Positions 1-64,000 of a stretch of DNA of 64,000 nucleotides are shown piece after piece; position 1 is the first letter of the stretch; each line of letters starts with the position of its first letter. The DNA comes from Methanothrix soehngenii GP6. GTDB taxonomy: Archaea; Halobacteriota; Methanosarcinia; Methanotrichales; Methanotrichaceae. The stretch is taken from contig NC_015416.1 in NCBI RefSeq assembly GCF_000204415.1, forward strand, positions 434,001-498,000. Reading direction: 5' to 3'. Both the position numbers and the translations under genes were made by a program. The notes beneath the pieces are model-generated. The model saw only the letters and a list, made by a program, of their open reading frames with translations, was not told where the DNA came from and ran no database searches.

Positions 1-1
1 C

Positions 2-661
2 CAATCGGGCCTCCTCGATGGTAAGCTGAAAAACGCCCTTTTCCTCCTGCTGATGAACGGCATGGGAAACAGGGAGCTTTTCGAGTCTCAGGTCCCCCAA
101 GCATCTGGAAGGATTATTGAGGGGATCACATCCAATGGGGTCAAGCTCGCCAGGGAGGGCAAAATTGAGCTGAAGGGCAAAGGTACGACGGTTATCGAAA
201 AGAATCTCCCTCTGGAGTTGGAGCGGTTCATGAAAGCCCGGTTCGAAGACCGGGAATTTCAAATCGAGTTCTCAGGAGATTTCACGAGGCAGCAATGGAA
301 TAAGCTCTTTATCAACTCAGTGATAAACCCCATCGCTGCCCTGGCCCGGCAAAAAAACGGCATCATCTTATCCGAGGTGCTGGGCGGCACAGTGGAGCGA
401 GTGGTCAGAGAAGGGGTGGCAGTGGCCCAAGAGTTGGGAATGGACTTCGATCCCGATGCTGTCCTCGAGCTGGTCCTTTCCGTGGCCGAGAAGACGGGGG
501 AGAACAGCTGCAGCATGCTCCAGGATGTCCTGAAAAACAAGACCACGGAGATCGATTCCATAAACGGCTATATCGTCCGCCTGGCCGAGGAGCATTCTAT
601 CGCAGTTCCCGTGAACGGGGCATTATACAGCCTGATTAAAGCAACTGCCAGGGGCTCGTAA
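2..661 (+). CDS. panE: 2-dehydropantoate 2-reductase (ketopantoate reductase), 3' part
   Basis: The frame is open from the window edge, so the gene starts upstream and only the last 219 codons are here. The visible part matches the C-terminal half of the PanE/ApbA family: the end of the Rossmann domain, then the all-helical domain with the substrate-site stretch WNKLFINSVINPIAAL, typical of ketopantoate reductases (K..x..N...NP.. pattern). The family reduces ketopantoate to pantoate with NADPH, on the route to coenzyme A. The N-terminal nucleotide-binding loop cannot be seen. The next gene starts 57 bp downstream on the same strand and may be co-transcribed. Confidence 0.85.
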   Translation, partial: QSGLLDGKLKNALFLLLMNGMGNRELFESQVPQASGRIIEGITSNGVKLAREGKIELKGKGTTVIEKNLPLELERFMKARFEDREFQIEFSGDFTRQQWNKLFINSVINPIAALARQKNGIILSEVLGGTVERVVREGVAVAQELGMDFDPDAVLELVLSVAEKTGENSCSMLQDVLKNKTTEIDSINGYIVRLAEEHSIAVPVNGALYSLIKATARGS

Positions 662-717
662 GATTTGAATCTAGATATGGGAAATCCATAACCCTTCCTC
701 AGGCAGGAGAGATCCTC

Positions 718-1623
718 GTGGACTGGTTTGCATTCTCTATTGCTGGAGCCGCCTGCCTGGCGGTCACGGGGATCATAGACAAGTTCTACCTGGGAAGGTA
801 TGTCCGCAATACCCTGGCATATCTATTCGTCCTGGTGGTGATTCAGCAGGTATTCCTCCTGCCCGTCTTTGCCTATGCCGGCCTGGAGTTCGTCTATCCT
901 CAGAGCCTCTATGCCCTGTCCATCGGGGTGGTGCAGGTGATCCTCTGGGCGGCGTACCTGCGCGCCCTCAAGGTGGAGGAGACGAGCAGGATTGCCGGCC
1001 AGGTCTACGTATTTCCGGTATTCGTCTTCCTGGGGGAGTTCTTCCTTTTAGGCGAGACCCTCCAGCCCTCTGACTATGCGGGCGGTGCCCTGCTGGTCTT
1101 GGCCGCTCTGCTCATCTCCTACCGCCCGGCCTCCCATCCTGGAAGAATCGCCGGAGGAGGCAGGATCTCACCTGCTCTGAAGTACATGGCAGTCTTCTGG
1201 GTCTTCACTGCCGCATACTCTTTGGCCTCCAAGTACCTGCTCGACTACATGACCGAGTGGCATCTGATCGTCTGGTCGTCGCTCGGCAGCCTGGTAGCAG
1301 TCTTAGCCTTCCTGGCCAGAGGAGAGGTTCGAAGCGAGGTGGGGGGCTATTTCCGATCCGGTCCGAGGCTGATCTCGATTCTTTTCTTGAATGAGCTGTT
1401 CGACTTCCTGGGGAGGGGATCGCTCATATTTGCCTATGCCCTGGGGTCAGTGGCCCTGGTATCGAGCGTCTCCGCTCTGCAGCCCTTTATCACCCTGATC
1501 TATGTGCTGATTCTGGGCTTCTTCTTGCCCGGGATGCTGGTTGAGGACTCAGACGGCAGGACGATTGCGCTGAAGATCGGGGCGACGGTACTGATCGTTG
1601 CCGGGGTGTACCTGGTGTCTTGA
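718..1623 (+). CDS. EamA-like (drug/metabolite transporter superfamily) membrane protein
   Basis: A 301-residue, strongly hydrophobic protein with about ten predicted membrane segments in two similar halves. This is the layout of EamA/DMT permeases. Examples are the helical stretches around residues 5-22, 32-50, 62-80 and the C-terminal segment ending TVLIVAGVYLVS. A short polar loop (YRPASHPGRIAGGGR) separates the halves. The start is GTG, with AGGAGA about 8 nt upstream. The substrate cannot be told from sequence. It lies 57 bp after the panE-like gene on the same strand. Confidence 0.75.
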   Translation: MDWFAFSIAGAACLAVTGIIDKFYLGRYVRNTLAYLFVLVVIQQVFLLPVFAYAGLEFVYPQSLYALSIGVVQVILWAAYLRALKVEETSRIAGQVYVFPVFVFLGEFFLLGETLQPSDYAGGALLVLAALLISYRPASHPGRIAGGGRISPALKYMAVFWVFTAAYSLASKYLLDYMTEWHLIVWSSLGSLVAVLAFLARGEVRSEVGGYFRSGPRLISILFLNELFDFLGRGSLIFAYALGSVALVSSVSALQPFITLIYVLILGFFLPGMLVEDSDGRTIALKIGATVLIVAGVYLVS

Positions 1624-1763
1624 CTGGCATGGGCTCGTGGTATTGAATGAGGAGGAACTCAGGCTTAGTCAGCCGTTCCGAAAAATCACAAGTACTTTTT
1701 GCAGCAGGAGCCAGAAGATTACACCCGAATCCTTTCATACCGGTGAGGACATAAGGATTGAAA

Positions 1764-1991
1764 ATGAAGCTCAAGATCACTCTCGCCGGTCCAAAGGTGC
1801 ATGATGTCGGCTACCGAGTGTTCTTGCTCAAGAACGCAATGAACACCGCCCTGCCAGGGCTTTCTACCTACAACTGGGAAGCAGACGGCAGGCAACAGGT
1901 AATTGCCCTGGTAGAAGGGGATGAGGTTCGAATCAAAGCATTCCTCAAAAAGATTGAGATGGATAGGCTAGAGCTTGCTCAAGTCACATAA
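1764..1991 (+). CDS. Acylphosphatase-like protein, probably truncated at the IS element
   Basis: A 75-residue protein carrying the acylphosphatase-type signature near its N-terminus (GPKVHDVGYRVFL, compare G-x-V-x-G-V-x-[FY]-R) followed by a ferredoxin-like alpha/beta pattern. I chose ATG 1764; a TTG two codons upstream is also in frame. The frame ends at TAA 1989-1991, just before the left-end hairpin of the tnpB element. The usual final strand of the fold is not evident, so the gene was probably truncated by the insertion or an associated deletion. DNA right of the element does not continue this gene. Confidence 0.6.
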   Translation: MKLKITLAGPKVHDVGYRVFLLKNAMNTALPGLSTYNWEADGRQQVIALVEGDEVRIKAFLKKIEMDRLELAQVT

Positions 1992-2053
1992 ACACAGGCT
2001 GGAAGCCCCGCTCTTCAGGGCGGGGAGGAAAGCCGTAAGTAGCCCACCAAAAC

Positions 2054-2062
2054 CTTTATATC
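2054..2062 (+). promoter_or_regulatory. TATA box of tnpB
   Basis: CTTTATATC lies about 30 nt upstream of the tnpB ATG at 2087. This spacing predicts a leaderless or nearly leaderless transcript, common in archaea. No clear ribosome-binding site precedes the ATG, which agrees. Confidence 0.6.
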
Positions 2063-2086
2063 ACTTAGTGAATATACTGCCTACTG

Positions 2087-3259
2087 ATGACTGAGCAGGT
2101 GTTAACCGTCCAATGCAAGTTAAGTCCAACAGACTCCCAGGCCGAAGAGATGGAGGATACTCTGAAAGCCTTTGCGGATGCCTGCAATTGGATAAACCAG
2201 AATACGCCTGCTAAGCTCAGAAATAAGGTCCGTATTCAGGGCATTGTATACCAAGATGTTCGAGCTAAGTTTGGTCTTTCTGCCAATCTGGCAATCAGGG
2301 CTATCAATCGCGTTGCATCTAACCGTAAGACTGCCATGAAGGATCATTCATCAGTTAAGAACTTTGAACCAACCAGTATAGATTATGATACTAGGATCTT
2401 TGCTTTCAGAGAGAAAGACGAAGAAATCAGCGTGACTCTTCTTAGATCGAGACAACGAATCAAGTTGGTTCTAGGCGACTATCAGCGAACCAGACTCAAG
2501 GATTCTAAACCGACAAGCGCAACGCTTTGTAAGAAAGGATCTGAATACTATATCAACATCCAGGTTAAAAGCGAAGCACCGGAGCAGATACATGTTGATA
2601 CAGTTCTAGGTGTCGATCTTGGTATAACTGATATAGCTGTGACCTCCGAAGGCCAGAAGTTTGGCGGAAAGACTATCAAGCTAATCAAGAATCATTATGC
2701 GTCTATGCGTGCTGTTCTTCAACAGAAAGCCGTGAAAGGTACAAGGAGTTCAAGGCGAAGATGCCGAGAGCTTCAGCAACGACTATCAGGCAAAGAAGCA
2801 CGCTACCAACGGCAGATCAACCACGAAATCAGCAAAGCCATTGTGACCAGAGCCCAGGAGATTCCTGCAAAGATAGCTCTGGAAGATCTAACCGGAATTA
2901 GAGAAGGCGTCAACCAGAAAGCAGGAAAAAACCATAGACGAAGAGTCAATGGTTGGGCCTTCTACCAGCTTAAGGAGTTCCTTAGCTATAAGGCTCTCGC
3001 GGCGGGTGTTCCTCTGGTTCTGGTGGACCCCGCATGCACCAGCCAGACGTGCCATCAGTGCGGTGAGCATGGAATCAGGAATGGCAAGAGCTTCAAGTGT
3101 CCTGTGTGTGGTTGGTCTGGCGATGCTGATTTCAATGGTGCTAAGAATATAGCTTTCTTGGGCCGCTATGTAGACCGGCCTGGAGGCTCGGAAGGACTTC
3201 CAAGTATCAAGGCTGTCCTTTCAGGGCTACTGAAAGCTCCGGTCTTTAGGCCGGAGTAG
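2087..3259 (+). CDS. tnpB: IS605-family RNA-guided endonuclease TnpB
   Basis: A 390-residue TnpB with an N-terminal helical/OB part and a C-terminal split RuvC nuclease. The three acidic positions are visible: D in GVDLGITDIA (about residue 178), E in ALEDLTGIR (about 266) and D in GDADFNGAKNIA (about 345). A four-cysteine zinc finger (CHQC ... CPVC, about 323-343) sits between the last two. All key residues are present, so it is probably active. TnpB proteins cut DNA guided by an omega-RNA made from the right end of their own element. The last codons form the right-end hairpin. Confidence 0.93.
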   Translation: MTEQVLTVQCKLSPTDSQAEEMEDTLKAFADACNWINQNTPAKLRNKVRIQGIVYQDVRAKFGLSANLAIRAINRVASNRKTAMKDHSSVKNFEPTSIDYDTRIFAFREKDEEISVTLLRSRQRIKLVLGDYQRTRLKDSKPTSATLCKKGSEYYINIQVKSEAPEQIHVDTVLGVDLGITDIAVTSEGQKFGGKTIKLIKNHYASMRAVLQQKAVKGTRSSRRRCRELQQRLSGKEARYQRQINHEISKAIVTRAQEIPAKIALEDLTGIREGVNQKAGKNHRRRVNGWAFYQLKEFLSYKALAAGVPLVLVDPACTSQTCHQCGEHGIRNGKSFKCPVCGWSGDADFNGAKNIAFLGRYVDRPGGSEGLPSIKAVLSGLLKAPVFRPE

Positions 3260-3264
3260 TTTAC
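3113..3264 (+). ncRNA. Putative omega-RNA (reRNA) region of the tnpB element
   Basis: In studied TnpB systems the guide RNA is processed from the 3' end of the tnpB transcript and the element's right end, with the guide taken from flanking DNA. The corresponding stretch here ends in the hairpin at about 3237-3256. It matches 20106-20257 with two mismatches (at 3225-3226/20219 region ggcTgtcc versus ggcAgtcc, and ccGgtctt versus ccAatctt-type change near the hairpin loop), both compatible with the fold. The 5' border is set by that match, not by RNA evidence. Confidence 0.35.
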
Positions 3265-3599
3265 TTGCCTTTCTTAGCAGGCTTTTTCTTCTCTTCGGAT
3301 GGCTTTTTTCCTGCCATCTCATCTACCTCTTCTGCCCCCTGTGCTAGCAGCTCATCCTCGTCCCCGGTGAGGATCTGGAGCAGACGAGAGAACTCTCCTG
3401 CATGAACCCTCTCCTCATTGGCGATATCTATCAGCACCTCCTTGACCAGAGGATTATCTGTAGCCTCGGCATGAGCCATGTAAAGATGCACTGCCTCATG
3501 CTCTGCAGCCAGATCAAGGCGCAAAGCTCGGATCAATTCCTCTGAAGTCAATTTTCGGTCAGGCACCTTTCCGCTGAATGGATTGACAAACTCAGTCAT
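3261..3599 (-). CDS. Small ferritin-like (rubrerythrin-type) diiron protein
   Basis: A 112-residue protein: a helical ferritin-like domain followed by a Lys/Glu-rich tail (EEKKKPAKKGK). Probable iron ligands are in the paired helices LAAEHEAVHLYMAHAE and ANEERVHAGEF, each carrying an E-x2-H-type pattern. It has only one helical pair, so a dimer would be needed to build a four-helix bundle and diiron site, as in other half-length ferritin-like proteins. It likely acts in iron or peroxide handling. Its stop codon touches the right end of the IS element, so the insertion spared it. No encapsulin gene is nearby. Confidence 0.7.
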   Translation of the reverse strand: MTEFVNPFSGKVPDRKLTSEELIRALRLDLAAEHEAVHLYMAHAEATDNPLVKEVLIDIANEERVHAGEFSRLLQILTGDEDELLAQGAEEVDEMAGKKPSEEKKKPAKKGK

Positions 3600-3803
3600 T
3601 TAGAACTCCTCCTTTTTGTACTGTCCAGATGATATTATATCAACCAGGGTATGAATCTATCTCTGTCAGTTTAATTTTCTTTTAAAGCAAATAAGCTTTT
3701 GGGTTGACCGCTTGACCAAATTAATCCCTTTTGGTCAAAGGAATAGCATCCCTGCAAGAGCCACCAACTTGCCTGAGGATCCTCAGGTTCTTCCAGAATT
3801 ACA

Positions 3804-4271
3804 TCAGAACTGCCGGTTGCATCTCTTAACCCTGGCAATGCATTCCTTGGAGTAGAAAGGGCCAAATACCTGATTGCCGGCCGCGCCAGGCCCCTTTTCT
3901 TGCAGATCATGATACCGCCAGGCAATCATGATGTTCTTTTTTATCAAAACCGAATCAGGTGTCTCCATGGGCAGCCTCCATCCACCATCATCCTCCTCTC
4001 TCAAATAATACAGCCAGAAGTGAGTGAGGTCATTTTTAAAGCCGTCAATGGCTGTTATCATAGACCCCATGTGGCCGGTAGCGCTTTCATCCGGAGTATA
4101 CTCGATATTTGAAACCATTTTGAGAATTTCCAGAACGCTCATGCCGGGATTGATCAATACCTCTGCCTTTTTTATCCTCTTTTGGCCATTGACACTTTCA
4201 TTTTCATCGCCATAGTTAATGTATACCTCTGCCTTGACCCTGCCATCTTTTGATTTTCTATTGAATATCAT
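3804..4271 (-). CDS. DUF4430-like small protein
   Basis: A 155-residue protein without a clear signal peptide. The central pattern (VLEILKMV..., ITAIDGF, FWLYYLREEDDG, then a late IMIAWRYHD) resembles the DUF4430 / transcobalamin C-terminal-like domain, where such residues form a small beta sandwich. DUF4430 domains are usually found in exported proteins, so a cytosolic form would be unusual, and an upstream start with a signal peptide is not visible. The last ~20 residues (CIARVKRCNRQF) do not fit the domain. The assignment is by pattern only. Confidence 0.5.
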   Translation of the reverse strand: MIFNRKSKDGRVKAEVYINYGDENESVNGQKRIKKAEVLINPGMSVLEILKMVSNIEYTPDESATGHMGSMITAIDGFKNDLTHFWLYYLREEDDGGWRLPMETPDSVLIKKNIMIAWRYHDLQEKGPGAAGNQVFGPFYSKECIARVKRCNRQF

Positions 4272-4795
4272 TCTGCCACCTGTGGCCGATACACAAATCC
4301 GGATATATTTGAGCCATTGGGATTGATGCTCACCAGCAGCGCTATATCAATCTTACCGTGAGGGGCTTTGAGCAACCAGGAGCGGCCGTATAATTAGTGA
4401 GAGATCGAAGAAATAGATGCCTGTGGGTTATTGCAGAGAACTGCTTTGATGCAACCTTCGATCTTTCGATAGATCTTGATCTGCATGTCTCCGATTTTGG
4501 ATAGATGCAATATGCCATGATCTTGATCGATTTTGAAGCCGGATTGGCTGTAATTCAGGGTGTTATACCATCCATATCCTTTGAAGCGAATATGACCTAT
4601 CTTCCGACCGTTATTCTTTGATGCATAGAGGCCTTTGATGTTAGACCAGATAGTGTAATTCACCATCTGAAGAACTTTAGAATAGACCTGGTTTGGTTTA
4701 GGATTCTCAAGCTTCGGGGATGGGATCATGTTCTGAGTATCATAGGTTTTGAACTTAATGCCTCTTTCTTTTGCTTCGTTCAGGTCTTGGAGAAG

Positions 4796-4803
4796 CCTAT
4801 TAT
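4796..4803. repeat. 8-bp target-site duplication (CCTATTAT), left copy
   Basis: The same 8 bp recur at 4963-4970 on the other side of the MITE. One copy is needed to keep the disrupted tnpB in frame, so this is a true insertion footprint. Confidence 0.92.
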
Positions 4804-4962
4804 GGCTCTTCGCTGAACTATGTGGGTGAGTTAAGTCAGAGAATATGGCCTCTGTTCCTCTGCTTCTCTGTGGTTGGGTCAATGCATAGCGGTTCACCAC
4901 AGAGGCACCGAGACACAGAGAACCAGCGATTCAAGTTTACCCATACAAAATAGCGAGGAGCC
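4804..4962. mobile_element. MITE copy 1 (159 bp) inside the tnpB relic
   Basis: A 159-bp non-coding element bounded by imperfect inverted repeats of about 27 bp (left GGCTCTTCGCTGAACTATG..., right end read on the other strand GGCTCCTCGCTATTTTG...). An internal pair of complementary arms (CTCTGCTTCTCTGTGG and CCACAGAGGCACCGAGACAC-type) would fold into a long hairpin. It is flanked by CCTATTAT on both sides. Same length and ends as the elements at 23841 and 46822. Confidence 0.92.
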
Positions 4963-5082
4963 CCTATTATAGAGCCATCTACAAGCATCAAGATTCTCTG
5001 CTAACTTTAGCTGAGTGATCTTGCTCGGGAATATGGGGTACTTGTAGCTGATCATCAAACGAATACATATATGCATACCTAA

Positions 5083-5092
5083 TATTTATATC
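5083..5092 (-). promoter_or_regulatory. TATA box of the tnpB relic
   Basis: On the minus strand GATATAAATA lies about 30 nt upstream of the ATG at 5055. It supports that start over the in-frame ATG at 5076 and parallels the leaderless arrangement of the intact tnpB. Confidence 0.5.
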
Positions 5093-5097
5093 ATTTG

Positions 5098-5225
5098 AAG
5101 GCGGCGTGAAAGTGATCATGGCAAAAGACTCCGCATTCATCCTGTTGCGACTGGGTCGCAACTCCCCCGGACTCACCGTCCGGGAGACCACCCTGAAGGA
5201 TGGGGACTTCCCGCTTCGTCCTTCG
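5098..5225 (-). mobile_element. Left-end remnant of the second IS605-group element
   Basis: Upstream of the tnpB relic (minus strand) are two compact hairpins: GTTGCGA-CTGGG-TCGCAAC (about 5146-5164) and CCCGGAC-TCACC-GTCCGGG (about 5167-5185). A GAAGCGGGAAGTCCCC-type segment follows near 5200-5220. Such hairpins and the G-C-rich AAGTCCCC string are typical of IS605-group left ends. The outer border is uncertain. Confidence 0.5.
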
Positions 5226-5270
5226 CAATCCTACAAGTTAAATACGATCCAGTCCAATTGATCCTTGATA

Positions 5271-6152
5271 ATGATGGATCCGACTTTAGCTCAGACTGGC
5301 ACGGATGCTTTTAGCAGCCTGCTCAGTAACGCCTGGATAATAATATTCATTCTCCTTTTTCTGGTGCCGATGCTCCAGAGGAACTATCTTCAGGCGGAAA
5401 GAAAGCGCGTCTTGGCCAGGTTGGGCAAAGCCAGAGGCAGCCAGGTCATAACCCTCATCCACCGCCAGGAGACGATCAGCTTCCTTGGCATTCCTCTCGC
5501 CCGGTACATAGATATCGAGGACAGCGAGAAGGTCTTAAGGGCTATCCGCCGGGCGCAGAAGGATATACCCATAGACATCATCCTTCATACTCCGGGAGGA
5601 CTGGCTCTGGCCGCCACCCAGATTGCGATGGCTCTGAAATCCCATCCTGCCAAAAAAACGGTAATTGTGCCCCATTATGCCATGAGCGGCGGAACGCTGA
5701 TCGCCTTTGCCGCCGATCAGATCATCATGGACCAACATGCCGCCCTCGGGCCGGTCGATCCGCAATTGGGCGATGCCCAGGGTGCTTACCCCGCCACATC
5801 CCTCCTGGCGGTGGCTGAGAAGAAGAAGATCGATGAGATGGATGATAAGACTCTGGTGTATGTGGAGGAGGCCAGAAAGGCTCTGGCCCAGATGAGAGAG
5901 CTCTTGCAGAAGATCCTGGAGGGCAAATGCAGTGATTCCTCTAAGCTGGATGTGATCATAAATGAGTTCGTATCCGGAAAATATACCCACGACCATCCCT
6001 TCATGGCCGAGGACGCAAAAGCCTTGCTGGGGGATTGCGTGCAGACCGATGTGCCAGAGGAAGTATACTCCCTAATGGAGCTTTACCGCATGGAAATGGG
6101 CAGAAGCCGGCCAGGGGTGGAGTACGTGCCACTGGTGAGAGATCGGAAGTAA
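5271..6152 (+). CDS. SDH-family membrane-anchored Clp-fold serine protease
   Basis: About 293 residues. One N-terminal membrane anchor (residues ~20-38, AWIIIFILLFLVPML) is followed by a ClpP/crotonase-like domain with HTPGGLALAA (oxyanion loop) and HYAMSGGTLIAFAA, in which the Ser of MSGG is the likely nucleophile. Other SDH-family features are GPVDPQLG and a C-terminal KYTHDHPF segment. The family is common in archaea and thought to cut membrane-associated or signal peptides. I chose ATG 5271; TTG 5265 and ATG 5274 are alternatives. GTTAAATAC about 30 nt upstream could be a TATA box, giving a leaderless message. Confidence 0.85.
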   Translation: MMDPTLAQTGTDAFSSLLSNAWIIIFILLFLVPMLQRNYLQAERKRVLARLGKARGSQVITLIHRQETISFLGIPLARYIDIEDSEKVLRAIRRAQKDIPIDIILHTPGGLALAATQIAMALKSHPAKKTVIVPHYAMSGGTLIAFAADQIIMDQHAALGPVDPQLGDAQGAYPATSLLAVAEKKKIDEMDDKTLVYVEEARKALAQMRELLQKILEGKCSDSSKLDVIINEFVSGKYTHDHPFMAEDAKALLGDCVQTDVPEEVYSLMELYRMEMGRSRPGVEYVPLVRDRK

Positions 6153-6189
6153 AAAAGTACAATGATGGACGGGGGATAGTCCATCATTT

Positions 6190-6594
6190 TCAAGCTATCT
6201 GCTTTCCTGCAGCCGGTCCCCACATAGCGTTGTAGATCTCAGTGACCTTGACCATGGCGCAGGCCTTGGCTGGGAGCTTGTTGTTGACTCCGTGCACCCA
6301 GGATTTCATGGCCTCATAGTCCACTCCCTCCTTGGAGACTGTGACAGTGCCCTTGATCTGGAAGGACTTCTTGGTCTCGCCATTATAGCACAGGACTGAT
6401 ATCTTGGGATTCTCCTCCAGGTTCTGAGCGGTCTTGTAGAAGAAGTTGTCCGCAATCATCAGCGTCTCATCATCTATGATCTTGAGCAGTCCCACAAATA
6501 CCACATTCGGGACTCCCGATTTGCTCGCAGTGGCAATAGGAACCGGCTTTTGCTTCTCCAGGGTTTCTTTCACATCGGCTGGCATTTTAACCAT
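6190..6594 (-). CDS. Pyridoxamine-5'-phosphate-oxidase-like (PPOX) flavin-binding protein
   Basis: A 134-residue split-barrel protein. The N-terminal strand pattern (PVPIATASKSGVPNVVFVG) and the later NPKISVLCYNG are typical of small PPOX/FMN-binding proteins that bind FMN or F420 as dimers. GGTGA sits 7 nt before the ATG at 6594. The substrate is unknown; in methanogens members may reduce small compounds or buffer flavin. It is transcribed toward the preceding gene (convergent, 37-bp gap). Confidence 0.75.
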   Translation of the reverse strand: MVKMPADVKETLEKQKPVPIATASKSGVPNVVFVGLLKIIDDETLMIADNFFYKTAQNLEENPKISVLCYNGETKKSFQIKGTVTVSKEGVDYEAMKSWVHGVNNKLPAKACAMVKVTEIYNAMWGPAAGKQIA

Positions 6595-6686
6595 GATAAT
6601 TCACCTTTGTGCTAATAGAAGTCCGCATTCAATAAATACCTGAGCTTCAATATTATATCTCATTTAATTTTTTAATTCATTCTCCA

Positions 6687-8087
6687 TCATTGCCGCTTAT
6701 CCCGGCAGGCAGAGAGGAAGCTGGCCGGAAATCCTCGAAAGGATGCGCTGTGAATATGCGAATAGCTGGCCACCAGGTTTCCTATATGAATGCCATCCAA
6801 ACCATCTGCAATTCCCGTGCCACGCTCCAGCCGAATGGCATACTCCACCCTTGCCTTCGGATCGATCAGCATCTCCGAATGATGGAACTCATGGCCCATG
6901 ATGTACTCGCCCGCCCTTCCCAGAGGCGAGGCTTGGGCCAGATGACCGTGCACATAGCTAACTGTACGCCTGGCCCCCCTTCTGGCTTTTCCTGGAATAA
7001 GGCCCGCCATCTCCCTGCGTTCTCCATCCCACTCGATCTCCCTGCCCAGGTACATCAGCCCGCCGCACTCCCCAAAAATGGGGATATCCTTTTCGTGCGC
7101 CTTTTGGATCGAGCTCTTGAAACTCTGGTTTTCGGACAGCTCGCGAGCATAAATCTCTGGATACCCCCCGCCTATGTAGATCCCGTCTACCTCTGGCAGA
7201 GAAGCGTCATGCACCGGGCTGAAGGGGACTATCCTCGCTCCAGCCAGCTCCATCAGCTCCAGGTTGTCGCGGTAATAGAAGTTGAAGGCCTCGTCCTGAG
7301 CGACGCCTATGGAGAGATCCTTGCCGGAATCGTTTTTCAGATAAAGGTCTGGTTCTACCTCGGGCAAGGGCTCGGCTTCGCGGGCTATCTCCCTGATTCT
7401 ATCCAGATCCAGGCCTTCCTCCACGATCTGCCGGATGCGGTCCACCCTCTCCTTGAAGCCCTCGTGGCGGGTCTTCCCCTCCATAACCGGCACCAGGCCC
7501 AGATGGCGCATGGCCAGGTGCATATCCTCATTGCGCCGGATAGTGCCCACCACCTCCACCTTTGCATAGCGTTCGATCTCCCTAGTCGCCTTGTCCGCAT
7601 GCCTTGCAGAGCCTACTTTGTTCAGTATCACCCCCCGGAACTGAACGGCAGGATCGTAGTCCATATACCCCTTGACCAGGGCAGCACAGCTGCGGGTGAT
7701 GCTGCGCGCGTCCACCACGAAGATGACCGGCACTCGGAGCATCTTGGCAATCTGAGCGGTCGAGCCGAGATCGCCCTCATATCCCTCGTAAAGGCCACGC
7801 ACCCCCTCGATCACCGCCACATCCGCCCCCTGCGCAGCATGGGCATAGATCTCGCGGACGGCAGCTTCGTTCATCAGATAGCCATCCAGATTGCGGCAGC
7901 TTCGGCCTGTGATCCAGGTATGATAGCTGGGATCGATATAGTCCATGGCCACCTTGAAGGGTTGAACCTTCAGATTCCGGCCCCGCAAGGCGGAGAGCAA
8001 GCCCGCTACTATGGTCGTCTTGCCGCTGGAGCTTCTGTCCCCTGCTAAGAGGATACGGGGACAGTCTGCCCTCATTTTTATGCCCAT
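6687..8087 (-). CDS. cfbB: Ni-sirohydrochlorin a,c-diamide synthase (CbiA/CfbB family)
   Basis: 466 residues with both CbiA modules. The N-terminal ATP-binding part has a P-loop (GDRSSSGKTT) plus VIEGVRGLYEG. The C-terminal triad-type glutamine amidotransferase has IFGECGGLMYLG (Cys nucleophile) and a late HIHSASFRGFP. The family amidates side chains a and c of cobyrinate or, in methanogens, Ni-sirohydrochlorin on the way to coenzyme F430. The neighbour upstream is a NifH-like cfbC gene, which favours the F430 role; use in cobamide synthesis as well cannot be excluded. ATG 8075 is a possible shorter start. Confidence 0.88.
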   Translation of the reverse strand: MGIKMRADCPRILLAGDRSSSGKTTIVAGLLSALRGRNLKVQPFKVAMDYIDPSYHTWITGRSCRNLDGYLMNEAAVREIYAHAAQGADVAVIEGVRGLYEGYEGDLGSTAQIAKMLRVPVIFVVDARSITRSCAALVKGYMDYDPAVQFRGVILNKVGSARHADKATREIERYAKVEVVGTIRRNEDMHLAMRHLGLVPVMEGKTRHEGFKERVDRIRQIVEEGLDLDRIREIAREAEPLPEVEPDLYLKNDSGKDLSIGVAQDEAFNFYYRDNLELMELAGARIVPFSPVHDASLPEVDGIYIGGGYPEIYARELSENQSFKSSIQKAHEKDIPIFGECGGLMYLGREIEWDGERREMAGLIPGKARRGARRTVSYVHGHLAQASPLGRAGEYIMGHEFHHSEMLIDPKARVEYAIRLERGTGIADGLDGIHIGNLVASYSHIHSASFRGFPASFLSACRDKRQ

Positions 8088-8139
8088 CTCAAGCCACTCT
8101 CCCTTGCTTTTGCTTCTCGCTTTCTTTTGCTTCTTCTTT

Positions 8140-8955
8140 TCACTCCTCAGAGCCCAGATCGCGGGAGAGCTCTCTCAGCCTCTCATCGCTAAGAGGTTCA
8201 GGGATCCTGGCCTCTCCGCCGGACATGATCTCCCTTGCCAGGGCCCGGTAGACAGCGGCGATCTTCGAATCGGGCGCGCCCTCGATCACAGTCACCGTCC
8301 TCCTCTCGCACTGCTGGACTATCGGCTCCTTGGGAATGAAGGCCACCATCCGGCTGTTCAGCTCCTGGGCAAACTGGTTGACTATCTCGCGCTCTCTTTC
8401 TCCAGCTGCCTCGCGAGAGTTGCATATCACCCCTGCAAGAGGGGTATTCAATCGCAGGAGGCCTTTGCTGATATTGTTCGCCGCATAAAGGGGCATGTAC
8501 TCCCCTGAGGTTATGATGTAGGCCTGGCTCACCAGCCCTTTCCTGATGGGAGCGGAGAATCCCCCGCAGACGATGTCCCCTGGCACATCATAGAGCACCA
8601 GATCCACCTCCTCCATCGCTTTTGATACCTTCCGCAAAAAATCAATGGCAACGATTATGCCCCGTCCCGCGCATCCCACGCCTGGCTCGGGCCCGCCCAC
8701 CTCAATGCACCTGACTCCTCTGAAGCCCTGATGGACCACATCCTCCTCTTTGAACTCTCCTCCCTTGAGGATGAGGTCCATCATCGTGGGAATTCTCCTT
8801 CCTATGAGGGTGATGCTTGAGTCGCTCTTCGGATCGCAGCCCACCATTAAAACCTTGTGGCCTTCCTCGGCACAGGCAGCAGCGATGTTCGAGGCAGTGC
8901 ACGACTTGCCGATACCGCCTTTGCCATATATCGCAACGTGTTTAATAGATGACAT
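8140..8955 (-). CDS. cfbC: Ni-sirohydrochlorin a,c-diamide reductive cyclase, NifH-like subunit
   Basis: 271 residues beginning [18 protein letters not shown], a NifH-type P-loop. Cluster-ligand cysteines typical of NifH proteins are seen in GVGCAGRG and [10 protein letters not shown] (about residues 90-130), bridging a 4Fe-4S cluster between two subunits. CfbC passes electrons to CfbD for ring reduction in coenzyme F430 synthesis. cfbD is not in the window. cfbB follows after about 50 bp. I used ATG 8955; the longer upstream open frame has no family similarity and crosses the opposite gene. Nif nitrogenase iron protein is less likely, since no nifDK is present. Confidence 0.87.
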
Positions 8956-8982
8956 CTTACTCCGGTTGGTTTGTGGTTTGCC

Positions 8983-8998
8983 ATAGGATATACAGCTT
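8983..8998 (-). promoter_or_regulatory. Probable cfbC promoter (TATA) in the 66-bp divergent gap
   Basis: On the minus strand GCTGTATATCC lies about 33 nt upstream of the cfbC ATG. The gap to the divergent S-layer gene is only 66 bp, so the two promoters must be close or overlap. Confidence 0.4.
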
Positions 8999-9021
8999 AT
9001 CCAGGACAGGTTCACAGAGAG

Positions 9022-11946
9022 GTGAATGAAATAAAAAAGATCTGTTTCATAGTTGCGCTTCTGGCTGCAGCAATAAGTATCAGCCTTTTTTGCGGTGCAT
9101 GGGCACAGGACGCAGCAGAGTTTGCTACCGTTCGAGGCAATCTCAGCTACGGCGATGGAACTTGGCGAGCGAACGACTTCGGCTGGTTCTATTATGATCT
9201 GGATGAGGACGCAGGTGGAGAAGAGCTCCAGGTAAAAGATGTGGTTGGAAGAACAGCGAAAAAAGGCGATATCACCTATCTCTCCAGGCCATGGTCGAAG
9301 CATTTTGATTATGCTCCCTGGGGGTCCTATGAGGTTTTAGCGCTATTTGGCAAGCTCTATCTGGCCAGCTATCCTGATAGTTCTTTTACCGATGAGGTCA
9401 GCTCCCTGGCCAAAGGAGAGCTTAGGGAGATATTAAGAGACGAGGATACCGAATATACTCTGACCTATAATACGACTCTTCCTCTCGCTCAGGGCTATTC
9501 CCTGACCTTGGGCGGGATCTCTGAGAAGAACGACGTTGTGAATTTCGCTCTCTATAAAAATGAAAAGCGCGTCTACGACTCAGTGGTGAGCATTGGCGAG
9601 GACTTCGTCTATAAAATGGGTGATGTACCTGTCATCCTGGTCCATCTGGCCAATGCCATGGGCAGCGAAGACGGTGGATTTGCCGAGGTGAACGGCATCT
9701 TCCAGACCAGTGACAGTCCCATCGCCAAGCTCGTCGAGGGAGGAATCCTGGGAAATATGAAGCTTGAAGATCTATCCGAGGAGGGTCTGGAATTTCGAAA
9801 TGCCGTTGATATAAACCTTAAGAGAGACTCATCGGTATTTTTAACCCAGTATCTGCTTTTGGTCGTCCTCGATCAGCCTACGCTTATATATTATCCTGTG
9901 GGCATAATCTTCGAATACGGGATCCAAGAGATAAGAGGACCAGCATTCAGTGCCAGCACTCAAATCCCAGTGAAGCTGGGAGATTATGATTCTTCTGTCA
10001 CCGCCAGATGGAAATCATTGAATTACAGCGGATTTTATTTTGATCCAGAGGATATGCTGGGGGATGAGACCCTGGTTCTCTATTCCGTCCAGGACAGGAG
10101 GGTATCTCCGCCATCCAATCCTGTTGTGTATGAAGAGAATAATACTGCATTTCAGAAGGGCTTCCAGTATACCACGCTCCTTGAGCCCAAGGAATTTGAG
10201 TTCAAGCCCTGGGGATACTATTTAGTTATAAATTTCCTGGGGATGCAATGGTTTGCAGGATACGACAGCAGCCTGGCGGGCACAAAAGCCTCAAAGAGCT
10301 TGCTGGAGAAGGAGTATCTGGGCAGAGTGCTCATCGATGAAGAGTACCAGGGTGTCGCATTTGTTGGCAACTATTCTCTGCAGGAAGGCTATGAAATCCG
10401 TATTCGCGACCTGGAAAACGATAGCATTTTCCTGGAGCTTCTGAAGGATGGAGCATCGATTGAAGGCTCTGTGGTAAGATCCAACTCCACCTATATCTAT
10501 GAGAAAGATCTGGGCGATGTCGACGACCTGCCGATCATAATGGTACACGTAGACAATGTTTTCAACAACATATCCAAGGGTTTTGCCACCATCGATGCCA
10601 TCTTCCAGATATCTGATCAATTTATCATTCATGTGGAGGAGGGCAATGGCATTGGAGAGATGCAGATTGTGAACGTCGATCCACGTGGCATATGGATGGT
10701 CAACGATGACTATATCAATTTGAACCGCGACTCGACCGTCTCCTTGGCTCCAATGATGAATATCCGGGTGGCAGACAACGATACCCTGCGGTACTATCTT
10801 TATACTCAAGAATATATCGTGCCATCTCCAAGCCCTCCAACCATAATTGTGCCAGACAATGTGACCTCAAAGACCCCGGCTAGCTTCACCATGATTGAGC
10901 AGGCGGCAGAGATAAGAGAGGTCACTGTGGAGATTGTAGACTCCTCAAACCGGACGGTCTTTTCCAGAGATATCACAAACTTCGGCCAGGGATCGGGCGA
11001 GTTCTGGATGTATAACTGGGTTTGGAATGCTACAACCCTTCAGCTCAGCGACGATAATGGCCGGATTATGGACGTGGGGGAAAATCTGGTGCCAGCATTG
11101 CTGCGCTTGAATCAGTCCTCTCCAGAAGAGCAGGTGGGGGTATACTTCAATTCCGCTGGGAGGATCGGCAGGATACTGAAAAGCGATTCAATCTACTATG
11201 TGTCCAGAAGCGAGTATGAGAAGCTGAACGTCACCTCAGATTACGATTCAATGCTGGCCAATGAGACCATCAGGAGGAATTTTATCAAGATCGAGCTCGA
11301 TCTGAGCACTCTGAGGTTCCAGGATATTGTTAACGGCAGACTGGACCCCAGCGCCAAAAATCATACCTTGCATGGTACGATTGACTCTCTTGAGCCTCAT
11401 GTGAGAGTGGCAGGAGCAGAACCCGGCCGGTATGAGCTGAGGGTGAGGATAGAGAATGCTGTCAATGCTATTCAGACAATGGGCGATTTCTTCAATGTCT
11501 CTCGCGCCCCCATGCGCGGCATATCCCTGGGCTCAGCAGAAATTTCTGCGGGTGAGACTGCCTCCATTCCAGTCGAGATTCCTTCATCCTCTGTGGAAAG
11601 ATGGATCAATTTGACATACGATTCAAACAATGCTCAGGCTCTGGGCATCTCGGGCAATTGCAGCCCCTCCTGGCAGCTTGAGGAAGCCAAGGATTTGATG
11701 AGAATCACCTTCCCTGCCAACTGCAGCAAGGCGGAATTGAGCTTTAAAGCGATTGAGCCGAATGAGATAATCGATATCAATGTAACTGGATGGAGCGGTT
11801 TTGAGCCGGAGGATATCACCAACGGCACCATAACCGTTCTTGCTGGAGAAGGTGCTGCGGATAAAGCCAAGAAGAGCAATGGTCCTGGTTATGCCACATT
11901 TCTTCTGGCTATTGCCCTTGCTTTCTATCTGAGGAGCAAGAGCTAG
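9022..11946 (+). CDS. S-layer-related surface protein (DUF1608-type duplication)
   Basis: About 974 residues. A signal peptide ([19 protein letters not shown]...GAWA|QD) precedes two related ~300-residue domains (roughly 30-310 and 330-620), each with the FYYD-W.../[11 protein letters not shown] and [11 protein letters not shown]-type motifs of the S-layer duplication domain of Methanosarcinales. A linker, Ig-like region and C-terminal anchor ([17 protein letters not shown], then RSKS) complete it. The end resembles PGF-CTERM sorting signals with Y for F. Many N-x-S/T sites suggest glycosylation. I chose GTG 9022 because the signal peptide begins there. It is probably part of the envelope or sheath. 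Confidence 0.85.
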
Positions 11947-11997
11947 GCAAGATACCAGGGCAGGCCTCCCTGGTTATTCTTTTTCTGCAATTCGATA

Positions 11998-12525
11998 TTA
12001 TTTTTCAGAGTCTTTCCAGGCCCTTCTGATCGCTCTGCCTAACGCGGTGCTCATGGCCTCGATCTTGCTCATATCATCCCCACCTTCAGCGCTGATGACC
12101 AGGGTGAAACCTCCATTGTAAGCCAGAGCGCGTAGGAAGTGTCCGAAGTTCTCCAGAGTCATGCCTCCTGCGCTCTCGCTCTTAAAGCTGAACTCGCCCC
12201 GGTATCCGGTCTCGCCGAAACGAACTGCGGCCACTGCCAGGGCAGTGCTCGAAGGCACAGTTGAGCTGCCAATGCCGCTTTTTTTTGCCTGAGCAATCGC
12301 CTTTCCCAGGGTGATTCCCGTGTCCTCAATGGTGTGGTGGTCGCCGGTAACAGAATCTCCCCTGGCCTTGATCCTCAGATCGAAATTAGCTCCTTTCCCC
12401 AAAGAGGTCAAGATCATGTCCAAAAGCTCAATTTCCGTTTCGACATCTATCCTGCCTGAGCCTTCCGTCTCCAGGACTACATCGATGCATGTCTCTTTCG
12501 TCTCTCTCCTACTCAACTGCAGCAT
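11998..12525 (-). CDS. HisB-like protein lacking most metal ligands
   Basis: 175 residues, clearly homologous to imidazoleglycerol-phosphate dehydratase along its length (RRETKET..., GDHHTIEDTGITLGKAI, HFLRALA, IEAMSTALGRAIRRAW). The first HHxxE motif is intact. FFDHM is replaced by LLDMI, the next His by GKGA, PMDEAL by PSSTAL, and the second N-x-HHxxE by GDDMSKIEA. A dinuclear Mn site therefore cannot form in the usual way, so IGPD activity is unlikely. There are no other his genes nearby. GGGGAGAGAGGAGTG precedes the ATG. The role is unknown. Confidence 0.75.
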   Translation of the reverse strand: MLQLSRRETKETCIDVVLETEGSGRIDVETEIELLDMILTSLGKGANFDLRIKARGDSVTGDHHTIEDTGITLGKAIAQAKKSGIGSSTVPSSTALAVAAVRFGETGYRGEFSFKSESAGGMTLENFGHFLRALAYNGGFTLVISAEGGDDMSKIEAMSTALGRAIRRAWKDSEK

Positions 12526-12681
12526 GACACTCCTCTCTCCCCTTAAAACTTAAGCTCGTCGATCCGGAGGATGAAGACCCAAAAGTCGTGCAAAAGGAGT
12601 TCGTTTGAGAAAGAGATTCAAGAATAGGTTTTTAATCGATATCATCTTAGCTCTTCCTCTTGCCAGAGTAGAGGCGAAAAT

Positions 12682-13233
12682 ATGAACAGATCTAACGAAC
12701 TGGAAACCACACGCTTTGCCCTTCGCGAGATAGGCGCAGCCGATTTAGAAACGCTGCACAGCTATTGGTCAGACGATGTGGTAACAAAATATATGAACGT
12801 ATCTTTCAAAAATATCGAAGAGACCAAACAGATGGTTGATTTGCTAAATAGCCTGCCGGAGAGGGGTGAAGGTAGGCGTTGGGCCATTGTTGATAAAAAA
12901 AGTGGAGTTGTTCAGGGCAGCTGTGGTTACCATAACGTTAAAGCAGAGCACCGGCGCGCTGAAATTGGCTATGAATTGGGCAGGCGATATTGGGGACAGG
13001 GTGCCATACAGGAAGTGATGAAAGCTGTTATTAACCATTGTTTTGAAGAGCGAGGATTCAACCGAATCGAGGCCTTTGTAACAGTGGGAAACAACAGGTC
13101 TCTTAATACCCTCAAGAGACTGGGCTTTAGGCCAGAGGGGCTTTTAAGAGAATATGAATTTACTCAGGGAAGCTTCCATGACCAGGTGGTTTTTGCCCTG
13201 CTGAGAAGAGACTGGAAGTATTTCTCGAAATGA
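12682..13233 (+). CDS. GNAT acetyltransferase, RimJ/RimL type
   Basis: 183 residues. The GNAT fold is marked by the RRYWGQGAIQEVM acetyl-CoA loop (Q/RxxGxG/A-like) and the late NNRSLNTLKRLGFRPEG motif characteristic of ribosomal-protein-acetyltransferase-like enzymes. It acetylates an amino group on a protein or small molecule; the substrate is unknown. First gene of an accessory run (12.6-20 kb). It converges on the next, opposite-strand gene with a 29-bp gap. Confidence 0.85.
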   Translation: MNRSNELETTRFALREIGAADLETLHSYWSDDVVTKYMNVSFKNIEETKQMVDLLNSLPERGEGRRWAIVDKKSGVVQGSCGYHNVKAEHRRAEIGYELGRRYWGQGAIQEVMKAVINHCFEERGFNRIEAFVTVGNNRSLNTLKRLGFRPEGLLREYEFTQGSFHDQVVFALLRRDWKYFSK

Positions 13234-13262
13234 GCGATTGATGGCAGAGTCTTGAGGTCTTA

Positions 13263-13775
13263 TCATTCTATACCTGCCACGGCGCTCCGCCGTTCCACCA
13301 ATATCACATCTCGCCAGTTTCCAGCAAAATCGCCGTAGGTCGTCTTTCCAATCCTTTCACGCCTTCCAACCTCCTTGAAGCCGTGCTTTTTCAAGAGGCT
13401 TAGGCTTTGCGTATTCTCGGGGAAAATGCCCCCTTGCAGAGTCCATAGCCCAGCCTCTTCGGTTGAGCTTATGATTGCCTTCAGCAGGGTTGAACCTATG
13501 CCTTTACCTCTATGCTTGGCCGCCACGTAAATGCTTAGCTCCGCAACACCGGAGTAGATACAGCGGGTGGAGACGGGACTGAGTGCTGCCCATGCAATAA
13601 CACTATCGCCATATCTGACCACTAATCGGTGCTCCCGCAAGTGGGCGCAGTTCCATTTATCCCAATCGAGAGCATCTGCCTCAAAGGTGGAATTGCCGGT
13701 GATGATGCCTTCCAGGTAGATCGAACGGACTTGCTCCCAGTCTTCCGGTTTCATGATGTTTATCAGGTGTTCCAT
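13263..13775 (-). CDS. GNAT acetyltransferase, phosphinothricin-acetyltransferase-like
   Basis: 170 residues with the pattern of Pat/YncA-type GNATs: IYLEGIITGNSTFE near the N-terminus, AELSIYVAAKHRGKGIG (CoA loop), and FPENTQSLSLLKKHGFKEVG. Members acetylate phosphinothricin or methionine sulfone-like compounds. The ATG lies inside the end of the upstream gene (13-bp overlap), so the two GNAT genes are probably translated together. Confidence 0.85.
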   Translation of the reverse strand: MEHLINIMKPEDWEQVRSIYLEGIITGNSTFEADALDWDKWNCAHLREHRLVVRYGDSVIAWAALSPVSTRCIYSGVAELSIYVAAKHRGKGIGSTLLKAIISSTEEAGLWTLQGGIFPENTQSLSLLKKHGFKEVGRRERIGKTTYGDFAGNWRDVILVERRSAVAGIE

Positions 13776-14251
13776 ACTCTTGTCTCCTCATAACATCGGC
13801 GTTTCTCCATGAACACGAGCCTGACGTTGGGCGACAAATCCTCTTCGTATAACTCCTGATATCCCATTCTTCGGTAGAGCCGGATATTGCTGGTGCTCTT
13901 CGTGCTCGTAAAAAGCTCGAATCTCTCTGCACAGGAAAAGGCCTCCTCTATCCGTTTCATGAGCAGAGTGCCGATCCCTCTTCCCTGATAATCGGGGTGA
14001 ACGATGAGCCTGCCAACCTGGCAGGTGCCAGAATTCTGGGATGCTCTCACTGAACCGATGATTTTGTCCACACAAACCGCCTTCAGAAAGACCTTGGTCT
14101 CATACTCCGACTGGATCTCAGAAAGAGTTTGGGTGAGAGGAGGGATTGTCCAGTCGCCATTCAATTCTGCTTCGCTCTGATATGCCAGCTTCTGCAACGC
14201 CAAAACTTCGTTGGCATCGCCAGGGCTTGCTCTATCTATGAATATGACCAT
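13763..14251 (-). CDS. GNAT acetyltransferase
   Basis: About 162 residues from ATG 14251, which has GGGAG 6-8 nt upstream; a longer in-frame extension to 14410 lacks family features. VGRLIVHPDYQGRGIGTLL is the acetyl-CoA-binding motif, and STSNIRLYRRMGYQEL closes the fold. Substrate unknown. It is the first gene of a two-GNAT unit with the overlapping gene that follows it. Confidence 0.82.
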   Translation of the reverse strand: MVIFIDRASPGDANEVLALQKLAYQSEAELNGDWTIPPLTQTLSEIQSEYETKVFLKAVCVDKIIGSVRASQNSGTCQVGRLIVHPDYQGRGIGTLLMKRIEEAFSCAERFELFTSTKSTSNIRLYRRMGYQELYEEDLSPNVRLVFMEKRRCYEETRVWNT

Positions 14252-14423
14252 GCATTTCTCCCAGCCCCCGCCATGCGTCTGGCAGGCAGTGCGCACCCGG
14301 TGGAGCGAATGGCTTGCATCACAATTGCTCATCGCCTCGTCTTGATAGCTCAATGGACTGTGCCTGCTTTTCAAGAATTTCCTTGGAAGCCTCCATTGAC
14401 GAAGAGACAAGATCTATTATCCC

Positions 14424-14903
14424 CTATCCCATTAGTTTTGGCAAGAATCGCCCTGTCTTCTTCTGATACTCAATGTACTCCTCTCCGAAAATATCAATCA
14501 TCATATTCTCCTCATTCTCCACAAGGTATTGCCATATGGGATGCAGGAGCACAGCCCAAAAAATAAAAATGTGACTATTTAGATAGATGGCCAATCCAAA
14601 GTCGAATACTGATAAGGATGCGGCGTAGAGGGGGTGGCGGACATACTTGAATGCTCCTGTTGTGCAGAGCTTATTGCCTCTGTCAGCCGCGGGTAACGAT
14701 TTAAAGCTCCAGACGATGATGGCCAGTGTCATGAGACAGGAGATGAAGAATGCTGAATTCAAAAGAGACTGATTATTCGATAGGGGAGGAAGATCAATTT
14801 GCCTGTTGACCCAAATGGCAATGAAAAGAAGTACAAGGCTAATCAACAATCCAACTGGACCAATGCCGAAAATCTTACTGAAGTTCGTGGGCTTCTTTTC
14901 CAT
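14424..14903 (-). CDS. Isoprenylcysteine-methyltransferase-like (ICMT/PEMT) membrane methylase
   Basis: 159 residues, about four membrane helices, then the SAM-binding signature of the ICMT/PEMT fold: GAFKYVRHPLYAASL (residues ~82-96) and a C-terminal ENMMIDIFGEEYIEYQKKTGRFLP. Related prokaryotic enzymes methylate lipids or small thiols/carboxylates; the substrate is unknown. ATG 14903. Confidence 0.78.
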   Translation of the reverse strand: MEKKPTNFSKIFGIGPVGLLISLVLLFIAIWVNRQIDLPPLSNNQSLLNSAFFISCLMTLAIIVWSFKSLPAADRGNKLCTTGAFKYVRHPLYAASLSVFDFGLAIYLNSHIFIFWAVLLHPIWQYLVENEENMMIDIFGEEYIEYQKKTGRFLPKLMG

Positions 14904-15209
14904 ATTTGGTGTCTCCTCGAAGATGCTATTAGCGACCTTGATCGCGAGTCAGCAGAGTGCTTCTGCGTCCCCTGAAGCGACTGGCTCGATATCTCCTTTG
15001 ATCCGCCACACATATATGCTCTCCCCCCTTCTTGAAACACTGCTCAGGCCCCATTTCAGCGATAAGGTCGAGGTGATGGTCCAGATTCGGATGGACATGG
15101 CGCAGCCGATCGAGGAGACTGCACTTCCGGCGGTCTTCGCACTCACAACATCCATTCAGCAGTGACTACATCGAGTCGGCGGGATTGTTCTGCGATTCAT
15201 TTGCCGCCT
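14904..15209. other. 306-bp gap with a cryptic open frame
   Basis: No gene with a proper start is evident. On the minus strand 15165-14929 is open in one frame without a start codon and would read GCCECEDRRKC...LRHVHPNLDHHLDLI, which looks protein-like (Cys/His-rich, amphipathic). It may be a relic of a small gene. The same frame continues upstream across a single TAG (15166-15168) into the truncated end of the DJ-1-like gene region. Confidence 0.3.
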
Positions 15210-15593
15210 TTACAAATGGCGGCGGCAATCGAGCAAGCCCCCATGAGCAAGGCCCGCGGTGGCGCCGCAAATCGCTGCCACAGGCACTCTGGAGTCGAGG
15301 AACACGCGGGCAACTTCGATTGCCTCACGGTTCTTGCCCTCATCCCAGGCGATGCCGCCAGGCAGTATTAGCATGGCGCTGTCCCTTTGCGAAAGCTCAT
15401 CAAGAGCCAGGTCGGGCTGAATGCGAATCCCACCCGTGCTCACCACCGGCGCTCTTGTTATCGCCACGCTCCGGATCCGGTAGATTCCCGATTTTTTCTG
15501 AAACTGAGGATTGTTTATCCCCGCTATCGCATAGCTTGCTTCCCAATCAGATAGATTGTCGAATACGAAGAGATGTACTTCTTGCGGTCTCAT
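15210..15593 (-). CDS. DJ-1/PfpI-family protein, C-terminally shortened
   Basis: 127 residues. The family's nucleophile elbow (AAICGATAGLA, Cys ~109) and the MLILPGG strand are present, so this is the first two thirds of a GATase1-like DJ-1/PfpI domain. Relatives are about 190 residues long. Here the frame ends at TAA right after GLLDCRRHL, the point at which family members continue into the second half. I found no good continuation in another frame. It is probably a truncated, non-functional or reduced gene. Confidence 0.65.
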   Translation of the reverse strand: MRPQEVHLFVFDNLSDWEASYAIAGINNPQFQKKSGIYRIRSVAITRAPVVSTGGIRIQPDLALDELSQRDSAMLILPGGIAWDEGKNREAIEVARVFLDSRVPVAAICGATAGLAHGGLLDCRRHL

Positions 15594-15629
15594 TTATGAT
15601 CCCCATTTCAAGCCTCTGAAGGTTCTGCT

Positions 15630-15962
15630 TTAGTGCATCACACTTTTTGAGTACAGGTTTATTATCATGACACCTATAATTATCAATGCAATTCCAAGAA
15701 GAGCTGGGATATCCAATGATTGCTTATAATATAAATAGCCTATAACCGAAATTAATGAGACACCTACACCGGACCATATTGCATACACGACGCCAATATT
15801 TATGTTATCCTTTAGGGTTAAGGAAAGAAAGAAAAAGGCTACTGCATAGCCTGCAACGACTATTATCGATGGAACGATTTTTGTAAACCCGTCTGATGCT
15901 TTTAACGCAGATGTCCCGATAACTTCCCCGATTATTGCCAGGAACAAGAATAGCCACTGCAT
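15630..15962 (-). CDS. Small multidrug resistance (SMR) family transporter
   Basis: 110 residues with four membrane helices. The conserved glutamate of SMR pumps is in the first (FLAIIGEVIGTSALKASDGF, Glu13), and the YAIWSGVG motif is in the third. SMR dimers export cationic compounds such as guanidinium or quaternary amines in exchange for protons. The gene is clearly more A+T-rich than its neighbours, which suggests recent transfer (inference). Confidence 0.9.
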   Translation of the reverse strand: MQWLFLFLAIIGEVIGTSALKASDGFTKIVPSIIVVAGYAVAFFFLSLTLKDNINIGVVYAIWSGVGVSLISVIGYLYYKQSLDIPALLGIALIIIGVMIINLYSKSVMH

Positions 15963-15992
15963 CCTGTGATATCCTCCCGCCTATCTTGGTAT

Positions 15993-16631
15993 TCAATCGG
16001 ATCTCTTCCGGCCGATCATGAGAAATATGGAGAACCGCCTCATCTCTCCAGTAATGCTCGGCTTTGCCATTTCTGCTGCATTAATACTATGAACATCATC
16101 AAATCCCACTTTCAAGAAATCCTCTTGCAGAGCCGCCCGATCAAATCCGAAATGAAACACGCCCGTGTTATCCTCATGAAATTGGCCGCCATCCAGGTCC
16201 AGATCGGAAATGCACAGATAGCTGCCTGGGGCTATGACCTCATAAAGCTGAGCCAGAAGGGGCCCTATCTCCTTTATATGGTGAAGGGTCATATTGCTCA
16301 CAACGAGATCGTAATTGCCCCTCAAAGGATCGCCCTTATCCAGATCGACAAGCACGGTGCTGACGTTATCCACCTTTTGTTTGGCGATCTTCTCATTGAA
16401 TATGTCGAGCATCCCCTTCGAGCTGTCGACCCCTGTGACTGAACGGACAATTGGTTGCAGCCGGAGAGCCAGCAGCCCAGTGCCGCAGCCGAAGTCCATG
16501 ACATCCATGTCATCCGTCAGGTCGATCTGTTCTGATATCGCACGGACGATGTCATCCGCCAGCTTGGACCTTGCTGGATTTTCGTCCCATTTGGCTGCCT
16601 CTTTATCGAAGTCCCGCTTTTCAGCGCTCAT
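15993..16631 (-). CDS. Class I SAM-dependent methyltransferase
   Basis: 212 residues from ATG 16631, preceded by GAGGAAGAG; a 26-residue extension upstream has no family pattern. The SAM motif is VMDFGCGTGLLALRL (residues ~50-64), then VDSSKGMLDI, and NMTLHHIKEIGPLL as motif for catalysis/substrate access. It resembles Methyltransf_11/25-type small-molecule methylases. The substrate is unknown. Confidence 0.85.
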   Translation of the reverse strand: MSAEKRDFDKEAAKWDENPARSKLADDIVRAISEQIDLTDDMDVMDFGCGTGLLALRLQPIVRSVTGVDSSKGMLDIFNEKIAKQKVDNVSTVLVDLDKGDPLRGNYDLVVSNMTLHHIKEIGPLLAQLYEVIAPGSYLCISDLDLDGGQFHEDNTGVFHFGFDRAALQEDFLKVGFDDVHSINAAEMAKPSITGEMRRFSIFLMIGRKRSD

Positions 16632-16791
16632 TGTGTTCTCTTCCTCGCATGCCGACAATTTAGGCATTGCGGCATGTGAACGCATGGCATCTCGCAGTAC
16701 TTTGGTCATATCCGTCTTTCTTTGCTCTTATGAAATACTGCAAGAGGCAGATCATGTAGGCTCAAGCGCTTGATTGGGTTTCGCTTTGCCT

Positions 16792-17571
16792 TTAACGAGG
16801 CTGTGTGAGGAAATCATCTGCCGCAATGGCGAAGATATCGGGCGAATCCTTGTGAACCTCATGGCCTGCAAACGGAATATTGAGCAGTCCCGAGCCTTTG
16901 ACAAGGCTGCGCAGTTCGCCCGCCTCTCTCAAAGAGAGCAGCTCGTCGTCATCACCACGAACAATCAGCAGAGGGCATTTGATAATCTGAACCGCTTCTC
17001 CTGGATAGCCGGTTGGCCCTAAGTCCGTCCATAGTCCCACAACCTTTTTCACCAGGGCATTGAAATCAGGATTGGGATTTACTTTTTCATAGTACCTCAC
17101 GGAATCGGGAAACATCTCCATCCACATATCAGCGGTCAGACCAGCCAGCATAGAGAATGAGGGATCATCTTCTTTGAGGCGCCACTGGGCGCCTAATGTA
17201 ACGAGCTTTTGTACCTTCGAGTTCTCCTCCGCGGCCATCCGATAGCCGACGATGCCGCCATCACTAAATCCGATGATTGAAACAGAAGAGATGTTCAGGT
17301 AAGTCAATACAGCTTCGACATCCGACTGATATCGTGCGTAGCTCAATCTCGCCGATCCTGTTGTGGACCTTCCGTGTCCACGAAGGTCGATACCGATAAA
17401 GCTAAATTGCGATGGAAGTCTTTCGAGAATGCCATTGAAGTCAATTATAGAACCAAGGCCACCATGAAGCAGCAAAAGAGGCTGGCCATTTGGATTTCCT
17501 GCAGTCTCAAAGTAGATACGGGCATCTTCAATCTGCAAATGCTGTCCATTCAAGTGATTAAAGCATTTCAT
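16792..17571 (-). CDS. Alpha/beta-fold hydrolase
   Basis: 259 residues. Catalytic elements are visible: LLLLHGGLGS (oxyanion HG), the nucleophile elbow GFSDGG (Ser ~99), an acid in RGDDDEL (~216), and the His in FAGHEVHKD (~243). The substrate is unknown; esterase, lactonase or haloperoxidase-like activities occur in the family. Ends 25 bp from the M28 peptidase gene and could share its transcript. Confidence 0.88.
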   Translation of the reverse strand: MKCFNHLNGQHLQIEDARIYFETAGNPNGQPLLLLHGGLGSIIDFNGILERLPSQFSFIGIDLRGHGRSTTGSARLSYARYQSDVEAVLTYLNISSVSIIGFSDGGIVGYRMAAEENSKVQKLVTLGAQWRLKEDDPSFSMLAGLTADMWMEMFPDSVRYYEKVNPNPDFNALVKKVVGLWTDLGPTGYPGEAVQIIKCPLLIVRGDDDELLSLREAGELRSLVKGSGLLNIPFAGHEVHKDSPDIFAIAADDFLTQPR

Positions 17572-17595
17572 TTCTGATTCCTTTCCAATCCCTTC

Positions 17596-18798
17596 TTAAA
17601 TCGATCTCACTAATGCGTTCAGTGACTCTGCAACCTCAACCAGCTTATAGCAGTCAATGAGATCAGGCGTATCCAGGGAGGTGTGGGTCACAGTCTTCAT
17701 CAGGTCGGCCATACGCTCAGACGTGAAGGCCATGGATGGAACCTGATTCTGCGCGAAAATCATATGATCTCCATTAAACCATTGCTCGCCAGACGCTAGG
17801 CTATTGAATCGCAAAAAGACATCTTCAGCCTTCTTCTCAAGCGAAAGAGGGCATTCGTAGAATGAGTATGCTGTTCTCCCAATTTTATAGCCAACATCAT
17901 CGATGTTAATGGCAAGCATGATTTTGGGCATTTCAGTTCCGTATCGCTTCAGATAATCCATCTGGCCGCCCGCACTATAGTGGTCTTCGCCATTTAAAGC
18001 GACGATTTCAATGCAGTTCTCTCCACGATAGTCAGATAGCATCTGCGCACAAAGGAGCAATACGATTATGCCAGATGCGTTGTCTGAAGCACCGGGGGAG
18101 CCTTCGTATGCATCGATGTGTGCAGTGATAACAACCTTTCTCGGTGCATTGGAGTTTAGCCGGGCAATTATGTTTGTAGCCCTCGATGAAATCCGGATGG
18201 CATCGATCTTAAGCCGAAATAGACCATGCGTTATCGCCAGGATGTCTCCCACGATATCCTTACAGTAAACGCTTGGGATATCGAAATCTCCGTCGACGAT
18301 TAGCGGAAATGGGTATAACGCCCCAGCCTGTTCCGGTTTTTTCTCGGTAGCGGTGATTATTCCCGCTGGCTTGCGGCTCTCCAAAAGGGCAATTATCTTT
18401 TGGTGATGCTCTGGATTGTAGAAGACGAAATTCTTCGGCATCAACTGCTCTTTGCATATTGCGCCCTTAATCAGCAGAATTTTTCCCTCGCAGTCGATGT
18501 TTTCCAGCTCTTCTATCGTTGAGACGGCGATCAGTTCCGCCAGGGCATCGCAGCCCATTGTATAGGGACTTGCATAGACCTCGTAAGCTTCTTCCTGGGA
18601 CAATATTGCGCCATTACATATATGGTCCAGGCACTCAAAAGGAGTGGCATCAACTTCATATCCATAGGCACGGACGGTATTTGCAAAGAAATCCGTTGCG
18701 TCACGATTTCCCAATGATCCCGTCCGCCTATTCGGTTTCACATTGCATAAGAAATCGAGGTAGAACCGAGCTTTTGCAGTATAATTATCCTTGTTCAT
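17596..18798 (-). CDS. M28-family metallo-aminopeptidase-like protein
   Basis: 400 residues. The five zinc ligands of M28 peptidases are evident: His in ITAHIDAY, Asp in GASDNASG, the Glu/Glu region in LNGEDHYSAG, Asp in INIDDVGY, and His in THTSLDTPD. A PA-type insert is likely before the catalytic domain (residues ~60-200). No signal peptide is seen, so it is probably cytoplasmic. It removes N-terminal residues or splits dipeptides; specificity is unknown. Confidence 0.85.
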   Translation of the reverse strand: MNKDNYTAKARFYLDFLCNVKPNRRTGSLGNRDATDFFANTVRAYGYEVDATPFECLDHICNGAILSQEEAYEVYASPYTMGCDALAELIAVSTIEELENIDCEGKILLIKGAICKEQLMPKNFVFYNPEHHQKIIALLESRKPAGIITATEKKPEQAGALYPFPLIVDGDFDIPSVYCKDIVGDILAITHGLFRLKIDAIRISSRATNIIARLNSNAPRKVVITAHIDAYEGSPGASDNASGIIVLLLCAQMLSDYRGENCIEIVALNGEDHYSAGGQMDYLKRYGTEMPKIMLAINIDDVGYKIGRTAYSFYECPLSLEKKAEDVFLRFNSLASGEQWFNGDHMIFAQNQVPSMAFTSERMADLMKTVTHTSLDTPDLIDCYKLVEVAESLNALVRSI

Positions 18799-19217
18799 TT
18801 TATTTTCTCCCAGATCAATCCGTTCCTTCTATTGCCGTCTCAAACGACTTCAATGGTCTAATGGACGCTTAAATGGAAACGACGGTTTCGCAAGGAGAGG
18901 TTAACGCCTCATAGGGAACGCAGATTCCCAACATCTATATCCGTTGCCAGACACACGCCCTGCGAAACGCTTGTTTTTTTTATTCACCGCTTAGCTACAT
19001 AGATCGCAGAGTGCCCTACCCTTCGAGGATGGCGAAAGAGCGTTTCTTGAACACTCCGGAGAACTGAGATGAGACTGGCTTAAGGCTATTTCAAGTCGAT
19101 CTGAGCACTGCGAAGATAATCATACAGGTAATCATACAGGGGGGGATAATTCACCCTCTGCTTGAAGGTACCTCTTGATACCATATGCTCATGAGAGACA
19201 GCCCAATCAAAGCCACT
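18799..19217. other. 419-bp gap, no gene seen
   Basis: No convincing coding frame on either strand. It holds a T8 run at 18974-18981 that could end transcription and a perfect tandem pair of the 12-mer TAATCATACAGG (19117-19128 and 19129-19140). I see no other structure. Confidence 0.4.
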
Positions 19218-19967
19218 TCATTGCGCCGTATAGCCGCCGTCCACGGGATAGAATCCCCCGGTCGAGAATGTGCTTTGGTCAGAGAGCAGGAATGCTACCA
19301 AATAGGCCACTTCTCTCCGCTCTGCTAGCCGGCCCATTGGGTGCGATGCAGCGAATTGAGTGAGGATTTCTTTGGGCGTTTCACGCATTTTTGGAGTGTC
19401 AACATAACCGGGCCCAACAGCATTTATCCTCAGGCCCTTGTCTGCGAACTCGAGCGCGGCCGAGCGGGTCAGGCCAATGACGCCGTGCTTGGCAGCCGTG
19501 TAGGGAGCGAGCCCGGCCAGACCAACAACGCCATTCCCGGAAGACATGTTCACAATGGCCCCTCCACCGCTGCTGAGAATTGCCGGAATCTCGTATTTGA
19601 GACAAAAGAACACCCCTGTAAGATCCGTCTCTATTACATCGTGCCAATCACAAATGTCATAATCGGGGATTGTGATGCCTCCAGGTCCTGTAATACCTGC
19701 ATTATTGACGGCGAGGTGCAATGCACCGAAGCGTTCCAGAGTAGTGTCGATCAGGTTCTTGACAGAGCGGGGATCTCTAACATCTGTCTTACATACATAG
19801 ACGCGCTTGCCGGTAGGGTCAAGTCCGTCACTCACCACTCGTGCCTGCTCTTCATGACGGGCGGCAATCACTACCCTGGCACCTCGTTTAAATAACTCCT
19901 CGGCTATAGTCTCCCCCAAGCCGGTTGACCCACCGGTCACTATTGCTACTTTGCCGTCGAACTCCAT
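19218..19967 (-). CDS. Short-chain dehydrogenase/reductase (SDR)
   Basis: 249 residues, classical SDR. The NAD(P) loop is VTGGSTGLGETIAEEL, the NNAG motif is present, and the catalytic YxxxK is in PYTAAKHG with a Ser in NMSSGNGV. The end SDQSTFSTGGFYPVDGG is typical of FabG/glucose-dehydrogenase-like members. An acid-free start of the cofactor loop (ARHEEQARVVS) suggests NADPH preference. Substrate unknown. Confidence 0.9.
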   Translation of the reverse strand: MEFDGKVAIVTGGSTGLGETIAEELFKRGARVVIAARHEEQARVVSDGLDPTGKRVYVCKTDVRDPRSVKNLIDTTLERFGALHLAVNNAGITGPGGITIPDYDICDWHDVIETDLTGVFFCLKYEIPAILSSGGGAIVNMSSGNGVVGLAGLAPYTAAKHGVIGLTRSAALEFADKGLRINAVGPGYVDTPKMRETPKEILTQFAASHPMGRLAERREVAYLVAFLLSDQSTFSTGGFYPVDGGYTAQ

Positions 19968-20105
19968 CGTTCCACCTTAAACCAAATTCTAGTGTATCAG
20001 TTCCAAAATAGCATAGCAGCATTTAATGCTATGTACTGCCCAAGACCGGAAAAGAAGAGATGGTCTCCCGAGGAACAGCTCCTGCAGCTGGACGCTGGAT
20101 GCCGG

Positions 20106-20257
20106 TGGTCTGGCGATGCTGATTTCAATGGTGCTAAGAATATAGCTTTCTTGGGCCGCTATGTAGACCGGCCTGGAGGCTCGGAAGGACTTCCAAGTAT
20201 CAAGGCAGTCCTTTCAGGGCTACTGAAAGCTCCGATCTTTAGGCCGGAGTAGTTTAC
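20106..20257 (+). mobile_element. Solitary right end of the tnpB element (152-bp remnant)
   Basis: This stretch matches 3113-3264, the last 49 codons of tnpB plus the right-end hairpin and TTTAC, with two mismatches. Nothing upstream of 20106 resembles the element. It keeps the third RuvC aspartate region and, more importantly, the whole stretch that would form the omega-RNA scaffold. It is either a deletion remnant or a retained guide-RNA source. Confidence 0.85.
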
Positions 20258-20302
20258 ATTCGCTCCGCGCATTCCTTGTGCTTATCTCCTCTGAAACGAG
20301 AG

Positions 20303-20830
20303 ATGTATCGCATGGAATTCGAACTGCATCCTGCGATCATCATCGAGAGCAGAGCCTTTGCAATACTAGTGGCTCCATTGCAGATGCTGATCGAGTCCCT
20401 CAACGATCATCTGGGCATCGACAGGTATCAGGTCCTCTACATCTGCGGAAACTACTCTCGCGTCCTGAGCAGACTGGATCGCAGGTTTAGAGATCTGGAG
20501 GTAAGAAGGGCATTTACCGTCTTCCAGCTGCTAACCGTCCTGGAGGAGAGCCACCACACCTTGATGATCCTGGAGCATGATCCCCTGCTTTACGAGGGGG
20601 CTGGAGAGATGGTGGAGTATGCATCTATGGCCATGAGAGAGGCAGCGAAGGGCAGCATTTTGCTTCTCTATTCCCCCACCTCCGATCCTTATTTAGAGAA
20701 GATGATGACTTATGCCGACAGAGTATTCTGCTTCGCCGAGGGGCCTTGTGCTGCGCCACGGCTTTCTGCAAAGAATAATCGAAAAACGCAAGCCAGTTCC
20801 ACTGGCCAGACCACCCTGGAGAGCTTCTGA
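20303..20830 (+). CDS. Unknown protein ending in a PCNA-interaction (PIP-box) motif
   Basis: About 175 residues from ATG 20303 (ATG 20312 possible). The last seven residues are QTTLESF, which fits the PIP-box consensus Q-x-x-[L/I/M]-x-x-[F/Y] at the usual C-terminal place. The body has an alternating alpha/beta pattern: YQVLYICGNYSR, HTLMILEHDPLLY (Walker-B-like) and KGSILLLYSPTSDPY. This could be a RecA-like fold without a P-loop, but that is inference. The TGATG overlap with the next gene shows coupled translation. I do not recognise the family. Confidence 0.6.
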   Translation: MYRMEFELHPAIIIESRAFAILVAPLQMLIESLNDHLGIDRYQVLYICGNYSRVLSRLDRRFRDLEVRRAFTVFQLLTVLEESHHTLMILEHDPLLYEGAGEMVEYASMAMREAAKGSILLLYSPTSDPYLEKMMTYADRVFCFAEGPCAAPRLSAKNNRKTQASSTGQTTLESF

Positions 20831-21072
20831 TGGGCCGAAGCTTTGAGAGCGTAAGAATGGGGGTAAACGACCTATCTCTTCGCTGGTCCAAGGCCGGTCG
20901 AGCTTTAAAGAAGGAGGATCAGTCCTATGCAAAAGAGCTTGCCGACATGGCAAAAAAGCACTCAAGCGAGGCATTCTACGCTCTGGACGATCCTCTGGAG
21001 GCGGCGGTATTCTCAGTGCTGATCGAGCTGCTGAAAGATAGAGAAATCTATAAGCAGGATCCCGTAAAATAA
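20830..21072 (+). CDS. Unknown 80-residue helical protein
   Basis: A small, charged, mostly helical protein (MGRSFESVRMGVND...IELLKDREIYKQDPVK). Its ATG overlaps the stop of the upstream PIP-box gene (TGATG), so the two products are probably made together and may act as a complex. It is followed directly by the msrBA start. Not recognised as a known family. Confidence 0.6.
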   Translation: MGRSFESVRMGVNDLSLRWSKAGRALKKEDQSYAKELADMAKKHSSEAFYALDDPLEAAVFSVLIELLKDREIYKQDPVK

Positions 21073-22062
21073 GTGCTTATGAGAAGAGAGGATTCCCTGA
21101 AAGATTCCCAAACGAATTCCAAAAAGAAACTGACGCCGCTGCAGTTTCATGTCACCCAGCAGTGCGGCACCGAACCTCCCTTTCAAAATGAATTCTGGAA
21201 TAATAAACGACCCGGCATCTACGTAGATGTGCTCTCAGGAGAACCCCTGTTCAGTTCGAAAGATAAGTTCGACTCCGGTACCGGCTGGCCGAGCTTCACA
21301 AAGCCCCTGAAGGAGGATCGCATCATTGAGAACGTCGACACCAGCTATAATATGAGGCGGGTTGAGGTTCGCAGCAAAGACGCAGATTCCCATCTGGGCC
21401 ATGTGTTCGATGATGGTCCTGGGCCGACAGGATTGCGTTATTGCATCAACTCCGCATCCCTCCGCTTTATACCGGCTGAGGATCTGGAACGGGAGGGCTA
21501 CGGAGAGTATCTCAGCCTCTTCCGGGAGGATGAGGCTCGATCTGGGCATATGGAGAGTCCCGGGAAGGACGATCCAGACTATGAGCTGGCCACATTTGCC
21601 GCAGGCTGCTTCTGGGGGGTGGAAGCTCGCTTTCAGCAGGTTCGCGGGGTGCTGGAAACAAAAGTGGGATATACCGGAGGGACTGCTCCCGATCCGTCCT
21701 ACGCACAGGTTTGCACAGGAACTACTGGCCACGCTGAGGCCGTGCAGATAAAGTACGATCCGAAGGTCGTATCCTACAGGGAGTTGCTCTCCATATTCTG
21801 GCGGATGCATGATCCCACCACGCCCAACCGTCAGGGTCCTGATATCGGCACTCAATACCGCTCTGCAATATTCTACCATAATGAGGAGCAAAGAATAGCA
21901 GCAGAGGAATCCCGGGAAGAGTATGATCGATCTGGAGCCATTGCAAGAAAAGCAGTCACCCAGATCGTTCCTGCATCAGAATTTTTTGAGGCGGAGGAGT
22001 ATCATCAGGATTATTTCGCAAAGCAGGGGTCAGTACCCTGCCATGTATTCAGAAGAAAATAA
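21073..22062 (+). CDS. Methionine sulfoxide reductase, fused MsrB-MsrA
   Basis: 329 residues. The N-terminal MsrB domain (~18-145) has [11 protein letters not shown] and the catalytic Cys in [13 protein letters not shown]; the CxxC zinc pairs of some MsrB proteins are absent. The C-terminal MsrA domain (~165-327) has the catalytic GCFWG and GHAEAVQI, and ends YHQDYFAKQ. The fusion repairs both R and S methionine sulfoxides. The order B-A is the less usual one. GTG 21073 directly follows the upstream stop; ATG 21079 is an alternative. Confidence 0.93.
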
Positions 22063-22401
22063 GGCCGAGAGGGTAGCCTGCAATTCCCCGATCCCTCTGT
22101 TTTTGCGTTTTGAGTGAAAATCATCTTATCTTCATGCCTAAATGGCCGTTGATTTATCCTATCGTCATGCGGCCATGTCTTCGATTTTGATATTTATGTT
22201 GCCCATCATTGTGTCTATATGTGCCGTGTTTTCATATATCACACATCAGGGCAAAAATATCACTACCTTCACCATCCGCCCGCCTTGTGATCCAATTTTA
22301 TAAATGCTGTTTATCAGCGGGTCTGGTACATGCGTCAGCCTGACGGAACCGGATGCATTATAGAACAGCGTTGAGTGCAGAGAAGGAGATGCAAAAAGTT
22401 G
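22063..22401. other. 339-bp gap, no gene seen
   Basis: No convincing coding frame, repeat end or RNA gene is visible. It separates msrBA from an opposite-strand small gene, so it may hold their transcription ends. Confidence 0.4.
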
Positions 22402-22557
22402 CTACTCCTCGATTTTAATTCCATGGTTCTCGAAGAACTCTCTTAGCGCCTCTTCTATTACCTGGCTTTGAGCGCGCATGCTGCTTTTGGCTTGAACTGT
22501 ATAGATCTTCAAGGCTTTTGCTATTGGTTCTGATAATGTCAGAGTAGTCTTTGGCAT
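22402..22557 (-). CDS. Small ribbon-helix-helix-like (CopG/Arc-type) protein
   Basis: A 51-residue frame from ATG 22557 to TAG 22402. It reads MPKTTLTLSEPIAKALKIYT and ends EALREFFENHGIKIEE. A short beta strand with alternating T/L, then two helices (SEPIAKALKIY, SQVIEEALREFF), is the layout of MetJ/Arc DNA-binding antitoxins and regulators. It may bind DNA as a dimer and repress a promoter. No toxin gene is adjacent. A+T-rich upstream DNA with TATATA-like strings near 22586 fits a promoter. Confidence 0.55.
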   Translation of the reverse strand: MPKTTLTLSEPIAKALKIYTVQAKSSMRAQSQVIEEALREFFENHGIKIEE

Positions 22558-22993
22558 AATGTTTTTTAAACCGGTTCTTGCACATATATACTTTATGGTA
22601 TATTGATTTATAGCTCATTATATGAGATGCAAAGGTCTGCCTGAGGCAGATGTCATCTATCATCCCAGAGAATTGATCCGATTCAGGGATTTTGCTTCAC
22701 TCCAATTCAGGGATTTTGCTCAAGGTCAAAATAGCCATGATGGTATGAGCAATTAAGACAGATTGATCTCATTGTCCACATCCCATCAAGAGCAGAATTA
22801 TATTTATAATAAATTATATTTTATATTATGTAAATATTGGCTCCAAAAGTCTTAAATTTAAAGAGAGTCATAGGCATTAATAAGCTGCCATCGTCTTGAT
22901 TGATTAAGCCTTCATCCGGATATATTTTGCGCCGGTCAGGGTTCTTCATCATCGATGACAAGGCAGATAAAGATACTAATGGGAGTGGACAAA
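22558..22993. other. 436-bp A+T-rich gap
   Basis: No gene is seen. It contains the promoter side of the small RHH gene and A+T-rich stretches (22800-22840, TTATATTTATAATAAATTAT-like) that may be promoters of the following small membrane gene. Confidence 0.35.
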
Positions 22994-23185
22994 ATGGTGG
23001 ATTTATTATATTTGGCAGTGGTATTCTTTGCAATAGCACTGATCCTGGGAGTGCTCGGCTGGCGAGGCGCAGGAATATCTATGGATATCGCTAAATGGCT
23101 TGTGATCGCATTCATCATTCTGGCAATATTATCGCTTGTATTTGGGGGCTCAATCAACCTGGCGACATTGCTTCTCGCAGCCTAG
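22994..23185 (+). CDS. DUF1328 (UPF0391, YtjA-like) small membrane protein
   Basis: 63 residues starting at ATG 22994, with GGGAGTGG just upstream; an in-frame ATG at 22979 is possible. Two membrane helices ([19 protein letters not shown] and [18 protein letters not shown]) joined by a short loop match the DUF1328 pattern of two-helix proteins seen in many bacteria and some archaea. Function is unknown in all. Confidence 0.75.
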
Positions 23186-23362
23186 ACTCTCTGGTTCATC
23201 GAATCTATGCCTGTCCGGAGGGGTATGGCCTTACATCCTCTCCGCCAGGCAAAGAAAACTTCATCAGCCCCTCATCATTCTGCATAATTTTTACAGCAAT
23301 CGACTCGCATAGTCCTGCGAGTATCTGAAAAGCTTATCAACCAAGAGCGAGTGGCAAGAGAT

Positions 23363-23623
23363 ATGAGACTCAACAATCAAGCCAAAGTTGGTCTGGCAAC
23401 TGTCGTCTGCCTGCTCTTGCAGGGATATATCTTCACCTACGTCCTATTTGTGGAGCCTCATCCTTTGGTCTCTATTTTGCCCCTTTTCCCGTACCTCGCT
23501 TATGTCTATGCACGGGGAAAGAGAACCTGGTACTTCAATAAGCCCCTCTACTGGATAGGACTAGTTGCGATGGTGACCGTGCTGGATATTCTGCCTTTTG
23601 CAGTGGCAGCCAAGCGCTTTTGA
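23363..23623 (+). CDS. Unknown small membrane protein
   Basis: 86 residues from ATG 23363 (GTG 23351 is four codons upstream). Three membrane segments are likely (KVGLATVVCLLLQGYIFTYV, PLVSILPLFPYLAYVY, WIGLVAMVTVLDILPFAVA) with a positive loop ARGKRTW. No known family recognised. Confidence 0.45.
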   Translation: MRLNNQAKVGLATVVCLLLQGYIFTYVLFVEPHPLVSILPLFPYLAYVYARGKRTWYFNKPLYWIGLVAMVTVLDILPFAVAAKRF

Positions 23624-23691
23624 TACCGCCCAAAAAGCGGGGCTAAACCGGGCGAAAAGCTATTATCCTGAATCAGCCCAAGGGGGCGCTC

Positions 23692-23784
23692 GTGCACAGA
23701 GATATAAGTACCGAGACTATAATCACCATCACAGGCTTTTTAGGGGCTATTTTGCTCCTTTTAGGCGGTGTAGTCTTCAGATAG
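23692..23784 (+). CDS. Possible 30-residue single-helix membrane peptide
   Basis: A GTG start at 23692 with AGGGGGCG 4-8 nt upstream, then HRDISTETIITITGFLGAI and a hydrophobic LLLLGGVVF end before TAG. One membrane helix with a polar head is the layout of many small archaeal and bacterial membrane peptides. Too short to be certain that it is translated. Confidence 0.3.
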   Translation: MHRDISTETIITITGFLGAILLLLGGVVFR

Positions 23785-23840
23785 CACCCGCTATTCATTG
23801 AGAAAAATCCAGGACCTGAAACTCACTTCTTGGGCAGGTT

Positions 23841-23999
23841 GGCTCTTCGCTGAATAATGTGGGTGAGTTAAGTCAGAGAATATGGCCTCTGTTCCTCTGT
23901 GTCTCTGTGGTTAGGTCATAGCATAGCGGTTCACCACAGAGGCACCGAGACACAGAGAATTAGCGATTTAAGTTCACCCATACAAAATAGCGAGGAGCC
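23841..23999. mobile_element. MITE copy 2 (159 bp)
   Basis: Same length and inverted ends as the copy at 4804 (GGCTCTTCGCTGAATAATG ... AATAGCGAGGAGCC). It is flanked by GGCAGGTT on the left (23833-23840) and the same 8 bp on the right (24000-24007), so this too is a recent enough insertion to keep its target duplication. Confidence 0.92.
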
Positions 24000-24279
24000 G
24001 GCAGGTTTTATAAGCACATCCCAAAACTTTGGACTTTTGTCTCGCCGTAATGTGGGACACCGTTGTATTAAAGTATATTTATAGATTGAAGCGAAGCTCA
24101 AATTCAATTGTCAAAAGCGAAGGGTAGATGTAGCATCATTTCAGATTGATATAGCAGGAAATTCGAGGAGGTTAAGTGATATTAGAAGAGCTATAGGTCA
24201 ATTAATCCCTAAAGGTATAACTCCTCAAGGCATAACCTCCTTTGATATCTGAAGATGCCTTTTACCAGAAGGTGATGAT

Positions 24280-26217
24280 ATGAAAGAGGATGGCATTGAA
24301 GAGTACGAAAAGGCTCTAAAGACATGCGAAAGGATGCTGACCTTCGAGATGGATATTGCCCAGGAGAGCAATATCTTCAGGAAGATCGGCGATATCTACC
24401 TTGAGATATTCAAAAAGAACAACGATCTGCAGAGCTGTGAGCATGCCGTCCAGGCTTATCAAAGGTCGCTTGCCGTCTATACCCAAGAAAACTATCCCCA
24501 TCATCGCGCCAGGGTAATGAAAAGCCTGGGATATGCCTATGCCGCCCGTTCCGATATTTTTGATCAAGGGGAAAGCCTCAAGCAGGCCATCAATTTTTGG
24601 GAGGAATCATTGGCCGTCTATTCCAGATTAAGCTATCCTGGGGATTACGCCATTCTTCAGGATGAGCTGAGCGTCGCCTATCGGAAGCTGGCTGAGCTGG
24701 GGGATGGAGTCAATAACAGCAAGATGGCAATCGATGCTGCCAAGAATGCTCTCTCGATCTACAGCCTCAAAGATCATCCCCAGGAGTTCGCGAGGGGAAA
24801 AACGAACCTGGGCAGCGCCTATCTGACCCTGGCCCAGTTCGCGGATGAGCCTGAGGATAGAATGGATAGCTGCAAGCAAGCTATTGCCTCCTACCAGGAC
24901 GCCCTGCAGGTCTATGATCCGGGCCGTTTTCCGGATGAGTTCGCCCTGGTCAAAAACAACCTGGCCATAGCCTATCTGTCCCTGGCTGGGGCAGGGGATG
25001 AAAGGGATAAGATAGAGTGCTGCAGGCAGTCTATTCAGTCATGCCGCGACGCTCTTCTCATCCGAAAACGGGAAACACAGCCGCTGGCATACGCAGCATC
25101 CCAGAACAATCTGGGAAATGCCTTCCTCGCCCTAGCCGAGGAGGAGGAGAGCCTGGAGAACTGCCAGCTCGCCCTGGAGGCATTCAGGAACGCCTTGGAT
25201 CTTTACCCTCGGGAGCAGCATCCAAAGCTGTATGCTGCCACTCAAAATTGCATTGGAAACGCTCACTTGGCACTGGCCCAGATTCAGAATCCCGCCGAGA
25301 ACTTCCTTAAGGCCATTGGTGCTGCTCGCAAGGCCCTGGAGATATTCAATAGAGATAGCAACCCTGAAGAGTATGCAGAATCGCAGGGGATACTCTGGCT
25401 TGGCTACCTCACCCTGGCGGATATAGAATACCGGGCTGAAAACTGTCTTTTAGCTCTGGAGGCCTGCCAGGAGAGGCTGGCAGCCTTTTCCCAGGACAAA
25501 TCTCTGCAATATGCCTCCTGCCAGAAAGACCTGGCCATCACCTACAGCATTCTTGCCGACACGGAGGTCTCTGTCGAGGCCAAAGCAGAGGATTGCAGGA
25601 AAGGAGCAGAAGCGGCATTAGAGGCGCTTAGTATCTACAATGAATCTGAGCATCCAATTGAGCATGCTGAGGCACAGCTCCTCCTATGGGCGGCATACTC
25701 TGCCCTGGCTGAGGTCGAGGAAAAGGAGGAGAACTGCCGCAAGGCTATTGATGCCTGCCAGGCCGCCGTTCGGATCTATGAAGCATCCCATCCGACAGAG
25801 CATGCAGATGCTCTGAAGAGCCTGGGCTACAGCTTTATCACCCTGGCGGAGGTAACAGATAAGGCGGAAAACTGCAGGAGAGCAATCGAAGCATGCTCTG
25901 CTTCCCTGGAGCATTACCAAAAAGATGAGGCACCAAGAGAGCATGCTGAGATCTTAAGAGACCTGGCCTTCGCTTATGTCACCATATCTGAGGTGGAGGA
26001 CAGAGAGGAATGGGTCAAAAGGGCTCTGCGGGCTTATAAGAAGGCCACCAGGATATTCGAGGGGCTTGCCCAGGAGCTTGAGGCAGAAAGAGACCCGGAA
26101 GCTGCAGAAATGCGCAACGATGTCCAGAGATGCCGCCGCTCCATGCAATCATGCAAGGGCATACTCAAGGCCAGCAGGAAGAGGAGATCAGAGGATCAGA
26201 TATTGGAAAGCAGGTAG
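24280..26217 (+). CDS. Tetratricopeptide-repeat (TPR) protein
   Basis: 645 residues made of about eleven TPR-like units of roughly 52-60 residues, longer than the classical 34. Each has a helix pair ending with motifs such as YASSQNNLGNAFLAL, QAIASYQDAL and HAEILRDLAFAYVTI, and a repeating NC (AENCRRAIEAC) turn. It is a protein scaffold, probably cytoplasmic. GGTGATGAT is just before the ATG. The next gene starts 2 bp after the stop, so the two are co-translated. The C-terminal ~30 residues are basic (KASRKRRSEDQ). Confidence 0.88.
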   Translation: MKEDGIEEYEKALKTCERMLTFEMDIAQESNIFRKIGDIYLEIFKKNNDLQSCEHAVQAYQRSLAVYTQENYPHHRARVMKSLGYAYAARSDIFDQGESLKQAINFWEESLAVYSRLSYPGDYAILQDELSVAYRKLAELGDGVNNSKMAIDAAKNALSIYSLKDHPQEFARGKTNLGSAYLTLAQFADEPEDRMDSCKQAIASYQDALQVYDPGRFPDEFALVKNNLAIAYLSLAGAGDERDKIECCRQSIQSCRDALLIRKRETQPLAYAASQNNLGNAFLALAEEEESLENCQLALEAFRNALDLYPREQHPKLYAATQNCIGNAHLALAQIQNPAENFLKAIGAARKALEIFNRDSNPEEYAESQGILWLGYLTLADIEYRAENCLLALEACQERLAAFSQDKSLQYASCQKDLAITYSILADTEVSVEAKAEDCRKGAEAALEALSIYNESEHPIEHAEAQLLLWAAYSALAEVEEKEENCRKAIDACQAAVRIYEASHPTEHADALKSLGYSFITLAEVTDKAENCRRAIEACSASLEHYQKDEAPREHAEILRDLAFAYVTISEVEDREEWVKRALRAYKKATRIFEGLAQELEAERDPEAAEMRNDVQRCRRSMQSCKGILKASRKRRSEDQILESR

Positions 26218-26219
26218 GC

Positions 26220-26723
26220 ATGAAAGAATTAGCAGAGAGCGATAAGATGGAGTACTTCCGCCGCTCCTATCGGTCAGTGGACGGTCTTTGGTTCATGATG
26301 ATCGAGAAGAAACGGGGATTTGATGAAGCGCTGGAGCTGGACGAGGCTGTCTGGCAGGTTCTGCCCAAGATCCAGGCCCGGGCAATCAAGTCAATGCTGA
26401 TGCTGGACTATGGCCTTGATGGGCTGAAGGAGGCGATTGCTGCTCGTCTGGCCCTGGAGGAGTTCGACTACGAGCTGAAAGAAGAGGAGAGCGGATTTGT
26501 AGTTGAGATCCGGCGCTGTCCCTGGCATGATATAATGGTCCGGTCAGGCAGAGAATCGCTCTCAGAGAAGGTGAGCGAGGTCATCTGCCAGGCGGAGAAC
26601 TCTGTCTGGGCGCAGGAGTTCAGTTGCAAGGGCGTCGAGGGGGAAGGTATGGAGATAAGGTTCGAGAGGCAAGAGAGGCTTTGCCAGGGAAGCAACAGAT
26701 GCAGGTTATGGTTTGGCCGGTAG
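26220..26723 (+). CDS. DUF6125-like (L-2-amino-thiazoline-type) Cys protein
   Basis: 167 residues from ATG 26220, 2 bp after the TPR stop. It matches the small archaeal family with SVDGLWFMMIEKK near the N-terminus, a CPWHDIMVRSGRE motif (~100) and conserved cysteines in the last third (ICQAENS, EFSCKG, RLCQGSNRC). The family is related to V4R/heme-NO-type sensor folds by pattern. It probably binds a small ligand or metal. Coupling with the TPR gene suggests a joint role. Confidence 0.6.
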   Translation: MKELAESDKMEYFRRSYRSVDGLWFMMIEKKRGFDEALELDEAVWQVLPKIQARAIKSMLMLDYGLDGLKEAIAARLALEEFDYELKEEESGFVVEIRRCPWHDIMVRSGRESLSEKVSEVICQAENSVWAQEFSCKGVEGEGMEIRFERQERLCQGSNRCRLWFGR

Positions 26724-26784
26724 AATGAGCAAAGACATTCTTGTCCACTCTCGATTGCCGATTTTGCCTGGAGGTCAGCGCCAA

Positions 26785-27207
26785 TCATTTTGTATCGTCG
26801 AAGGTTATCTTGATATGGCTTCCATCGCAGAAAGGCTTTTTCCGGGAGGCTCCGCATCTGCAGAGGGCAAAAGCCCCTTCTGCCATCTCATTGCCATCTG
26901 AATTGAATAGACGGCAGTCTCCTTCAACCAGCAGGGGACCGTTCTTCACCACCTTGATAGAGGCGTATCGCTCATTTGATGCATTTTTTTCAGATGATTC
27001 AGGTGCCTTTTCTTGATAGCTCAGAGCGCCGGAAGGGCAGCGATCTATGACCTTCATTATCTGCGCAGGACTTGCGCCCTGCATATTTATCCAGGGCCTG
27101 CTGTTGTGGTTGAAGACCTGGGGCAGTCCGTTCACGCATTCCTTCGCATGTATGCATTTTTCCGGATTCCACCGCACAATCAGCCCATCGCAGGAGTACT
27201 CCTTCAT
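26785..27207 (-). CDS. Fused single-cluster ferredoxin-like / CDGSH iron-sulfur protein
   Basis: 140 residues. The N-terminal half (YSCDGLIVRWNPEKCIHAKEC...DRCPSGAL) is the YjdI-like (4Fe-4S mono-cluster) domain. The C-terminal half is a CDGSH domain (CRCGASRKKPFCDGSH), which binds a 2Fe-2S cluster through three Cys and one His, as in mitoNEET. The two domains are usually separate or fused in redox proteins of unknown role. It is likely a cytosolic electron-transfer or cluster-handling protein. Confidence 0.88.
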   Translation of the reverse strand: MKEYSCDGLIVRWNPEKCIHAKECVNGLPQVFNHNSRPWINMQGASPAQIMKVIDRCPSGALSYQEKAPESSEKNASNERYASIKVVKNGPLLVEGDCRLFNSDGNEMAEGAFALCRCGASRKKPFCDGSHIKITFDDTK

Positions 27208-27347
27208 TGCCTATAGCTGGAGCCTCTTTCTACTTGGATCTTCCGATATGGAACTATTTCTTACAAATTTTTAATATGTATTTCATTCTACTGATCGAAC
27301 GTTTTTTATTCTCTTATGAGGGTCCGAATTTGCTCTTTCCAAAAGGA

Positions 27348-27355
27348 TTTATATC
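27348..27355 (+). promoter_or_regulatory. TATA box of mscL
   Basis: TTTATATC in GGATTTATATCTTAG lies about 50 nt upstream of the ATG at 27403. The predicted transcript would have a ~25-nt leader that carries GGAG. Confidence 0.55.
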
Positions 27356-27402
27356 TTAGACCGCAGAAATGGTCAAATGTTTCATCTGTTGGAGTGATCT
27401 TT

Positions 27403-27840
27403 ATGGGAATTATAAGCGAGTTCAAGGAATTTGCAGTGAAGGGCAACGCCGTGGATATGGCGGTAGGCATCATTATAGGCGCTGCATTTGGCAGCATAGT
27501 CAATTCGCTTGTGAATGATATTATCATGCCTCCAATTGGCATGCTGACGGGTGGCATAAACTTTGCCGATATGTTCATAGCTTTGGACGGTGAGGCCTAT
27601 GCTAGCCTGGCAGAGGCACAGGCGGTATCAGCGCCGACCATCAATTACGGATTATTCATAAATGCGGTTATTTCTTTCATCATCGTGGCATTTGCGGTGT
27701 TCATGCTGGTCCGGCAGATAAATGCCCTCAAAAGGCAGCCTGCACCTCTTGATCCAACCACCAAGGAATGCCCATACTGCAAAGAGACCATTGCGATAGG
27801 AGCCATCAAGTGCAAGCACTGCACCGCTGATTTAAAGTAA
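27403..27840 (+). CDS. mscL: Large-conductance mechanosensitive channel MscL with zinc ribbon
   Basis: 145 residues from ATG 27403 (GGAG 9 nt upstream). MscL core: [29 protein letters not shown] (inner pore helix) and a second helix ([21 protein letters not shown]). The pore opens under membrane tension and releases solutes in osmotic downshock. Downstream of the usual end is a short C-terminal zinc ribbon ([19 protein letters not shown]), absent from classical MscL. Confidence 0.93.
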
Positions 27841-27849
27841 ATCTATAGT

Positions 27850-27890
27850 TCGTTTTTCTTTTCTTTTTATATTTCTTTTTTAATTATTAT
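27850..27890 (+). terminator. T-tract terminator after mscL
   Basis: Several pyrimidine-rich T runs (CGTTTTTCTTTTCTTTTT, then TTTCTTTTTTAATTATT) begin about 10 bp after the mscL stop. Archaeal RNA polymerase stops at such U tracts without a hairpin. Confidence 0.55.
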
Positions 27891-28070
27891 ATCGATCCTC
27901 AATATTCAAATAACGTGACTACCTTCAGTGCCCTCTGTTCTCCGTTCAGGGAAGCTATAAATAACCTTTATTATCCTGTCTTATGAAAATGAGAAAACGG
28001 CCCATAATCTCGGGGAAATGCATGAATTTGGAGACAGACCGGGCGCACCATCCTGCAAGGGTAGTAGTTC

Positions 28071-29378
28071 ATGTTGATTGAGATTCTGATCATACTAATT
28101 CTCATATTAGTCAACGGCGCCTTTTCCATGGCGGAGATGGCAGTTGTCTCCTCGCGCAAGGCCAGGCTCCGTCAGATGGCAGATAGTGGAGATAAGGGTG
28201 CTGCCGTCGCTTTAGAGCTGATCAGCAACTCCAATCAGTTTCTTTCCGCTGTTCAGACTGGGGTAACCTTAATGGCCACACTTATCGGGGCTTTCGGCGG
28301 CGCGACCTTATCCGATGAGCTGGCGGGCTACTTGCTTGGCCTTTATCCCGCTTTAGCTCAATTCAGCCATGGAATTGCTCTAGCCCTGGTAGTCCTGTCG
28401 ATAACCTTCGTCAGCCTAGTTATAGGCGAGCTGGTGCCAAAGAGGATAGCCCTCTCCAATCCGGAGCGGATTGCATCCTGGTCTGCATCTCCCTTAAACG
28501 CTTTTTCCAAGATTGTATACCCCTTGATTCTTCTCTTGAGCAAATCCACGGAGTTCGTCCTCCAAGCCCTGGGGGTCAATTCTAACGCTGAGCCGGAGGT
28601 CACTGAAGAAGAGATAAGAATTATGATAGACCAGGGAACGATGGCCGGGGTGATCGAAGAGGAGGAGCAGGACATCATGGAAAGAGTCTTCTCTTTGGGT
28701 GAAAGAAAGGTCAACTCCATCATGACCCCTCGGGGAAAGATAGTCTGGCTTGATATCCATGACACCCTCGCCGAGATCCAAAGGAAGACCGTCAGCGGGC
28801 CGTACACCATGTTTCCGGTCTGCAGCAAGAAGCTGGATAACGTCCTGGGAGTGATTCAGTCCAAGGATATCCTGAACTGCGACCTTAATAAAAAGGAGAT
28901 TGATCTGAGGTCTTTGCTGCTGCCACCTCTATTTGTACCGGAGAGCATGAGGGCTTTGAAGGTGCTGGAGAAGTTCAAGCAGACGGGAATCCATCTGGCC
29001 ATCGTCCTGGATGAGTATGGCACAGTGCAGGGGATTGTGGCACTGGTAGACCTCCTGGAGGGGCTGGTGGGAGACATTCCCCATATCGATGAGCTGGGGG
29101 AGCCCCAGATCCTGCGCAGGAGCGATGGTTCATGGCTGGTGGATGGGACGATGCCCGCGGATGACTTCAAAGAGACGCTAGACATCGACAAGCTTCCTGA
29201 TGAGGATGATGGGACCTACCAAACCATGGGCGGTTTCATGATGACCCATCTGGAGAAGGTTCCCACCTCGGGAGATAAATTCGAATGGGGTGGCTATCGC
29301 TTTGAGGTCATGGATATGGATGAACGCCGGGTGGACAAGCTGCTGGTGACCCCTCTGGCCGAGGATGTGACGAGCTAA
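28071..29378 (+). CDS. CNNM/CorC-type membrane protein with CBS pair (HlyC family)
   Basis: 435 residues. DUF21 membrane domain (~1-190, four helices, with NGAFSMAEMAVVSSRKARL near the start), two CBS domains (~205-335, e.g. MTPRGKIVWLD), then a C-terminal CorC/HlyC domain (GGYRFEVMDMDERRVDKLLV). Family members move or regulate Mg2+/Na+, or act in ion resistance. Start ATG 28071. Upstream 230 bp contain no gene. Confidence 0.88.
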   Translation: MLIEILIILILILVNGAFSMAEMAVVSSRKARLRQMADSGDKGAAVALELISNSNQFLSAVQTGVTLMATLIGAFGGATLSDELAGYLLGLYPALAQFSHGIALALVVLSITFVSLVIGELVPKRIALSNPERIASWSASPLNAFSKIVYPLILLLSKSTEFVLQALGVNSNAEPEVTEEEIRIMIDQGTMAGVIEEEEQDIMERVFSLGERKVNSIMTPRGKIVWLDIHDTLAEIQRKTVSGPYTMFPVCSKKLDNVLGVIQSKDILNCDLNKKEIDLRSLLLPPLFVPESMRALKVLEKFKQTGIHLAIVLDEYGTVQGIVALVDLLEGLVGDIPHIDELGEPQILRRSDGSWLVDGTMPADDFKETLDIDKLPDEDDGTYQTMGGFMMTHLEKVPTSGDKFEWGGYRFEVMDMDERRVDKLLVTPLAEDVTS

Positions 29379-29430
29379 GGATCTCAGGTGGGGCAGTCTT
29401 ATGTTGAATGCCAGTAAAATTGGGAGGCAA

Positions 29431-30093
29431 ATGAAGGCGGTTTTGATACTCTCCGGCGGTCTGGACTCGACCACATTGCTCTACAAATTGCTGGCCGATG
29501 GTTATCTGGTAGATGCCCTCACCTTCAACTATGGTCAGAAGCATAAAAAAGAGATAGACTGCGCAATAGCCATCACCTCCAGGCTCGATGTCCCACATCA
29601 GATCATCGACCTCTCCACTCTGGCGGCATTCCTGGGGGAGAGCGCACTTCTGGGCAAAAAGGAGGTGCCCAGCTGCCACTATACCGAGGAGGCAGCCAGG
29701 CAGACGGTGGTACCAAACAGGAATATGATCATGCTCTCCGTGGCTGCAGGATACGCCGAGGCCCATGAGATTACAGAGTTGTTTTACGCCGCCCACAAGA
29801 ACGACCAGACGATCTACCCCGACTGCCGGCCGGAGTTCGTAGAGGCTCTCAAGCCGGCAATAAGGCTGGGAACAGCCTGGAATCCCGTCGAGCTGCAAGC
29901 GCCCTTTGTGCATATGACCAAGGCGGATATCGTGAGAATGGGCCTCAAGCTGCAGGTTCCCTATGAGCTCACCTGGTCGTGCTACAAGGGAAAAGCTATG
30001 CCCTGCCGCACCTGTCCCACCTGCATAGAGAGGGAGGAGGCATTTGCCCTATGCGGTTGCAGGGATCCGCTGATAGGAATGGACAGTCATTAA
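29431..30093 (+). CDS. queC: 7-cyano-7-deazaguanine synthase
   Basis: 220 residues from ATG 29431, with GGGAGG 4 nt upstream. The PP-loop (SGGLDSTTLLYKL) and a C-terminal four-cysteine zinc site (CYKGKAMPCRTCPTC) are as in QueC. The enzyme makes preQ0 from 7-carboxy-7-deazaguanine; in archaea it feeds archaeosine in tRNA. The ~10-residue extension to 29401 is not needed. Confidence 0.93.
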   Translation: MKAVLILSGGLDSTTLLYKLLADGYLVDALTFNYGQKHKKEIDCAIAITSRLDVPHQIIDLSTLAAFLGESALLGKKEVPSCHYTEEAARQTVVPNRNMIMLSVAAGYAEAHEITELFYAAHKNDQTIYPDCRPEFVEALKPAIRLGTAWNPVELQAPFVHMTKADIVRMGLKLQVPYELTWSCYKGKAMPCRTCPTCIEREEAFALCGCRDPLIGMDSH

Positions 30094-30149
30094 TTCTTGC
30101 GATCAATACCTTTATCTTGCCGGATTGCGTTGGCCGGTGATTGAATAAG

Positions 30150-30452
30150 ATGATGGAAGGCCTAAAAGGGGATGAGAGAAGCCTGAAAGAGGATCTCTCA
30201 AATGAGACTGTGAAGTGGCAGGAGAAGGCAGAATCGCTCTTCGGCCAGCTATCCGGGGATGAGAGAATGCTGGAGAACATTTCCTCTTATCTATCCGACT
30301 CTCACCATTTTCTAAAACAGAATGATCTGATCAGAGCCTTTGAGGCGGTCATCTGGGCCTGGGCCTGGATGGAGATCGGCCTGGAAAAGAGTCTCCTGCA
30401 CAGGGGCCCAGGGGAAGAGATCTCTGATCAAGATCCTCTGATAGGCAAATAG
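30150..30452 (+). CDS. DUF357-family protein
   Basis: About 100 residues, helical. The segment SSYLSDSHHFLKQNDLIRAFEAVIWAWAWMEIGLE matches the DUF357 pattern (DA-x-FL-x-x-x-D...A-x-E..A..W/LD-x-G). Such proteins are archaeal, of unknown function. ATG 30150 has GGTGA about 10 nt upstream; TTG 30141 is too close to it. Confidence 0.65.
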   Translation: MMEGLKGDERSLKEDLSNETVKWQEKAESLFGQLSGDERMLENISSYLSDSHHFLKQNDLIRAFEAVIWAWAWMEIGLEKSLLHRGPGEEISDQDPLIGK

Positions 30453-30504
30453 AAGGACCTCTCATGGAATACGCCAGTTCGAGCTTAAACTAACTTCAGG
30501 TTAC

Positions 30505-30515
30505 TATTATATACT
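30505..30515 (+). promoter_or_regulatory. TATA box of the metalloprotease-like gene
   Basis: ATTATATACTT lies about 30 nt upstream of ATG 30540, so the message is probably leaderless. Confidence 0.55.
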
Positions 30516-30539
30516 TAGACGTAGCTACATGGGCTTGAA

Positions 30540-31040
30540 ATGAGGATTGATTACAGGACCCGCCTGGATGAGGCAGTTTCCCTGGCGGACATATTTGAGG
30601 TGGTAAAGACCTTGGTTGAAGAGAGCATGAACAAACGAAGGGGCGGCCTGATGCTGGGCATGGCGAACCTGGGAAACGATCCCCATGGCTTCCTGGGAGG
30701 CTTTTTCACCACAGGCTCCAATGTCATTGTCCTGAATAAGATACCATTGAATAGGATCATGGAGACCCGCCCTGAGCTATACAAGCCCTACGCATTCCAT
30801 GTTCTTCTGCATGAGTACATACACTCCCTGGGCTACCTGGATGAGACAGAGGTGCAAGAAAAGGTCCACCAGATCACCAGAGAAGCCCTGGGCGAGGAGC
30901 ACCTGGCAACGCAATTCGCCGCCAGAGCATCCGGATTCATCAAACATCTCGCCTATCCCCATGTATCATGGAAGGCGGATGATGAGGGAATCGAGCTGGT
31001 AGAGGGATTCGACCGGTCCAGCGTCTCTTATATCGCTTGA
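30540..31040 (+). CDS. Small HExxH metalloprotease-like protein
   Basis: 166 residues. The helix HVLLHEYIHSLGYLDE contains HExxH (zinc ligands and Glu), and the H..E..HLATQF region after it could provide the third ligand. No signal peptide. It resembles a minimal zincin. The family is unclassified, so substrate and activity are inferred. The TATA box at ~30505 indicates its own promoter. Confidence 0.6.
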   Translation: MRIDYRTRLDEAVSLADIFEVVKTLVEESMNKRRGGLMLGMANLGNDPHGFLGGFFTTGSNVIVLNKIPLNRIMETRPELYKPYAFHVLLHEYIHSLGYLDETEVQEKVHQITREALGEEHLATQFAARASGFIKHLAYPHVSWKADDEGIELVEGFDRSSVSYIA

Positions 31041-31092
31041 AGATCGTCCTGAGTCCCTATTCCAGCCCATTGCCCGACGACTCCTATATTCC

Positions 31093-31105
31093 CGCATATA
31101 TTTAA
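31093..31105 (+). promoter_or_regulatory. TATA box of the disulfide reductase-radical SAM unit
   Basis: GCATATATTTAAG about 33 nt upstream of ATG 31135. The message would be short-leadered. Confidence 0.5.
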
Positions 31106-31134
31106 GCAATCAGAGCCTTCTGATATCCGATATC

Positions 31135-32550
31135 ATGAACAGCATGGACAGATTCGATCTCATCGTCATCGGCTCGGGCGCAGGGGCACTGGTGGCCGCT
31201 CAAGCCGCTCGCGCGGGAAGAAATACCGCATTGGTGGACCAGGGCCCCATGGGCGGAACCTGCCTTAACAATGGCTGCATCCCCTCGAAGATGCTCATCC
31301 ATCCGGCAGACATGATCCGGAGCATCCAGGAGGCCGGGGCGGTGGGCGTCCATGCCCGAATAGAGAAGATCGATTTTCCTCGGATCATGAACCGCGTGCA
31401 TAAGGTGGTGGATGAGGGGCGCGCCCAAATGGAAGCGACCATCAGATCAAGGGAGAATCTGACCCACTATCAAAAAAGAGCGGAGTTCATCGACGAGTAT
31501 GTCCTGAAGGCGGGATCAAGAACCCTCACCGCCACCCAATTCGTCATCGCCAGCGGCTCTCGGTCTCGCGTTCCTCCCATCTCAGGCCTGGAGGAATCGG
31601 GATATATCGATAACGTATCACTTCTCAATCTGAGAGAGCCTCCCCGGAGCCTGATCATAATCGGCGGAGGCTATATCGGCTGCGAGTATGGTCACTTCTT
31701 CTCCGCTATGGGAACGGAGGTCACCATCCTGGGACGCAGCCCACGACTTCTGTGTGGCGAGGATCCTGAGATCTCACAGCGACTGCATGAGAGCTTCTCC
31801 CGCTACTGCCGGGTGGTCACGGGCTACGAGGTCTTATCGGTGGAAAGGAATGGCGAAAAAAAGGTCGTCTCTGCCAGAGGGACAAAGGACGGCAAAATCC
31901 GGCAGTTCGAGGGAGAGGAGGTCCTCCTTGCCGCAGGCCGGCGCTCTAATTCCGACCTTCTCCGCCCGGAGAGGACAGGAGTGGAAATCGACAGGCAAGG
32001 CTGGATCAGGGTGGACGAATATCTCCAGACCAGCAAAAAGGGGATCTGGGCTTTGGGAGACGCTATCGGAAAGCACATGTTCCGCCACACCGCCAACTAT
32101 GAAGCCCGCATCGTAGCCCACAATATTCTCCTGGTTCAGGGAGAGGCAGAGCGGAAAGCGGCTGACTATCATGCCGTTCCTTATGCCGTATTCTCTCATC
32201 CGACGGTGGCGGGAGTGGGCATGAAAGAGAGCGAGGCAAAGGCCCGAGGCCTGAAGGTGCTGGTGGGAAGGGCGAGATACACAGATTCGGCCAAGGGGGT
32301 GGCTATGGCTGAGGAGTACGGCCTGGTGAAGGTAGTTTTAGAGGAGGAGACCGGTCGGATCCTGGGGGCGAGCATCATCGGCCCAGAGGCGCCAGAGCTC
32401 ATTCAGCAGGTTGTCTACCTGATGAACACCGACCGCCAGGACCTTTCCACTGCGATGAGGTCTCAAGTCATCCATCCCACCATCAATGAGGTGCTGGGGA
32501 GGGCATTCTCCGGGCTCGAGCGCTCTAGAAACCGGGAGCAGCCCAAATGA
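31135..32550 (+). CDS. FAD-dependent disulfide reductase (dihydrolipoamide dehydrogenase-like)
   Basis: 471 residues. FAD loop GSGAGALVAAQAARAG; redox pair in GGTCLNNGCIPSKM; NAD loop IIGGGYIGCEYGHFF; FAD motif GIWALGDAIG; and the C-terminal catalytic His in VIHPTINEV. The family includes lipoamide, mercuric and coenzyme-A-disulfide reductases. No pyruvate dehydrogenase or lipoate genes are near, so the substrate is open. Its stop overlaps the start of the radical SAM gene (ATGA), so they are translated together. Confidence 0.88.
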   Translation: MNSMDRFDLIVIGSGAGALVAAQAARAGRNTALVDQGPMGGTCLNNGCIPSKMLIHPADMIRSIQEAGAVGVHARIEKIDFPRIMNRVHKVVDEGRAQMEATIRSRENLTHYQKRAEFIDEYVLKAGSRTLTATQFVIASGSRSRVPPISGLEESGYIDNVSLLNLREPPRSLIIIGGGYIGCEYGHFFSAMGTEVTILGRSPRLLCGEDPEISQRLHESFSRYCRVVTGYEVLSVERNGEKKVVSARGTKDGKIRQFEGEEVLLAAGRRSNSDLLRPERTGVEIDRQGWIRVDEYLQTSKKGIWALGDAIGKHMFRHTANYEARIVAHNILLVQGEAERKAADYHAVPYAVFSHPTVAGVGMKESEAKARGLKVLVGRARYTDSAKGVAMAEEYGLVKVVLEEETGRILGASIIGPEAPELIQQVVYLMNTDRQDLSTAMRSQVIHPTINEVLGRAFSGLERSRNREQPK

Positions 32551-33518
32551 GATCCTTCTCCCCCCGGCTGGCGGCCAGAGCCCTCTGGCAGATGCGGATT
32601 CGAAAGAGGCCTTATGTCCTCTCCCATGGGGTTAACGCCCGCTGCAACCTCAGATGCTCCTTCTGCCAGTACTGGAGAGAGCCCGGTGGAGAGATGACCA
32701 AAAAGGAGATCTTCAGGATGCTGGATGAGGCCAGCTCCTTTGGCATCGGGGTCTATAATGCCTGGACCGTCGAGCCCCTGCTCAGGGAGGATCTGCCCCA
32801 GATTCTGAGGCACGCCAAATCCCAGGGCCTCATCACCAGTCTGGTCACCAACGGCCTTCTGCTCGCCAAGAGGGCGGATGAGCTTGGTGACCTTGATTAT
32901 CTCTCAGTCTCCGTGGACGGGATCAAGAGCTATCGGGAGCTGCGGGGAGTAGACCTGGAGAATATCCTGGCTGGAATCAGGGCGGCAAAGAAGGCTGGCC
33001 ATGAGATTCTGATCAACTGCGTGATAAGCAGCAAAAACACGGGCGAGCTGGAGGATCTGGTCCATCTGGCCGAAGAGCTGGGCACCTGGATATCATTTGA
33101 GCCTCTGCATGAGTCCCGAGGAATTTCGGACTCGGTCTGGAAGGACCTGGGAATACGGGACAGATCTGAATATGAGAAGGCAGTGCACAGGCTGATGGAT
33201 CTGAAGAGAAGCGGTGCGCCGATCATCAACTCCCTGACCTATCTGGAGATGATATCATCACTTAAGCCCGGATTCAAATGCCATGCCAGCGACATCATCC
33301 TCCATGTGGCAGCGGACGGAAGCATCGAGAACTGCCGGGTCCACACTCAATCCCTGGCCAATGTGAAGGATGGGCTGGCAGAGGCCTGGCAGGCCTCAAG
33401 GATTGGCCGGCAGGAAGCAGTCCAGTCCTGCCCTGGCTGCCTGTTCTTCGGATATGCGGAAAACAGCCTCCTTTACGAGTTCGTCCCCGAGGTTTTGAGG
33501 CATTATGAGTGGATGTAG
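32547..33518 (+). CDS. Radical SAM protein with C-terminal cysteine cluster
   Basis: 323 residues. The CxxxCxxC cluster site is NARCNLRCSFCQYW. The TIM barrel follows (LVTNGLLL, SVSVDGIKSYRELRG). The C-terminal part has cysteines in FKCHASD, SIENCRVH and SCPGCLFF, which may hold an auxiliary cluster as in SPASM/Twitch proteins. The start ATG overlaps the stop of the flavoprotein gene, so the two may form one redox system, the flavoprotein perhaps reducing a thiol or the cluster. The substrate is unknown. Confidence 0.85.
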   Translation: MRSFSPRLAARALWQMRIRKRPYVLSHGVNARCNLRCSFCQYWREPGGEMTKKEIFRMLDEASSFGIGVYNAWTVEPLLREDLPQILRHAKSQGLITSLVTNGLLLAKRADELGDLDYLSVSVDGIKSYRELRGVDLENILAGIRAAKKAGHEILINCVISSKNTGELEDLVHLAEELGTWISFEPLHESRGISDSVWKDLGIRDRSEYEKAVHRLMDLKRSGAPIINSLTYLEMISSLKPGFKCHASDIILHVAADGSIENCRVHTQSLANVKDGLAEAWQASRIGRQEAVQSCPGCLFFGYAENSLLYEFVPEVLRHYEWM

Positions 33519-33752
33519 ACTCATGGATAGGGCCCGGTGGCGGTGGGTGGGACAGGATGATAAGAGAGTGAGGTTCATCCTCCAGCCAGTTCCCACAAGC
33601 TCCAGTCTTACTCTGCAGTCGCCTATTAGCCATAGGAGCTAGTCTATCTTTTGATCGATTTGTTGCGGCAGAAGCTCTAGACTTTCTAAAGTCAGTTATA
33701 CATAGATATTTATGGTAAAATGCCCTATCGGAGTACAATGAGATGATGCAGA

Positions 33753-35456
33753 GTGGACGGAAAAGCACTGATGTTTCTGGTTATCATCACGTTATCAAGC
33801 ATTATACTCTTTGGTCAATGCCAGATGGAGCAATCTGTCATCGCATTCCCTGATCCGAATCTTGAGATGGTGATAAGAGAAGCGATCGATAAACCAGAGG
33901 GTGATATATATGCATCTGACCTGTATGGAATAAAACTGCTAAATGCCGACATGAGCAGCATAAAAGATATCACTGGACTTGAGCGCTGCATCAATCTAGA
34001 AAATCTTTCCCTGAGAGAAAACGAGATCAGCGATGCATCATCGTTATCGGGACTCACTGGCCTGAAACGGCTGGAACTGAGCAGCAACCAGATTACCGAT
34101 GTATCGCTATCGGGGCTCGCTAACCTGGAAACGTTGTCCCTATGGGATAACCATATCACCAATGTATCATTATCGGGGCTCACTAACCTGGATACGCTGT
34201 TGCTATGGGGGAATAAAATCATAAATGTATCATCTTTATCGGGACTCACCAATCTGACGGACCTGGACCTAAGCACCAATCAGATCACCGATGCATCACC
34301 GTTATCCGGGCTCACTAACCTGACAGATCTGGACCTTGACAACAACCAGATCACCGATGTCTCATCTTTGTCGGGCCTCATTAACCTGATGAATCTAGAC
34401 CTAAGCAGCAATCGGATCACCAATGTATCGCTATCCGGGCTTACTAACGTGGTATGGCTGGACCTATGGGGTAATCAGATTACCGATGTAACGCTATCTG
34501 GGCTTACTAACCTGACATGGCTGGACGTGAGTAGAAATCAGATAGCCGATGTATCTTCGTTATCAGGATTAACTAACCTGACGAAGCTGTACTTAGGCTG
34601 CAATCAGATCACCGATGTATCTTCATTATCTGGGCTCACCAATCTGACGGACCTGGACCTAAGCACCAATCAGATCACCGATGCATCACCGTTATCCGGG
34701 CTCACTAATCTGACATATCTGGATCTTGATAACAACCGGATCAACGATGTATCGCTATCAGACCTCACCAACCTGACAGATCTGGAACTGAGCAACAATC
34801 AGATCAACGATGTATCTTCGCTATCCGGGCTCACTAACCTGAAGGATCTAGACCTGAGCAACAATCAGATCAACGATATATCTTCGCTATCCGGGCTCAC
34901 TAATCTGACAGATCTGGAACTGAGCAGCAACGAGATCACTAATATCTCATCTTTATCGAGCCTCGCTAGCCTGAGATGTCTGGATCTTGACAACAACCAG
35001 ATCATTGATGTCTCATCGTTATCAGCTCTCACTAGCTTGAAATGGCTGAGACTTTGCAGTAATCATGCCACCGATGCTTCATCGCTATCGAGCCTCGTTA
35101 ACCTGAGATGGCTTGACCTGAGCAGCAATCAGATTACCGATGTATCTCCATTATCGGGACTCTATAACCTGGGATGGCTAAACCTAAGCAGCAACCAGAT
35201 TACCGATGTATCTCCATTATCGGGCCTCGCTAACCTGACAGGGCTGGACCTGAGCAGCAATCAGATTACCGATGTATCTCCATTATCCAATCTAACTAAC
35301 CTGATATGGATGGACCTGCGCAGCAAGCAGATCCCCGATGCCTCAACGCTCCGGATTTCACAGGCCTCGAATAATTATATTTATCCAACAATCAGGTTCC
35401 TGACTATAGTAAAGGGGCGGGAGTGGTCACGATGGGTTGACATCACACTCAGCTGA
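33753..35456 (+). CDS. Secreted leucine-rich-repeat (internalin-like) protein
   Basis: 567 residues. Signal-type hydrophobic start (ALMFLVIITLSSIILFG), a short cap region with FPDPNLEMVIREAI, then about twenty 22-residue LRRs (pattern LTNLTDLDLSTNQITDASPLSG) of the SDS22/internalin type, and a C-terminal tail from ~540. It probably sits on the cell surface and binds proteins or cells. Repeats within the gene are near-identical at DNA level (34245-34318 = 34635-34708). GTG 33753 or ATG 33771. Confidence 0.87.
   Translation: MDGKALMFLVIITLSSIILFGQCQMEQSVIAFPDPNLEMVIREAIDKPEGDIYASDLYGIKLLNADMSSIKDITGLERCINLENLSLRENEISDASSLSGLTGLKRLELSSNQITDVSLSGLANLETLSLWDNHITNVSLSGLTNLDTLLLWGNKIINVSSLSGLTNLTDLDLSTNQITDASPLSGLTNLTDLDLDNNQITDVSSLSGLINLMNLDLSSNRITNVSLSGLTNVVWLDLWGNQITDVTLSGLTNLTWLDVSRNQIADVSSLSGLTNLTKLYLGCNQITDVSSLSGLTNLTDLDLSTNQITDASPLSGLTNLTYLDLDNNRINDVSLSDLTNLTDLELSNNQINDVSSLSGLTNLKDLDLSNNQINDISSLSGLTNLTDLELSSNEITNISSLSSLASLRCLDLDNNQIIDVSSLSALTSLKWLRLCSNHATDASSLSSLVNLRWLDLSSNQITDVSPLSGLYNLGWLNLSSNQITDVSPLSGLANLTGLDLSSNQITDVSPLSNLTNLIWMDLRSKQIPDASTLRISQASNNYIYPTIRFLTIVKGREWSRWVDITLS
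34245..34708 (+). repeat. Long identical repeat pair inside the LRR gene
   Basis: The 74 bp at 34245-34318 recur exactly at 34635-34708, covering more than one LRR unit in the same frame. Other units differ by scattered changes. This indicates recent duplication or gene conversion by slippage or recombination. Confidence 0.9.
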
Positions 35457-35497
35457 ACATTAACCTTACATAATATCAGGCCCGTTCTTTGATAGTG

Positions 35498-36331
35498 ATG
35501 AAGGTCAAGAGCATACTACTGGTCTTGTTGCTGGTATCTTTCTTCGTTTATGTATCGGTCGAAGCAAGAGAGCAAAAGGTGGCAATATCTGGGTCCAGCA
35601 CCGTAATGCCCCTGGCAGAGATTTCAGCGGAGGAGTTCAATATGCTCCAGGATAACTACCATGTGACTGTGACCGCAGGAGGCTCGGGGGTGGGGATTGT
35701 GAACGTGGTCGAGGGCAGATCGGCGATCGCCATGACCTCTCGGGAGCTTCACCTGGTGGAGCGACAGAGATACGAGACGCCAACAGAGAAGTTTAATGTG
35801 ATCACCGTGGGATACGATGCCATATGCCTGATGGTCAGCCCAGAAGTTTACGATTTTGGTGTCACAGACCTGTCCGCTGAGGAGGTGAGGAGGATCTATT
35901 CTGGCAGCATTAGCAACTGGAAAGAGCTCGGGGGGCCAGACGAGGAGATCTTCGCCATAGGAAGGAGGCCAGGCTCTGGAACTAGGGACTCCTTCGATGA
36001 GATCATAATGGGAAGTCGAGAGTATGAGACTCCCGGAGTCAGCTATGAGGCGGCTGAAAGCTCCGAGGTCAAGACGGCTATCCGGGGAAGCGACAATGCC
36101 ATAGGCTATGTCGGATATAGCTATATAATGAGAGGAGACAGCAAAGTGATATCCCTTGATGGTATCCCGCCGACGATAGAAAACATAAAAAATGGAACAT
36201 ATCCCCTTGCCCGAGAGCTTTACTTCATCACCCTGGGCAGACCAAGTCCTGGGGCAAAGGCATTTACCGATTATGTCTTGAGTCCAGAAGGCCAGAAGAT
36301 TGCGATTGAGAACGGATTCATACCGGCCTGA
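35498..36331 (+). CDS. PstS-like phosphate-binding protein
   Basis: 277 residues from ATG 35498. Signal peptide (SILLVLLLVSFFVYVSVEA), then SGSSTVMPLAEISAEEF, the PstS phosphate loop pattern, AGGSGVGI, ITVGYDAICLMV and GRRPGSGTRDSF, typical of the PBP-like family. It binds phosphate or a similar oxyanion outside the cell. No pstCAB follows, so it is an orphan. CTTACATAATATC about 25 nt upstream may be the TATA box. Confidence 0.88.
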   Translation: MKVKSILLVLLLVSFFVYVSVEAREQKVAISGSSTVMPLAEISAEEFNMLQDNYHVTVTAGGSGVGIVNVVEGRSAIAMTSRELHLVERQRYETPTEKFNVITVGYDAICLMVSPEVYDFGVTDLSAEEVRRIYSGSISNWKELGGPDEEIFAIGRRPGSGTRDSFDEIIMGSREYETPGVSYEAAESSEVKTAIRGSDNAIGYVGYSYIMRGDSKVISLDGIPPTIENIKNGTYPLARELYFITLGRPSPGAKAFTDYVLSPEGQKIAIENGFIPA

Positions 36332-36391
36332 GATGGGACTTATGGATATACGGTGCCATTTTTTTGGCTAGCATGGTTATCAATTGGACTT

Positions 36392-36721
36392 TCAAGCAGA
36401 AGCAAGTGACGGCTCAGTCGCGATCCGGTCACAGAAGGCTCTGATCTCTTCTGGGCTCATTCTATTTCTTGGAATCACTTCGACCTGATATCCATCGTCT
36501 TCCAGACGGTTAATCAGATCCCTGAACTGGCTCATGGCCACTTTAATCTGTTTTGTGATATCTGGCACCTTAAGGATGACGATCTTTGCTGAAGGTATGA
36601 CTGCATCCACCACATAGCCCCATCGAGTCGGGCGGTGCGTCAGTACTACTAATCCTCTTCTCTTGAGCTCTGAGATTATGCCCTCAAATTTAACCAAATC
36701 CGCTGATTCAGATGGTTTCAT
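36392..36721 (-). CDS. Unknown 109-residue protein
   Basis: From ATG 36721 (an upstream ATG at 36796 adds 25 unlike residues). An alpha/beta pattern with VVDAVIPSAKIVILKVPD, then a helix (QFRDLINRLEDDGYQVEVIP). This order is reminiscent of small PD-(D/E)XK-like folds, but the acidic-x-Lys motif is not clear, so this is only a guess. No family is recognised. Confidence 0.4.
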   Translation of the reverse strand: MKPSESADLVKFEGIISELKRRGLVVLTHRPTRWGYVVDAVIPSAKIVILKVPDITKQIKVAMSQFRDLINRLEDDGYQVEVIPRNRMSPEEIRAFCDRIATEPSLASA

Positions 36722-36883
36722 TTTAAACGCACCCCATTTCTTACAATTCCGCATCGAAAGAGCCGAACCTGTCGACTGAAGGCTATTGAGCGGCATGAGT
36801 ATCCTTTTGCCGCTCGTCTATTTGCCCGAAAGCACCTGCCTTCAAATCAAAACGGATCGACTATTATGTGATGCTAAATCAGC

Positions 36884-37090
36884 TTAATATCTTCTGGATG
36901 TTTTGGCAGGTCTGTGCTTCTGATAGCACTCGCTGCAGTAAACCGGTCTGGACCCATCCGGCTTAAATGGAACCTGGGTCTGCTTGCCGCATTCTGAGCA
37001 GGTTACGTCAGTCATTTCTCTCGGACCACTATTGTAGCTGCCTCTGCTGCCGCCGGAGCTACCTCTGTTTTCATATTTTCTCTCAAACAT
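36884..37090 (-). CDS. CxxC-x17-CxxC zinc-ribbon protein
   Basis: 68 residues: a low-complexity Gly/Ser/Arg N-terminus (residues 5-24, RGSSGG-type) followed by the CSEC...CSEC zinc ribbon with 17 residues between the pairs (VTCSECGKQTQVPFKPDGS, then RPVYCSECYQK). This pattern is the known CxxC-x17-CxxC domain found in many methanogens and other prokaryotes, associated with cold or stress responses and perhaps RNA binding. A basic tail (HRPAKTSRRY) fits nucleic-acid binding. Confidence 0.85.
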   Translation of the reverse strand: MFERKYENRGSSGGSRGSYNSGPREMTDVTCSECGKQTQVPFKPDGSRPVYCSECYQKHRPAKTSRRY

Positions 37091-37277
37091 TTAATTCACT
37101 TACCTTTTGAATCGACTCAAAAGAATCGAGACTGCTACAGAAAACATCTCAACAAATTACTTTGATAGACGAAATGCAGCAGTATAAGGAGGATGGCTGA
37201 GCATATATACTTGTTGGTAAAAAATTATGATAGCAGGCGCCTTTTCGCTGCCAAAATGCCCGGCCATCTCCGGCCGA

Positions 37278-38381
37278 TCATCTCCTCTTGGTGATTATCG
37301 AGAGCACATCGCAATCCTGGAGCTCATGATCCAGCCCTATGGACTGGCCAGGGAACTTGGCGCTCTTTCCCCAGACCAGTGCATATCGAAATAGGTTTAC
37401 GAAGTCCCTATGAAGATGCTCGCATACCGATTTCACTGTGCTTCCATCCAGGAGCACCAGAGGCTCCTCAAGATCTGCTTTGCCTCCCTTGGGCTTGAGA
37501 TAGATGCGAATGAATCCCAGCGTCTCATATATATGGTCTTTTAGCTCCTCGAGGCCTTCAGTGGTGGCGCAGGATATGGGCAGATAGTCCCTGCCCAGGT
37601 CTTCCTCGATCTTGTCCTCGATCCCACCGTAGCGCAGGTCGAACTTGTTTATAGCCACCAGAGAGGGAATATAGACCCTGTTCCCAGCCAGGAAGTCGAC
37701 CAGGGTGTCAGTGTCTATATCCTCTCGAACGGTTACATTGGCGTTCACAATGCCGTAGGCGCGGATGATCTCTGCGATCTCGAACTCCGTCATCCGAGTC
37801 AGGGGAACAGTGCTGCGCACTATGATGCCCCCCTTCCTTTCCTGGGTGATGTGGATGTTTGGCGGCTGCTTGTCCAGCCTTATGCCGGCCTCATAGAGCT
37901 CCCGCTCCAGGACCTTCAGATTGTAATTGAATACGTCCCCCAATAAGAGGATCATATCCGCGGCCCGGGCGGCAGTGATCACCTCTCTGCCCCTGCCCTT
38001 TCCCCGCGCCGCTCCCTTGATGATCCCTGGCATATCCAGGATCTGGATCTCGGCGCCTTTGTGCTTCATCACCCCAGGAATGACCTCGAGGGTGGTGAAC
38101 TGATAGGCTGCCACCTCGGACTTGGATCCGGTCAGATAATTGAGCAGGCTGGATTTGCCTACGGACGGGAACCCCACCAGGGCCACCGTGGCATCGCCTG
38201 ATTTTTTGATATAGTATCTTCTGCCCCCTCCGCCGCCCTTGATCTTCTGAAGCTCCTGCTGGGCCCTCAGCTTCGCTATTTTGGCCTTAATCTTGCCCAG
38301 ATGATGCTCGGTGGCCTTGTTCTTCTGAGTGTTGAAGATCTCCTCTTCCAGCGCCTTGATCTGCTCCTCGATGGTTGCCAT
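37278..38381 (-). CDS. DRG-family (Obg-related) GTP-binding protein
   Basis: 367 residues from ATG 38381 (MATIEEQIKALEEE); the 61-residue extension upstream is unlike any DRG. N-terminal helical part, then G1 FPSVGKSSLL, G3 DMPGIIKGA, G4 INKFDL, and a C-terminal TGS domain (LDGSTVKSVCEHLH). DRG GTPases are conserved in archaea and eukaryotes and act with translating ribosomes. Confidence 0.95.
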   Translation of the reverse strand: MATIEEQIKALEEEIFNTQKNKATEHHLGKIKAKIAKLRAQQELQKIKGGGGGRRYYIKKSGDATVALVGFPSVGKSSLLNYLTGSKSEVAAYQFTTLEVIPGVMKHKGAEIQILDMPGIIKGAARGKGRGREVITAARAADMILLLGDVFNYNLKVLERELYEAGIRLDKQPPNIHITQERKGGIIVRSTVPLTRMTEFEIAEIIRAYGIVNANVTVREDIDTDTLVDFLAGNRVYIPSLVAINKFDLRYGGIEDKIEEDLGRDYLPISCATTEGLEELKDHIYETLGFIRIYLKPKGGKADLEEPLVLLDGSTVKSVCEHLHRDFVNLFRYALVWGKSAKFPGQSIGLDHELQDCDVLSIITKRR

Positions 38382-38506
38382 TTTGTATTTCCTCTTGGTG
38401 GGCAGGACAGCCAAATGAGCCTTCCAGCCATCAAATAGAAGTGTGATGCGCCACTTTCCCAAGAGCAATAGGGCTCCTCCTTTAAAAGCTATGGGATGGG
38501 TGGCAA

Positions 38507-39223
38507 TTAGAAGAACTTTGAGGCCAAAGAGTGCCTCATCTCGCACATCGTCTGTGCATGGCATGACTGGCAGGGGGAGCCTTCCGGCCTGTCGGGAAGC
38601 TGGCCGTTTTTGATAAGGCGAACTCGATCACGAATGCGCAGCACCCGGGCTTTGTCTGTGCTGCGGACGGGCACCCTTCGCACCATGCCCAGGCTTGGAT
38701 ACTCCACCTGTCCCCAATCCACCTTTATATTCTCCTTCTCTCCTAAAAGGAGTGAATAGCCGGCCAGCATGAGACGATCTCTCTTCCAGATTCCGTTCTC
38801 TGGCGGCCGGCCGGTGCGGATGATCGAGGGCGTATCTCCTGGAGCCAGCCTATCCAGCCTGCCGGAGAGACCCAGCTTCTCCGAATAGAGCTCTACCTCT
38901 GCCTCAAAGGGGATGAGCTGGTCCATCCAGCCTTTAAGACCGTTGACCATCGATCCAATCTCCTCATCCGCCTCATTCAAGGCGGCCTGAAGCTCGCCTG
39001 GCTCCAGATCGTAGATCAGGGGCAGTTCCACCTCCAGCCTTCCGAGAGCCTCTCTTAGCTGGCCTTCCAGATCGTCCTTCTGCAGCAATGAGAGAGCGAG
39101 GCTGCGCATCAGGATTTGCTTCGCACTGCTGAATCTCGGCAGCTTGCCCAGGGAATCGAAGTAGACGAGCCTGGGGCAGCGCAGGTAAAGGCTGATGTCT
39201 GAGATCCGTACGGTCTGGTGCAT
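38507..39223 (-). CDS. Cas4/Dna2-like protein with degenerate nuclease motif
   Basis: 238 residues. N-terminal Cys in YLRCPRLVYF and a C-terminal CQSCHAQTMC cluster fit the 4Fe-4S-binding ends of Cas4/Dna2-type nucleases. The core GRLDRL (motif II) is present. The usual [D/E]-x-K of motif III appears as SIIRTGR, and the Q-hx-x-Y motif as LMLAGYSLLL. It may have lost nuclease activity or work differently. There is no CRISPR array or other cas gene. A standalone Cas4-like role in recombination is possible. Confidence 0.7.
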   Translation of the reverse strand: MHQTVRISDISLYLRCPRLVYFDSLGKLPRFSSAKQILMRSLALSLLQKDDLEGQLREALGRLEVELPLIYDLEPGELQAALNEADEEIGSMVNGLKGWMDQLIPFEAEVELYSEKLGLSGRLDRLAPGDTPSIIRTGRPPENGIWKRDRLMLAGYSLLLGEKENIKVDWGQVEYPSLGMVRRVPVRSTDKARVLRIRDRVRLIKNGQLPDRPEGSPCQSCHAQTMCEMRHSLASKFF

Positions 39224-39296
39224 CAATCTAGCATCTGTTCTCAGTCTTTAAAAAATTTTGTATTTGTACTTGCAGGGTTTCAGGAGCCCTCTGCTC

Positions 39297-40817
39297 TTAA
39301 AATTTTCTCAGATGGCGTCCCAGGAGGCTCAAAGTAGAAGGTCTCGTCGTCTCTAATTGGTAGAATGCAGCCGGTCTTCTGTCCAGATTCTGCTCGATGC
39401 CGGATAGCCATCTATGAGTGTCCCTTCTCTGTTGAGCATCTCTCTCCAGCCATCTCAATGCATCCATGGCATCGAACGCCTGCGTCCTGATATCAGGGGT
39501 ATAGGTCTGCCTCAGATGATCGTCCAGAATGCGGAGCGTGGAAGGTGGAGTTGCAGCAGCGACTGCCAGGGGGCGCCTGTTCAATTGATCAGAAGTGCGC
39601 TGCAGCCATCTCCTGGTATCCTGCCTTTCTTGAGCCTCTTGCTCCAACTTCTTTAGAGCGTCTATGGCGTCAAATGTTGGCATCATGGTGGGTGGATTGG
39701 GTGTCCTCATAAGCTGCTGATTCAGGAGGTGGAGCTGAGAGAGATGCGCTGCCGGAGGTGGTGAGAAAATCTTGGTTAGGTGCTGGTCCAAGATACGAAG
39801 CTGCGAGGGCTGGGAAAAGGTATCTCCCCTTTTCGGCTGGTTGATATCGAAGGCATAGGGAGGACGGAGACTCTCTGGAACCCCAATTTTGGTAGGCACG
39901 TTGATGGTCTGTCCAGGTCGCAGAGTCTTGAAGTTGATGGCGGGGTTGAGCTTCTTTACATCTTCCGTGAATCGCTTTCTATCGCTGTAACCGTAATCCT
40001 CCGCTAAATACCAAACTCTATCTCCGGGCCTGATTTTATGAGCGGTGTAATGAGAGGCATCAGTCTCTACATTGGGTATGCGCTGGTAAGGCACGAATAC
40101 GTGCTCAGGCTCGGAGAAGTCCCTCCAAATCATTTGCTCGACTAAATCTTGTTTGCGGCGGTACTGGGCCTGGTTACGACCGGATATATTGCAGTCGCAT
40201 CCGCTGCATCCTGCGAGACTGCCAGGATTGAACGTGCCCATGGCATATTGCATCATATAACGAGCACCAGCTAAAGGTTTATCCGGAGATTCCAGTCTGC
40301 TCTCTTTTATCCAGGAATAGGTTTGGTCGCTTAAATCGAGCGTGCCGTCTCGCAGCAGGCCGCTAATGCTGTAAATAACAGGATCCTTGTAGCTCATCTT
40401 TTCTCGCCAGAGACTCTCTGCTGTATGGCTTCCACAGGATAGCACTGCCAGGGAACGGAGATTCCTGCCAGACTTGGGGAGTGTAAAGATATTCATGATA
40501 GTGGGTTTCTGCCACGGCTCGGCAGGTGCCGCCCATGGGTACCCTGTGTTGGGATCTCCATGTGAGGACCAAATGATTCCTGCAGTTCGTTCATCCTTCC
40601 ATATCTTGAGGAATTCTTCTTTGGAGCATTTCTTCTTCTCAATTAGCTCAAAAGGCCTATCCGAAAGCGGATTTCTAAATCCTAATATATATCCAGGAGC
40701 CTCGGCTTTGAAGATGCTCTTCAGCTTCTCGAAATAGATTCGGGATATATCCTGCTCCGGGCTGGTGAGGTAGCCGCTTACGAAGTAGATGTACTTGGGG
40801 ATTGCTTTTTCGCTCAC
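39297..40817 (-). CDS. Clan-CD-protease-like protein with LysM domain and C-terminal repeats
   Basis: 506 residues from GTG 40817. The start is set by the GTGA overlap with the upstream stop and GGAGG 8 nt before it. N-terminal alpha/beta domain (~1-200) has GIIWSSHGD (His ~86) and SLAVLSCGSH (Cys ~128), the hydrophobic-block plus HG and C pattern of caspase/gingipain/CHAT proteases. A LysM domain (~260-320, PGDRVWYLAEDYGYS...PGQTINVP) follows. The last ~190 residues hold repeated PSTLRILDDHLRQ / DALRWLERDAQQRRDTHRWL units. No signal peptide. Function unknown. Confidence 0.55.
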   Translation of the reverse strand: MSEKAIPKYIYFVSGYLTSPEQDISRIYFEKLKSIFKAEAPGYILGFRNPLSDRPFELIEKKKCSKEEFLKIWKDERTAGIIWSSHGDPNTGYPWAAPAEPWQKPTIMNIFTLPKSGRNLRSLAVLSCGSHTAESLWREKMSYKDPVIYSISGLLRDGTLDLSDQTYSWIKESRLESPDKPLAGARYMMQYAMGTFNPGSLAGCSGCDCNISGRNQAQYRRKQDLVEQMIWRDFSEPEHVFVPYQRIPNVETDASHYTAHKIRPGDRVWYLAEDYGYSDRKRFTEDVKKLNPAINFKTLRPGQTINVPTKIGVPESLRPPYAFDINQPKRGDTFSQPSQLRILDQHLTKIFSPPPAAHLSQLHLLNQQLMRTPNPPTMMPTFDAIDALKKLEQEAQERQDTRRWLQRTSDQLNRRPLAVAAATPPSTLRILDDHLRQTYTPDIRTQAFDAMDALRWLERDAQQRRDTHRWLSGIEQNLDRRPAAFYQLETTRPSTLSLLGRHLRKF

Positions 40818-41542
40818 ATCCCCTTCCTCCTCCATTCATCCTTTGGCTCTTCAAATCCAAAGCTGACAAGCGAGTTGACAATAATATCGTCTAGCAGAGC
40901 CAGGTTAAGGTCGATCTCGTCGGCCACCTCCGTCATCTCCTCCAGAGTGATTCCCGCCCTCTGGCAGAATTCAATAACATCGGGCTCAGCAAGCTCTATG
41001 GGCATGTTGGTGGTATTCTGCAGCCAATGGGCCAGAGCCAGCCTGGCCTGGTCGGATGGGATTCGGTCAAAAGAGAACTGCTCGCTGAGATGGTTCAGAA
41101 TCTGCTGACCGTATTGGCGCAGGCAGCGCTGGACCTTTCCATTGTGCCTCTCAGCCAGGACCCGGGCGGCCTGAGCTATGGTCAGAGTTGCATCCTGAGA
41201 CTGATCCGGAGTCATGCCCATCCTTTCCAACAGGGTATGCATCAGGATCATATCGGGATGCTCCAGGTTATTCCCTTTCTCTGCCATTGCCCCGGCCAGA
41301 GAGCTTATCTCCAGCAGGTTGAGGTCGGCCAGCATCTGCGTCATGGCCCTTGCTCTATCCGCCTGGATCTGAGGCTGGCCTATTCGGAATAGCAGGCAGA
41401 AGACCAACTCGTGCCAGCGTGCGGTCTCAACTGGCCACTGATAAATATTAAGCGATGGGGCGAGAGCCCTTGCATATTCTATGAGTAACTTCCTCACTGC
41501 GTCCTTTTTATCCCGATTATGGGCCTGCTTCTCTTCTGTCAT
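40814..41542 (-). CDS. Unknown helical protein coupled to the clan-CD-like gene
   Basis: 242 residues, mostly helical. Its middle (HELVFCLLFRIGQPQIQADRARAM ... PSDQARLALAHWL ... DVIEFCQRAG) recalls the helix order of HhH-GPD DNA glycosylases, with PSDQARLALA in the place of the helix-hairpin-helix, but the catalytic Lys/Asp are not evident. GGAGGAAGAG precedes the ATG. Its stop overlaps the next start (GTGA), so the two proteins are made in fixed proportion. Not recognised. Confidence 0.55.
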   Translation of the reverse strand: MTEEKQAHNRDKKDAVRKLLIEYARALAPSLNIYQWPVETARWHELVFCLLFRIGQPQIQADRARAMTQMLADLNLLEISSLAGAMAEKGNNLEHPDMILMHTLLERMGMTPDQSQDATLTIAQAARVLAERHNGKVQRCLRQYGQQILNHLSEQFSFDRIPSDQARLALAHWLQNTTNMPIELAEPDVIEFCQRAGITLEEMTEVADEIDLNLALLDDIIVNSLVSFGFEEPKDEWRRKGM

Positions 41543-41734
41543 CTGCTCTTCCTCCAGTAGTGCAATTTGTGCGGTTTACGGTTTAATGGGTTTAGGCTTT
41601 AATTCGAATAGCTTTTTCGATTGATCTTTTGATGATGCGCTTTACGCAGCGGATTTATAGCGATTTTTCGTTTTAGACGCTGGCAAACTGCCCCACCTGA
41701 GGGATAGGGCTTCCCATTTCATAACCAAAAGTTG

Positions 41735-43048
41735 CTATTGATTTCTTGACGGCTTAACTCTGGATTGAAGGTATTGGGTCAGGTTCTCCATCCTGGAGGA
41801 GTTGATCTCTGCCTGATCCTCTAAGACCATCTTGACAAGCCAGACATCTTCAGATCCCGATCCAAAGGATGAGGTTATTCCCGCCAGGATGTAGTCTCCC
41901 TGCCGATTCTGAATGGCATAGCTTCCGAGATCATCCCCTTTACCGCCGAGAGTCCTTCTCCACTCCTCCAGTCCGGCAGAGTTGGTCTTTATGATCAGAG
42001 CATCCCTTCCCGAATCAGCATTATCGATCCTTCCACCGATGACAAAGCCGCCATCCATCGTCTGCTGCAGGGATGTTCCCGAGCTTCCCAGGTATGATCT
42101 CTCCCAGATCTTCCGGCCTAGCTGATCCAGCCGGATAAGAATGATCTTCTCCTCCTCCAGGCCTGACTCCGACCTGCCCACCAGGGCGTAACCATTGGCC
42201 AGCTCCGCTACCTGGAAGGCGACATCATCCTTATCTCCGCCATAGCTTACATTCCAGCTCATGACGCCCTGGTCATCGGTCTTCAAGAGCCAGATATCGT
42301 CCCCCCTTTTCCCCAGGGATGCCGTCCTGCCGGCCACAATAAAGCCGCCATCCTGGCTTTGCAGTACAGACAATCCCACATCCTCATCTGCCCCTCCATA
42401 GCTTCTATCCCATAGCAGATTCCCGTTGCTGTCGGTACGGATGAGCCAGAGGTCCTTTCTACCAATGCTCTTTGATTGGGTATAGCCGGTTGCGATATAT
42501 CCGCCATCATCGGTTTCATCCACAGACCAGCCACCATCGCCTGAAGAATGCACAAAGCCGCCAAAGGTCTTATCCCAGAGCAGACTTCCATTCCCGTCCA
42601 TCCTGATGAGCCACAGCCGCTCCTCGCCCAAGCCAAAGGAGTTGGTGCTTCCGGCGACGATGTAGCCGCTATCTGCGGTCTCCCTGACAAAATAGCCTAC
42701 GTCCTCGCCCGATCCACCCATAATCCTGCTCCATAAGGGATTTCCATCTGGATCGACTCTTACCAGCCATAGGTCGCTTCCCTCTCCCCTGGTTGCCGTA
42801 TGGCCCACAAGGACATAACCGCCGTCATTGGTCTCCTGGACTGACCAGGCACCATCGCCATACCTTCCTCCGTAGGTCCTGTTCCATTCCTCTGTCAGTC
42901 CCTCACCATAAAGAGAGGCTGCGGCGGGAGAGATATGATAAAAAGAGATGAGGAAGACGAAGAGAAGCGATGCCAGGGGTGGCAACACCAGTAGAATTGA
43001 CCGAAAGCGTCGAGATGCAGTCCCCAGGCGGATATTGGTCTTTTTCAT
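41735..43048 (-). CDS. Secreted or anchored beta-propeller-like repeat protein
   Basis: 437 residues. Signal/anchor segment (LVLPPLASLLFVFLISFY), then about seven ~50-residue repeats with the motif D-GGYI-x-G-x-T-x-S-x-G-x-x-D-x-WL-x-x-D-x-x-G (e.g. GGYIVAGSTNSFGLGEERLW). This is common in exported archaeal and bacterial proteins that fold as propellers. No enzymatic residues visible. Adjacent to the next gene in the same direction (16-bp gap). Confidence 0.75.
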   Translation of the reverse strand: MKKTNIRLGTASRRFRSILLVLPPLASLLFVFLISFYHISPAAASLYGEGLTEEWNRTYGGRYGDGAWSVQETNDGGYVLVGHTATRGEGSDLWLVRVDPDGNPLWSRIMGGSGEDVGYFVRETADSGYIVAGSTNSFGLGEERLWLIRMDGNGSLLWDKTFGGFVHSSGDGGWSVDETDDGGYIATGYTQSKSIGRKDLWLIRTDSNGNLLWDRSYGGADEDVGLSVLQSQDGGFIVAGRTASLGKRGDDIWLLKTDDQGVMSWNVSYGGDKDDVAFQVAELANGYALVGRSESGLEEEKIILIRLDQLGRKIWERSYLGSSGTSLQQTMDGGFVIGGRIDNADSGRDALIIKTNSAGLEEWRRTLGGKGDDLGSYAIQNRQGDYILAGITSSFGSGSEDVWLVKMVLEDQAEINSSRMENLTQYLQSRVKPSRNQ

Positions 43049-43064
43049 GGTGTCTTGGCCGCCT

Positions 43065-43700
43065 CTAGATTCCTATATCCTGGAATTTTACTGCCTTTTC
43101 CATAGAGAAGCTCCCGCTAAGGAAGGTGCTGGAGTCGATGTTGTTCTTGCCCATCTGGTGCTGGGAGGACTTGATTCCATAGTAGCCATCGAACTTAGCA
43201 TTGCTGCTGGAACCTATGCCTTGATTTCCAGTTGAACCACCCGGGACCGGGATCGATGAGTTCAGCCTAGATTGATTGCCAGCGAATGCTTCAGTGGCAG
43301 ATCCATTGGTAGCTGATGAGCTGATTGATGCATTAGTGGCTGTGAAGTTTAGTGCTGATATGTTAGCAATTGAAGAGTTGAGGACCGATGTGCCAGCTAC
43401 AGAATGATTCGTGCCAGGCAATTCCGGATTGAGTGGATTTGATCCCTTCAAACCAGAGCTGATAGAATCGCCATTGCCACCCTCTCCCTCTGCGGCCCAT
43501 TGGCTCTTGGACATCATATCAACTAGGGCTCCGGCCATCCTCTCCTCCAGCCTCTTCGTGTCTAAACTCATGATCGACAATCTGGAGGTCTCATATCCAG
43601 CAAGGCCGTCTTGGCCATCTTCGTTCTGGGAAGGAGAAGACAATACAGGAAAGACAATTGTCAATATTATCATGATCAAGACTGCAATTTCCGCTTTCAT
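43065..43700 (-). CDS. Secreted Ser/Asn/Thr-rich low-complexity protein
   Basis: 211 residues from ATG 43700 with GGTGAG upstream. Signal peptide (AEIAVLIMIILTIVFPVLS), then a tract rich in Asn, Ser, Ala and Thr (about 90-170, NSSIANISALNFTATNAS) with many N-x-S/T glycosylation sites. It may be a wall or sheath component together with the gene that follows it. Confidence 0.6.
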   Translation of the reverse strand: MKAEIAVLIMIILTIVFPVLSSPSQNEDGQDGLAGYETSRLSIMSLDTKRLEERMAGALVDMMSKSQWAAEGEGGNGDSISSGLKGSNPLNPELPGTNHSVAGTSVLNSSIANISALNFTATNASISSSATNGSATEAFAGNQSRLNSSIPVPGGSTGNQGIGSSSNAKFDGYYGIKSSQHQMGKNNIDSSTFLSGSFSMEKAVKFQDIGI

Positions 43701-43846
43701 TACCCTCACCATCAATGCTACAGAATAAGGATGTCATCAATACAATTTCAACTTTTCTATACAAGAGAGTCTTTTGCAATGGTTTCTCCCCTATTTCTTC
43801 CGTGCTATGGATAGCATTTATCTGTTCCCAGTGGAATCATGCCTCT

Positions 43847-46180
43847 GTGTACCTGGATTATTTGCCCTATGAGTCTCTCCGGCCTCACCAGGACAGGATG
43901 CTGGACGCAGTCTATGATGTGGTGAGCAGAGGAAATCAGGGCATTCTGATGATAGATGCTCCCACCGGCACTGGAAAGACGAGCTGCATCAGCGCTGCTC
44001 TGGCCGCCGCTCCGGGAAAGATCGTGGTAGCGGTGAGAACCGTCTCTCAGATCGATATCTACATCGATGAGATCAATCGAATTTGGTCCAAGACCCGCCA
44101 CAAGCCGGAGATCGCCTATATGGTGGGAAAGCAGAGGATCTGCCCTCTGGAGGGCGAGTTCCGAGCAGAGAGCGTCTATGCCGGCTGCTTGAGGCTTAGA
44201 GAGTGGACGAAAAACTATGTCTCCTCGAAGATCGGCAAGGGCAATGCAGCCATCTACGATCCTCATGCAGATAGCATTCCCGAGGAGGAGCCTGGCTATA
44301 GGACGTTCTGCCCGTACTACCTGCGAAGCAGAGAAGGCTTTGAGATAAATGGATCTGTCCATTTCCGCCGATCCGCCAGGGCCCTGGATGTGGTAGAGGG
44401 CTTGAAAAAGAGGGTAACCGCACCCTCGGGGCTTATGGACTCCTGCCAGGGCATCTGCCCCTATGAGATCATGAGCCTTTACGCCAAGAACAGCGATATA
44501 GTGATCATGAACTACTCTCACCTCTTCAGTCCTGACTTCCAGGACATCATCTTCCAGTGGCTGGAGATGGACTCGGAGAAGGTCACCCTGATCATAGATG
44601 AGGCCCATAACCTGGGAGATGCGGTAAGAGCAATGAACTCACGCCACCTCACCCAAAGGATGATAGATCTTGCCGAGACCGAGGTGGAGAAGTTCGAGGG
44701 CACCTTGGGGCAGGCCAGGCTGGAGGAGACGAGAGAGGAAGCCTCCTGGAGGAGAGAGGGAATCAGGATCATACGACAGCTCCTTCCCAGGCTCCGGAGG
44801 TTCCTTCAGAGCCGGCTGGATAGAATGCCTGAGGGCGAGGCCCTGATGGATGCCGATCTGTTTCGCGCCTTCCTCTACGATGGGATCGATGACATCGAAG
44901 ACGCGTTATCATATTTCTCAGATGTTGCAGTGGCAGTCGCCGATCTGAACCTGGCGGAAGGAGATAGGGAGAACCTGCAGGGGGATATTCAGCCCAGCCT
45001 CGCCCTGGTGCTGCTCTTTCTCAGAGACATGGAGACGGCGGAGACCGATATCGCTCTTCAGAGGAAGATCGTGGTCACCGGTGTGGGAAAAAGGAAGCTC
45101 GTCCGGCTGGAGGTCAATAACATCGATCCGGCGGCCAACATCCGGCGGATTACAGACAACGTCAATGCCACTATCATGCTCTCCGGCACCTTCTCCCCCC
45201 TGGAGGCTTATGAGCTCTACTGTCTGGGAGAGGAGGGCAGAGCAGAGAAGCTCAGCCTGCCCAACCCCTTCCCCAAGGAAAACCGCCTCCTCCTGGTGGC
45301 TAAAAAGGCCACGACCCAGCTGGAGCAGAGGGAGGATATGGACAATAGGGAGGAGATATCGGGGCACATAAGATCACTGATCGAGTGCGTCCCGGGAAAT
45401 GTGGCGGTGTTTTTCACCTCTTATCCCATGATGAACAATTACCGGGACGTCTGTCTCTCATCCTCAAGGAAGGTTGGAAAGAAGCTCTGTGTTGAGCCCC
45501 GCAGCGCAGACCAGGTCCCTGAGCTTCTGGATCTGTTCTTCTCTTTAGGGGCCAGGGGCGGGGGGGTTCTGACCGGGGTGTGCGGTGGAAAGCTGGCAGA
45601 GGGGATCGACTATAAAGGCGAGGCCCTGAAAGGAGTGGCAGTGGTAGGGCTGCCTTTGTCGGCATACGACGAGATCCAAAAGGAGATCAACAGCTACTAT
45701 ACCATGAAATATGGCAAGATCAAAGGTATGCTCATCGCCTACACTTTGCCTGCGATAAACCGGGGGCTGCAAGCTGCAGGAAGGGTTATCCGGGCGGAAT
45801 CCGAAAGGGGCGTCCTGCTGTTCTGCGACCGCCGGTTTGGATATGACGATCTCGGGGGAGTTAATCAGTTCCTTCCAGGCTGGGTGAGGGAGGAGTTGAT
45901 TTTGGTGGATGCCAGAGAAGGAGGGGAATTGATCCAAGAGAAGATCGCGAAATGGCAGATGGATAATTATTCCGGAGGCAATCCAGAAAGAGACTCTGAA
46001 ATCCTCCCTGCAGGCGATTTGAAGGGCGCTGCCCAGAAGAGAAGAGCTCAGGAGAGCGGCAGGAAGGGAGATGAATCCTCTTCGGCCAAGAGGGCAAGGC
46101 CGCGAAGGGGAGGCAAGAGGGATCTGAGGGAGTTGGCAAGATCTCTAGGCCTGGGGGATCCCGGTTCCAAGAGAAGCTGA
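43847..46180 (+). CDS. XPD/Rad3-type 5'-3' DNA helicase
   Basis: 777 residues from GTG 43847 (VYLDYLPYESLRPHQ, the natural XPD start); codons back to 43715 are open but unlike XPD and overlap the divergent gene. Walker A in APTGTGKTS, DEAH in IIDEAHNLGD, then SGTFSPLEAY and QAAGRVIRAESERG (motif VI). The 4Fe-4S cysteines lie in the region with RICPLEG, AGCL, TFCPYY and DSCQGICPY. XPD opens DNA in repair. The C-terminal ~60 residues are basic and low complexity, and look species-specific. Confidence 0.93.
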   Translation: MYLDYLPYESLRPHQDRMLDAVYDVVSRGNQGILMIDAPTGTGKTSCISAALAAAPGKIVVAVRTVSQIDIYIDEINRIWSKTRHKPEIAYMVGKQRICPLEGEFRAESVYAGCLRLREWTKNYVSSKIGKGNAAIYDPHADSIPEEEPGYRTFCPYYLRSREGFEINGSVHFRRSARALDVVEGLKKRVTAPSGLMDSCQGICPYEIMSLYAKNSDIVIMNYSHLFSPDFQDIIFQWLEMDSEKVTLIIDEAHNLGDAVRAMNSRHLTQRMIDLAETEVEKFEGTLGQARLEETREEASWRREGIRIIRQLLPRLRRFLQSRLDRMPEGEALMDADLFRAFLYDGIDDIEDALSYFSDVAVAVADLNLAEGDRENLQGDIQPSLALVLLFLRDMETAETDIALQRKIVVTGVGKRKLVRLEVNNIDPAANIRRITDNVNATIMLSGTFSPLEAYELYCLGEEGRAEKLSLPNPFPKENRLLLVAKKATTQLEQREDMDNREEISGHIRSLIECVPGNVAVFFTSYPMMNNYRDVCLSSSRKVGKKLCVEPRSADQVPELLDLFFSLGARGGGVLTGVCGGKLAEGIDYKGEALKGVAVVGLPLSAYDEIQKEINSYYTMKYGKIKGMLIAYTLPAINRGLQAAGRVIRAESERGVLLFCDRRFGYDDLGGVNQFLPGWVREELILVDAREGGELIQEKIAKWQMDNYSGGNPERDSEILPAGDLKGAAQKRRAQESGRKGDESSSAKRARPRRGGKRDLRELARSLGLGDPGSKRS

Positions 46181-46222
46181 TACCAAGAGACCCAGCCCAT
46201 GTGGAGGGATGAATCGGAGAAT

Positions 46223-46567
46223 CTAGCCGATCTTTTCTGTCTCCAGCACCCGCAGGGGAATGGTGCCCAGGGCCTTTCCAACCGTTGATTTTGCGATCCT
46301 TCCTGCATGCTCCTCGCTCTCTGCATTGAAGATCTTGATCTCAAATAATAGCGCCACCAGTGCCATGCTGGCGACGAGGAAGACGCCGTCTAAGGGCTCA
46401 TTGCATTCCGGGCAATCCCATTGGCCCACCTCTACCTCAACAAAGTCCATCTTTCTCTGGTTCAATCTCTTTCCCGCTTCAGAGATGGCCACACCGATAG
46501 CATCATCCTCGGTCTTGACATCTCTGACCAGCCAGGCACCCTCCAGCAAGACATTGAAATTCGGCAT
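46223..46567 (-). CDS. DUF555 (UPF0212) family protein
   Basis: 114 residues, typical for this archaeal family, with MPNFNVLLEGAWLVRDVKT at the start, a CPEC pair (WDCPECNEPLDG) and EHAGRIAKSTVGKALG near the end. No function has been established; the CxxC may bind metal. It converges with the XPD gene (42-bp gap). Confidence 0.88.
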   Translation of the reverse strand: MPNFNVLLEGAWLVRDVKTEDDAIGVAISEAGKRLNQRKMDFVEVEVGQWDCPECNEPLDGVFLVASMALVALLFEIKIFNAESEEHAGRIAKSTVGKALGTIPLRVLETEKIG

Positions 46568-46821
46568 TGCTCAAATGCTAGGAGGATGTATGATATCTAC
46601 TTTTTCCGCCAGAAATTTTCTTTCTATACTACTTATAAAATCATGTTACCATTCTCAATAATATACCGCTTATAAAAAATCGTAATGCTATATATTTTGC
46701 GAATACATTATCATTACGGACGGATATGTTGTTATATTAGAAAGCTGAAATATAGAACCTGAGTGGAGTTGGGATGGTTGGTCAAGGTCTTGTTCATTAT
46801 AGAGGTTGATATCTGATAAAT
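46568..46821. other. 254-bp gap left of MITE 3
   Basis: No gene seen. A+T-rich around 46660-46760, which probably includes the promoter for DUF555. Confidence 0.35.
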
Positions 46822-46980
46822 GGCTCTTCGCTGAATTATTTGGGTGAGTTCAGGCAGAGAATATGGCTTCTGTTCCTCTGTGTCTCTGTGGTTGGGTCAG
46901 AGCATCGCGATTCACCACAGAGGCACCGAGACACAGAGAACCAGCGATTCAAGTTCACCCATACAAAATAACGAGGAGCC
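46822..46980. mobile_element. MITE copy 3 (159 bp)
   Basis: Same ends and length as copies 1 and 2. The flanks are TGATAAAT (46814-46821) and TGATATAT (46981-46988), which match at 7 of 8 positions, an older duplication. It lies in the leader region upstream of the histidine kinase gene (ATG 47122). Confidence 0.88.
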
Positions 46981-47121
46981 TGATATATCATCTTAAATCT
47001 GATCCAAGCCGGATTCCTTGCCATCCCCCGTTCAGCTATACAGACGGGCGAATTGCACTCTGGATGATGATGATATTGATTGCTCCACATTGATGATGCC
47101 ATCATTCAATGGAAGACGAAG

Positions 47122-50100
47122 ATGAATAACGCAGCCGAGACGGTAATTGTCGCTACTGACAATTCGGAGAGCCATGCGGGCGAGCCGCCAGATTCATCCG
47201 AGCGGCGCGCATCCAGGCGGGTCTTTCCATTTCGCTATTCATTGGCCATCGCAAGCACAATTGTCATTTGTTATGCCCTGGTGATGTTCATCTTGAGGGA
47301 TGATCCAGAGGCGACAGTTGCTTTCACAGACCTGGCGCTCATCCCAATAAACGGCATGGCTGCATTAGCCCTGCTTTATGCGGCTGCTTCTTCTTATCAG
47401 CAGAGAAAAAAAGTATATCTGACCTGGCTGATCCTCTCTTTAGCGACATTTAGCTTCACCATGGGGGATGTTATTTGGGCTTATGAAGAGACCATTCTCA
47501 AGGTCGACCCATTTTTTTCCATCTCAAACGTCTTCTTTCTGGCATACTATCCTCTATTTCTATGGGGGATCTTCGTCCTCCCCTCTTTGGAATTATCCTT
47601 AAAAGAGAGATTCAAGATGGCCCTGGATTTCGGAATAGTAATGTTTGCCGGGATAATCATATTCTGGAACTACATAATCAGTCCAGTTGTTCAGGAATCA
47701 GCAAACTACGACCTTTTCACATTGCTAATCTATATCATTTATCCTCTAGGGGATCTGATCTTGCTCTTCTCTGTCCTGGAGCTTCTCTTCAGGAAGATTC
47801 GGGGCAATGAACAGACCTCATTGCTCCTTCTTGCTGCCGGAATGATCGGTCTGATTATAACCGATTCCATATTTCTACATTTGTCATGGTCTGATTCCTA
47901 TGCAGCAGGAGGTCTTCTCGATCTGGGCTGGCCATTATCCTATGCACTGGTAGGTCTTGCGGGCATGTCTCAGGCGGATGTTGTATCAAAGAAGAATTCC
48001 TTCAAGATACCTGAATTCGGGGAATTCCGCTCAGGAGGGCTGACCTGGCCACTCTACCTTCCATATTTATTCGCAGCGGGAGCATTTGCTCTGCTGGTCT
48101 GGAGCTATGAAAATCCGATTGGCCTTTCCTTCGCCAGCTTATCCTGGGCAGTGGGGATGATAATCGGCCTGGTCATACTGCGACAGATACTTGTTCTGAA
48201 CGAAAATGTCAGCCTTTATAAAAAAGCTCAGAAGGATATTCAGGAGAAAGAGCTGGCCAGGGCCGAGGTCATCCGCCTCAACGAAGAGCTTGAAGAAAGG
48301 GTGGCCCGGCGAACCAAGCAGCTGGAGGATACCAATAGAGATCTGAATTGTGAAGTGCAAGAGAGAATACAAGCGGAAGCAGCCATGAGGGACTCGGAGC
48401 GCAGGATGGCGGATATCATAAACTTCCTCCCGGATGCTACCTTCGTCATCAATAAAGAAGGAGTGGTAATTGCCTGGAACCGGGCCATAGAAATGATGAC
48501 CCAAGTCAAGGCAGAGGATATTTTGGGAAAGGGCGAATATGAGTACTCTCTGCCCTTTTATAAAAAGCGAAGGCCAATTCTGATTGACCTGGTCACAAAT
48601 CAGGATCTTGATGTAAAGGGCTGCTATGAAGAGCTCAAGTGGCATGAGGATGGCAGCCTGGCTGGCGTTAGCTTCATCTCAAACCTCAATGGAAAGTTGA
48701 CCTATCTGCAGGGTAGTGCAGCGGTTCTGTACGATTCAGAGGGTAATATCTATGGAGCAATCGAGTCCATTCGCGATATCACTGACCAGAAGATGGTGGA
48801 GGAGGACCTCAAGAACTCCAAAGAGAGAGCCGAATTAGCCACAAGGTCGAAATCCAATTTCCTGGCCAATATGAGCCATGAGATCAGAACGCCAATGAAT
48901 GCCGTCGTTGGCATGACCGGCCTGCTCCTGGAGACCGATTTGAAGCCTGAACAGCGCGAATACTTGGAGACCATTCGAACCGGCGGAAACACCCTTCTCG
49001 CCATTATCAACAATATCCTGGATTACTCCAAGATCGAAGGAGAGAAGATGGAGTTGGAGATCTTACCATTTGATCTCCTGGGCTGCATAGAGGAGTCGAT
49101 GGATATGGTGGCGGCGAATGCAGCGGAAAAAGGCCTTGAGATTGCGTATTTCCAGGACGATGATGTGCCCAGGTTTATATTGGGAGACCAGATCCGTCTG
49201 CGTCAGATCCTGGTCAATCTTCTGGGAAATGCCACCAAGTTCACTGAGAAGGGAGAGATCGTCTTATCCCTGAGCACAACCCCACTGGATGATGGAAGAA
49301 TCGAGCTGCATTTTAGAGTTATGGATACTGGAATCGGCATCTCTCAGGAGAATCTAAGCCGTCTCTTTCAATTCTTCACCCAGGTTGATTCCTCAACCAC
49401 AAGGCATTATGGCGGCACAGGTCTGGGCCTGGCCATAAGCCGCAGGCTGGTGGAGATGATGGAGGGAAGGATCTGGGTAGAGAGCGAAAAGGGAGTGGGA
49501 AGCACCTTCCATTTCACCATTCGCTGCCAATTGCATCATGATAATAGCCGCTCAGAGCCTGGAGATTCGATCCTCTCCGGCAAGAGGGTGCTGATAGTAG
49601 AAGGCCATAGGTCGGTCAGAGATATGCTCTTCAGGATGGCCGGCTCCTGGGGAATGGAGGCTGTAGCTCTAGCTAGAGCTGAAGAGGCCATAGAGCTCAT
49701 GACCAGAGGGACAGCGATATCCGGGACCGGGCAATTAAAGAGCAATTCATTTGATTGTGTAATTCTGGACACCGTTCTGCCGGACATGGAAGGCCTGCTT
49801 CTTGCCCGGAGGATCAAGGATTTGAGCGTTGCCTCCTTTGTGGTGATGATAAGCCATATGGGAGAGGAGGTAGTGAAGGATGATTCGCTCTCCGGATGGC
49901 TGACCAAGCCAGTGAAACCGCGTCTGCTAAAGAGGCTTCTTATCGATCTAATATCTCCGCCTAAAAGAGAGCTCCAAGATTTTGAAGCTCAGTCCGTTTC
50001 ATCCAAAGATATAGCCCGCGATCTGTCTATCCTTCTGGCGGAGGATAATCCCATAAACCAGAAGGTGGCGCTCATAATGCTGAGACATCTCGGCTATAAG

Positions 50101-50391
50101 GCCGATGTAGCCAGCAGCGGTCCTGAGGTCCTGACCAGTGTGAAGAGAAAGCATTACGACGTCATTCTCATGGATATACAGATGCCGGATATGGATGGCC
50201 TTGAGGCCACCCGGCATATTAGGGAGATGGATGGATCAGTCTCGCAACCCCATATCATAGCTATGACCGCTTACGCTCTGGAGGGTGATCGAGAGGAGTT
50301 CTTGAAGGCCGGCATGAACGGCTATCTGAGCGAACCGATCCAGTTAGGAGAGCTGAAATCGGCCTTGGAAAGTGTGAAGCCAATAGATTAG
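47122..50391 (+). CDS. Hybrid membrane histidine kinase with PAS and two receiver domains
   Basis: 1089 residues. Eight to ten membrane helices (~30-320), coiled coil (~375-425), PAS (~430-545), HisKA with H586 (SHEIRTPMNAVVG), HATPase (NLLGNATKFT, DTGIGIS, GGTGLGLAIS), REC1 (~820-930) and REC2 (~960-1085). REC1 keeps an Asp (LDTVLPD, D883) and Lys (TKPV) but has VEGH in place of an acidic pair. REC2 keeps D1018 (LMDIQMPD) but has YLSEPIQ where Lys is expected. ATG 47122 chosen; TTG 47080 is in frame. The signal and output are unknown. Confidence 0.9.
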   Translation: MNNAAETVIVATDNSESHAGEPPDSSERRASRRVFPFRYSLAIASTIVICYALVMFILRDDPEATVAFTDLALIPINGMAALALLYAAASSYQQRKKVYLTWLILSLATFSFTMGDVIWAYEETILKVDPFFSISNVFFLAYYPLFLWGIFVLPSLELSLKERFKMALDFGIVMFAGIIIFWNYIISPVVQESANYDLFTLLIYIIYPLGDLILLFSVLELLFRKIRGNEQTSLLLLAAGMIGLIITDSIFLHLSWSDSYAAGGLLDLGWPLSYALVGLAGMSQADVVSKKNSFKIPEFGEFRSGGLTWPLYLPYLFAAGAFALLVWSYENPIGLSFASLSWAVGMIIGLVILRQILVLNENVSLYKKAQKDIQEKELARAEVIRLNEELEERVARRTKQLEDTNRDLNCEVQERIQAEAAMRDSERRMADIINFLPDATFVINKEGVVIAWNRAIEMMTQVKAEDILGKGEYEYSLPFYKKRRPILIDLVTNQDLDVKGCYEELKWHEDGSLAGVSFISNLNGKLTYLQGSAAVLYDSEGNIYGAIESIRDITDQKMVEEDLKNSKERAELATRSKSNFLANMSHEIRTPMNAVVGMTGLLLETDLKPEQREYLETIRTGGNTLLAIINNILDYSKIEGEKMELEILPFDLLGCIEESMDMVAANAAEKGLEIAYFQDDDVPRFILGDQIRLRQILVNLLGNATKFTEKGEIVLSLSTTPLDDGRIELHFRVMDTGIGISQENLSRLFQFFTQVDSSTTRHYGGTGLGLAISRRLVEMMEGRIWVESEKGVGSTFHFTIRCQLHHDNSRSEPGDSILSGKRVLIVEGHRSVRDMLFRMAGSWGMEAVALARAEEAIELMTRGTAISGTGQLKSNSFDCVILDTVLPDMEGLLLARRIKDLSVASFVVMISHMGEEVVKDDSLSGWLTKPVKPRLLKRLLIDLISPPKRELQDFEAQSVSSKDIARDLSILLAEDNPINQKVALIMLRHLGYKADVASSGPEVLTSVKRKHYDVILMDIQMPDMDGLEATRHIREMDGSVSQPHIIAMTAYALEGDREEFLKAGMNGYLSEPIQLGELKSALESVKPID

Positions 50392-50422
50392 ATGAGATTA
50401 TAGAAAAGATGATTAATGTTGA

Positions 50423-51136
50423 TCAGATCATTCTATCCTCTTCTCTCTCCTCTATAAAAAGCTCCGGCAATGCATTCATGTACTCTTTTATCATTATGGG
50501 AAAAGATCTGGATTCCATGAAGCGCAGACCCAACTGCTCTGCCCAGCGCTGTATCCCCAAATCTTGGGAGACGACTGCAGCATCCAGCTCCTTGGCCAGC
50601 AGCAGAACATCGATGTCGGGAGCGCTATCCAGAATGCCATAGCGAAGGGCAGCTCTGTACTTCTCCCGAAACTTCCTTATTATGCTCCCCACGACCTCCC
50701 TTTCTATCTCATCCCTCATCTCTCTCAGATCGCCCTTGCTTTCTGACAAAGCGATGCATCTGGAGACCGACTCCCATACAGCTTCCTCAGATATGTTCAT
50801 ACCCTTATTAATGCGGCTCCTCATGTAATCCACATATTCATAAAAGATCTTTGAAGGCACCTTGACCTTGTATCTGTCCGGAGTCTTCTTGACCAGCCAG
50901 GTATCGACCTTTCCCAGGATGCGAGAATCGCAGCTATTATGCCTGGCAAAATCCTTGATCTCATTGTAGACGGAGGGATATGGTATATAGCAGCTGATTC
51001 CCAGGTGAAGCCTGCCCTCTGAAATGCGATCCAGGATGGCGTTCATTCCTTCGCAGATGTCAGTGGCGCCCTCGCTCTCCCAGGCCATGGAGTCTGTAAG
51101 TGCAGTTGTATCCAGAACAAATCTTTGGCGCAACAT
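50423..51136 (-). CDS. RNA ligase partner protein (PIN-like)
   Basis: 237 residues from ATG 51136 ([15 protein letters not shown]); the upstream 22 codons lack family pattern. The start with [10 protein letters not shown], then CEGMNAIL...[13 protein letters not shown], matches the archaeal RNA ligase partner family, a PIN-like domain (Asp in [26 protein letters not shown]). It is usually next to an archaeal ATP-dependent RNA ligase; none is in this window. Divergent from the NrpR-domain gene (gap about 90-110 bp). Confidence 0.85.
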
Positions 51137-51228
51137 TGCTGAATGTATTGGATCAAGTGATATAAGATAGCTTCCAGAAAGGCCAAAAGAAAGTGCCCCC
51201 AAAAAAGCTAATAAAGCCCTATCGCTGA

Positions 51229-51963
51229 TTGGAGGATGTGACCCCAGTGCAACCTCTGGTCTTCACCCTGGCCAGAATTGAGAACCTGATGCATCAGGTG
51301 AGCTTCGATCCGGCGGGTATGAAGGGCAAGATCATTACCAATACCACCACGGTAAGAAAGGAGGCTCTGGATGAGACCCTGGCAGTCTTTTATGATACCA
51401 TCAACAGCGGCCTGGCGGTGTCGCCGATGATCAAGGTCATAGAAGGAAAGGGGAGGATCAAAATCAAGACCGCCTGCAGCCTGACCCTTTGCGCCGTAAT
51501 GCTCAAGCATGGCATACCGGTTCATCCCAAAGGAGGAGGTCTGGTGGAGGTGGTTGAGAGAGAGCCGACCAGGTTCACAGATATGCTCATGTATTGGGCT
51601 ACGACCGTCGATCCCATTGATGTCCTGACCGCTCAAGGGCTGATGAATATCACAGGGATGATGCGCACCGGGAATGGCCGGATCTTAGGTAACCTTCACG
51701 AGGCACCTATGCTCGCCCGGGACAAGATCGAGGATGTGCTTGAAGCTCTGGCCCAGGCGGGATTCGCCGGGGTGCTGGAGCTGGGCCAGCCGAATATGAA
51801 TGTCCTGGGGGTCTCAGTGGAGAGGGATCATGTGGGATTGGCACTGGTCGGAGGGACCAATCTTATGGCTGCAGCAAAGGAATGCCAGATAGATGTGATG
51901 CATGAGTCGATCAGCGACCTGACAGATATTTCTGAATTGAAGCATATAGAAGAGCTTCTTTAG
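51229..51963 (+). CDS. Stand-alone NrpR regulatory domain (DUF128)
   Basis: 244 residues that correspond to one NrpR (DUF128) regulatory domain: [44 protein letters not shown] and the end [16 protein letters not shown]. NrpR represses nitrogen genes and responds to 2-oxoglutarate. The helix-turn-helix of NrpRI is missing, so it is NrpRII-like and would need a DNA-binding partner. GTG 51238 or 51247 are alternative starts (GGAGG at 51231). Confidence 0.82.
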
Positions 51964-52003
51964 AAAGCATTATTCTTATACCACAAGTGATCAATCCGTT
52001 TTT

Positions 52004-53737
52004 GTGATCGATTCCGTCAAGAACCGCGAGATTGCTGGCATTCTCTACCAAATGGCAGAGCTCCTGGAGCTGCATGCAGAGAATCGCTTCAAGATAATAG
52101 CCTACAGCAGAGCTGCAAGGGCAATCGAATCCCTAACAGAGGATATCGAGCAGGTCTGCAGGGATGGAAGGCTGGAGGGCATTCCTGGCGTTGGGAAAGC
52201 GATCGCTGAGAAGATCAAAGAGTACCTGCGCACCGGCAGGATTCAGTCTCATCAAGACCTCCTGGCGGATACACCGCAGGGCCTGGCCGAGCTTCTCCAG
52301 ATCTCAGGTTTAGGCCCAAAGACGGTCTTTATGCTCCATGAGAAGCTGGATATAACCAACCTGGATGAGCTGGAGAAAGCTGCGAGGGAGCACCGTATTC
52401 GCCGGCTTCCCAGAATGGGCGTGGTGCGCGAGAAGAATATACTGAAATCCATCGAAAGGTACAGGAAGCGCAGCAATCGCATTCTCTACAGCACTGCTGA
52501 GAGCATTGTTGATGAGATCCTGACATATCTGGGAGGCATAGAGGGCCTGGAGCATGCCACTGCCGCAGGAAGCTACCGCCGACGAAAGGAAACCGTTGGA
52601 GACATCGATATTCTGGCCACTGCTGCAAGGCCGGAGGAGATCGTGGCGGCTTTTGTGAAGATGCCTTTAGTAGAGGAGGTCCTGGCCAAGGGTCCCACCA
52701 AAGCGAGCGTCATTATGAATGATACCATCCAGGTGGACCTGAGGATAGTCGAGCACCGGTCCTATGGCACCGTGCTTCAGTACTTCACCGGCTCCAAGGA
52801 GCATAATGTCAGCATGCGCCAGCTTGCTCTCGATCGCGGCTACTCATTGAGCGAGTACTCCCTCACCCGCTTGGCCAATGGCCAGGATCTGTTCTTCGAT
52901 CAGGAGGAAGAGGTTTACCAGGCCCTGGGCCTGCAGTACATACCGCCTGAGCTGCGAGAGGACCGGGGAGAGATCGAGGCGGCGCTGGGAGGGAGGCTGC
53001 CCAGGCTCGTCGAGGCGAAGGATATTCGGGGAGATCTGCATGTCCATAGCATCTGGTCGGACGGCAGAGCCTCCATCATCGAGCTGGCCCAAGCCGCCCG
53101 GTCTCTGGGCTATGAGTATATCGCATTATCCGACCATTCCCCATCGGTAGGCATCGCCGGAGGGATCGGACGAGAGAAGATGGAGGAGAAGATCGAGGCG
53201 GTGGCAGAGGCAAATGATAGCCTGGAAGGGATCACCGTCCTGATGGGTGCGGAGGTGGACATAAAGGCAGACGGCAGTCTGGACTATCCCGATGATCTTC
53301 TGGAAAGGATGGATGTCGTTGTTGCCTCGGTCCATATGGCCCAGCAGCAGAAGGAGAGGACGATAACCGGAAGGCTGATCTCGGCCATAGAAAACCAGAA
53401 CGTAGATATCATTGGCCACCCAACGGGAAGGATCATCAACCAGCGAGAGCCATCGGATATGGATTTTCATGCGGTTTTAGAGGCAGCGGCAAAAACCGGT
53501 ACCGCCCTGGAGATCAATGCTCATCCCAGCCGCCTGGACCTGAATGATGTCAATGCCCGGGCGGCAAAGGAGATGGGAGTTCAGATGAGCATCAACTCCG
53601 ATGCCCATGACGCCGGGCAACTTCTAAACATGAAATACGGGATTAACGTCGCCAGGCGAGCTTGGCTGGAAAAAAAGGACCTGATCAATGCCATGGATTT
53701 GAAGGATCTCATCCAGTTTCTTAAAAAGAAGCATTAG
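52004..53737 (+). CDS. polX: DNA polymerase X family protein with PHP domain
   Basis: 577 residues, start GTG 52004. N-terminal PolX: helix-hairpin-helix region (GIPGVGKAIAEKI, ISGLGPKTVFML) and the nucleotidyl-transferase site AGSYRRRKETVGDIDILA with two metal Asp. C-terminal PHP domain (~335-570) has DLHVHSIWSDG, SDHSPSVG, HPTGRI and NSDAHDAG metal motifs. PolX proteins fill short gaps, and the PHP part may remove 3' ends. The neighbouring nrpR-like gene is 41 bp upstream. Confidence 0.93.
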   Translation: MIDSVKNREIAGILYQMAELLELHAENRFKIIAYSRAARAIESLTEDIEQVCRDGRLEGIPGVGKAIAEKIKEYLRTGRIQSHQDLLADTPQGLAELLQISGLGPKTVFMLHEKLDITNLDELEKAAREHRIRRLPRMGVVREKNILKSIERYRKRSNRILYSTAESIVDEILTYLGGIEGLEHATAAGSYRRRKETVGDIDILATAARPEEIVAAFVKMPLVEEVLAKGPTKASVIMNDTIQVDLRIVEHRSYGTVLQYFTGSKEHNVSMRQLALDRGYSLSEYSLTRLANGQDLFFDQEEEVYQALGLQYIPPELREDRGEIEAALGGRLPRLVEAKDIRGDLHVHSIWSDGRASIIELAQAARSLGYEYIALSDHSPSVGIAGGIGREKMEEKIEAVAEANDSLEGITVLMGAEVDIKADGSLDYPDDLLERMDVVVASVHMAQQQKERTITGRLISAIENQNVDIIGHPTGRIINQREPSDMDFHAVLEAAAKTGTALEINAHPSRLDLNDVNARAAKEMGVQMSINSDAHDAGQLLNMKYGINVARRAWLEKKDLINAMDLKDLIQFLKKKH

Positions 53738-53776
53738 GAGTCTTTTAGCTCTAGATAAAAGGAAGAGATGCAGATT

Positions 53777-55054
53777 TCATTCTTCCTCCATATCCCGGAA
53801 TATGGTCTGCTCTCTTCCCGGTCCAACCGATACCGCAGATATTTCCACACCCAGCAGGTCCTCGAGCTTTTCTACATAATCGCGGGCATTCTCGGGCAGA
53901 TCGTCATAGTCTTTGACCTCGGTTATATCCTCCGTCCAGCCGGGCACTTCTTCATAGATGGGCTTGCAGCGGGCAAGGTCTGTGGTGCTCTCCGGCGGAT
54001 AGCCAAGGGTATCGCCGTCCAGATCGTAGCCCACGCAGATCTTTATGGGATTGATGCCCGTGAGCACATCAAGCTTGGTGAGGGCCATCTCAGTGTAGCT
54101 GTTGAGATATACGGACTTCAGGCCTAAGACGGCATCAAACCAGCCGCATCTGCGCGCCCTTCCCGTGGTGGTGCCGTATTCTCCACCCTTCTCTCTCATC
54201 TGCTCGCCCAGGGAATCGACTAGCTCCGTGGGCATGGGCCCCTCGCCCACCCGGGTGATGTAGGCCTTGATCACTCCCACCACGTTGTCGACCATCACCG
54301 GGCCCACGCCCAGATTTGCGCAGGCGCTTCCTGCGATGGTGAAGCTGGAGGTTACAAACTTCTGGGTGCCGTGAATGACATCCAGAAATGCCCCTTGAGC
54401 CCCTTCAGCCAGGACGCTCTTCTCCTCAAGGATAGCGATGTTGATCTCTCGCGAGACATCGGCGATCCTGCTCTTCAGTTTCTTTCCGATCTCCAGATAC
54501 TCATCGATGTAAGGCGCATATCTGACTACAGTCGGGTCGCCGCCCATATCAAGGATTGCTTTCTCCTTGCCAGGCGCGATCTCCTTCAGCTTGGCTTCCA
54601 GTAAGGCAGGATCGGTGAGGTCACCCATCTGGACCTCCTCGCGAGCGACCTTGTCCACATAGGCAAATCCAATGCCACGGTTTGTGGTCCCGATCTTTTC
54701 CGTCCTCGCCTTCTCACGCAGGCTGTCCAGCTCGATGTGATAGGGCATGATGATCGTCGTCTTGGGATCAATTCCCAAGTCGACCTTGATGCCTTCAGAC
54801 TCCAGGGACTGAATTTCATTCCATAAAACCCGGGGGTTAAGCACCACACCCGGCCCGATCAGAAGCCTGCGGCCGAAGATCGCGCCGCTGGGAACCAGAT
54901 GGAGCTTGTATGTCTTTCCTCCCACAACCACCGTATGACCTGCATTGTCGCCTCCCTGGAAACGAACAATGACATCGTAGTTCTCTGCCAGTAGATCTAT
55001 AACCTTGCCTTTTCCCTCATCACCAAACTGCGCACCGGTGAGTATTGTAAACAT
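53777..55054 (-). CDS. purA: Adenylosuccinate synthetase
   Basis: 425 residues. N-terminal GTP/Mg motif GAQFGDEGKGKVID, then GGDNAGHTVVV, GTTNRGIGFAY, GAQGAFLDV and TTTGRARRCGWFD. It joins aspartate to IMP with GTP as the first of two steps to AMP. It ends 39 bp from the convergent polX gene. Confidence 0.97.
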   Translation of the reverse strand: MFTILTGAQFGDEGKGKVIDLLAENYDVIVRFQGGDNAGHTVVVGGKTYKLHLVPSGAIFGRRLLIGPGVVLNPRVLWNEIQSLESEGIKVDLGIDPKTTIIMPYHIELDSLREKARTEKIGTTNRGIGFAYVDKVAREEVQMGDLTDPALLEAKLKEIAPGKEKAILDMGGDPTVVRYAPYIDEYLEIGKKLKSRIADVSREINIAILEEKSVLAEGAQGAFLDVIHGTQKFVTSSFTIAGSACANLGVGPVMVDNVVGVIKAYITRVGEGPMPTELVDSLGEQMREKGGEYGTTTGRARRCGWFDAVLGLKSVYLNSYTEMALTKLDVLTGINPIKICVGYDLDGDTLGYPPESTTDLARCKPIYEEVPGWTEDITEVKDYDDLPENARDYVEKLEDLLGVEISAVSVGPGREQTIFRDMEEE

Positions 55055-55099
55055 ACTCCGTGAGATGGCCGGTCACGTAGATAACTATTTTGATGGAAA

Positions 55100-55999
55100 T
55101 CATCCCTTTCTGTGATCCAGATTGGAGCAGACATGCTCTGCTATCGCTTCTGTGACATCTATTCCCAGGGCATCATAGATCCCTTTGCCTGAGGGGGTCC
55201 CGTTCACCTCTATTGTCGTCAGGCCATCCTTGCTCTCCAGGAGGTCGACGCCGCAATATATGGCACCAACGGCGCGGGCAGATCTCACCGCCAGGTCCTC
55301 CAGCTCACGGGTTTTCGGACAGGGGGTGGGCCGGCCACCTCGCGCCAGATTGCTGATCCATTCTCCCGGTGGAGCATTGCGATAGATGGCTCCCTGCAAT
55401 CTGCCGTCCACCACGAAAGCCCGGATATCGCGCGCTGAGCCGGAGGTGACATTGATAAACTCCTGCAGGTAGACCATCCCCCTCCTCTCCACTATCTCCC
55501 TCAGACTCTCGATGTCTGCCTGCTTGCTGCTCTTTAAGAGGATGATATCCTTTCCTTTATAGCCGAAAAGCGGCTTGGATACCGCCGTTTTAAAGGAATA
55601 AAGGGCCTCCTCGGCAATCTTTGGGCTGGTGGTGGCCACAGTCCTCGGTGTGGGCACCGAAGCGCCATGCAGCCTCCTGGATGTAGCATACTTGTTTGCC
55701 GCACTGGAGATGGCTTCGGGGGGATTGATGACTGAAATTCCCAACTCCACGAGGGCAGTCAGGGCCTCGAAGCGAAAGGAGACATCGACCGCCCCCCGCC
55801 TCCCCAGGTCGCGGACCACCAGGGCGTCCAGGTCCAGGAGGTTAACGTCGCCGCAACTAAAATCCAGCCTTTTACCGATTCCGCTTTTAAGCTCTGAGAA
55901 ATCAAGGAATGTCGCATCCATCTGCCGCCGGGAAAATGAGGCCATTAAAGCCTGAGCCGTCCAGTCGTCCCGGTCGGAGACCACGATTCCAACTTTCAT
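55100..55999 (-). CDS. RimK-like ATP-grasp ligase (cofactor glutamylation type)
   Basis: 299 residues. RimK architecture: N-terminal pre-ATP-grasp (MKVGIVVSDRDDW), then NPPEAISSAANKYAT, KPLFGYKGKDIIL (glycine-rich lysine loop), YLQEFINV, RAFVVDG and C-terminal TTIEVNGTPSGKG (metal ligands E/N). In methanogens close relatives add glutamate to tetrahydromethanopterin (MptN) or coenzyme F420 (CofF); which one cannot be decided by eye. It sits just upstream of purA and is probably co-transcribed with it. Confidence 0.85.
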   Translation of the reverse strand: MKVGIVVSDRDDWTAQALMASFSRRQMDATFLDFSELKSGIGKRLDFSCGDVNLLDLDALVVRDLGRRGAVDVSFRFEALTALVELGISVINPPEAISSAANKYATSRRLHGASVPTPRTVATTSPKIAEEALYSFKTAVSKPLFGYKGKDIILLKSSKQADIESLREIVERRGMVYLQEFINVTSGSARDIRAFVVDGRLQGAIYRNAPPGEWISNLARGGRPTPCPKTRELEDLAVRSARAVGAIYCGVDLLESKDGLTTIEVNGTPSGKGIYDALGIDVTEAIAEHVCSNLDHRKG

Positions 56000-56124
56000 G
56001 GGCGAGATTTGGCGATCAGATATAATATCTTGATTGTATCCAAGCCTCCCCGGCGTTGAGGGGGCCAGGGCAGGTATCGAGTGGGTAGCGGGATAATTAA
56101 CCCTGGTGGTTTACGGAATACGGA
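56000..56124. other. 125-bp gap upstream of the RimK-like gene
   Basis: Contains the probable promoter (TATAATATC-type at about 56019-56027 on either strand) and no gene. Confidence 0.35.
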
Positions 56125-56397
56125 ATAAAACCGCAGAGGCGCAGAGCGCACGGAGTACGAACGAACGGAGACGACTATTTGCTCATAAATATGCTATTTT
56201 TTTCAAGTGCTGGTAATAAGGTAAATTTCCACGTCTCTGCGAACTCTGCGTCTCTGCGGTTAATATTCGTAGCTGAATATTCAAACACATGGTAGTTACT
56301 GAATAAAACCTCAGAGTCACAGAGCGCACAGGGGATCATGAAAAAATGTCGAATTCTTGTGACTAGCGCACGAACCCACACTAAATAGCGAGGAGCC
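56125..56397. mobile_element. Degenerate MITE-related relic
   Basis: Only the right inverted end is kept (AAATAGCGAGGAGCC, 56383-56397). Inside are two pairs of complementary arms (CCGCAGAGGCGCAGAGCG at about 56131 and its counterpart TCTGCGTCTCTGCGGTT ending at about 56261) similar to the internal arms of the MITEs. The left GGCTC end is absent. It is probably an older or composite member. Its right end directly abuts the acs terminator. Confidence 0.5.
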
Positions 56398-56436
56398 AAA
56401 AAGAAAAAGTTATTCCGCTCAGCCGAGAAGCGGAAT
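56398..56436 (-). terminator. Terminator overlapping the stop of the first acs
   Basis: On the minus strand ATTCCGCT-TCTCGGCTG-AGCGGAAT (56436-56412) folds into an 8-bp stem that includes the stop codon, followed by AACTTTTTCTTTTTGG. Fits a hairpin plus U-tract. Confidence 0.75.
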
Positions 56437-58389
56437 CATATCGAGTGACTTGGGATTGACGACAGAGGACGTGTCGGCAATCTTCTCTCCAAGGGCCCGA
56501 GCTTTGATCAAGGGGCGCACAGGCTTACCTGCCTTGTTCCTGGGGATATCCTCGACAAATACCACATCCGAGGGTATGGCAATCGGACCCAGGGTCTTGC
56601 GTACAAAGGTCTTGATATCCTTCTGCAGGTTGGCGTCACCCTCTATCCCGGGGTTGAGGACGGCATAGACCACAATGCTCTCGCCCTTAACCTTGTCTGG
56701 CTTGCCCACCACAGCAGCGGCTTTCACTGCGGGGTGCTTTTCGGCTGAGGCTTCCACCTCTGCATTGGAGATGCGGTGGCCCGCCACCTTGAGGACATCG
56801 TCTCCCCGTCCCAGGGCCCAGATGTAGCCATCCTCATCCACCCGGGCTTTATCTCCGGAGAAATATTTGCCCGGGAAAGTGGACCAGTAGGTCTCATTAT
56901 ACTGGGCTGGATCCCGATAGATCTCCCTGAGCATGGACGGCCAGGGCTCGGTGATGATGATATCGCCTGTGGCTCCAGCAGCTGATGGCTGGCCGTTCTC
57001 ATCCACTACCCGGACATTATATCCGGGCAGGGGGAATGAGGGTGAGCCGGGCTTGAGCGGGGTTATGGGCAGGGGGGCTATTACCTGAGAGCAGGTCTCG
57101 CTCTGGAACCAGGTGTCCATAATGGGAGCAGCCCCGCCGCCCACATACTTCCTCCACCAGATGAAGGCGTCGGGATTCATGGCTTCGCCCACCGATCCCA
57201 TCAGCCGGACGGTGGAGAGGTCGTACTTCTGCGGCCAATTCGGCCCCTCATTCATGAACATCCTGATGGCGGTGGGGGCAGTATAGATCACACTGACCCC
57301 GTACTCCTCGATGATGGAGAACCAGCGGCCAAAGTCGGGGTAGTCGGGTGAGCCCTCGTACATGACGCTCGTCGCTCCCAAAGAGAGCGGTCCATAGGCG
57401 ATGTAGCTGTGACCGGTGATCCATCCGATGTCTGCTGTGCACCAGTAGACGTCGGTATCCTTGATATCGAAGACCCAGGAGGAGGTAAAAGCGGGGCCAA
57501 CGCTCGCTCCGGCATGGGTATGAACTATCCCTCTGGGTTTGCCTCCGGCGCCGGCGGTGTAGAGGATGAAGAGAGGATCTGCGGAGTCCATGGGCAGCGT
57601 GTCGAATGTTGCCGGCTGGCCGGCCACAAAATCGTCCCACCAGACATCCCTTCCCTCCTGCATGGCGGTCTCCTGGCCGTTCCTCTTTACCACTACCACC
57701 TTCTCGATGTACTCAAGGCCGGCGATGGCCTCATCTGCCTGGGGCTTGGTGGCGATGGGCTTCCCCCGGCGATAAGAGCCATCGCAGGTGATCAGGACCT
57801 TTGGCTGGCAATCCTCCAGGCGGTCGCGGACGGCTACGGCGGAGAATCCTGAGAAGACCACCACATGGATGGCGCCCAGCTTTGCGCAGGCGAGCATGGC
57901 CACCGGCAGCTCGGGAATCATGGGCAGGTATATTCCCACCCGATCGCCCTTCTTGACCCCCATCTTTTGGAGGGCATTGGCGAATCTATTGACATCTCTG
58001 TAAAGCTCGTAGTAGGTTATCTTGCGCACGTCACCCACGGGCTCGCCCACAAAGATGTAGGCCAGTTTGTTCCGCCGCCATGATTTGGCGTGCCTGTCCA
58101 GGGCATTATGGGCGATATTGATCTTGCCGCCAGTGAACCATTTTGCAAAGGGGGCTTTCCACTGCACAACATCCTTGTAGGGCTCGAACCAGTCGGCATA
58201 GGTCCTGGCCATCTCATCCCAGAACTGGACATAGTTCTCAGAGCACCAGGCTCTCAGCTCTTTCTCCGACTTCATGCCCTTCTCCTTCATCCAGGCCATG
58301 ACATTGGAGCTCTCCACAAGGTCCTCAGGCGGATAGAACAGGCCGCCATTAGGGTTCTGAGCAGAATTTTCTGTTTTATTATCAACCAT
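56419..58389 (-). CDS. acs: Divergent acetyl-CoA-synthetase-like protein with altered nucleotide loop
   Basis: 656 residues, full-length AMP-forming acyl-CoA synthetase. The usual ATP-binding loop [10 protein letters not shown] is TAGAGGKPRG here (57529-57558, residues ~278-287). The acetate-pocket motif DTWWQTETG reads DTWFQSETC (Phe ~428). The late catalytic Lys region is PRNKAGKPVRPL instead of [11 protein letters not shown], but the Lys itself is kept. Loss of the Ser/Thr residues that hold the ATP phosphates suggests weak or different adenylation, perhaps another acid. ATG 58389 chosen. It is followed downstream by the terminator at 56398-56436. Confidence 0.85.
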   Translation of the reverse strand: MVDNKTENSAQNPNGGLFYPPEDLVESSNVMAWMKEKGMKSEKELRAWCSENYVQFWDEMARTYADWFEPYKDVVQWKAPFAKWFTGGKINIAHNALDRHAKSWRRNKLAYIFVGEPVGDVRKITYYELYRDVNRFANALQKMGVKKGDRVGIYLPMIPELPVAMLACAKLGAIHVVVFSGFSAVAVRDRLEDCQPKVLITCDGSYRRGKPIATKPQADEAIAGLEYIEKVVVVKRNGQETAMQEGRDVWWDDFVAGQPATFDTLPMDSADPLFILYTAGAGGKPRGIVHTHAGASVGPAFTSSWVFDIKDTDVYWCTADIGWITGHSYIAYGPLSLGATSVMYEGSPDYPDFGRWFSIIEEYGVSVIYTAPTAIRMFMNEGPNWPQKYDLSTVRLMGSVGEAMNPDAFIWWRKYVGGGAAPIMDTWFQSETCSQVIAPLPITPLKPGSPSFPLPGYNVRVVDENGQPSAAGATGDIIITEPWPSMLREIYRDPAQYNETYWSTFPGKYFSGDKARVDEDGYIWALGRGDDVLKVAGHRISNAEVEASAEKHPAVKAAAVVGKPDKVKGESIVVYAVLNPGIEGDANLQKDIKTFVRKTLGPIAIPSDVVFVEDIPRNKAGKPVRPLIKARALGEKIADTSSVVNPKSLDMIPLLG

Positions 58390-58924
58390 TTTAAATCGCC
58401 TTACTATATTAGAGCTTTAAAAGGCATTATTTGTCTTTATGTGATTTATTCACCTATGATTAATTGTTTGTGACACTGTAATGCCTTTTAGACAATTAAT
58501 TTAAGTTTCATTACAAGGATATAAGTTTGTTGAATCCTATTTATGATGATATATTCTCTTTTGACTTATTTTATCTTTAATGGTCTTTTAAGCTAGATTT
58601 ATGGTGTTTTTTCCCATAATAAATTCTTGTTGATTGAGAAAAGCGAATCTATTGGCTATCTGCAATTGCGTCGAATCCCTGGTTTATTCGGAGGTCATGG
58701 TTGGATGAGCATTGTTGTCGCAGCAAGCTGGGAGAAATCGGAATCATATGGTCCAGGAGTGCCGATGGTATTGCCCAGATAATGCCTCTGGCGGGAAATA
58801 TAGCCGTTTATCACGATTCCTTAATTTTGGGCTTTCAAATCAGCAGCATAATTGTAATCATTCATTTTTGCGTCTATTTGGCATGATCCTTGGAATTAAT
58901 AAAAAAAAGAGGGTGATATCCCGC
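58390..58924. other. 535-bp A+T-rich leader of the first acs
   Basis: No gene. On the minus strand it should contain the promoter and leader. Several A+T-rich stretches could be TATA boxes (about 58549-58556, GAATATATC on the minus strand, ~160 nt upstream of the ATG). No one candidate is compelling. No ORF of note. Confidence 0.4.
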
Positions 58925-58945
58925 TTACAGGTCAATGCGCGGGAT
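58899..58945 (-). terminator. Terminator overlapping the stop of the second acs
   Basis: On the minus strand ATCCCGC (58945-58939) pairs with GCGGGAT (58924-58918) around the stop codon, with loop GCATTGACCTGTAA. It is followed by ATCACCCTC and a T8 run (58908-58901). Confidence 0.7.
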
Positions 58946-60910
58946 GTTGTCCACTGACTCGGGATTAGCCAGAGCAGAAAGGTCTCCGGTCTCCTTGCCC
59001 AGGGCCTTGGCCTTGATGACACGGCGCATGATCTTGCCGGACCTGGTCTTGGGGACATCCTTCACGAAGTAGACCTTGTCCGGGTAAGCGACCGGGCCCA
59101 GTACCTTGCGGACGTGGACGGAGATCTCTTTCGCGAGCTCGGGAGATTCAGCAACGCCATCTCTGAGTATGACGAAGGCCACGATCTTCTCGCCCTTGAC
59201 CTCATCAGGCTGGCCGACGACGGCTGCCTCAGCGACCTTGGGGTGAGAAACGGCGGCGGACTCGACCTCAGCATTGGAGATTCTGTGTCCTGCAACCTTC
59301 AGCACATCATCGATTCTGCCCTGGATCCACCAGTAGCCATCCTTGTCGCGGGTGGCCTTGTCTCCAGCCAGATATGTGCCGGGCTTAACCTGCCAGTACA
59401 TATCCCAGTACTCCTTCTTGTACCTGACTTCATCTCTGAAGAAGGCACGGAGCATGCTTGGCCAGGGAGTCTTCTGAACGATGTTGCCGCCGTAACCGAG
59501 TGGCACGGAGTTGGCATCCTCGTCAAAGATATCGGTGTTGAATCCGGGCAATGGGAAGCACACGGAGCCGGGCTTCTCGGGTGTCATGACCAGAGGAGCG
59601 ATGACATGGCATCCGGTCTCAGTCTGCCACCAGGTGTCGATGATTGGTGCCCTGTCAGAGCCGATGTTCTTTCTGAACCACATGTAGGCTTCTGGGTTCA
59701 ATGGCTCGCCCACAGAGGCCAGGATCCTTACCTTGGACAGGTTGTACTTCTTCACGAATTCCTCGCCGGTCTTCATGAACATCCTGATGGCAGTGGGTGC
59801 GGTGTAGAATACAGTGACACCGTACTTCTCAATGATAGACCACCAGCGGCCCAGATCGGGGAAGTCGGGAGAGCCTTCGTAGAGAATGGTTGAGGCGCCG
59901 AGGCACAGGGGACCGTATACCACGTAGCTGTGGCCGGTGATCCATCCGCAGTCTGCAGTGCACCAGAAGACGTCATCATCGTGGACGTCCATTACCCAGG
60001 AGGTTGTCTGAGCGGGTGTGACGGCATATCCGCCGTGAGCGTGCTCAATACCCTTGGGCTTGCCGGTTGTGCCGGAGGTGTAGAGGATGAACAGCCTGTC
60101 TTCTGGATCGAGCATGACGGTCTCGCACTCTTCGGACTGGCCCTTCACGAAATCATCATAATAGACATCGCGTCCCTCGGTCATGGGTACTGCTACCCCG
60201 GTTCTCTTGACGACGACTACCTTCTGAACGGAGGGTGCAGTCTTCATTGCCTCATCCACATTGGGCTTGAGAGGCAGTGGCTTGCCGCGCCTGTAGAAGC
60301 CGTCAGCGGTGACGACAACCTTGGCCTCAGCATCGTTGACCCTGCTGTTCAGGCCGCCGGAGGAGAATCCAGAGAAGACGATGGTGTGAATGGCTCCGAT
60401 CTTGGCGCATGCCAGCATGGTGATGGGCAGCTCTGGGATCATGGGGAGGTAAGCGACGACTCTGTCACCCTTGACTACACCAGCGCCCTTGAGGGCATTG
60501 GCCATCTTGTTGACCTCGATATAGAGCTGGCCGTAGGTGATATCCCTGGCATCTCCAACGGGCTCGCCGATAAAGTGGTAGGCGACCTTGTCCTTCTTGG
60601 CCCCCTTGGCATGCCTGTCCACGGCATTGTAGGCCACATTGATCTTGCCGCCGGTGAACCACTTGTAGTAGGGCTTGCCGGAGTCATCCAGGACCTTGGT
60701 GTAGGGCACAGACCAGTCAGCATAGGTCTTGGCCATCTCGTCCCAAAACTCAATATAATTATCAGAACACCACTTGCGCATCTCCATCTCAGTCTTGAAG
60801 CCCTTCTTCTTCATCCACTGATATGCATTGGAATACTCAATTATGTCCTGAGGGGTGTTGAAAATCCTTGTCTCTTCCTGCAGAGAAGCAGTCTTTGCTG
60901 TTTCAGCCAA
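58925..60910 (-). CDS. acs: Acetyl-CoA synthetase (AMP-forming), copy 2
   Basis: About 661 residues if the TTG at 60910 is the start; ATG 60916 (two codons upstream) is too close to the AAGGAGG. The loop [19 protein letters not shown] and the SGKIMRR lysine region are intact, so it should activate acetate: acetate + ATP + CoA to acetyl-CoA + AMP + PPi, the first step of acetoclastic methanogenesis in Methanothrix. The N-terminal first ~35 residues ([19 protein letters not shown]) resemble copy 3. A TATA box lies ~184 nt upstream. Confidence 0.95.
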
Positions 60911-61088
60911 TTTCATACCTCCTTCAAATCTCGATCTGGCGTTCCCGGCTCCCGATTTTGTCAGACTTGGTTTTTGAAGAGAACTCTATAGACCTTCAGA
61001 ATGTCTCTTCTGGTCGACTTTCCTCTTAATTGCACATCTTGCGCGTCGCAGGGAGCTCGATGAACTTCGAATCGAAGACTTCTTGCTC
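60911..61088 (-). promoter_or_regulatory. Long 5' leader of acs copy 2
   Basis: About 160 nt of transcribed leader (from ~25 nt below the TATA box to AAGGAGG at ~60918-60924). No coding frame. The length equals that of copy 3, although the two sequences differ, so it may carry post-transcriptional control, inferred only. Confidence 0.35.
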
Positions 61089-61109
61089 ATTTATAAAGTT
61101 ATCGCGATA
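61089..61109 (-). promoter_or_regulatory. acs copy 2 promoter (TATA) with upstream palindrome
   Basis: Minus strand CTTTATAAAT (61098-61089), about 184 nt upstream of the TTG start, giving a leader of ~155-160 nt. The perfect palindrome TATCGCGATA (61100-61109) sits directly upstream of the TATA box, where a regulator could block TBP/TFB. Palindrome function is inferred. Confidence 0.55.
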
Positions 61110-61237
61110 TTAATCATCACTTAAATTAATGGTAATTATTTATCACAAGAATACTGAGTTGCCTTGCATTAATTTAAATATTTTTCTAAAGGAATGCCAA
61201 AATAAATGCTTAGATGTAAGCAGCACAATAATATGAC

Positions 61238-61279
61238 AAAAAAAGGATATAAAAAAGTATGCCCGCTCAGATGAGCGGG
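61238..61279 (-). terminator. Terminator overlapping the stop of the third acs
   Basis: On the minus strand CCCGCTCA-TC-TGAGCGGG (61279-61262) is a perfect 8-bp hairpin containing the stop codon. It is followed by GCATACTTTTTTATATCCTTTTTTT. Confidence 0.8.
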
Positions 61280-63255
61280 ATGGCATCAACTGCATCGGGG
61301 TTGGCCAGAGCGGACAGATCTCCGGTGGGCTTTCCTAATGCCTTGGCCTTGATGACGCGGCGCATGATCTTGCCGGATCTGGTCTTGGGCACATCCTTGA
61401 CGAATAAGACCGTCTCCGGATAAGCAACTGGGCCCAAAACTGTGCGGACATGCTTGGCCAGTTCCTTCTTCAGCTCCTCAGTCTCCTCCTGTCCAGTCCT
61501 TAGGATGACGAAGGCAACTATGACCTCACCCTTGACCTCATCAGGCTTACCGATAACTGCAGCCTCCGCCACCTTGGGGTGAGATACCAGTGCCGACTCC
61601 ACCTCGGCGTTGGAGATCCTGTGTCCTGCAATCTTCAACACATCGTCGATCCTGCCCTGGATGAAGAAGTATCCGTCCTTGTCTTTCATTGCCTTGTCGC
61701 CAGCCAGGTATGTGCCGGGCCTGATATCCCAGTAGGTGGACCAGTACTCCTTCTGGTACCTCTCGGGATCTCTGTAGAAGGCCCTGAGCATGGATGGCCA
61801 GGGTGTGTTGCTGACGATATTGCCTCCAGAGCCGAGAGGAACCGGGTTTGCTTCCTCGTCCAGGACATCGATATTGAATCCTGGGAGCGGGAATGTCGCA
61901 GAGCCGGGCTTCAATGGAGTTATAGGCAGGGGAGATACCAGGAATGTGCCGGTCTCAGTCTGCCACCAGGTGTCCATAATCGGCAACTTGCCAGCGCCAA
62001 AGGTGTTTCTATACCACATCCAGGCCTCGGGATTTATGGGCTCGCCCACAGATCCGAGCAGCCTCAGGCTGGAAACATCGTACTTCTTGGCCCAGGAATC
62101 TCCGGCCTTCATCAACATCCTGACTGCTGTTGGAGCAGTGTAGAAGACTGATACCTTGTTGTCCTGAATTATCTTGTACCACCTTCCCAGGTCTGGGAAG
62201 TCAGGAGAACCCTCATACATTATGCTGGTTGCACCAAGAACGAGCGGCCCGTACACAATGTAGCTGTGGCCGGTAATCCATCCGATATCGGCTGTGCACC
62301 ACCATACATCATTGTCCTTAACATCAAAGACCCAGTGCAGAGTCTGAGCGGGTCCCACCTGGTATCCGCCATGGACATGCTCAATACCCTTAGGTTTACC
62401 GGTAGTTCCAGAGGTGTACAGGATGAACAGGCGATCCTCTGAATCCATCTTCTCGCACTCGCATGCGTCGGACTTTCCGGCCACAAGGTCGTCCCACCAA
62501 ATATCTTTGCCCTCTTTCATGGGGACGGCAACGCCCGTCCTCTTGCACACCACTACATTCTTCACCGATGGGGTATTAGCTGTAGCTTCGTCGACATTTG
62601 GCTTGAGGGGCAGCGGCTTGCCGCGCCGGTAGAAACCATCCACAGTAATAACCACTTTGGCCTCGGCGTCCATGATTCTGCTGTTCAGGCCGCCAGAGGA
62701 AAATCCAGAGAATACAATGCAATGAATGGCGCCAATCTTGGCTATGGCCAGCATGGCGATGGGCAGTTGAGGGATCATGGGCATGTATAACATGACTCTG
62801 TCTCCCTTTACCACGCCCAGGCTCTTCAGGCCGTTGGCGAACTTATTGACCTCCTTTTCCAGCTGTGCATAAGTGATCTTTTGAGTGGGCTGATCGGTGG
62901 GCTCAGGCACGAATATATAGGCCACCTTATCTTTCTTGGCCCCCTGGGCATGCCTATCCACGCAGTTGTGGGTCACATTGCACTTGCCGCCCACGAACCA
63001 TTTGGCATATGGTGGCTTCCATTCTAGGGTTGAGGACCAGGGCTCAAACCAATCTGCGTAGGTCTTGGCCATCTCTCCCCAGAACTGGATGTAGTTGGCA
63101 GAGCACCAGAGGCGCATCTCGCGCTCTGTCTTGAAGCCTTTCTCTTTCATCCACTTCATTACGTTGGAGTTCTCTGCCAGATCCTTGGGTGCCTCGAATA
63201 TCCTTGTCTCTTCCAGTAAAACTGATGTCTTTGCAGTTGCTTTTTCCTCAGCCAA
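61267..63255 (-). CDS. acs: Acetyl-CoA synthetase (AMP-forming), copy 3
   Basis: 662 residues from TTG 63255 with AAAGGAGG 8 nt upstream. A longer frame reaches 63342, but its codons are unlike Acs. The loop [10 protein letters not shown] ([22 protein letters not shown]-type region), DTWWQTETG, and SGKIMRR are intact. It should be an active acetate-activating enzyme like copy 2. TTG with the same AAGGAGG spacing is shared with copy 2, supporting both starts. Confidence 0.95.
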
Positions 63256-63435
63256 ATTTACAGCCTCCTTTATAATCCCCACGTCTTCCCAACTCTCCGC
63301 CTGATCTATCCTGATGCCAGGCAGCCAGCCCAACGCAGCCATCTGGCATTCCTTTTATTATCGCAATAGGGCCAAAATCCCAGCCAGCAGGAGCCATTGG
63401 GAATATTGTAGCGATCGATAATTAACCTGTTTTTT
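63256..63435 (-). promoter_or_regulatory. Long 5' leader of acs copy 3
   Basis: About 160 nt between the TATA box and AAAGGAGG. No ORF of note. Sequence is unlike copy 2's leader except for the RBS and the start. Confidence 0.35.
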
Positions 63436-63495
63436 CATTTATAAATCTATCGAGGTGACTTAACGTTATGATTGATAATTATCATTATTTAACGT
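63436..63495 (-). promoter_or_regulatory. acs copy 3 promoter with TTAACGT repeats
   Basis: Minus strand GATTTATAAATG (63447-63436) is the TATA box, ~187 nt above the start. Upstream are two copies of TTAACGT on the plus strand (63460-63466, 63489-63495), a third as AACGTTAA near 63545, and a perfect palindrome GATAATTATC (63474-63483). Such an arrangement fits operator sites; the factor is unknown. Confidence 0.5.
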
Positions 63496-63605
63496 GATTA
63501 ACAAAACACTAGGCTTTTAGAAATTGCCATATTGTATGGATGAGAACGTTAAAGCAATCAATCAAGACTTGATGGAAAAAGAAGACTTTAGCTCCGCTAA
63601 TCTGA

Positions 63606-63645
63606 TAAAAAAAATAGGATCCCCATCAGACGATCTTGGGGATCC
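63606..63645 (-). terminator. Terminator overlapping the stop of the fourth acs
   Basis: On the minus strand GGATCCCC (63645-63638) pairs with GGGGATCC (63624-63617) around the stop codon. It is followed by TATTTTTTTT. Confidence 0.75.
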
Positions 63646-64000
63646 CATCCACTGCTTCTGGATTCATCAGGGTCGATATGTCCCCAACCGGGTTTCCAAG
63701 GGCCCTCGCCTTGACGACACGGCGCATTATCTTGCCGCTCCTCGTCTTCGGGAGGTCGTTGACGAAGTGGACCTCCGTGGGCGCAGCCACCGGCCCAAGG
63801 GTCTTCCTGACGAAAGCGATCGCATCCTTTGCCAGCTCAGGGGACGGTTCATTTCCGACCCTCAGAATGACGAAGGCGACGATCGACTCGCCCTTAACCT
63901 CGTCGGGCTTTCCAACTACTGCCGCCTCGGCTATCTTGGGGTGAGCCACCAGGGCAGACTCGACCTCGGCGTTGGCTATCCTGTGGCCTGCGACGCTGAG
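63626..64000 (-). CDS. acs: Acetyl-CoA synthetase (AMP-forming), copy 4, C-terminal part
   Basis: The frame stays open to the window edge, so only the last ~124 codons are seen. They match the C-terminal domain: [30 protein letters not shown], and the catalytic Lys in [15 protein letters not shown]. The end (PVGDISTLMNPEAVDGIPKIV) aligns with copies 2 and 3. Another active Acs, probably. Confidence 0.93.
   Translation of the reverse strand, partial: LSVAGHRIANAEVESALVAHPKIAEAAVVGKPDEVKGESIVAFVILRVGNEPSPELAKDAIAFVRKTLGPVAAPTEVHFVNDLPKTRSGKIMRRVVKARALGNPVGDISTLMNPEAVDGIPKIV

Follow-up and report, generated by a model that had tools for sequence, protein, structure and literature searches.

The 152 bp at positions 20106-20257 (forward strand) of the window, i.e., of the whole 64,000-nucleotide stretch of the Methanothrix soehngenii GP6 chromosome analysed here, are very probably (roughly 85%) the inert scar of a canonical insertion of a tnpB element that later lost its left part. 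This solo right end consists of the 3' portion of tnpB, third RuvC motif included, and the terminal hairpin.

The solo right end and its parent family

The sequence-only reading of this DNA had claimed a 152-bp match with only two changes to positions 3113-3264 (forward strand), the right end of a complete sibling element, with the remainder of the element absent. Both parts of this claim were borne out: the alignment of the two right ends is gap-free over 152 bp with differences at match positions 102 (T/A) and 130 (G/A), and the rest of the tnpB element was not found within 1.5 kb upstream of the solo right end. When the 12 copies of the genome are compared, the difference at position 102 turns out to be a polymorphism common to several other right-end copies, which leaves the one at position 130 (a G-to-A change at base 20235) as the sole change private to the solo copy. 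The match stops at the right boundary of the element, as set by comparing all the other copies. In the window, a 21-base probe drawn from the match's end hits just two places, namely the solo and the reference right ends, against 0.00 expected from shuffles.

The 12 right-end copies of the 3,008,626-base chromosome can be divided into (i) eight complete elements of about 1,281 bp; (ii) three copies interrupted by other insertions (the pairs L027/L029 and L028/L031, as well as L026, for which the other half is apparently L030, now distant); and (iii) the solo copy. L026 and L030, apparently the two parts of a single tnpB element, both terminate in the same foreign insertion and lie about 260 kb apart on opposite strands. 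This layout suggests that the chromosome was inverted between two copies of the foreign insertion. An intact TnpB of 390 aa is encoded by four of the complete copies, and a fifth complete copy has no stop codon. The complete sibling in the window extends over 1984-3264 (forward strand), including its TCAC target (1984-1987), and carries an intact tnpB at 2087-3259 (forward strand; 390 aa) with Pfam matches to Cas12f1-like_TNB (82 bits) and OrfB_IS605 (30.7 bits). RuvC and zinc-finger regions are present in this parent TnpB, with PF07282 and PF01385 above the cut-off.

By its sequence features, the parent is an IS200/IS605-type element. The fixed target of that group is found here as TCAC, which starts the left end of the family in 10 of 10 cases and is also present in three empty sites. 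No tnpA lies within the element; the genome has six Y1 transposase genes, all of them outside it. Across the right ends L152-L209, the tetranucleotide that precedes the terminal hairpin changes in step with the one at the very end (CAAG/TGAC in 19, AAAG/TTAC in five and GAAG/TCAC in one, versus three discordant regex matches). Such a match between a four-base guide motif and the cleavage site is the Y1 recognition code. The intact siblings are, then, like the tnpB-only (IS1341-like) elements of IS200/IS605 in their TnpB, their fixed-tetranucleotide target and their subterminal hairpins with covarying four-base motifs, whereas the solo copy differs from such elements in having neither left end nor tnpB.

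Insertion at TCAC and the probable deletion of the left part

The insertion point can be read from related genomes. In three relatives (G012, G017 and G013), the homologous gene is preceded by an empty site, TCAC|ATTCGC..., and the same ATTCGC... directly follows the solo right end. Since TCAC stands directly before ATTCGC... in these empty sites, it is the target and not part of the element; and because the empty sites match the right junction and TCAC begins all ten left ends, the insertion at this TCAC was canonical. The motif is not universal there, as it is absent at that point in three other relatives (G008, G005 and G015). The gene in question (20312-20830, forward strand) is conserved, has no assigned function and no Pfam match, and holds the insertion site in its leader; in relatives, homology begins exactly at the right junction. 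The block just 5' of it, at 20258-20290 (ATTCGCTCCGCGCATTCC...), is conserved among Methanothrix relatives, whereas its reading frame is not; it is perhaps a leader or promoter element.

The left side is of a different kind. The alignment of G012 and G017 with the window starts at the right junction, and 0 of the 6 kb of the window to the left of it aligns. The flank immediately at the left junction (20065-20105, forward strand) is a fragment of a recombinase-like gene, with 85-88% identity over 41 bp to G014 and G022; judging from its translation, the matching sequence in these two genomes looks like a tyrosine recombinase. The junction itself is abrupt, and neither direct nor inverted repeats were found to flank it. 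Both features would be consistent with one-ended transposition, in which the right end alone was inserted with an internal point of tnpB acting as a false left end. Such an event should have kept TCAC and the ancestral left flank; both are missing, and right-end-only transposition, exceedingly improbable on these grounds, was rejected.

An insertion followed by deletion best accounts for the site: (i) an IS200/IS605-type tnpB element inserted canonically 3' of TCAC in the leader of the conserved gene; (ii) a later deletion or rearrangement would have fused the unrelated-gene fragment to an internal point of tnpB, at the cost of the left end, some 1.1 kb of the element, TCAC as the target motif (TAM) and the ancestral left flank; and (iii) the leftover is an immobile right end, most likely inert. 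The empty sites of the relatives attest to the insertion step. The deletion step is one that we infer; the simplest account of the left side would be a deletion or rearrangement that broke within tnpB. The missing left part was also sought as a lone left end elsewhere; L030, the only candidate, is accounted for by a different copy that an insertion divided.

Another reading is that the right end has been kept because it now has a role in expressing the conserved gene downstream. It sits 54 bp ahead of the homology-inferred start codon and replaces the AT-rich upstream sequence of the relatives; however, no promoter-like box is present in or before it, and such a role seems very unlikely. What speaks against the scar reading is that the right end is nearly unchanged (one private change in 152 bp), retains helix P1 and could still act if transcribed. 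In any case, the solo copy is so young that neither its retention nor its decay is informative, and a single private mutation is too little to judge selection on it.

The solo copy as a putative omega-RNA

In TnpB systems with a reRNA or omega-RNA (ISDra2 and AmaTnpB, as well as the archaeal sotRNAs), the RNA comes from the 3' end of tnpB and the right end, with a flank-derived guide. The solo copy is alike in location and in length; by contrast, the nuclease gene is absent from the site, no Rfam family matches at the gathering threshold within the window, and the RNA is a predicted one. The sequence-only reading had proposed, next to a deletion scar, a stand-alone guide copy whose transcript, with a guide from the new flank, would direct the intact TnpB. 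In such a case, the solo right end would be transcribed from upstream, and its RNA would load intact TnpB made elsewhere and guide it to unoccupied copies of the site, for instance on incoming DNA.

Several features would allow this. The scaffold is long enough when compared with functional TnpB RNAs of about 150 nt (PMC8612924) and 126 nt (PMC10278001), and the intact 390-aa TnpB is available from four siblings. The predicted helix P1 is intact: its 5' arm, GUAGAC (20163-20168, forward strand), pairs with the 3' arm, GUUUAC (20252-20257, forward strand), which ends in TTAC, the putative right cleavage site, and this helix covaries across related right ends. The private change at base 20235 breaks one pair of the terminal hairpin (20230-20249, forward strand), and a mismatch at the same pair occurs in two related right ends. 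Because the predicted cost to the fold is small, it is not claimed that this change destroys the RNA; the fold energy predicted for the full RNA is nearly unchanged (-54.4 versus -55.2 kcal/mol).

The evidence on expression, targets and mobility stands against a working guide copy at this site. No TATA-like box was found in the 138 nt upstream of the solo right end, where the best site is no better than any of 500 shuffles. The would-be guide from the right flank (ATTCGCTCCGCGCATTCCTT; 20258-20277, forward strand) has TCAC directly before it in the three insertion-free relatives; near-matching empty sites for this guide exist in relatives, but no TCAC-flanked match was found in its own genome, where the closest TCAC-flanked site differs at two of 16 positions. 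Furthermore, having lost its left end, the copy is immobile. If transcribed by read-through, the solo right end could, according to the predicted fold, form an omega-RNA with a guide for which this genome holds no TAM-flanked target. A stand-alone omega-RNA at 20106-20257 is hence improbable. Of the two proposals, the deletion scar is the one favoured by the loss of TCAC, left end and old left flank, by the unrelated-gene fragment that makes up part of the left side, by the lack of a promoter-like element and by the lack of a TAM-flanked guide match; the guide copy is less well supported at this site and would be a likelier idea for other loci of this genome.

TnpB-less right ends in the genome and the genus

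A covariance model of the right end recovered 33 places in the genome at E values up to 0.01. The search for other solo right ends, suggested in the sequence-only reading, was rewarded: comparison with TnpB matches and tblastn turned up, in other parts of the genome, ten or more right ends that lack tnpB and retain omega-RNA-like helices. These include (i) a 397-bp element with three copies 98% alike (1957012-1957408, equivalent to L013:1148-1544; 54710-55106; and 736768-737164); (ii) a second family with two copies (178231 and 2467060); (iii) a third family, also with two copies (552947 and 734478); and (iv) single right ends at 2005436, 511673 and L151:893-968. The 397-bp element has TCAC at its left end, which is 85% like that of the TnpB element at 968068-969293, and its right end is 93% like the tnpB element of the window over 44 bp; its two ends derive from two different TnpB families. 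More TnpB-less elements or remnants with IS605-type ends and omega-RNA-like pairing were observed at L146, L147, L148, L149, L150, L151, L173 and L175; in L148, hairpins of the left and right ends appear to have been fused. Since a strict TATA pattern proved uninformative for the mini-elements, no claim is made on promoter retention in them.

Matches to the right-end model are present in 17 of the 26 genomes of the genus. With the 26 TnpB proteins of this genome as tblastn queries, which a divergent tnpB could escape, no tnpB was found at L185, L188, L190, L192, L195, L196, L197, L199, L200 and L209, in eight other genomes.

The pairing of these right ends was analysed in an alignment of 57 matches (45 of them distinct). 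P1 is 99.6% paired, and for the structure as a whole the covariation score reaches 0.451, versus at most 0.101 with the partners slid, in an alignment fitted to that same structure and hence favourable to it. The inner helix P2, which is outside the covariance model, was spotted by inspecting the same sequences and then tested by shuffling the 3' arms among sequences, on a set without the long-form right ends (the element of the window and the 397-bp element). With the initial arm rule, which took the wrong arms in two families, shuffles equalled or exceeded the observed pairing in 7 of 2000 cases for the TnpB-less set and in 98 of 2000 for the TnpB-linked set. A revised rule, set after that result and consisting of a narrower motif search with the offset fixed by hand for two sequence types, gave 83.3% paired in the TnpB-less set, where the shuffled mean is 66.0% and 0 of 5000 shuffles came up to the observed value; for the TnpB-linked set, the corresponding figures are 92.9%, 85.4% and 133 of 5000. 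The P2 pairing is supportive and not a clean test, since the same sequences served both to discover the helix and to tune the rule, and relatedness inflates the shuffle result.

Palindrome-associated transposable elements (PATEs) are terminal-only derivatives of IS605 without a transposase gene, and in one PATE, from Halanaerobium, the terminal 58 nt of tnpB are retained along with the whole right end (PMC3119063; PMC7290912). The 397-bp element has both palindromic ends, no transposase gene and three copies, and on these sequence features it and the similar mini-elements of this genome resemble PATEs. The solo copy is likewise a terminal-only IS605 derivative without a transposase gene; it differs in having one end, with no left end upstream of 20106-20257, where PATEs have both. 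Regarding the conservation of an omega-RNA scaffold in PATE-like elements, no report was found in the literature searched. One key paper outside that search reportedly discusses PATEs, and for this reason no novelty is claimed for the concept.

The idea of a non-autonomous guide appears more plausible, from their sequences, for the TnpB-less right ends at other loci, several of which are clearly on small mobile elements. It is a tentative possibility that the TnpB-less mini-elements of Methanothrix are mobile stand-alone guide-RNA genes, whose scaffold would be under selection, whose guides would act in trans with the TnpB of related elements and whose own insertion sites would be protected; 20106-20257 would then be an incidental truncated cousin. 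The solo site is of value as a clear case of IS605 decay whose insertion point is fixed by the empty sites of relatives. The wider TnpB-less pattern matters more than this site, and guide supply in trans is the more interesting question: if the TnpB-less elements of the genus do supply guides in this way, a single nuclease gene could sustain an entire population of non-coding elements.

Follow-up and report, generated by a model that had tools for sequence, protein, structure and literature searches.

The two-gene unit at positions 20,303 to 21,072 of the window, as we call the whole 64,000-nucleotide stretch of Methanothrix soehngenii GP6 DNA analysed here, encodes iRadA and PPB2 (arCOG07300), two subunits of the PolB2 translesion mutasome. 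Our preferred reading, to which we assign a probability of roughly 0.78, is that these mutasome subunits, with iRadA as the clamp tether, are reunited with a polB2 gene that has split from them by a shared stress-response promoter. We infer that the complex assembles, binds PCNA and is induced by damage. The initial annotation had proposed an uncharacterised replication or repair complex. Its PIP-box-like tail and its idea of a repair-type assembly that includes a helical partner were right, but "uncharacterised" did not hold, as the system is already known: Makarova et al. 2014 (PMC4104785) and Timinskas et al. 2025 (PMC11791011) describe a set made up of PolB2, arCOG07300 (PPB2) and an inactivated RadA (iRadA). 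The initial interpretation is thus partly supported; the third subunit, polB2, and the shared promoter were missed.

The unit and its promoter comprise the following features.

20254..20289, forward strand: promoter element, core ACATTCGCTCCGC and then a TATA-like CTTATCTC; the best match genome-wide to model R1 (see below)
20312..20830, forward strand: iRadA gene, an inactive RecA/Rad51-like subunit of 172 aa, identified by alignments, predicted fold and the lack of Walker A
20807..20827, forward strand: codons of the putative clamp motif QTTLESF, whose placing and residues are conserved while the linker before it varies, and which lies in a disordered tail
20830..21072, forward strand: PPB2 gene (arCOG07300-like), 80 aa, with the MGR arm and three predicted helices

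Most of the coding details first reported for this unit were confirmed. ORF 1 ends in GQTTLESF with a TGA stop at 20828-20830 and is a 175-aa frame if read from the ATG at 20303; the TGATG overlap is present, the ATG of ORF 2 at 20830 having one base in common with ORF 1; and ORF 2 encodes the expected helical partner of 80 aa (three helices predicted), with a TAA stop at 21070-21072. The start of ORF 1 needs revision: an ATG does lie at 20303, but the likelier start is at 20312, nine bases later, giving 172 aa, since iRadA homologues begin at the second methionine (M[DE].EL in the homologue alignments) and this codon stands 54 nt from the promoter core. Placing the start at 20312 makes the core-to-start distance equal to that in relatives. 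Both genes are under purifying selection, with dN/dS of 0.17-0.24 for the window iRadA (compared with three relatives) and 0.11-0.12 for PPB2 (compared with two).

A bifunctional msrBA gene (window 21073-22062) lies on the same strand directly 3' of PPB2 and may share a transcript with the mutasome genes. Just 5' of the unit, an 86-aa frame (window 19992-20252) resembles the C-terminal end of TnpB and is probably a remnant; it contains DFNGAKNIA, which we take to be the TnpB C-terminal motif, and its Pfam match reaches only E 0.063.

No model in Pfam, NCBIfam or PHROGs scored above cut-off for the proteins of ORF 1 or ORF 2, and sequence searches of the PDB with iRadA returned nothing relevant; the fold search alone succeeded. 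The iRadA model has a RecA/Rad51 core (pLDDT 84) and a disordered tail at residues 148-175 of the 175-aa model. Foldseek gave RAD51, XRCC3 and RecA as its lead matches (E 3.6e-5), and a second fold comparison gave Z values up to 13.1. At 172-175 aa, and with a model that opens with strands, iRadA is without the N-terminal helical domain of RadA. Its ATPase site is lost, the Walker A pattern G....GK[ST] being absent in 25 of 25 iRadA rows; the RadA of the same genome keeps its P-loop (GEFGCGKT). The RecA-like core without a P-loop, suggested at the outset, is thus borne out by the predicted fold and by the missing pattern (0/25). Of the three-helix homotrimer expected of a PPB2 protein, the three helices are predicted for the window PPB2 (pLDDT 70), which also has an N-terminal arm of the MGRT/S type, MGRSFESVR, in which M1, G2, R3 and R9 are invariant in 22/22 rows. 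Homologues of ORF 1 occur in 36 and of ORF 2 in 30 of 50 Methanotrichaceae genomes, and 10 of the 22 oriented loci carry a B-family DNA polymerase further along that strand.

The system shares with the PolB2 mutasome (PolB2/Dpo2 with iRadA of arCOG07763, arCOG04294 and arCOG08101 and PPB2 of arCOG07300) its subunits, the iRadA-PPB2 order, the MGR arm, the inactive RadA core and the clamp motif at the iRadA C-terminus. It differs in that polB2 is 88 kb off, a shared promoter element replaces the operon, and there are extra intact iRadA genes. The haloarchaeal arCOG07763-arCOG07300 operon is likewise an iRadA-PPB2 pair without adjacent polB2, although according to PMC4104785 it is an additional copy beside a full operon, whereas the window PPB2 is the only one in its genome.

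The promoter element is about 36 bp long, with its core 54 nt before the window iRadA start (20312). A common element, TCAC[AT]TTCGCYCCGC...CCTTAT, stands upstream of 34 iRadA genes, and unlinked polB2 genes carry the same; its layout is a core, AC[AT]TTCGCYCCGC, whose first base is followed some 22-24 nt on by a TATA-like box, and a start codon at ∼54 nt from the core. The core-to-start distance is 52-56 nt in 29 of 30 fitted regions and 60 in the remaining one, four of the 34 upstream regions having been dropped as misfits to the core pattern (CCTTC- or CTTC-like variants). The window core reads ACATTC; the commoner form in relatives is ACTTTC.

A sequence-only model, R1, was built from 21 iRadA elements of other genomes and contained no sequence from the M. 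soehngenii genome and none from polB2. When this genome (3.03 Mb) was scanned, with E-values that are rough for these models, rank 1 was the window iRadA-PPB2 unit (E 3.3e-6), followed by the distant polB2 (rank 2, E 0.0025), an extra iRadA (rank 3, E 0.0027), the gene for a 154-aa protein (rank 4, E 0.0045) and the other extra iRadA (rank 5, E 0.059). The promoter element is the sole R1 match in the window. The core or a variant precedes 12 of 12 unlinked polB2 genes (L104 among these). Conservation was also assessed with the shorter pattern AC[AT]TTC[GA]C before 60 of 63 full-length iRadA frames, 24 within Methanotrichaceae and 36 outside (mostly Methanomicrobiales, plus Archaeoglobi and Thermoplasmata assemblies), three frames without a usable start having been dropped. 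It is found in 21 of the 24, and between 36 and 75 nt before the start in 33 of the 36, all of them at 50-58 nt, against a background expectation of 0.004 per searched window; the outside loci without the element are L141, L161 and L163.

Matches to R1 at E≤1 are found in 46 of the 50 Methanotrichaceae genomes. A second model, R2, was built from 34 instances of all classes. Apart from intact mutasome genes, 80 sites were chosen, 40 among the R1 matches listed and 40 among the R2 matches listed, and the families of the downstream genes were checked with Pfam and NCBIfam. The targets among these 80 sites chosen from the matches listed, all on the same strand as the element except where no target is given, are as follows.

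154-aa protein: at least 16, the commonest further target
Candidate small RNA: at least 12
RPA: at least 10
NreA: at least 9
Radical-SAM repair protein: at least 4
Small membrane protein, which precedes ThyA in the M. soehngenii genome: at least 3
Broken iRadA: at least 3; PolB2: at least 1
NrdD: at least 2, plus 2 with an identical promoter sequence
Small protein of a family that recurs between iRadA and PPB2: at least 2
Small HTH-like protein: at least 2
ExoVII large subunit: at least 1
No convincing target: 13

To the matches in the M. soehngenii genome R2 added a small-RNA locus (E 0.011) and nreA (E 0.022), as well as a site at L191:1209-1225 (C1:2416931) whose core lies in the 3' end of an RPA-like gene, before radA (E 0.079); the matches at nreA, radA and ThyA in this genome are each weak alone. 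A reversed-letter control, made from the same 34 instances with equal composition and information, produced 17 matches at E≤1 in the 50 genomes, the best at 0.197, and no match in the M. soehngenii genome.

The candidate small RNA is ∼100 nt long, has conserved GTGGCAAGGAAG and CCTACANGCTTCTGGG, and is found directly under the element and before unrelated genes (L337, L343, L349, L354, L364, L366, L301, L316, L363, L375 and L358, with L324, at C1:909759, in the M. soehngenii genome). It has no match in Rfam, and its consensus fold lends weak support to a structure, with 18 pairs, of which 4 show changes in both partners, and a covariation term no higher than -0.4. The 154-aa protein is helical (MSKNPEFAKYASDLARHQDAIRSANEDLIKLSQRFGRMMPK...) and is encoded at L244:1592-2053 in the M. 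soehngenii genome, with relatives at, for example, L283, L285, L299 and L311; the two copies scanned (L244 and L299) had no Pfam or NCBIfam match above cut-off.

Because the element precedes other DNA-repair and DNA-precursor genes, it would be the site from which a regulon for replication stress or DNA damage is controlled, and induction by damage is suggested by these target genes together with the damage-inducible PolB2 genes of Sulfolobales (PMC11791011, PMC7390963). RPA, NrdD and ThyA serve normal replication too, and the element could instead drive replication and precursor genes in step with growth or the cell cycle, with no damage switch. We consider this unlikely, as no targets are stronger or more widespread than the translesion mutasome and NreA, and the loci of the replicative family-B polymerase (C1:1711534) and PCNA (C1:1301996) are absent from the R1 and R2 matches in the M. 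soehngenii genome.

A damage-response element, the DDRE, is described in Sulfolobus (PMC5817253, PMC9738581); it has the sequence A(N)TTTC, sits upstream of BRE/TATA at -44 to -39 of the transcript, is damage-inducible and is bound by Orc1-2. Like the DDRE, the methanogen element has a non-palindromic ACTTTC upstream of the core promoter. It is longer, however (ACTTTCGCCCCGC), and its core is farther from the start, probably by about one turn; the window copy, ACATTC, departs from the hexamer ANTTTC, although most relatives have ACTTTC; and a search for the Sulfolobus arrangement, in which an Orc1/Cdc6 gene is itself preceded by the element, found no copy at either Orc1/Cdc6 gene of the M. soehngenii genome (C1:1435456, C1:1307499). 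Given the window ACATTC, the more distant core and the Orc1/Cdc6 genes, we do not class the element as a DDRE. No paper on the element in methanogens was found in the titles and abstract openings of the open-access literature, and, as far as our searches of that literature show, both the joining of an unlinked mutasome by a conserved element and the predicted regulon are new.

The polB2 gene of M. soehngenii (C1:363977-365998), 88 kb from the iRadA-PPB2 unit, has an intact frame whose end carries no clamp motif. PolB2 relatives match PF00136, and motif C reads GI[VI]DC in 23 of 23 Methanotrichaceae rows, that of M. soehngenii included; in it the first Asp is replaced, as has been reported for PolB2. 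PPB2 adjoins the window iRadA, and a PolB2 frame is present on 57 of the 79 named loci, with adjacent PolB2 in 0 of 7 loci of the window's clade (L112-L117, L122). No PPB2 match lies within some 1.5 kb either side of 12 of the 23 Methanotrichaceae polB2 loci. Of the 33 genomes with a completeness of 90% or more, both iRadA and PPB2 are present in 15, iRadA only in 3, PPB2 only in none and neither in 15, a co-occurrence for which p-values are inflated by shared descent and by linkage in other genomes. At the thresholds used, 5 of 30 iRadA genomes are without PPB2 and 6 without PolB2 (here too p-values ignore shared descent). Two further iRadA genes of M. soehngenii (C1:1885813 and C1:166578) are 94% identical over 591 bp and have tails ending QRTLEAYS; the dN/dS of 0.149 between them indicates that they are probably functional.

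Several of these observations would suit a pair that is no longer part of the mutasome and functions independently of PolB2, perhaps braking replication or RadA from the clamp, with polB2 acting alone or with another iRadA: the absence of PolB2 beside the pair in the seven loci of the clade, the purifying selection on the two extra iRadA genes, and the genomes that retain iRadA without PPB2 or PolB2. Such a departure is nevertheless quite improbable, because the genome keeps one PPB2 and one intact polB2, iRadA-PPB2 and polB2 are all under the same promoter element, and the PPB2 arm, which the published model places against PolB2, is invariant.

The last residues of iRadA, QTTLESF, fit the PIP consensus, and by their sequence they are a putative PCNA ligand. 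The motif was counted in full-length iRadA homologues from the 79 named loci, on which 66 iRadA frames were found and 3 dropped for low coverage, leaving 63. QxxL/M lies within the last 15 residues in 60 of the 63, and the full pattern Qxx[LIMV]xx[FYW] in 41; the same-locus controls have the full motif in 0 of 46 PolB2 frames and 0 of 80 PPB2 frames. In alignment A3 the commonest residue accounts on average for a share of 0.77 in the last seven positions versus 0.28 in the preceding 21-residue linker. Judged from these alignments, the iRadA clamp motif is under selection. Judged by the refuting condition set in the initial annotation, homologues without the motif but with the rest, the motif is weakened in part of the family: 22 of 63 homologues miss the full pattern, many of them ending QTTLEVS or QTTLEGI, although 19 of those 22 retain QxxL/M. 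The aromatic residue is missing in many Methanomicrobiales copies, so clamp binding there may be weaker or different, and the motif is gone from the truncated iRadA copy L112. In this lineage polB2 has moved away and itself lacks a clamp motif, so iRadA is the one subunit found with a putative clamp tether. That iRadA C-termini carry clamp motifs has already been reported (PMC11791011); their near-universality in the iRadA family, to judge from the homologues counted here, is an addition to that report.

We regard it as very doubtful that the conserved tail is a contact inside the complex and not a PCNA ligand. The many Methanomicrobiales iRadA proteins whose QTTLEVS and QTTLEGI ends have no aromatic would agree with an internal contact, but QTTLESF matches the PIP consensus, and the iRadA tail is otherwise disordered and free in the model. 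The text of PMC11791011 cited here also argues for a clamp ligand, giving the PIP pattern as QxxLxxFF and reporting high-confidence models of iRadA tails on clamps.

Copies of iRadA are scattered in some genomes. Genome G005 (loci L203-L222) has 35 iRadA matches, mostly broken fragments, yet one PPB2. The many, partly broken copies prompted the idea that iRadA is a transposable unit, which was dropped as pairwise DNA comparisons gave no common ends. Although iRadA genes are multiplied, dispersed and frequently broken, it is scarcely credible that the promoter element merely hitch-hiked with gene duplication or a mobile unit and is not regulatory, because genes unrelated to one another (RPA, NreA, NrdD, ExoVII) have it upstream at the distance typical of their class, and other orders, too, keep it 50-58 nt before iRadA. 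At L063:7009-9310 and L071:6651-8754 iRadA copies have insertions next to or inside them, flanked by direct repeats of ∼100 and 210 bp, and the L063 insert contains a TnpB-like gene.

A translationally coupled small ORF, ELQTAKEILAEVF.ARPGEVEEMI, lies between iRadA and PPB2 in many Methanotrichaceae loci, among them L010, L016, L018, L019, L021, L064, L065 and L069. We rejected it as a fixed fourth subunit because its family stands alone elsewhere, many times per genome. At L232:2022-2548 (minus strand) a 95-aa frame has an iRadA-like start joined to a clamp tail (MEFGLYPAFFML...KTSLEVFS) and is followed by the small ORF; from its sequence it seems to be an iRadA minus the core, with both ends kept.

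We propose that the unit supplies the clamp-tethering and scaffold subunits of a translesion polymerase, in which iRadA would contribute a RecA/Rad51 core minus its ATPase site and PPB2 a small helical protein. According to the published model, one PPB2 arm would lie between PolB2 and iRadA, and PolB2 would grip iRadA as Rad51 subunits grip one another. Tethered to PCNA by the iRadA tail QTTLESF, this complex would bring the polymerase to stalled primer ends, and the shared promoter would keep iRadA-PPB2, the separated polB2 and other repair genes in step. There is an analogy to bacterial ImuA-ImuB-DnaE2 and Pol V, in which a RecA-like protein and a small or clamp-binding partner accompany a translesion polymerase; the polymerase there is from another family, however, LexA is absent here, and the systems are not homologous.

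To our knowledge, Archaea are without LexA-type SOS control. The archaeal damage regulon that we found described (PMC5817253, PMC9738581) is that of Sulfolobales. We see about an even chance that the element is the control of an SOS-like damage regulon in methanogenic euryarchaea, which would take in the mutasome (even with a split polB2), RPA, NreA, anaerobic ribonucleotide reductase, the ThyA operon, the radical-SAM protein, ExoVII, the 154-aa protein and the small RNA, and that its ACTTTC core may share an ancestral archaeal damage box with the Sulfolobus DDRE. Across Methanotrichaceae the element connects the translesion polymerase with the partners it has been parted from and with other repair genes, and it stands before iRadA in Methanomicrobiales too. 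It provides a concrete DNA sequence for testing damage-induced mutagenesis in methanogens and for isolating the regulator, and it illustrates how common regulation can keep the members of a complex united once its operon has split.
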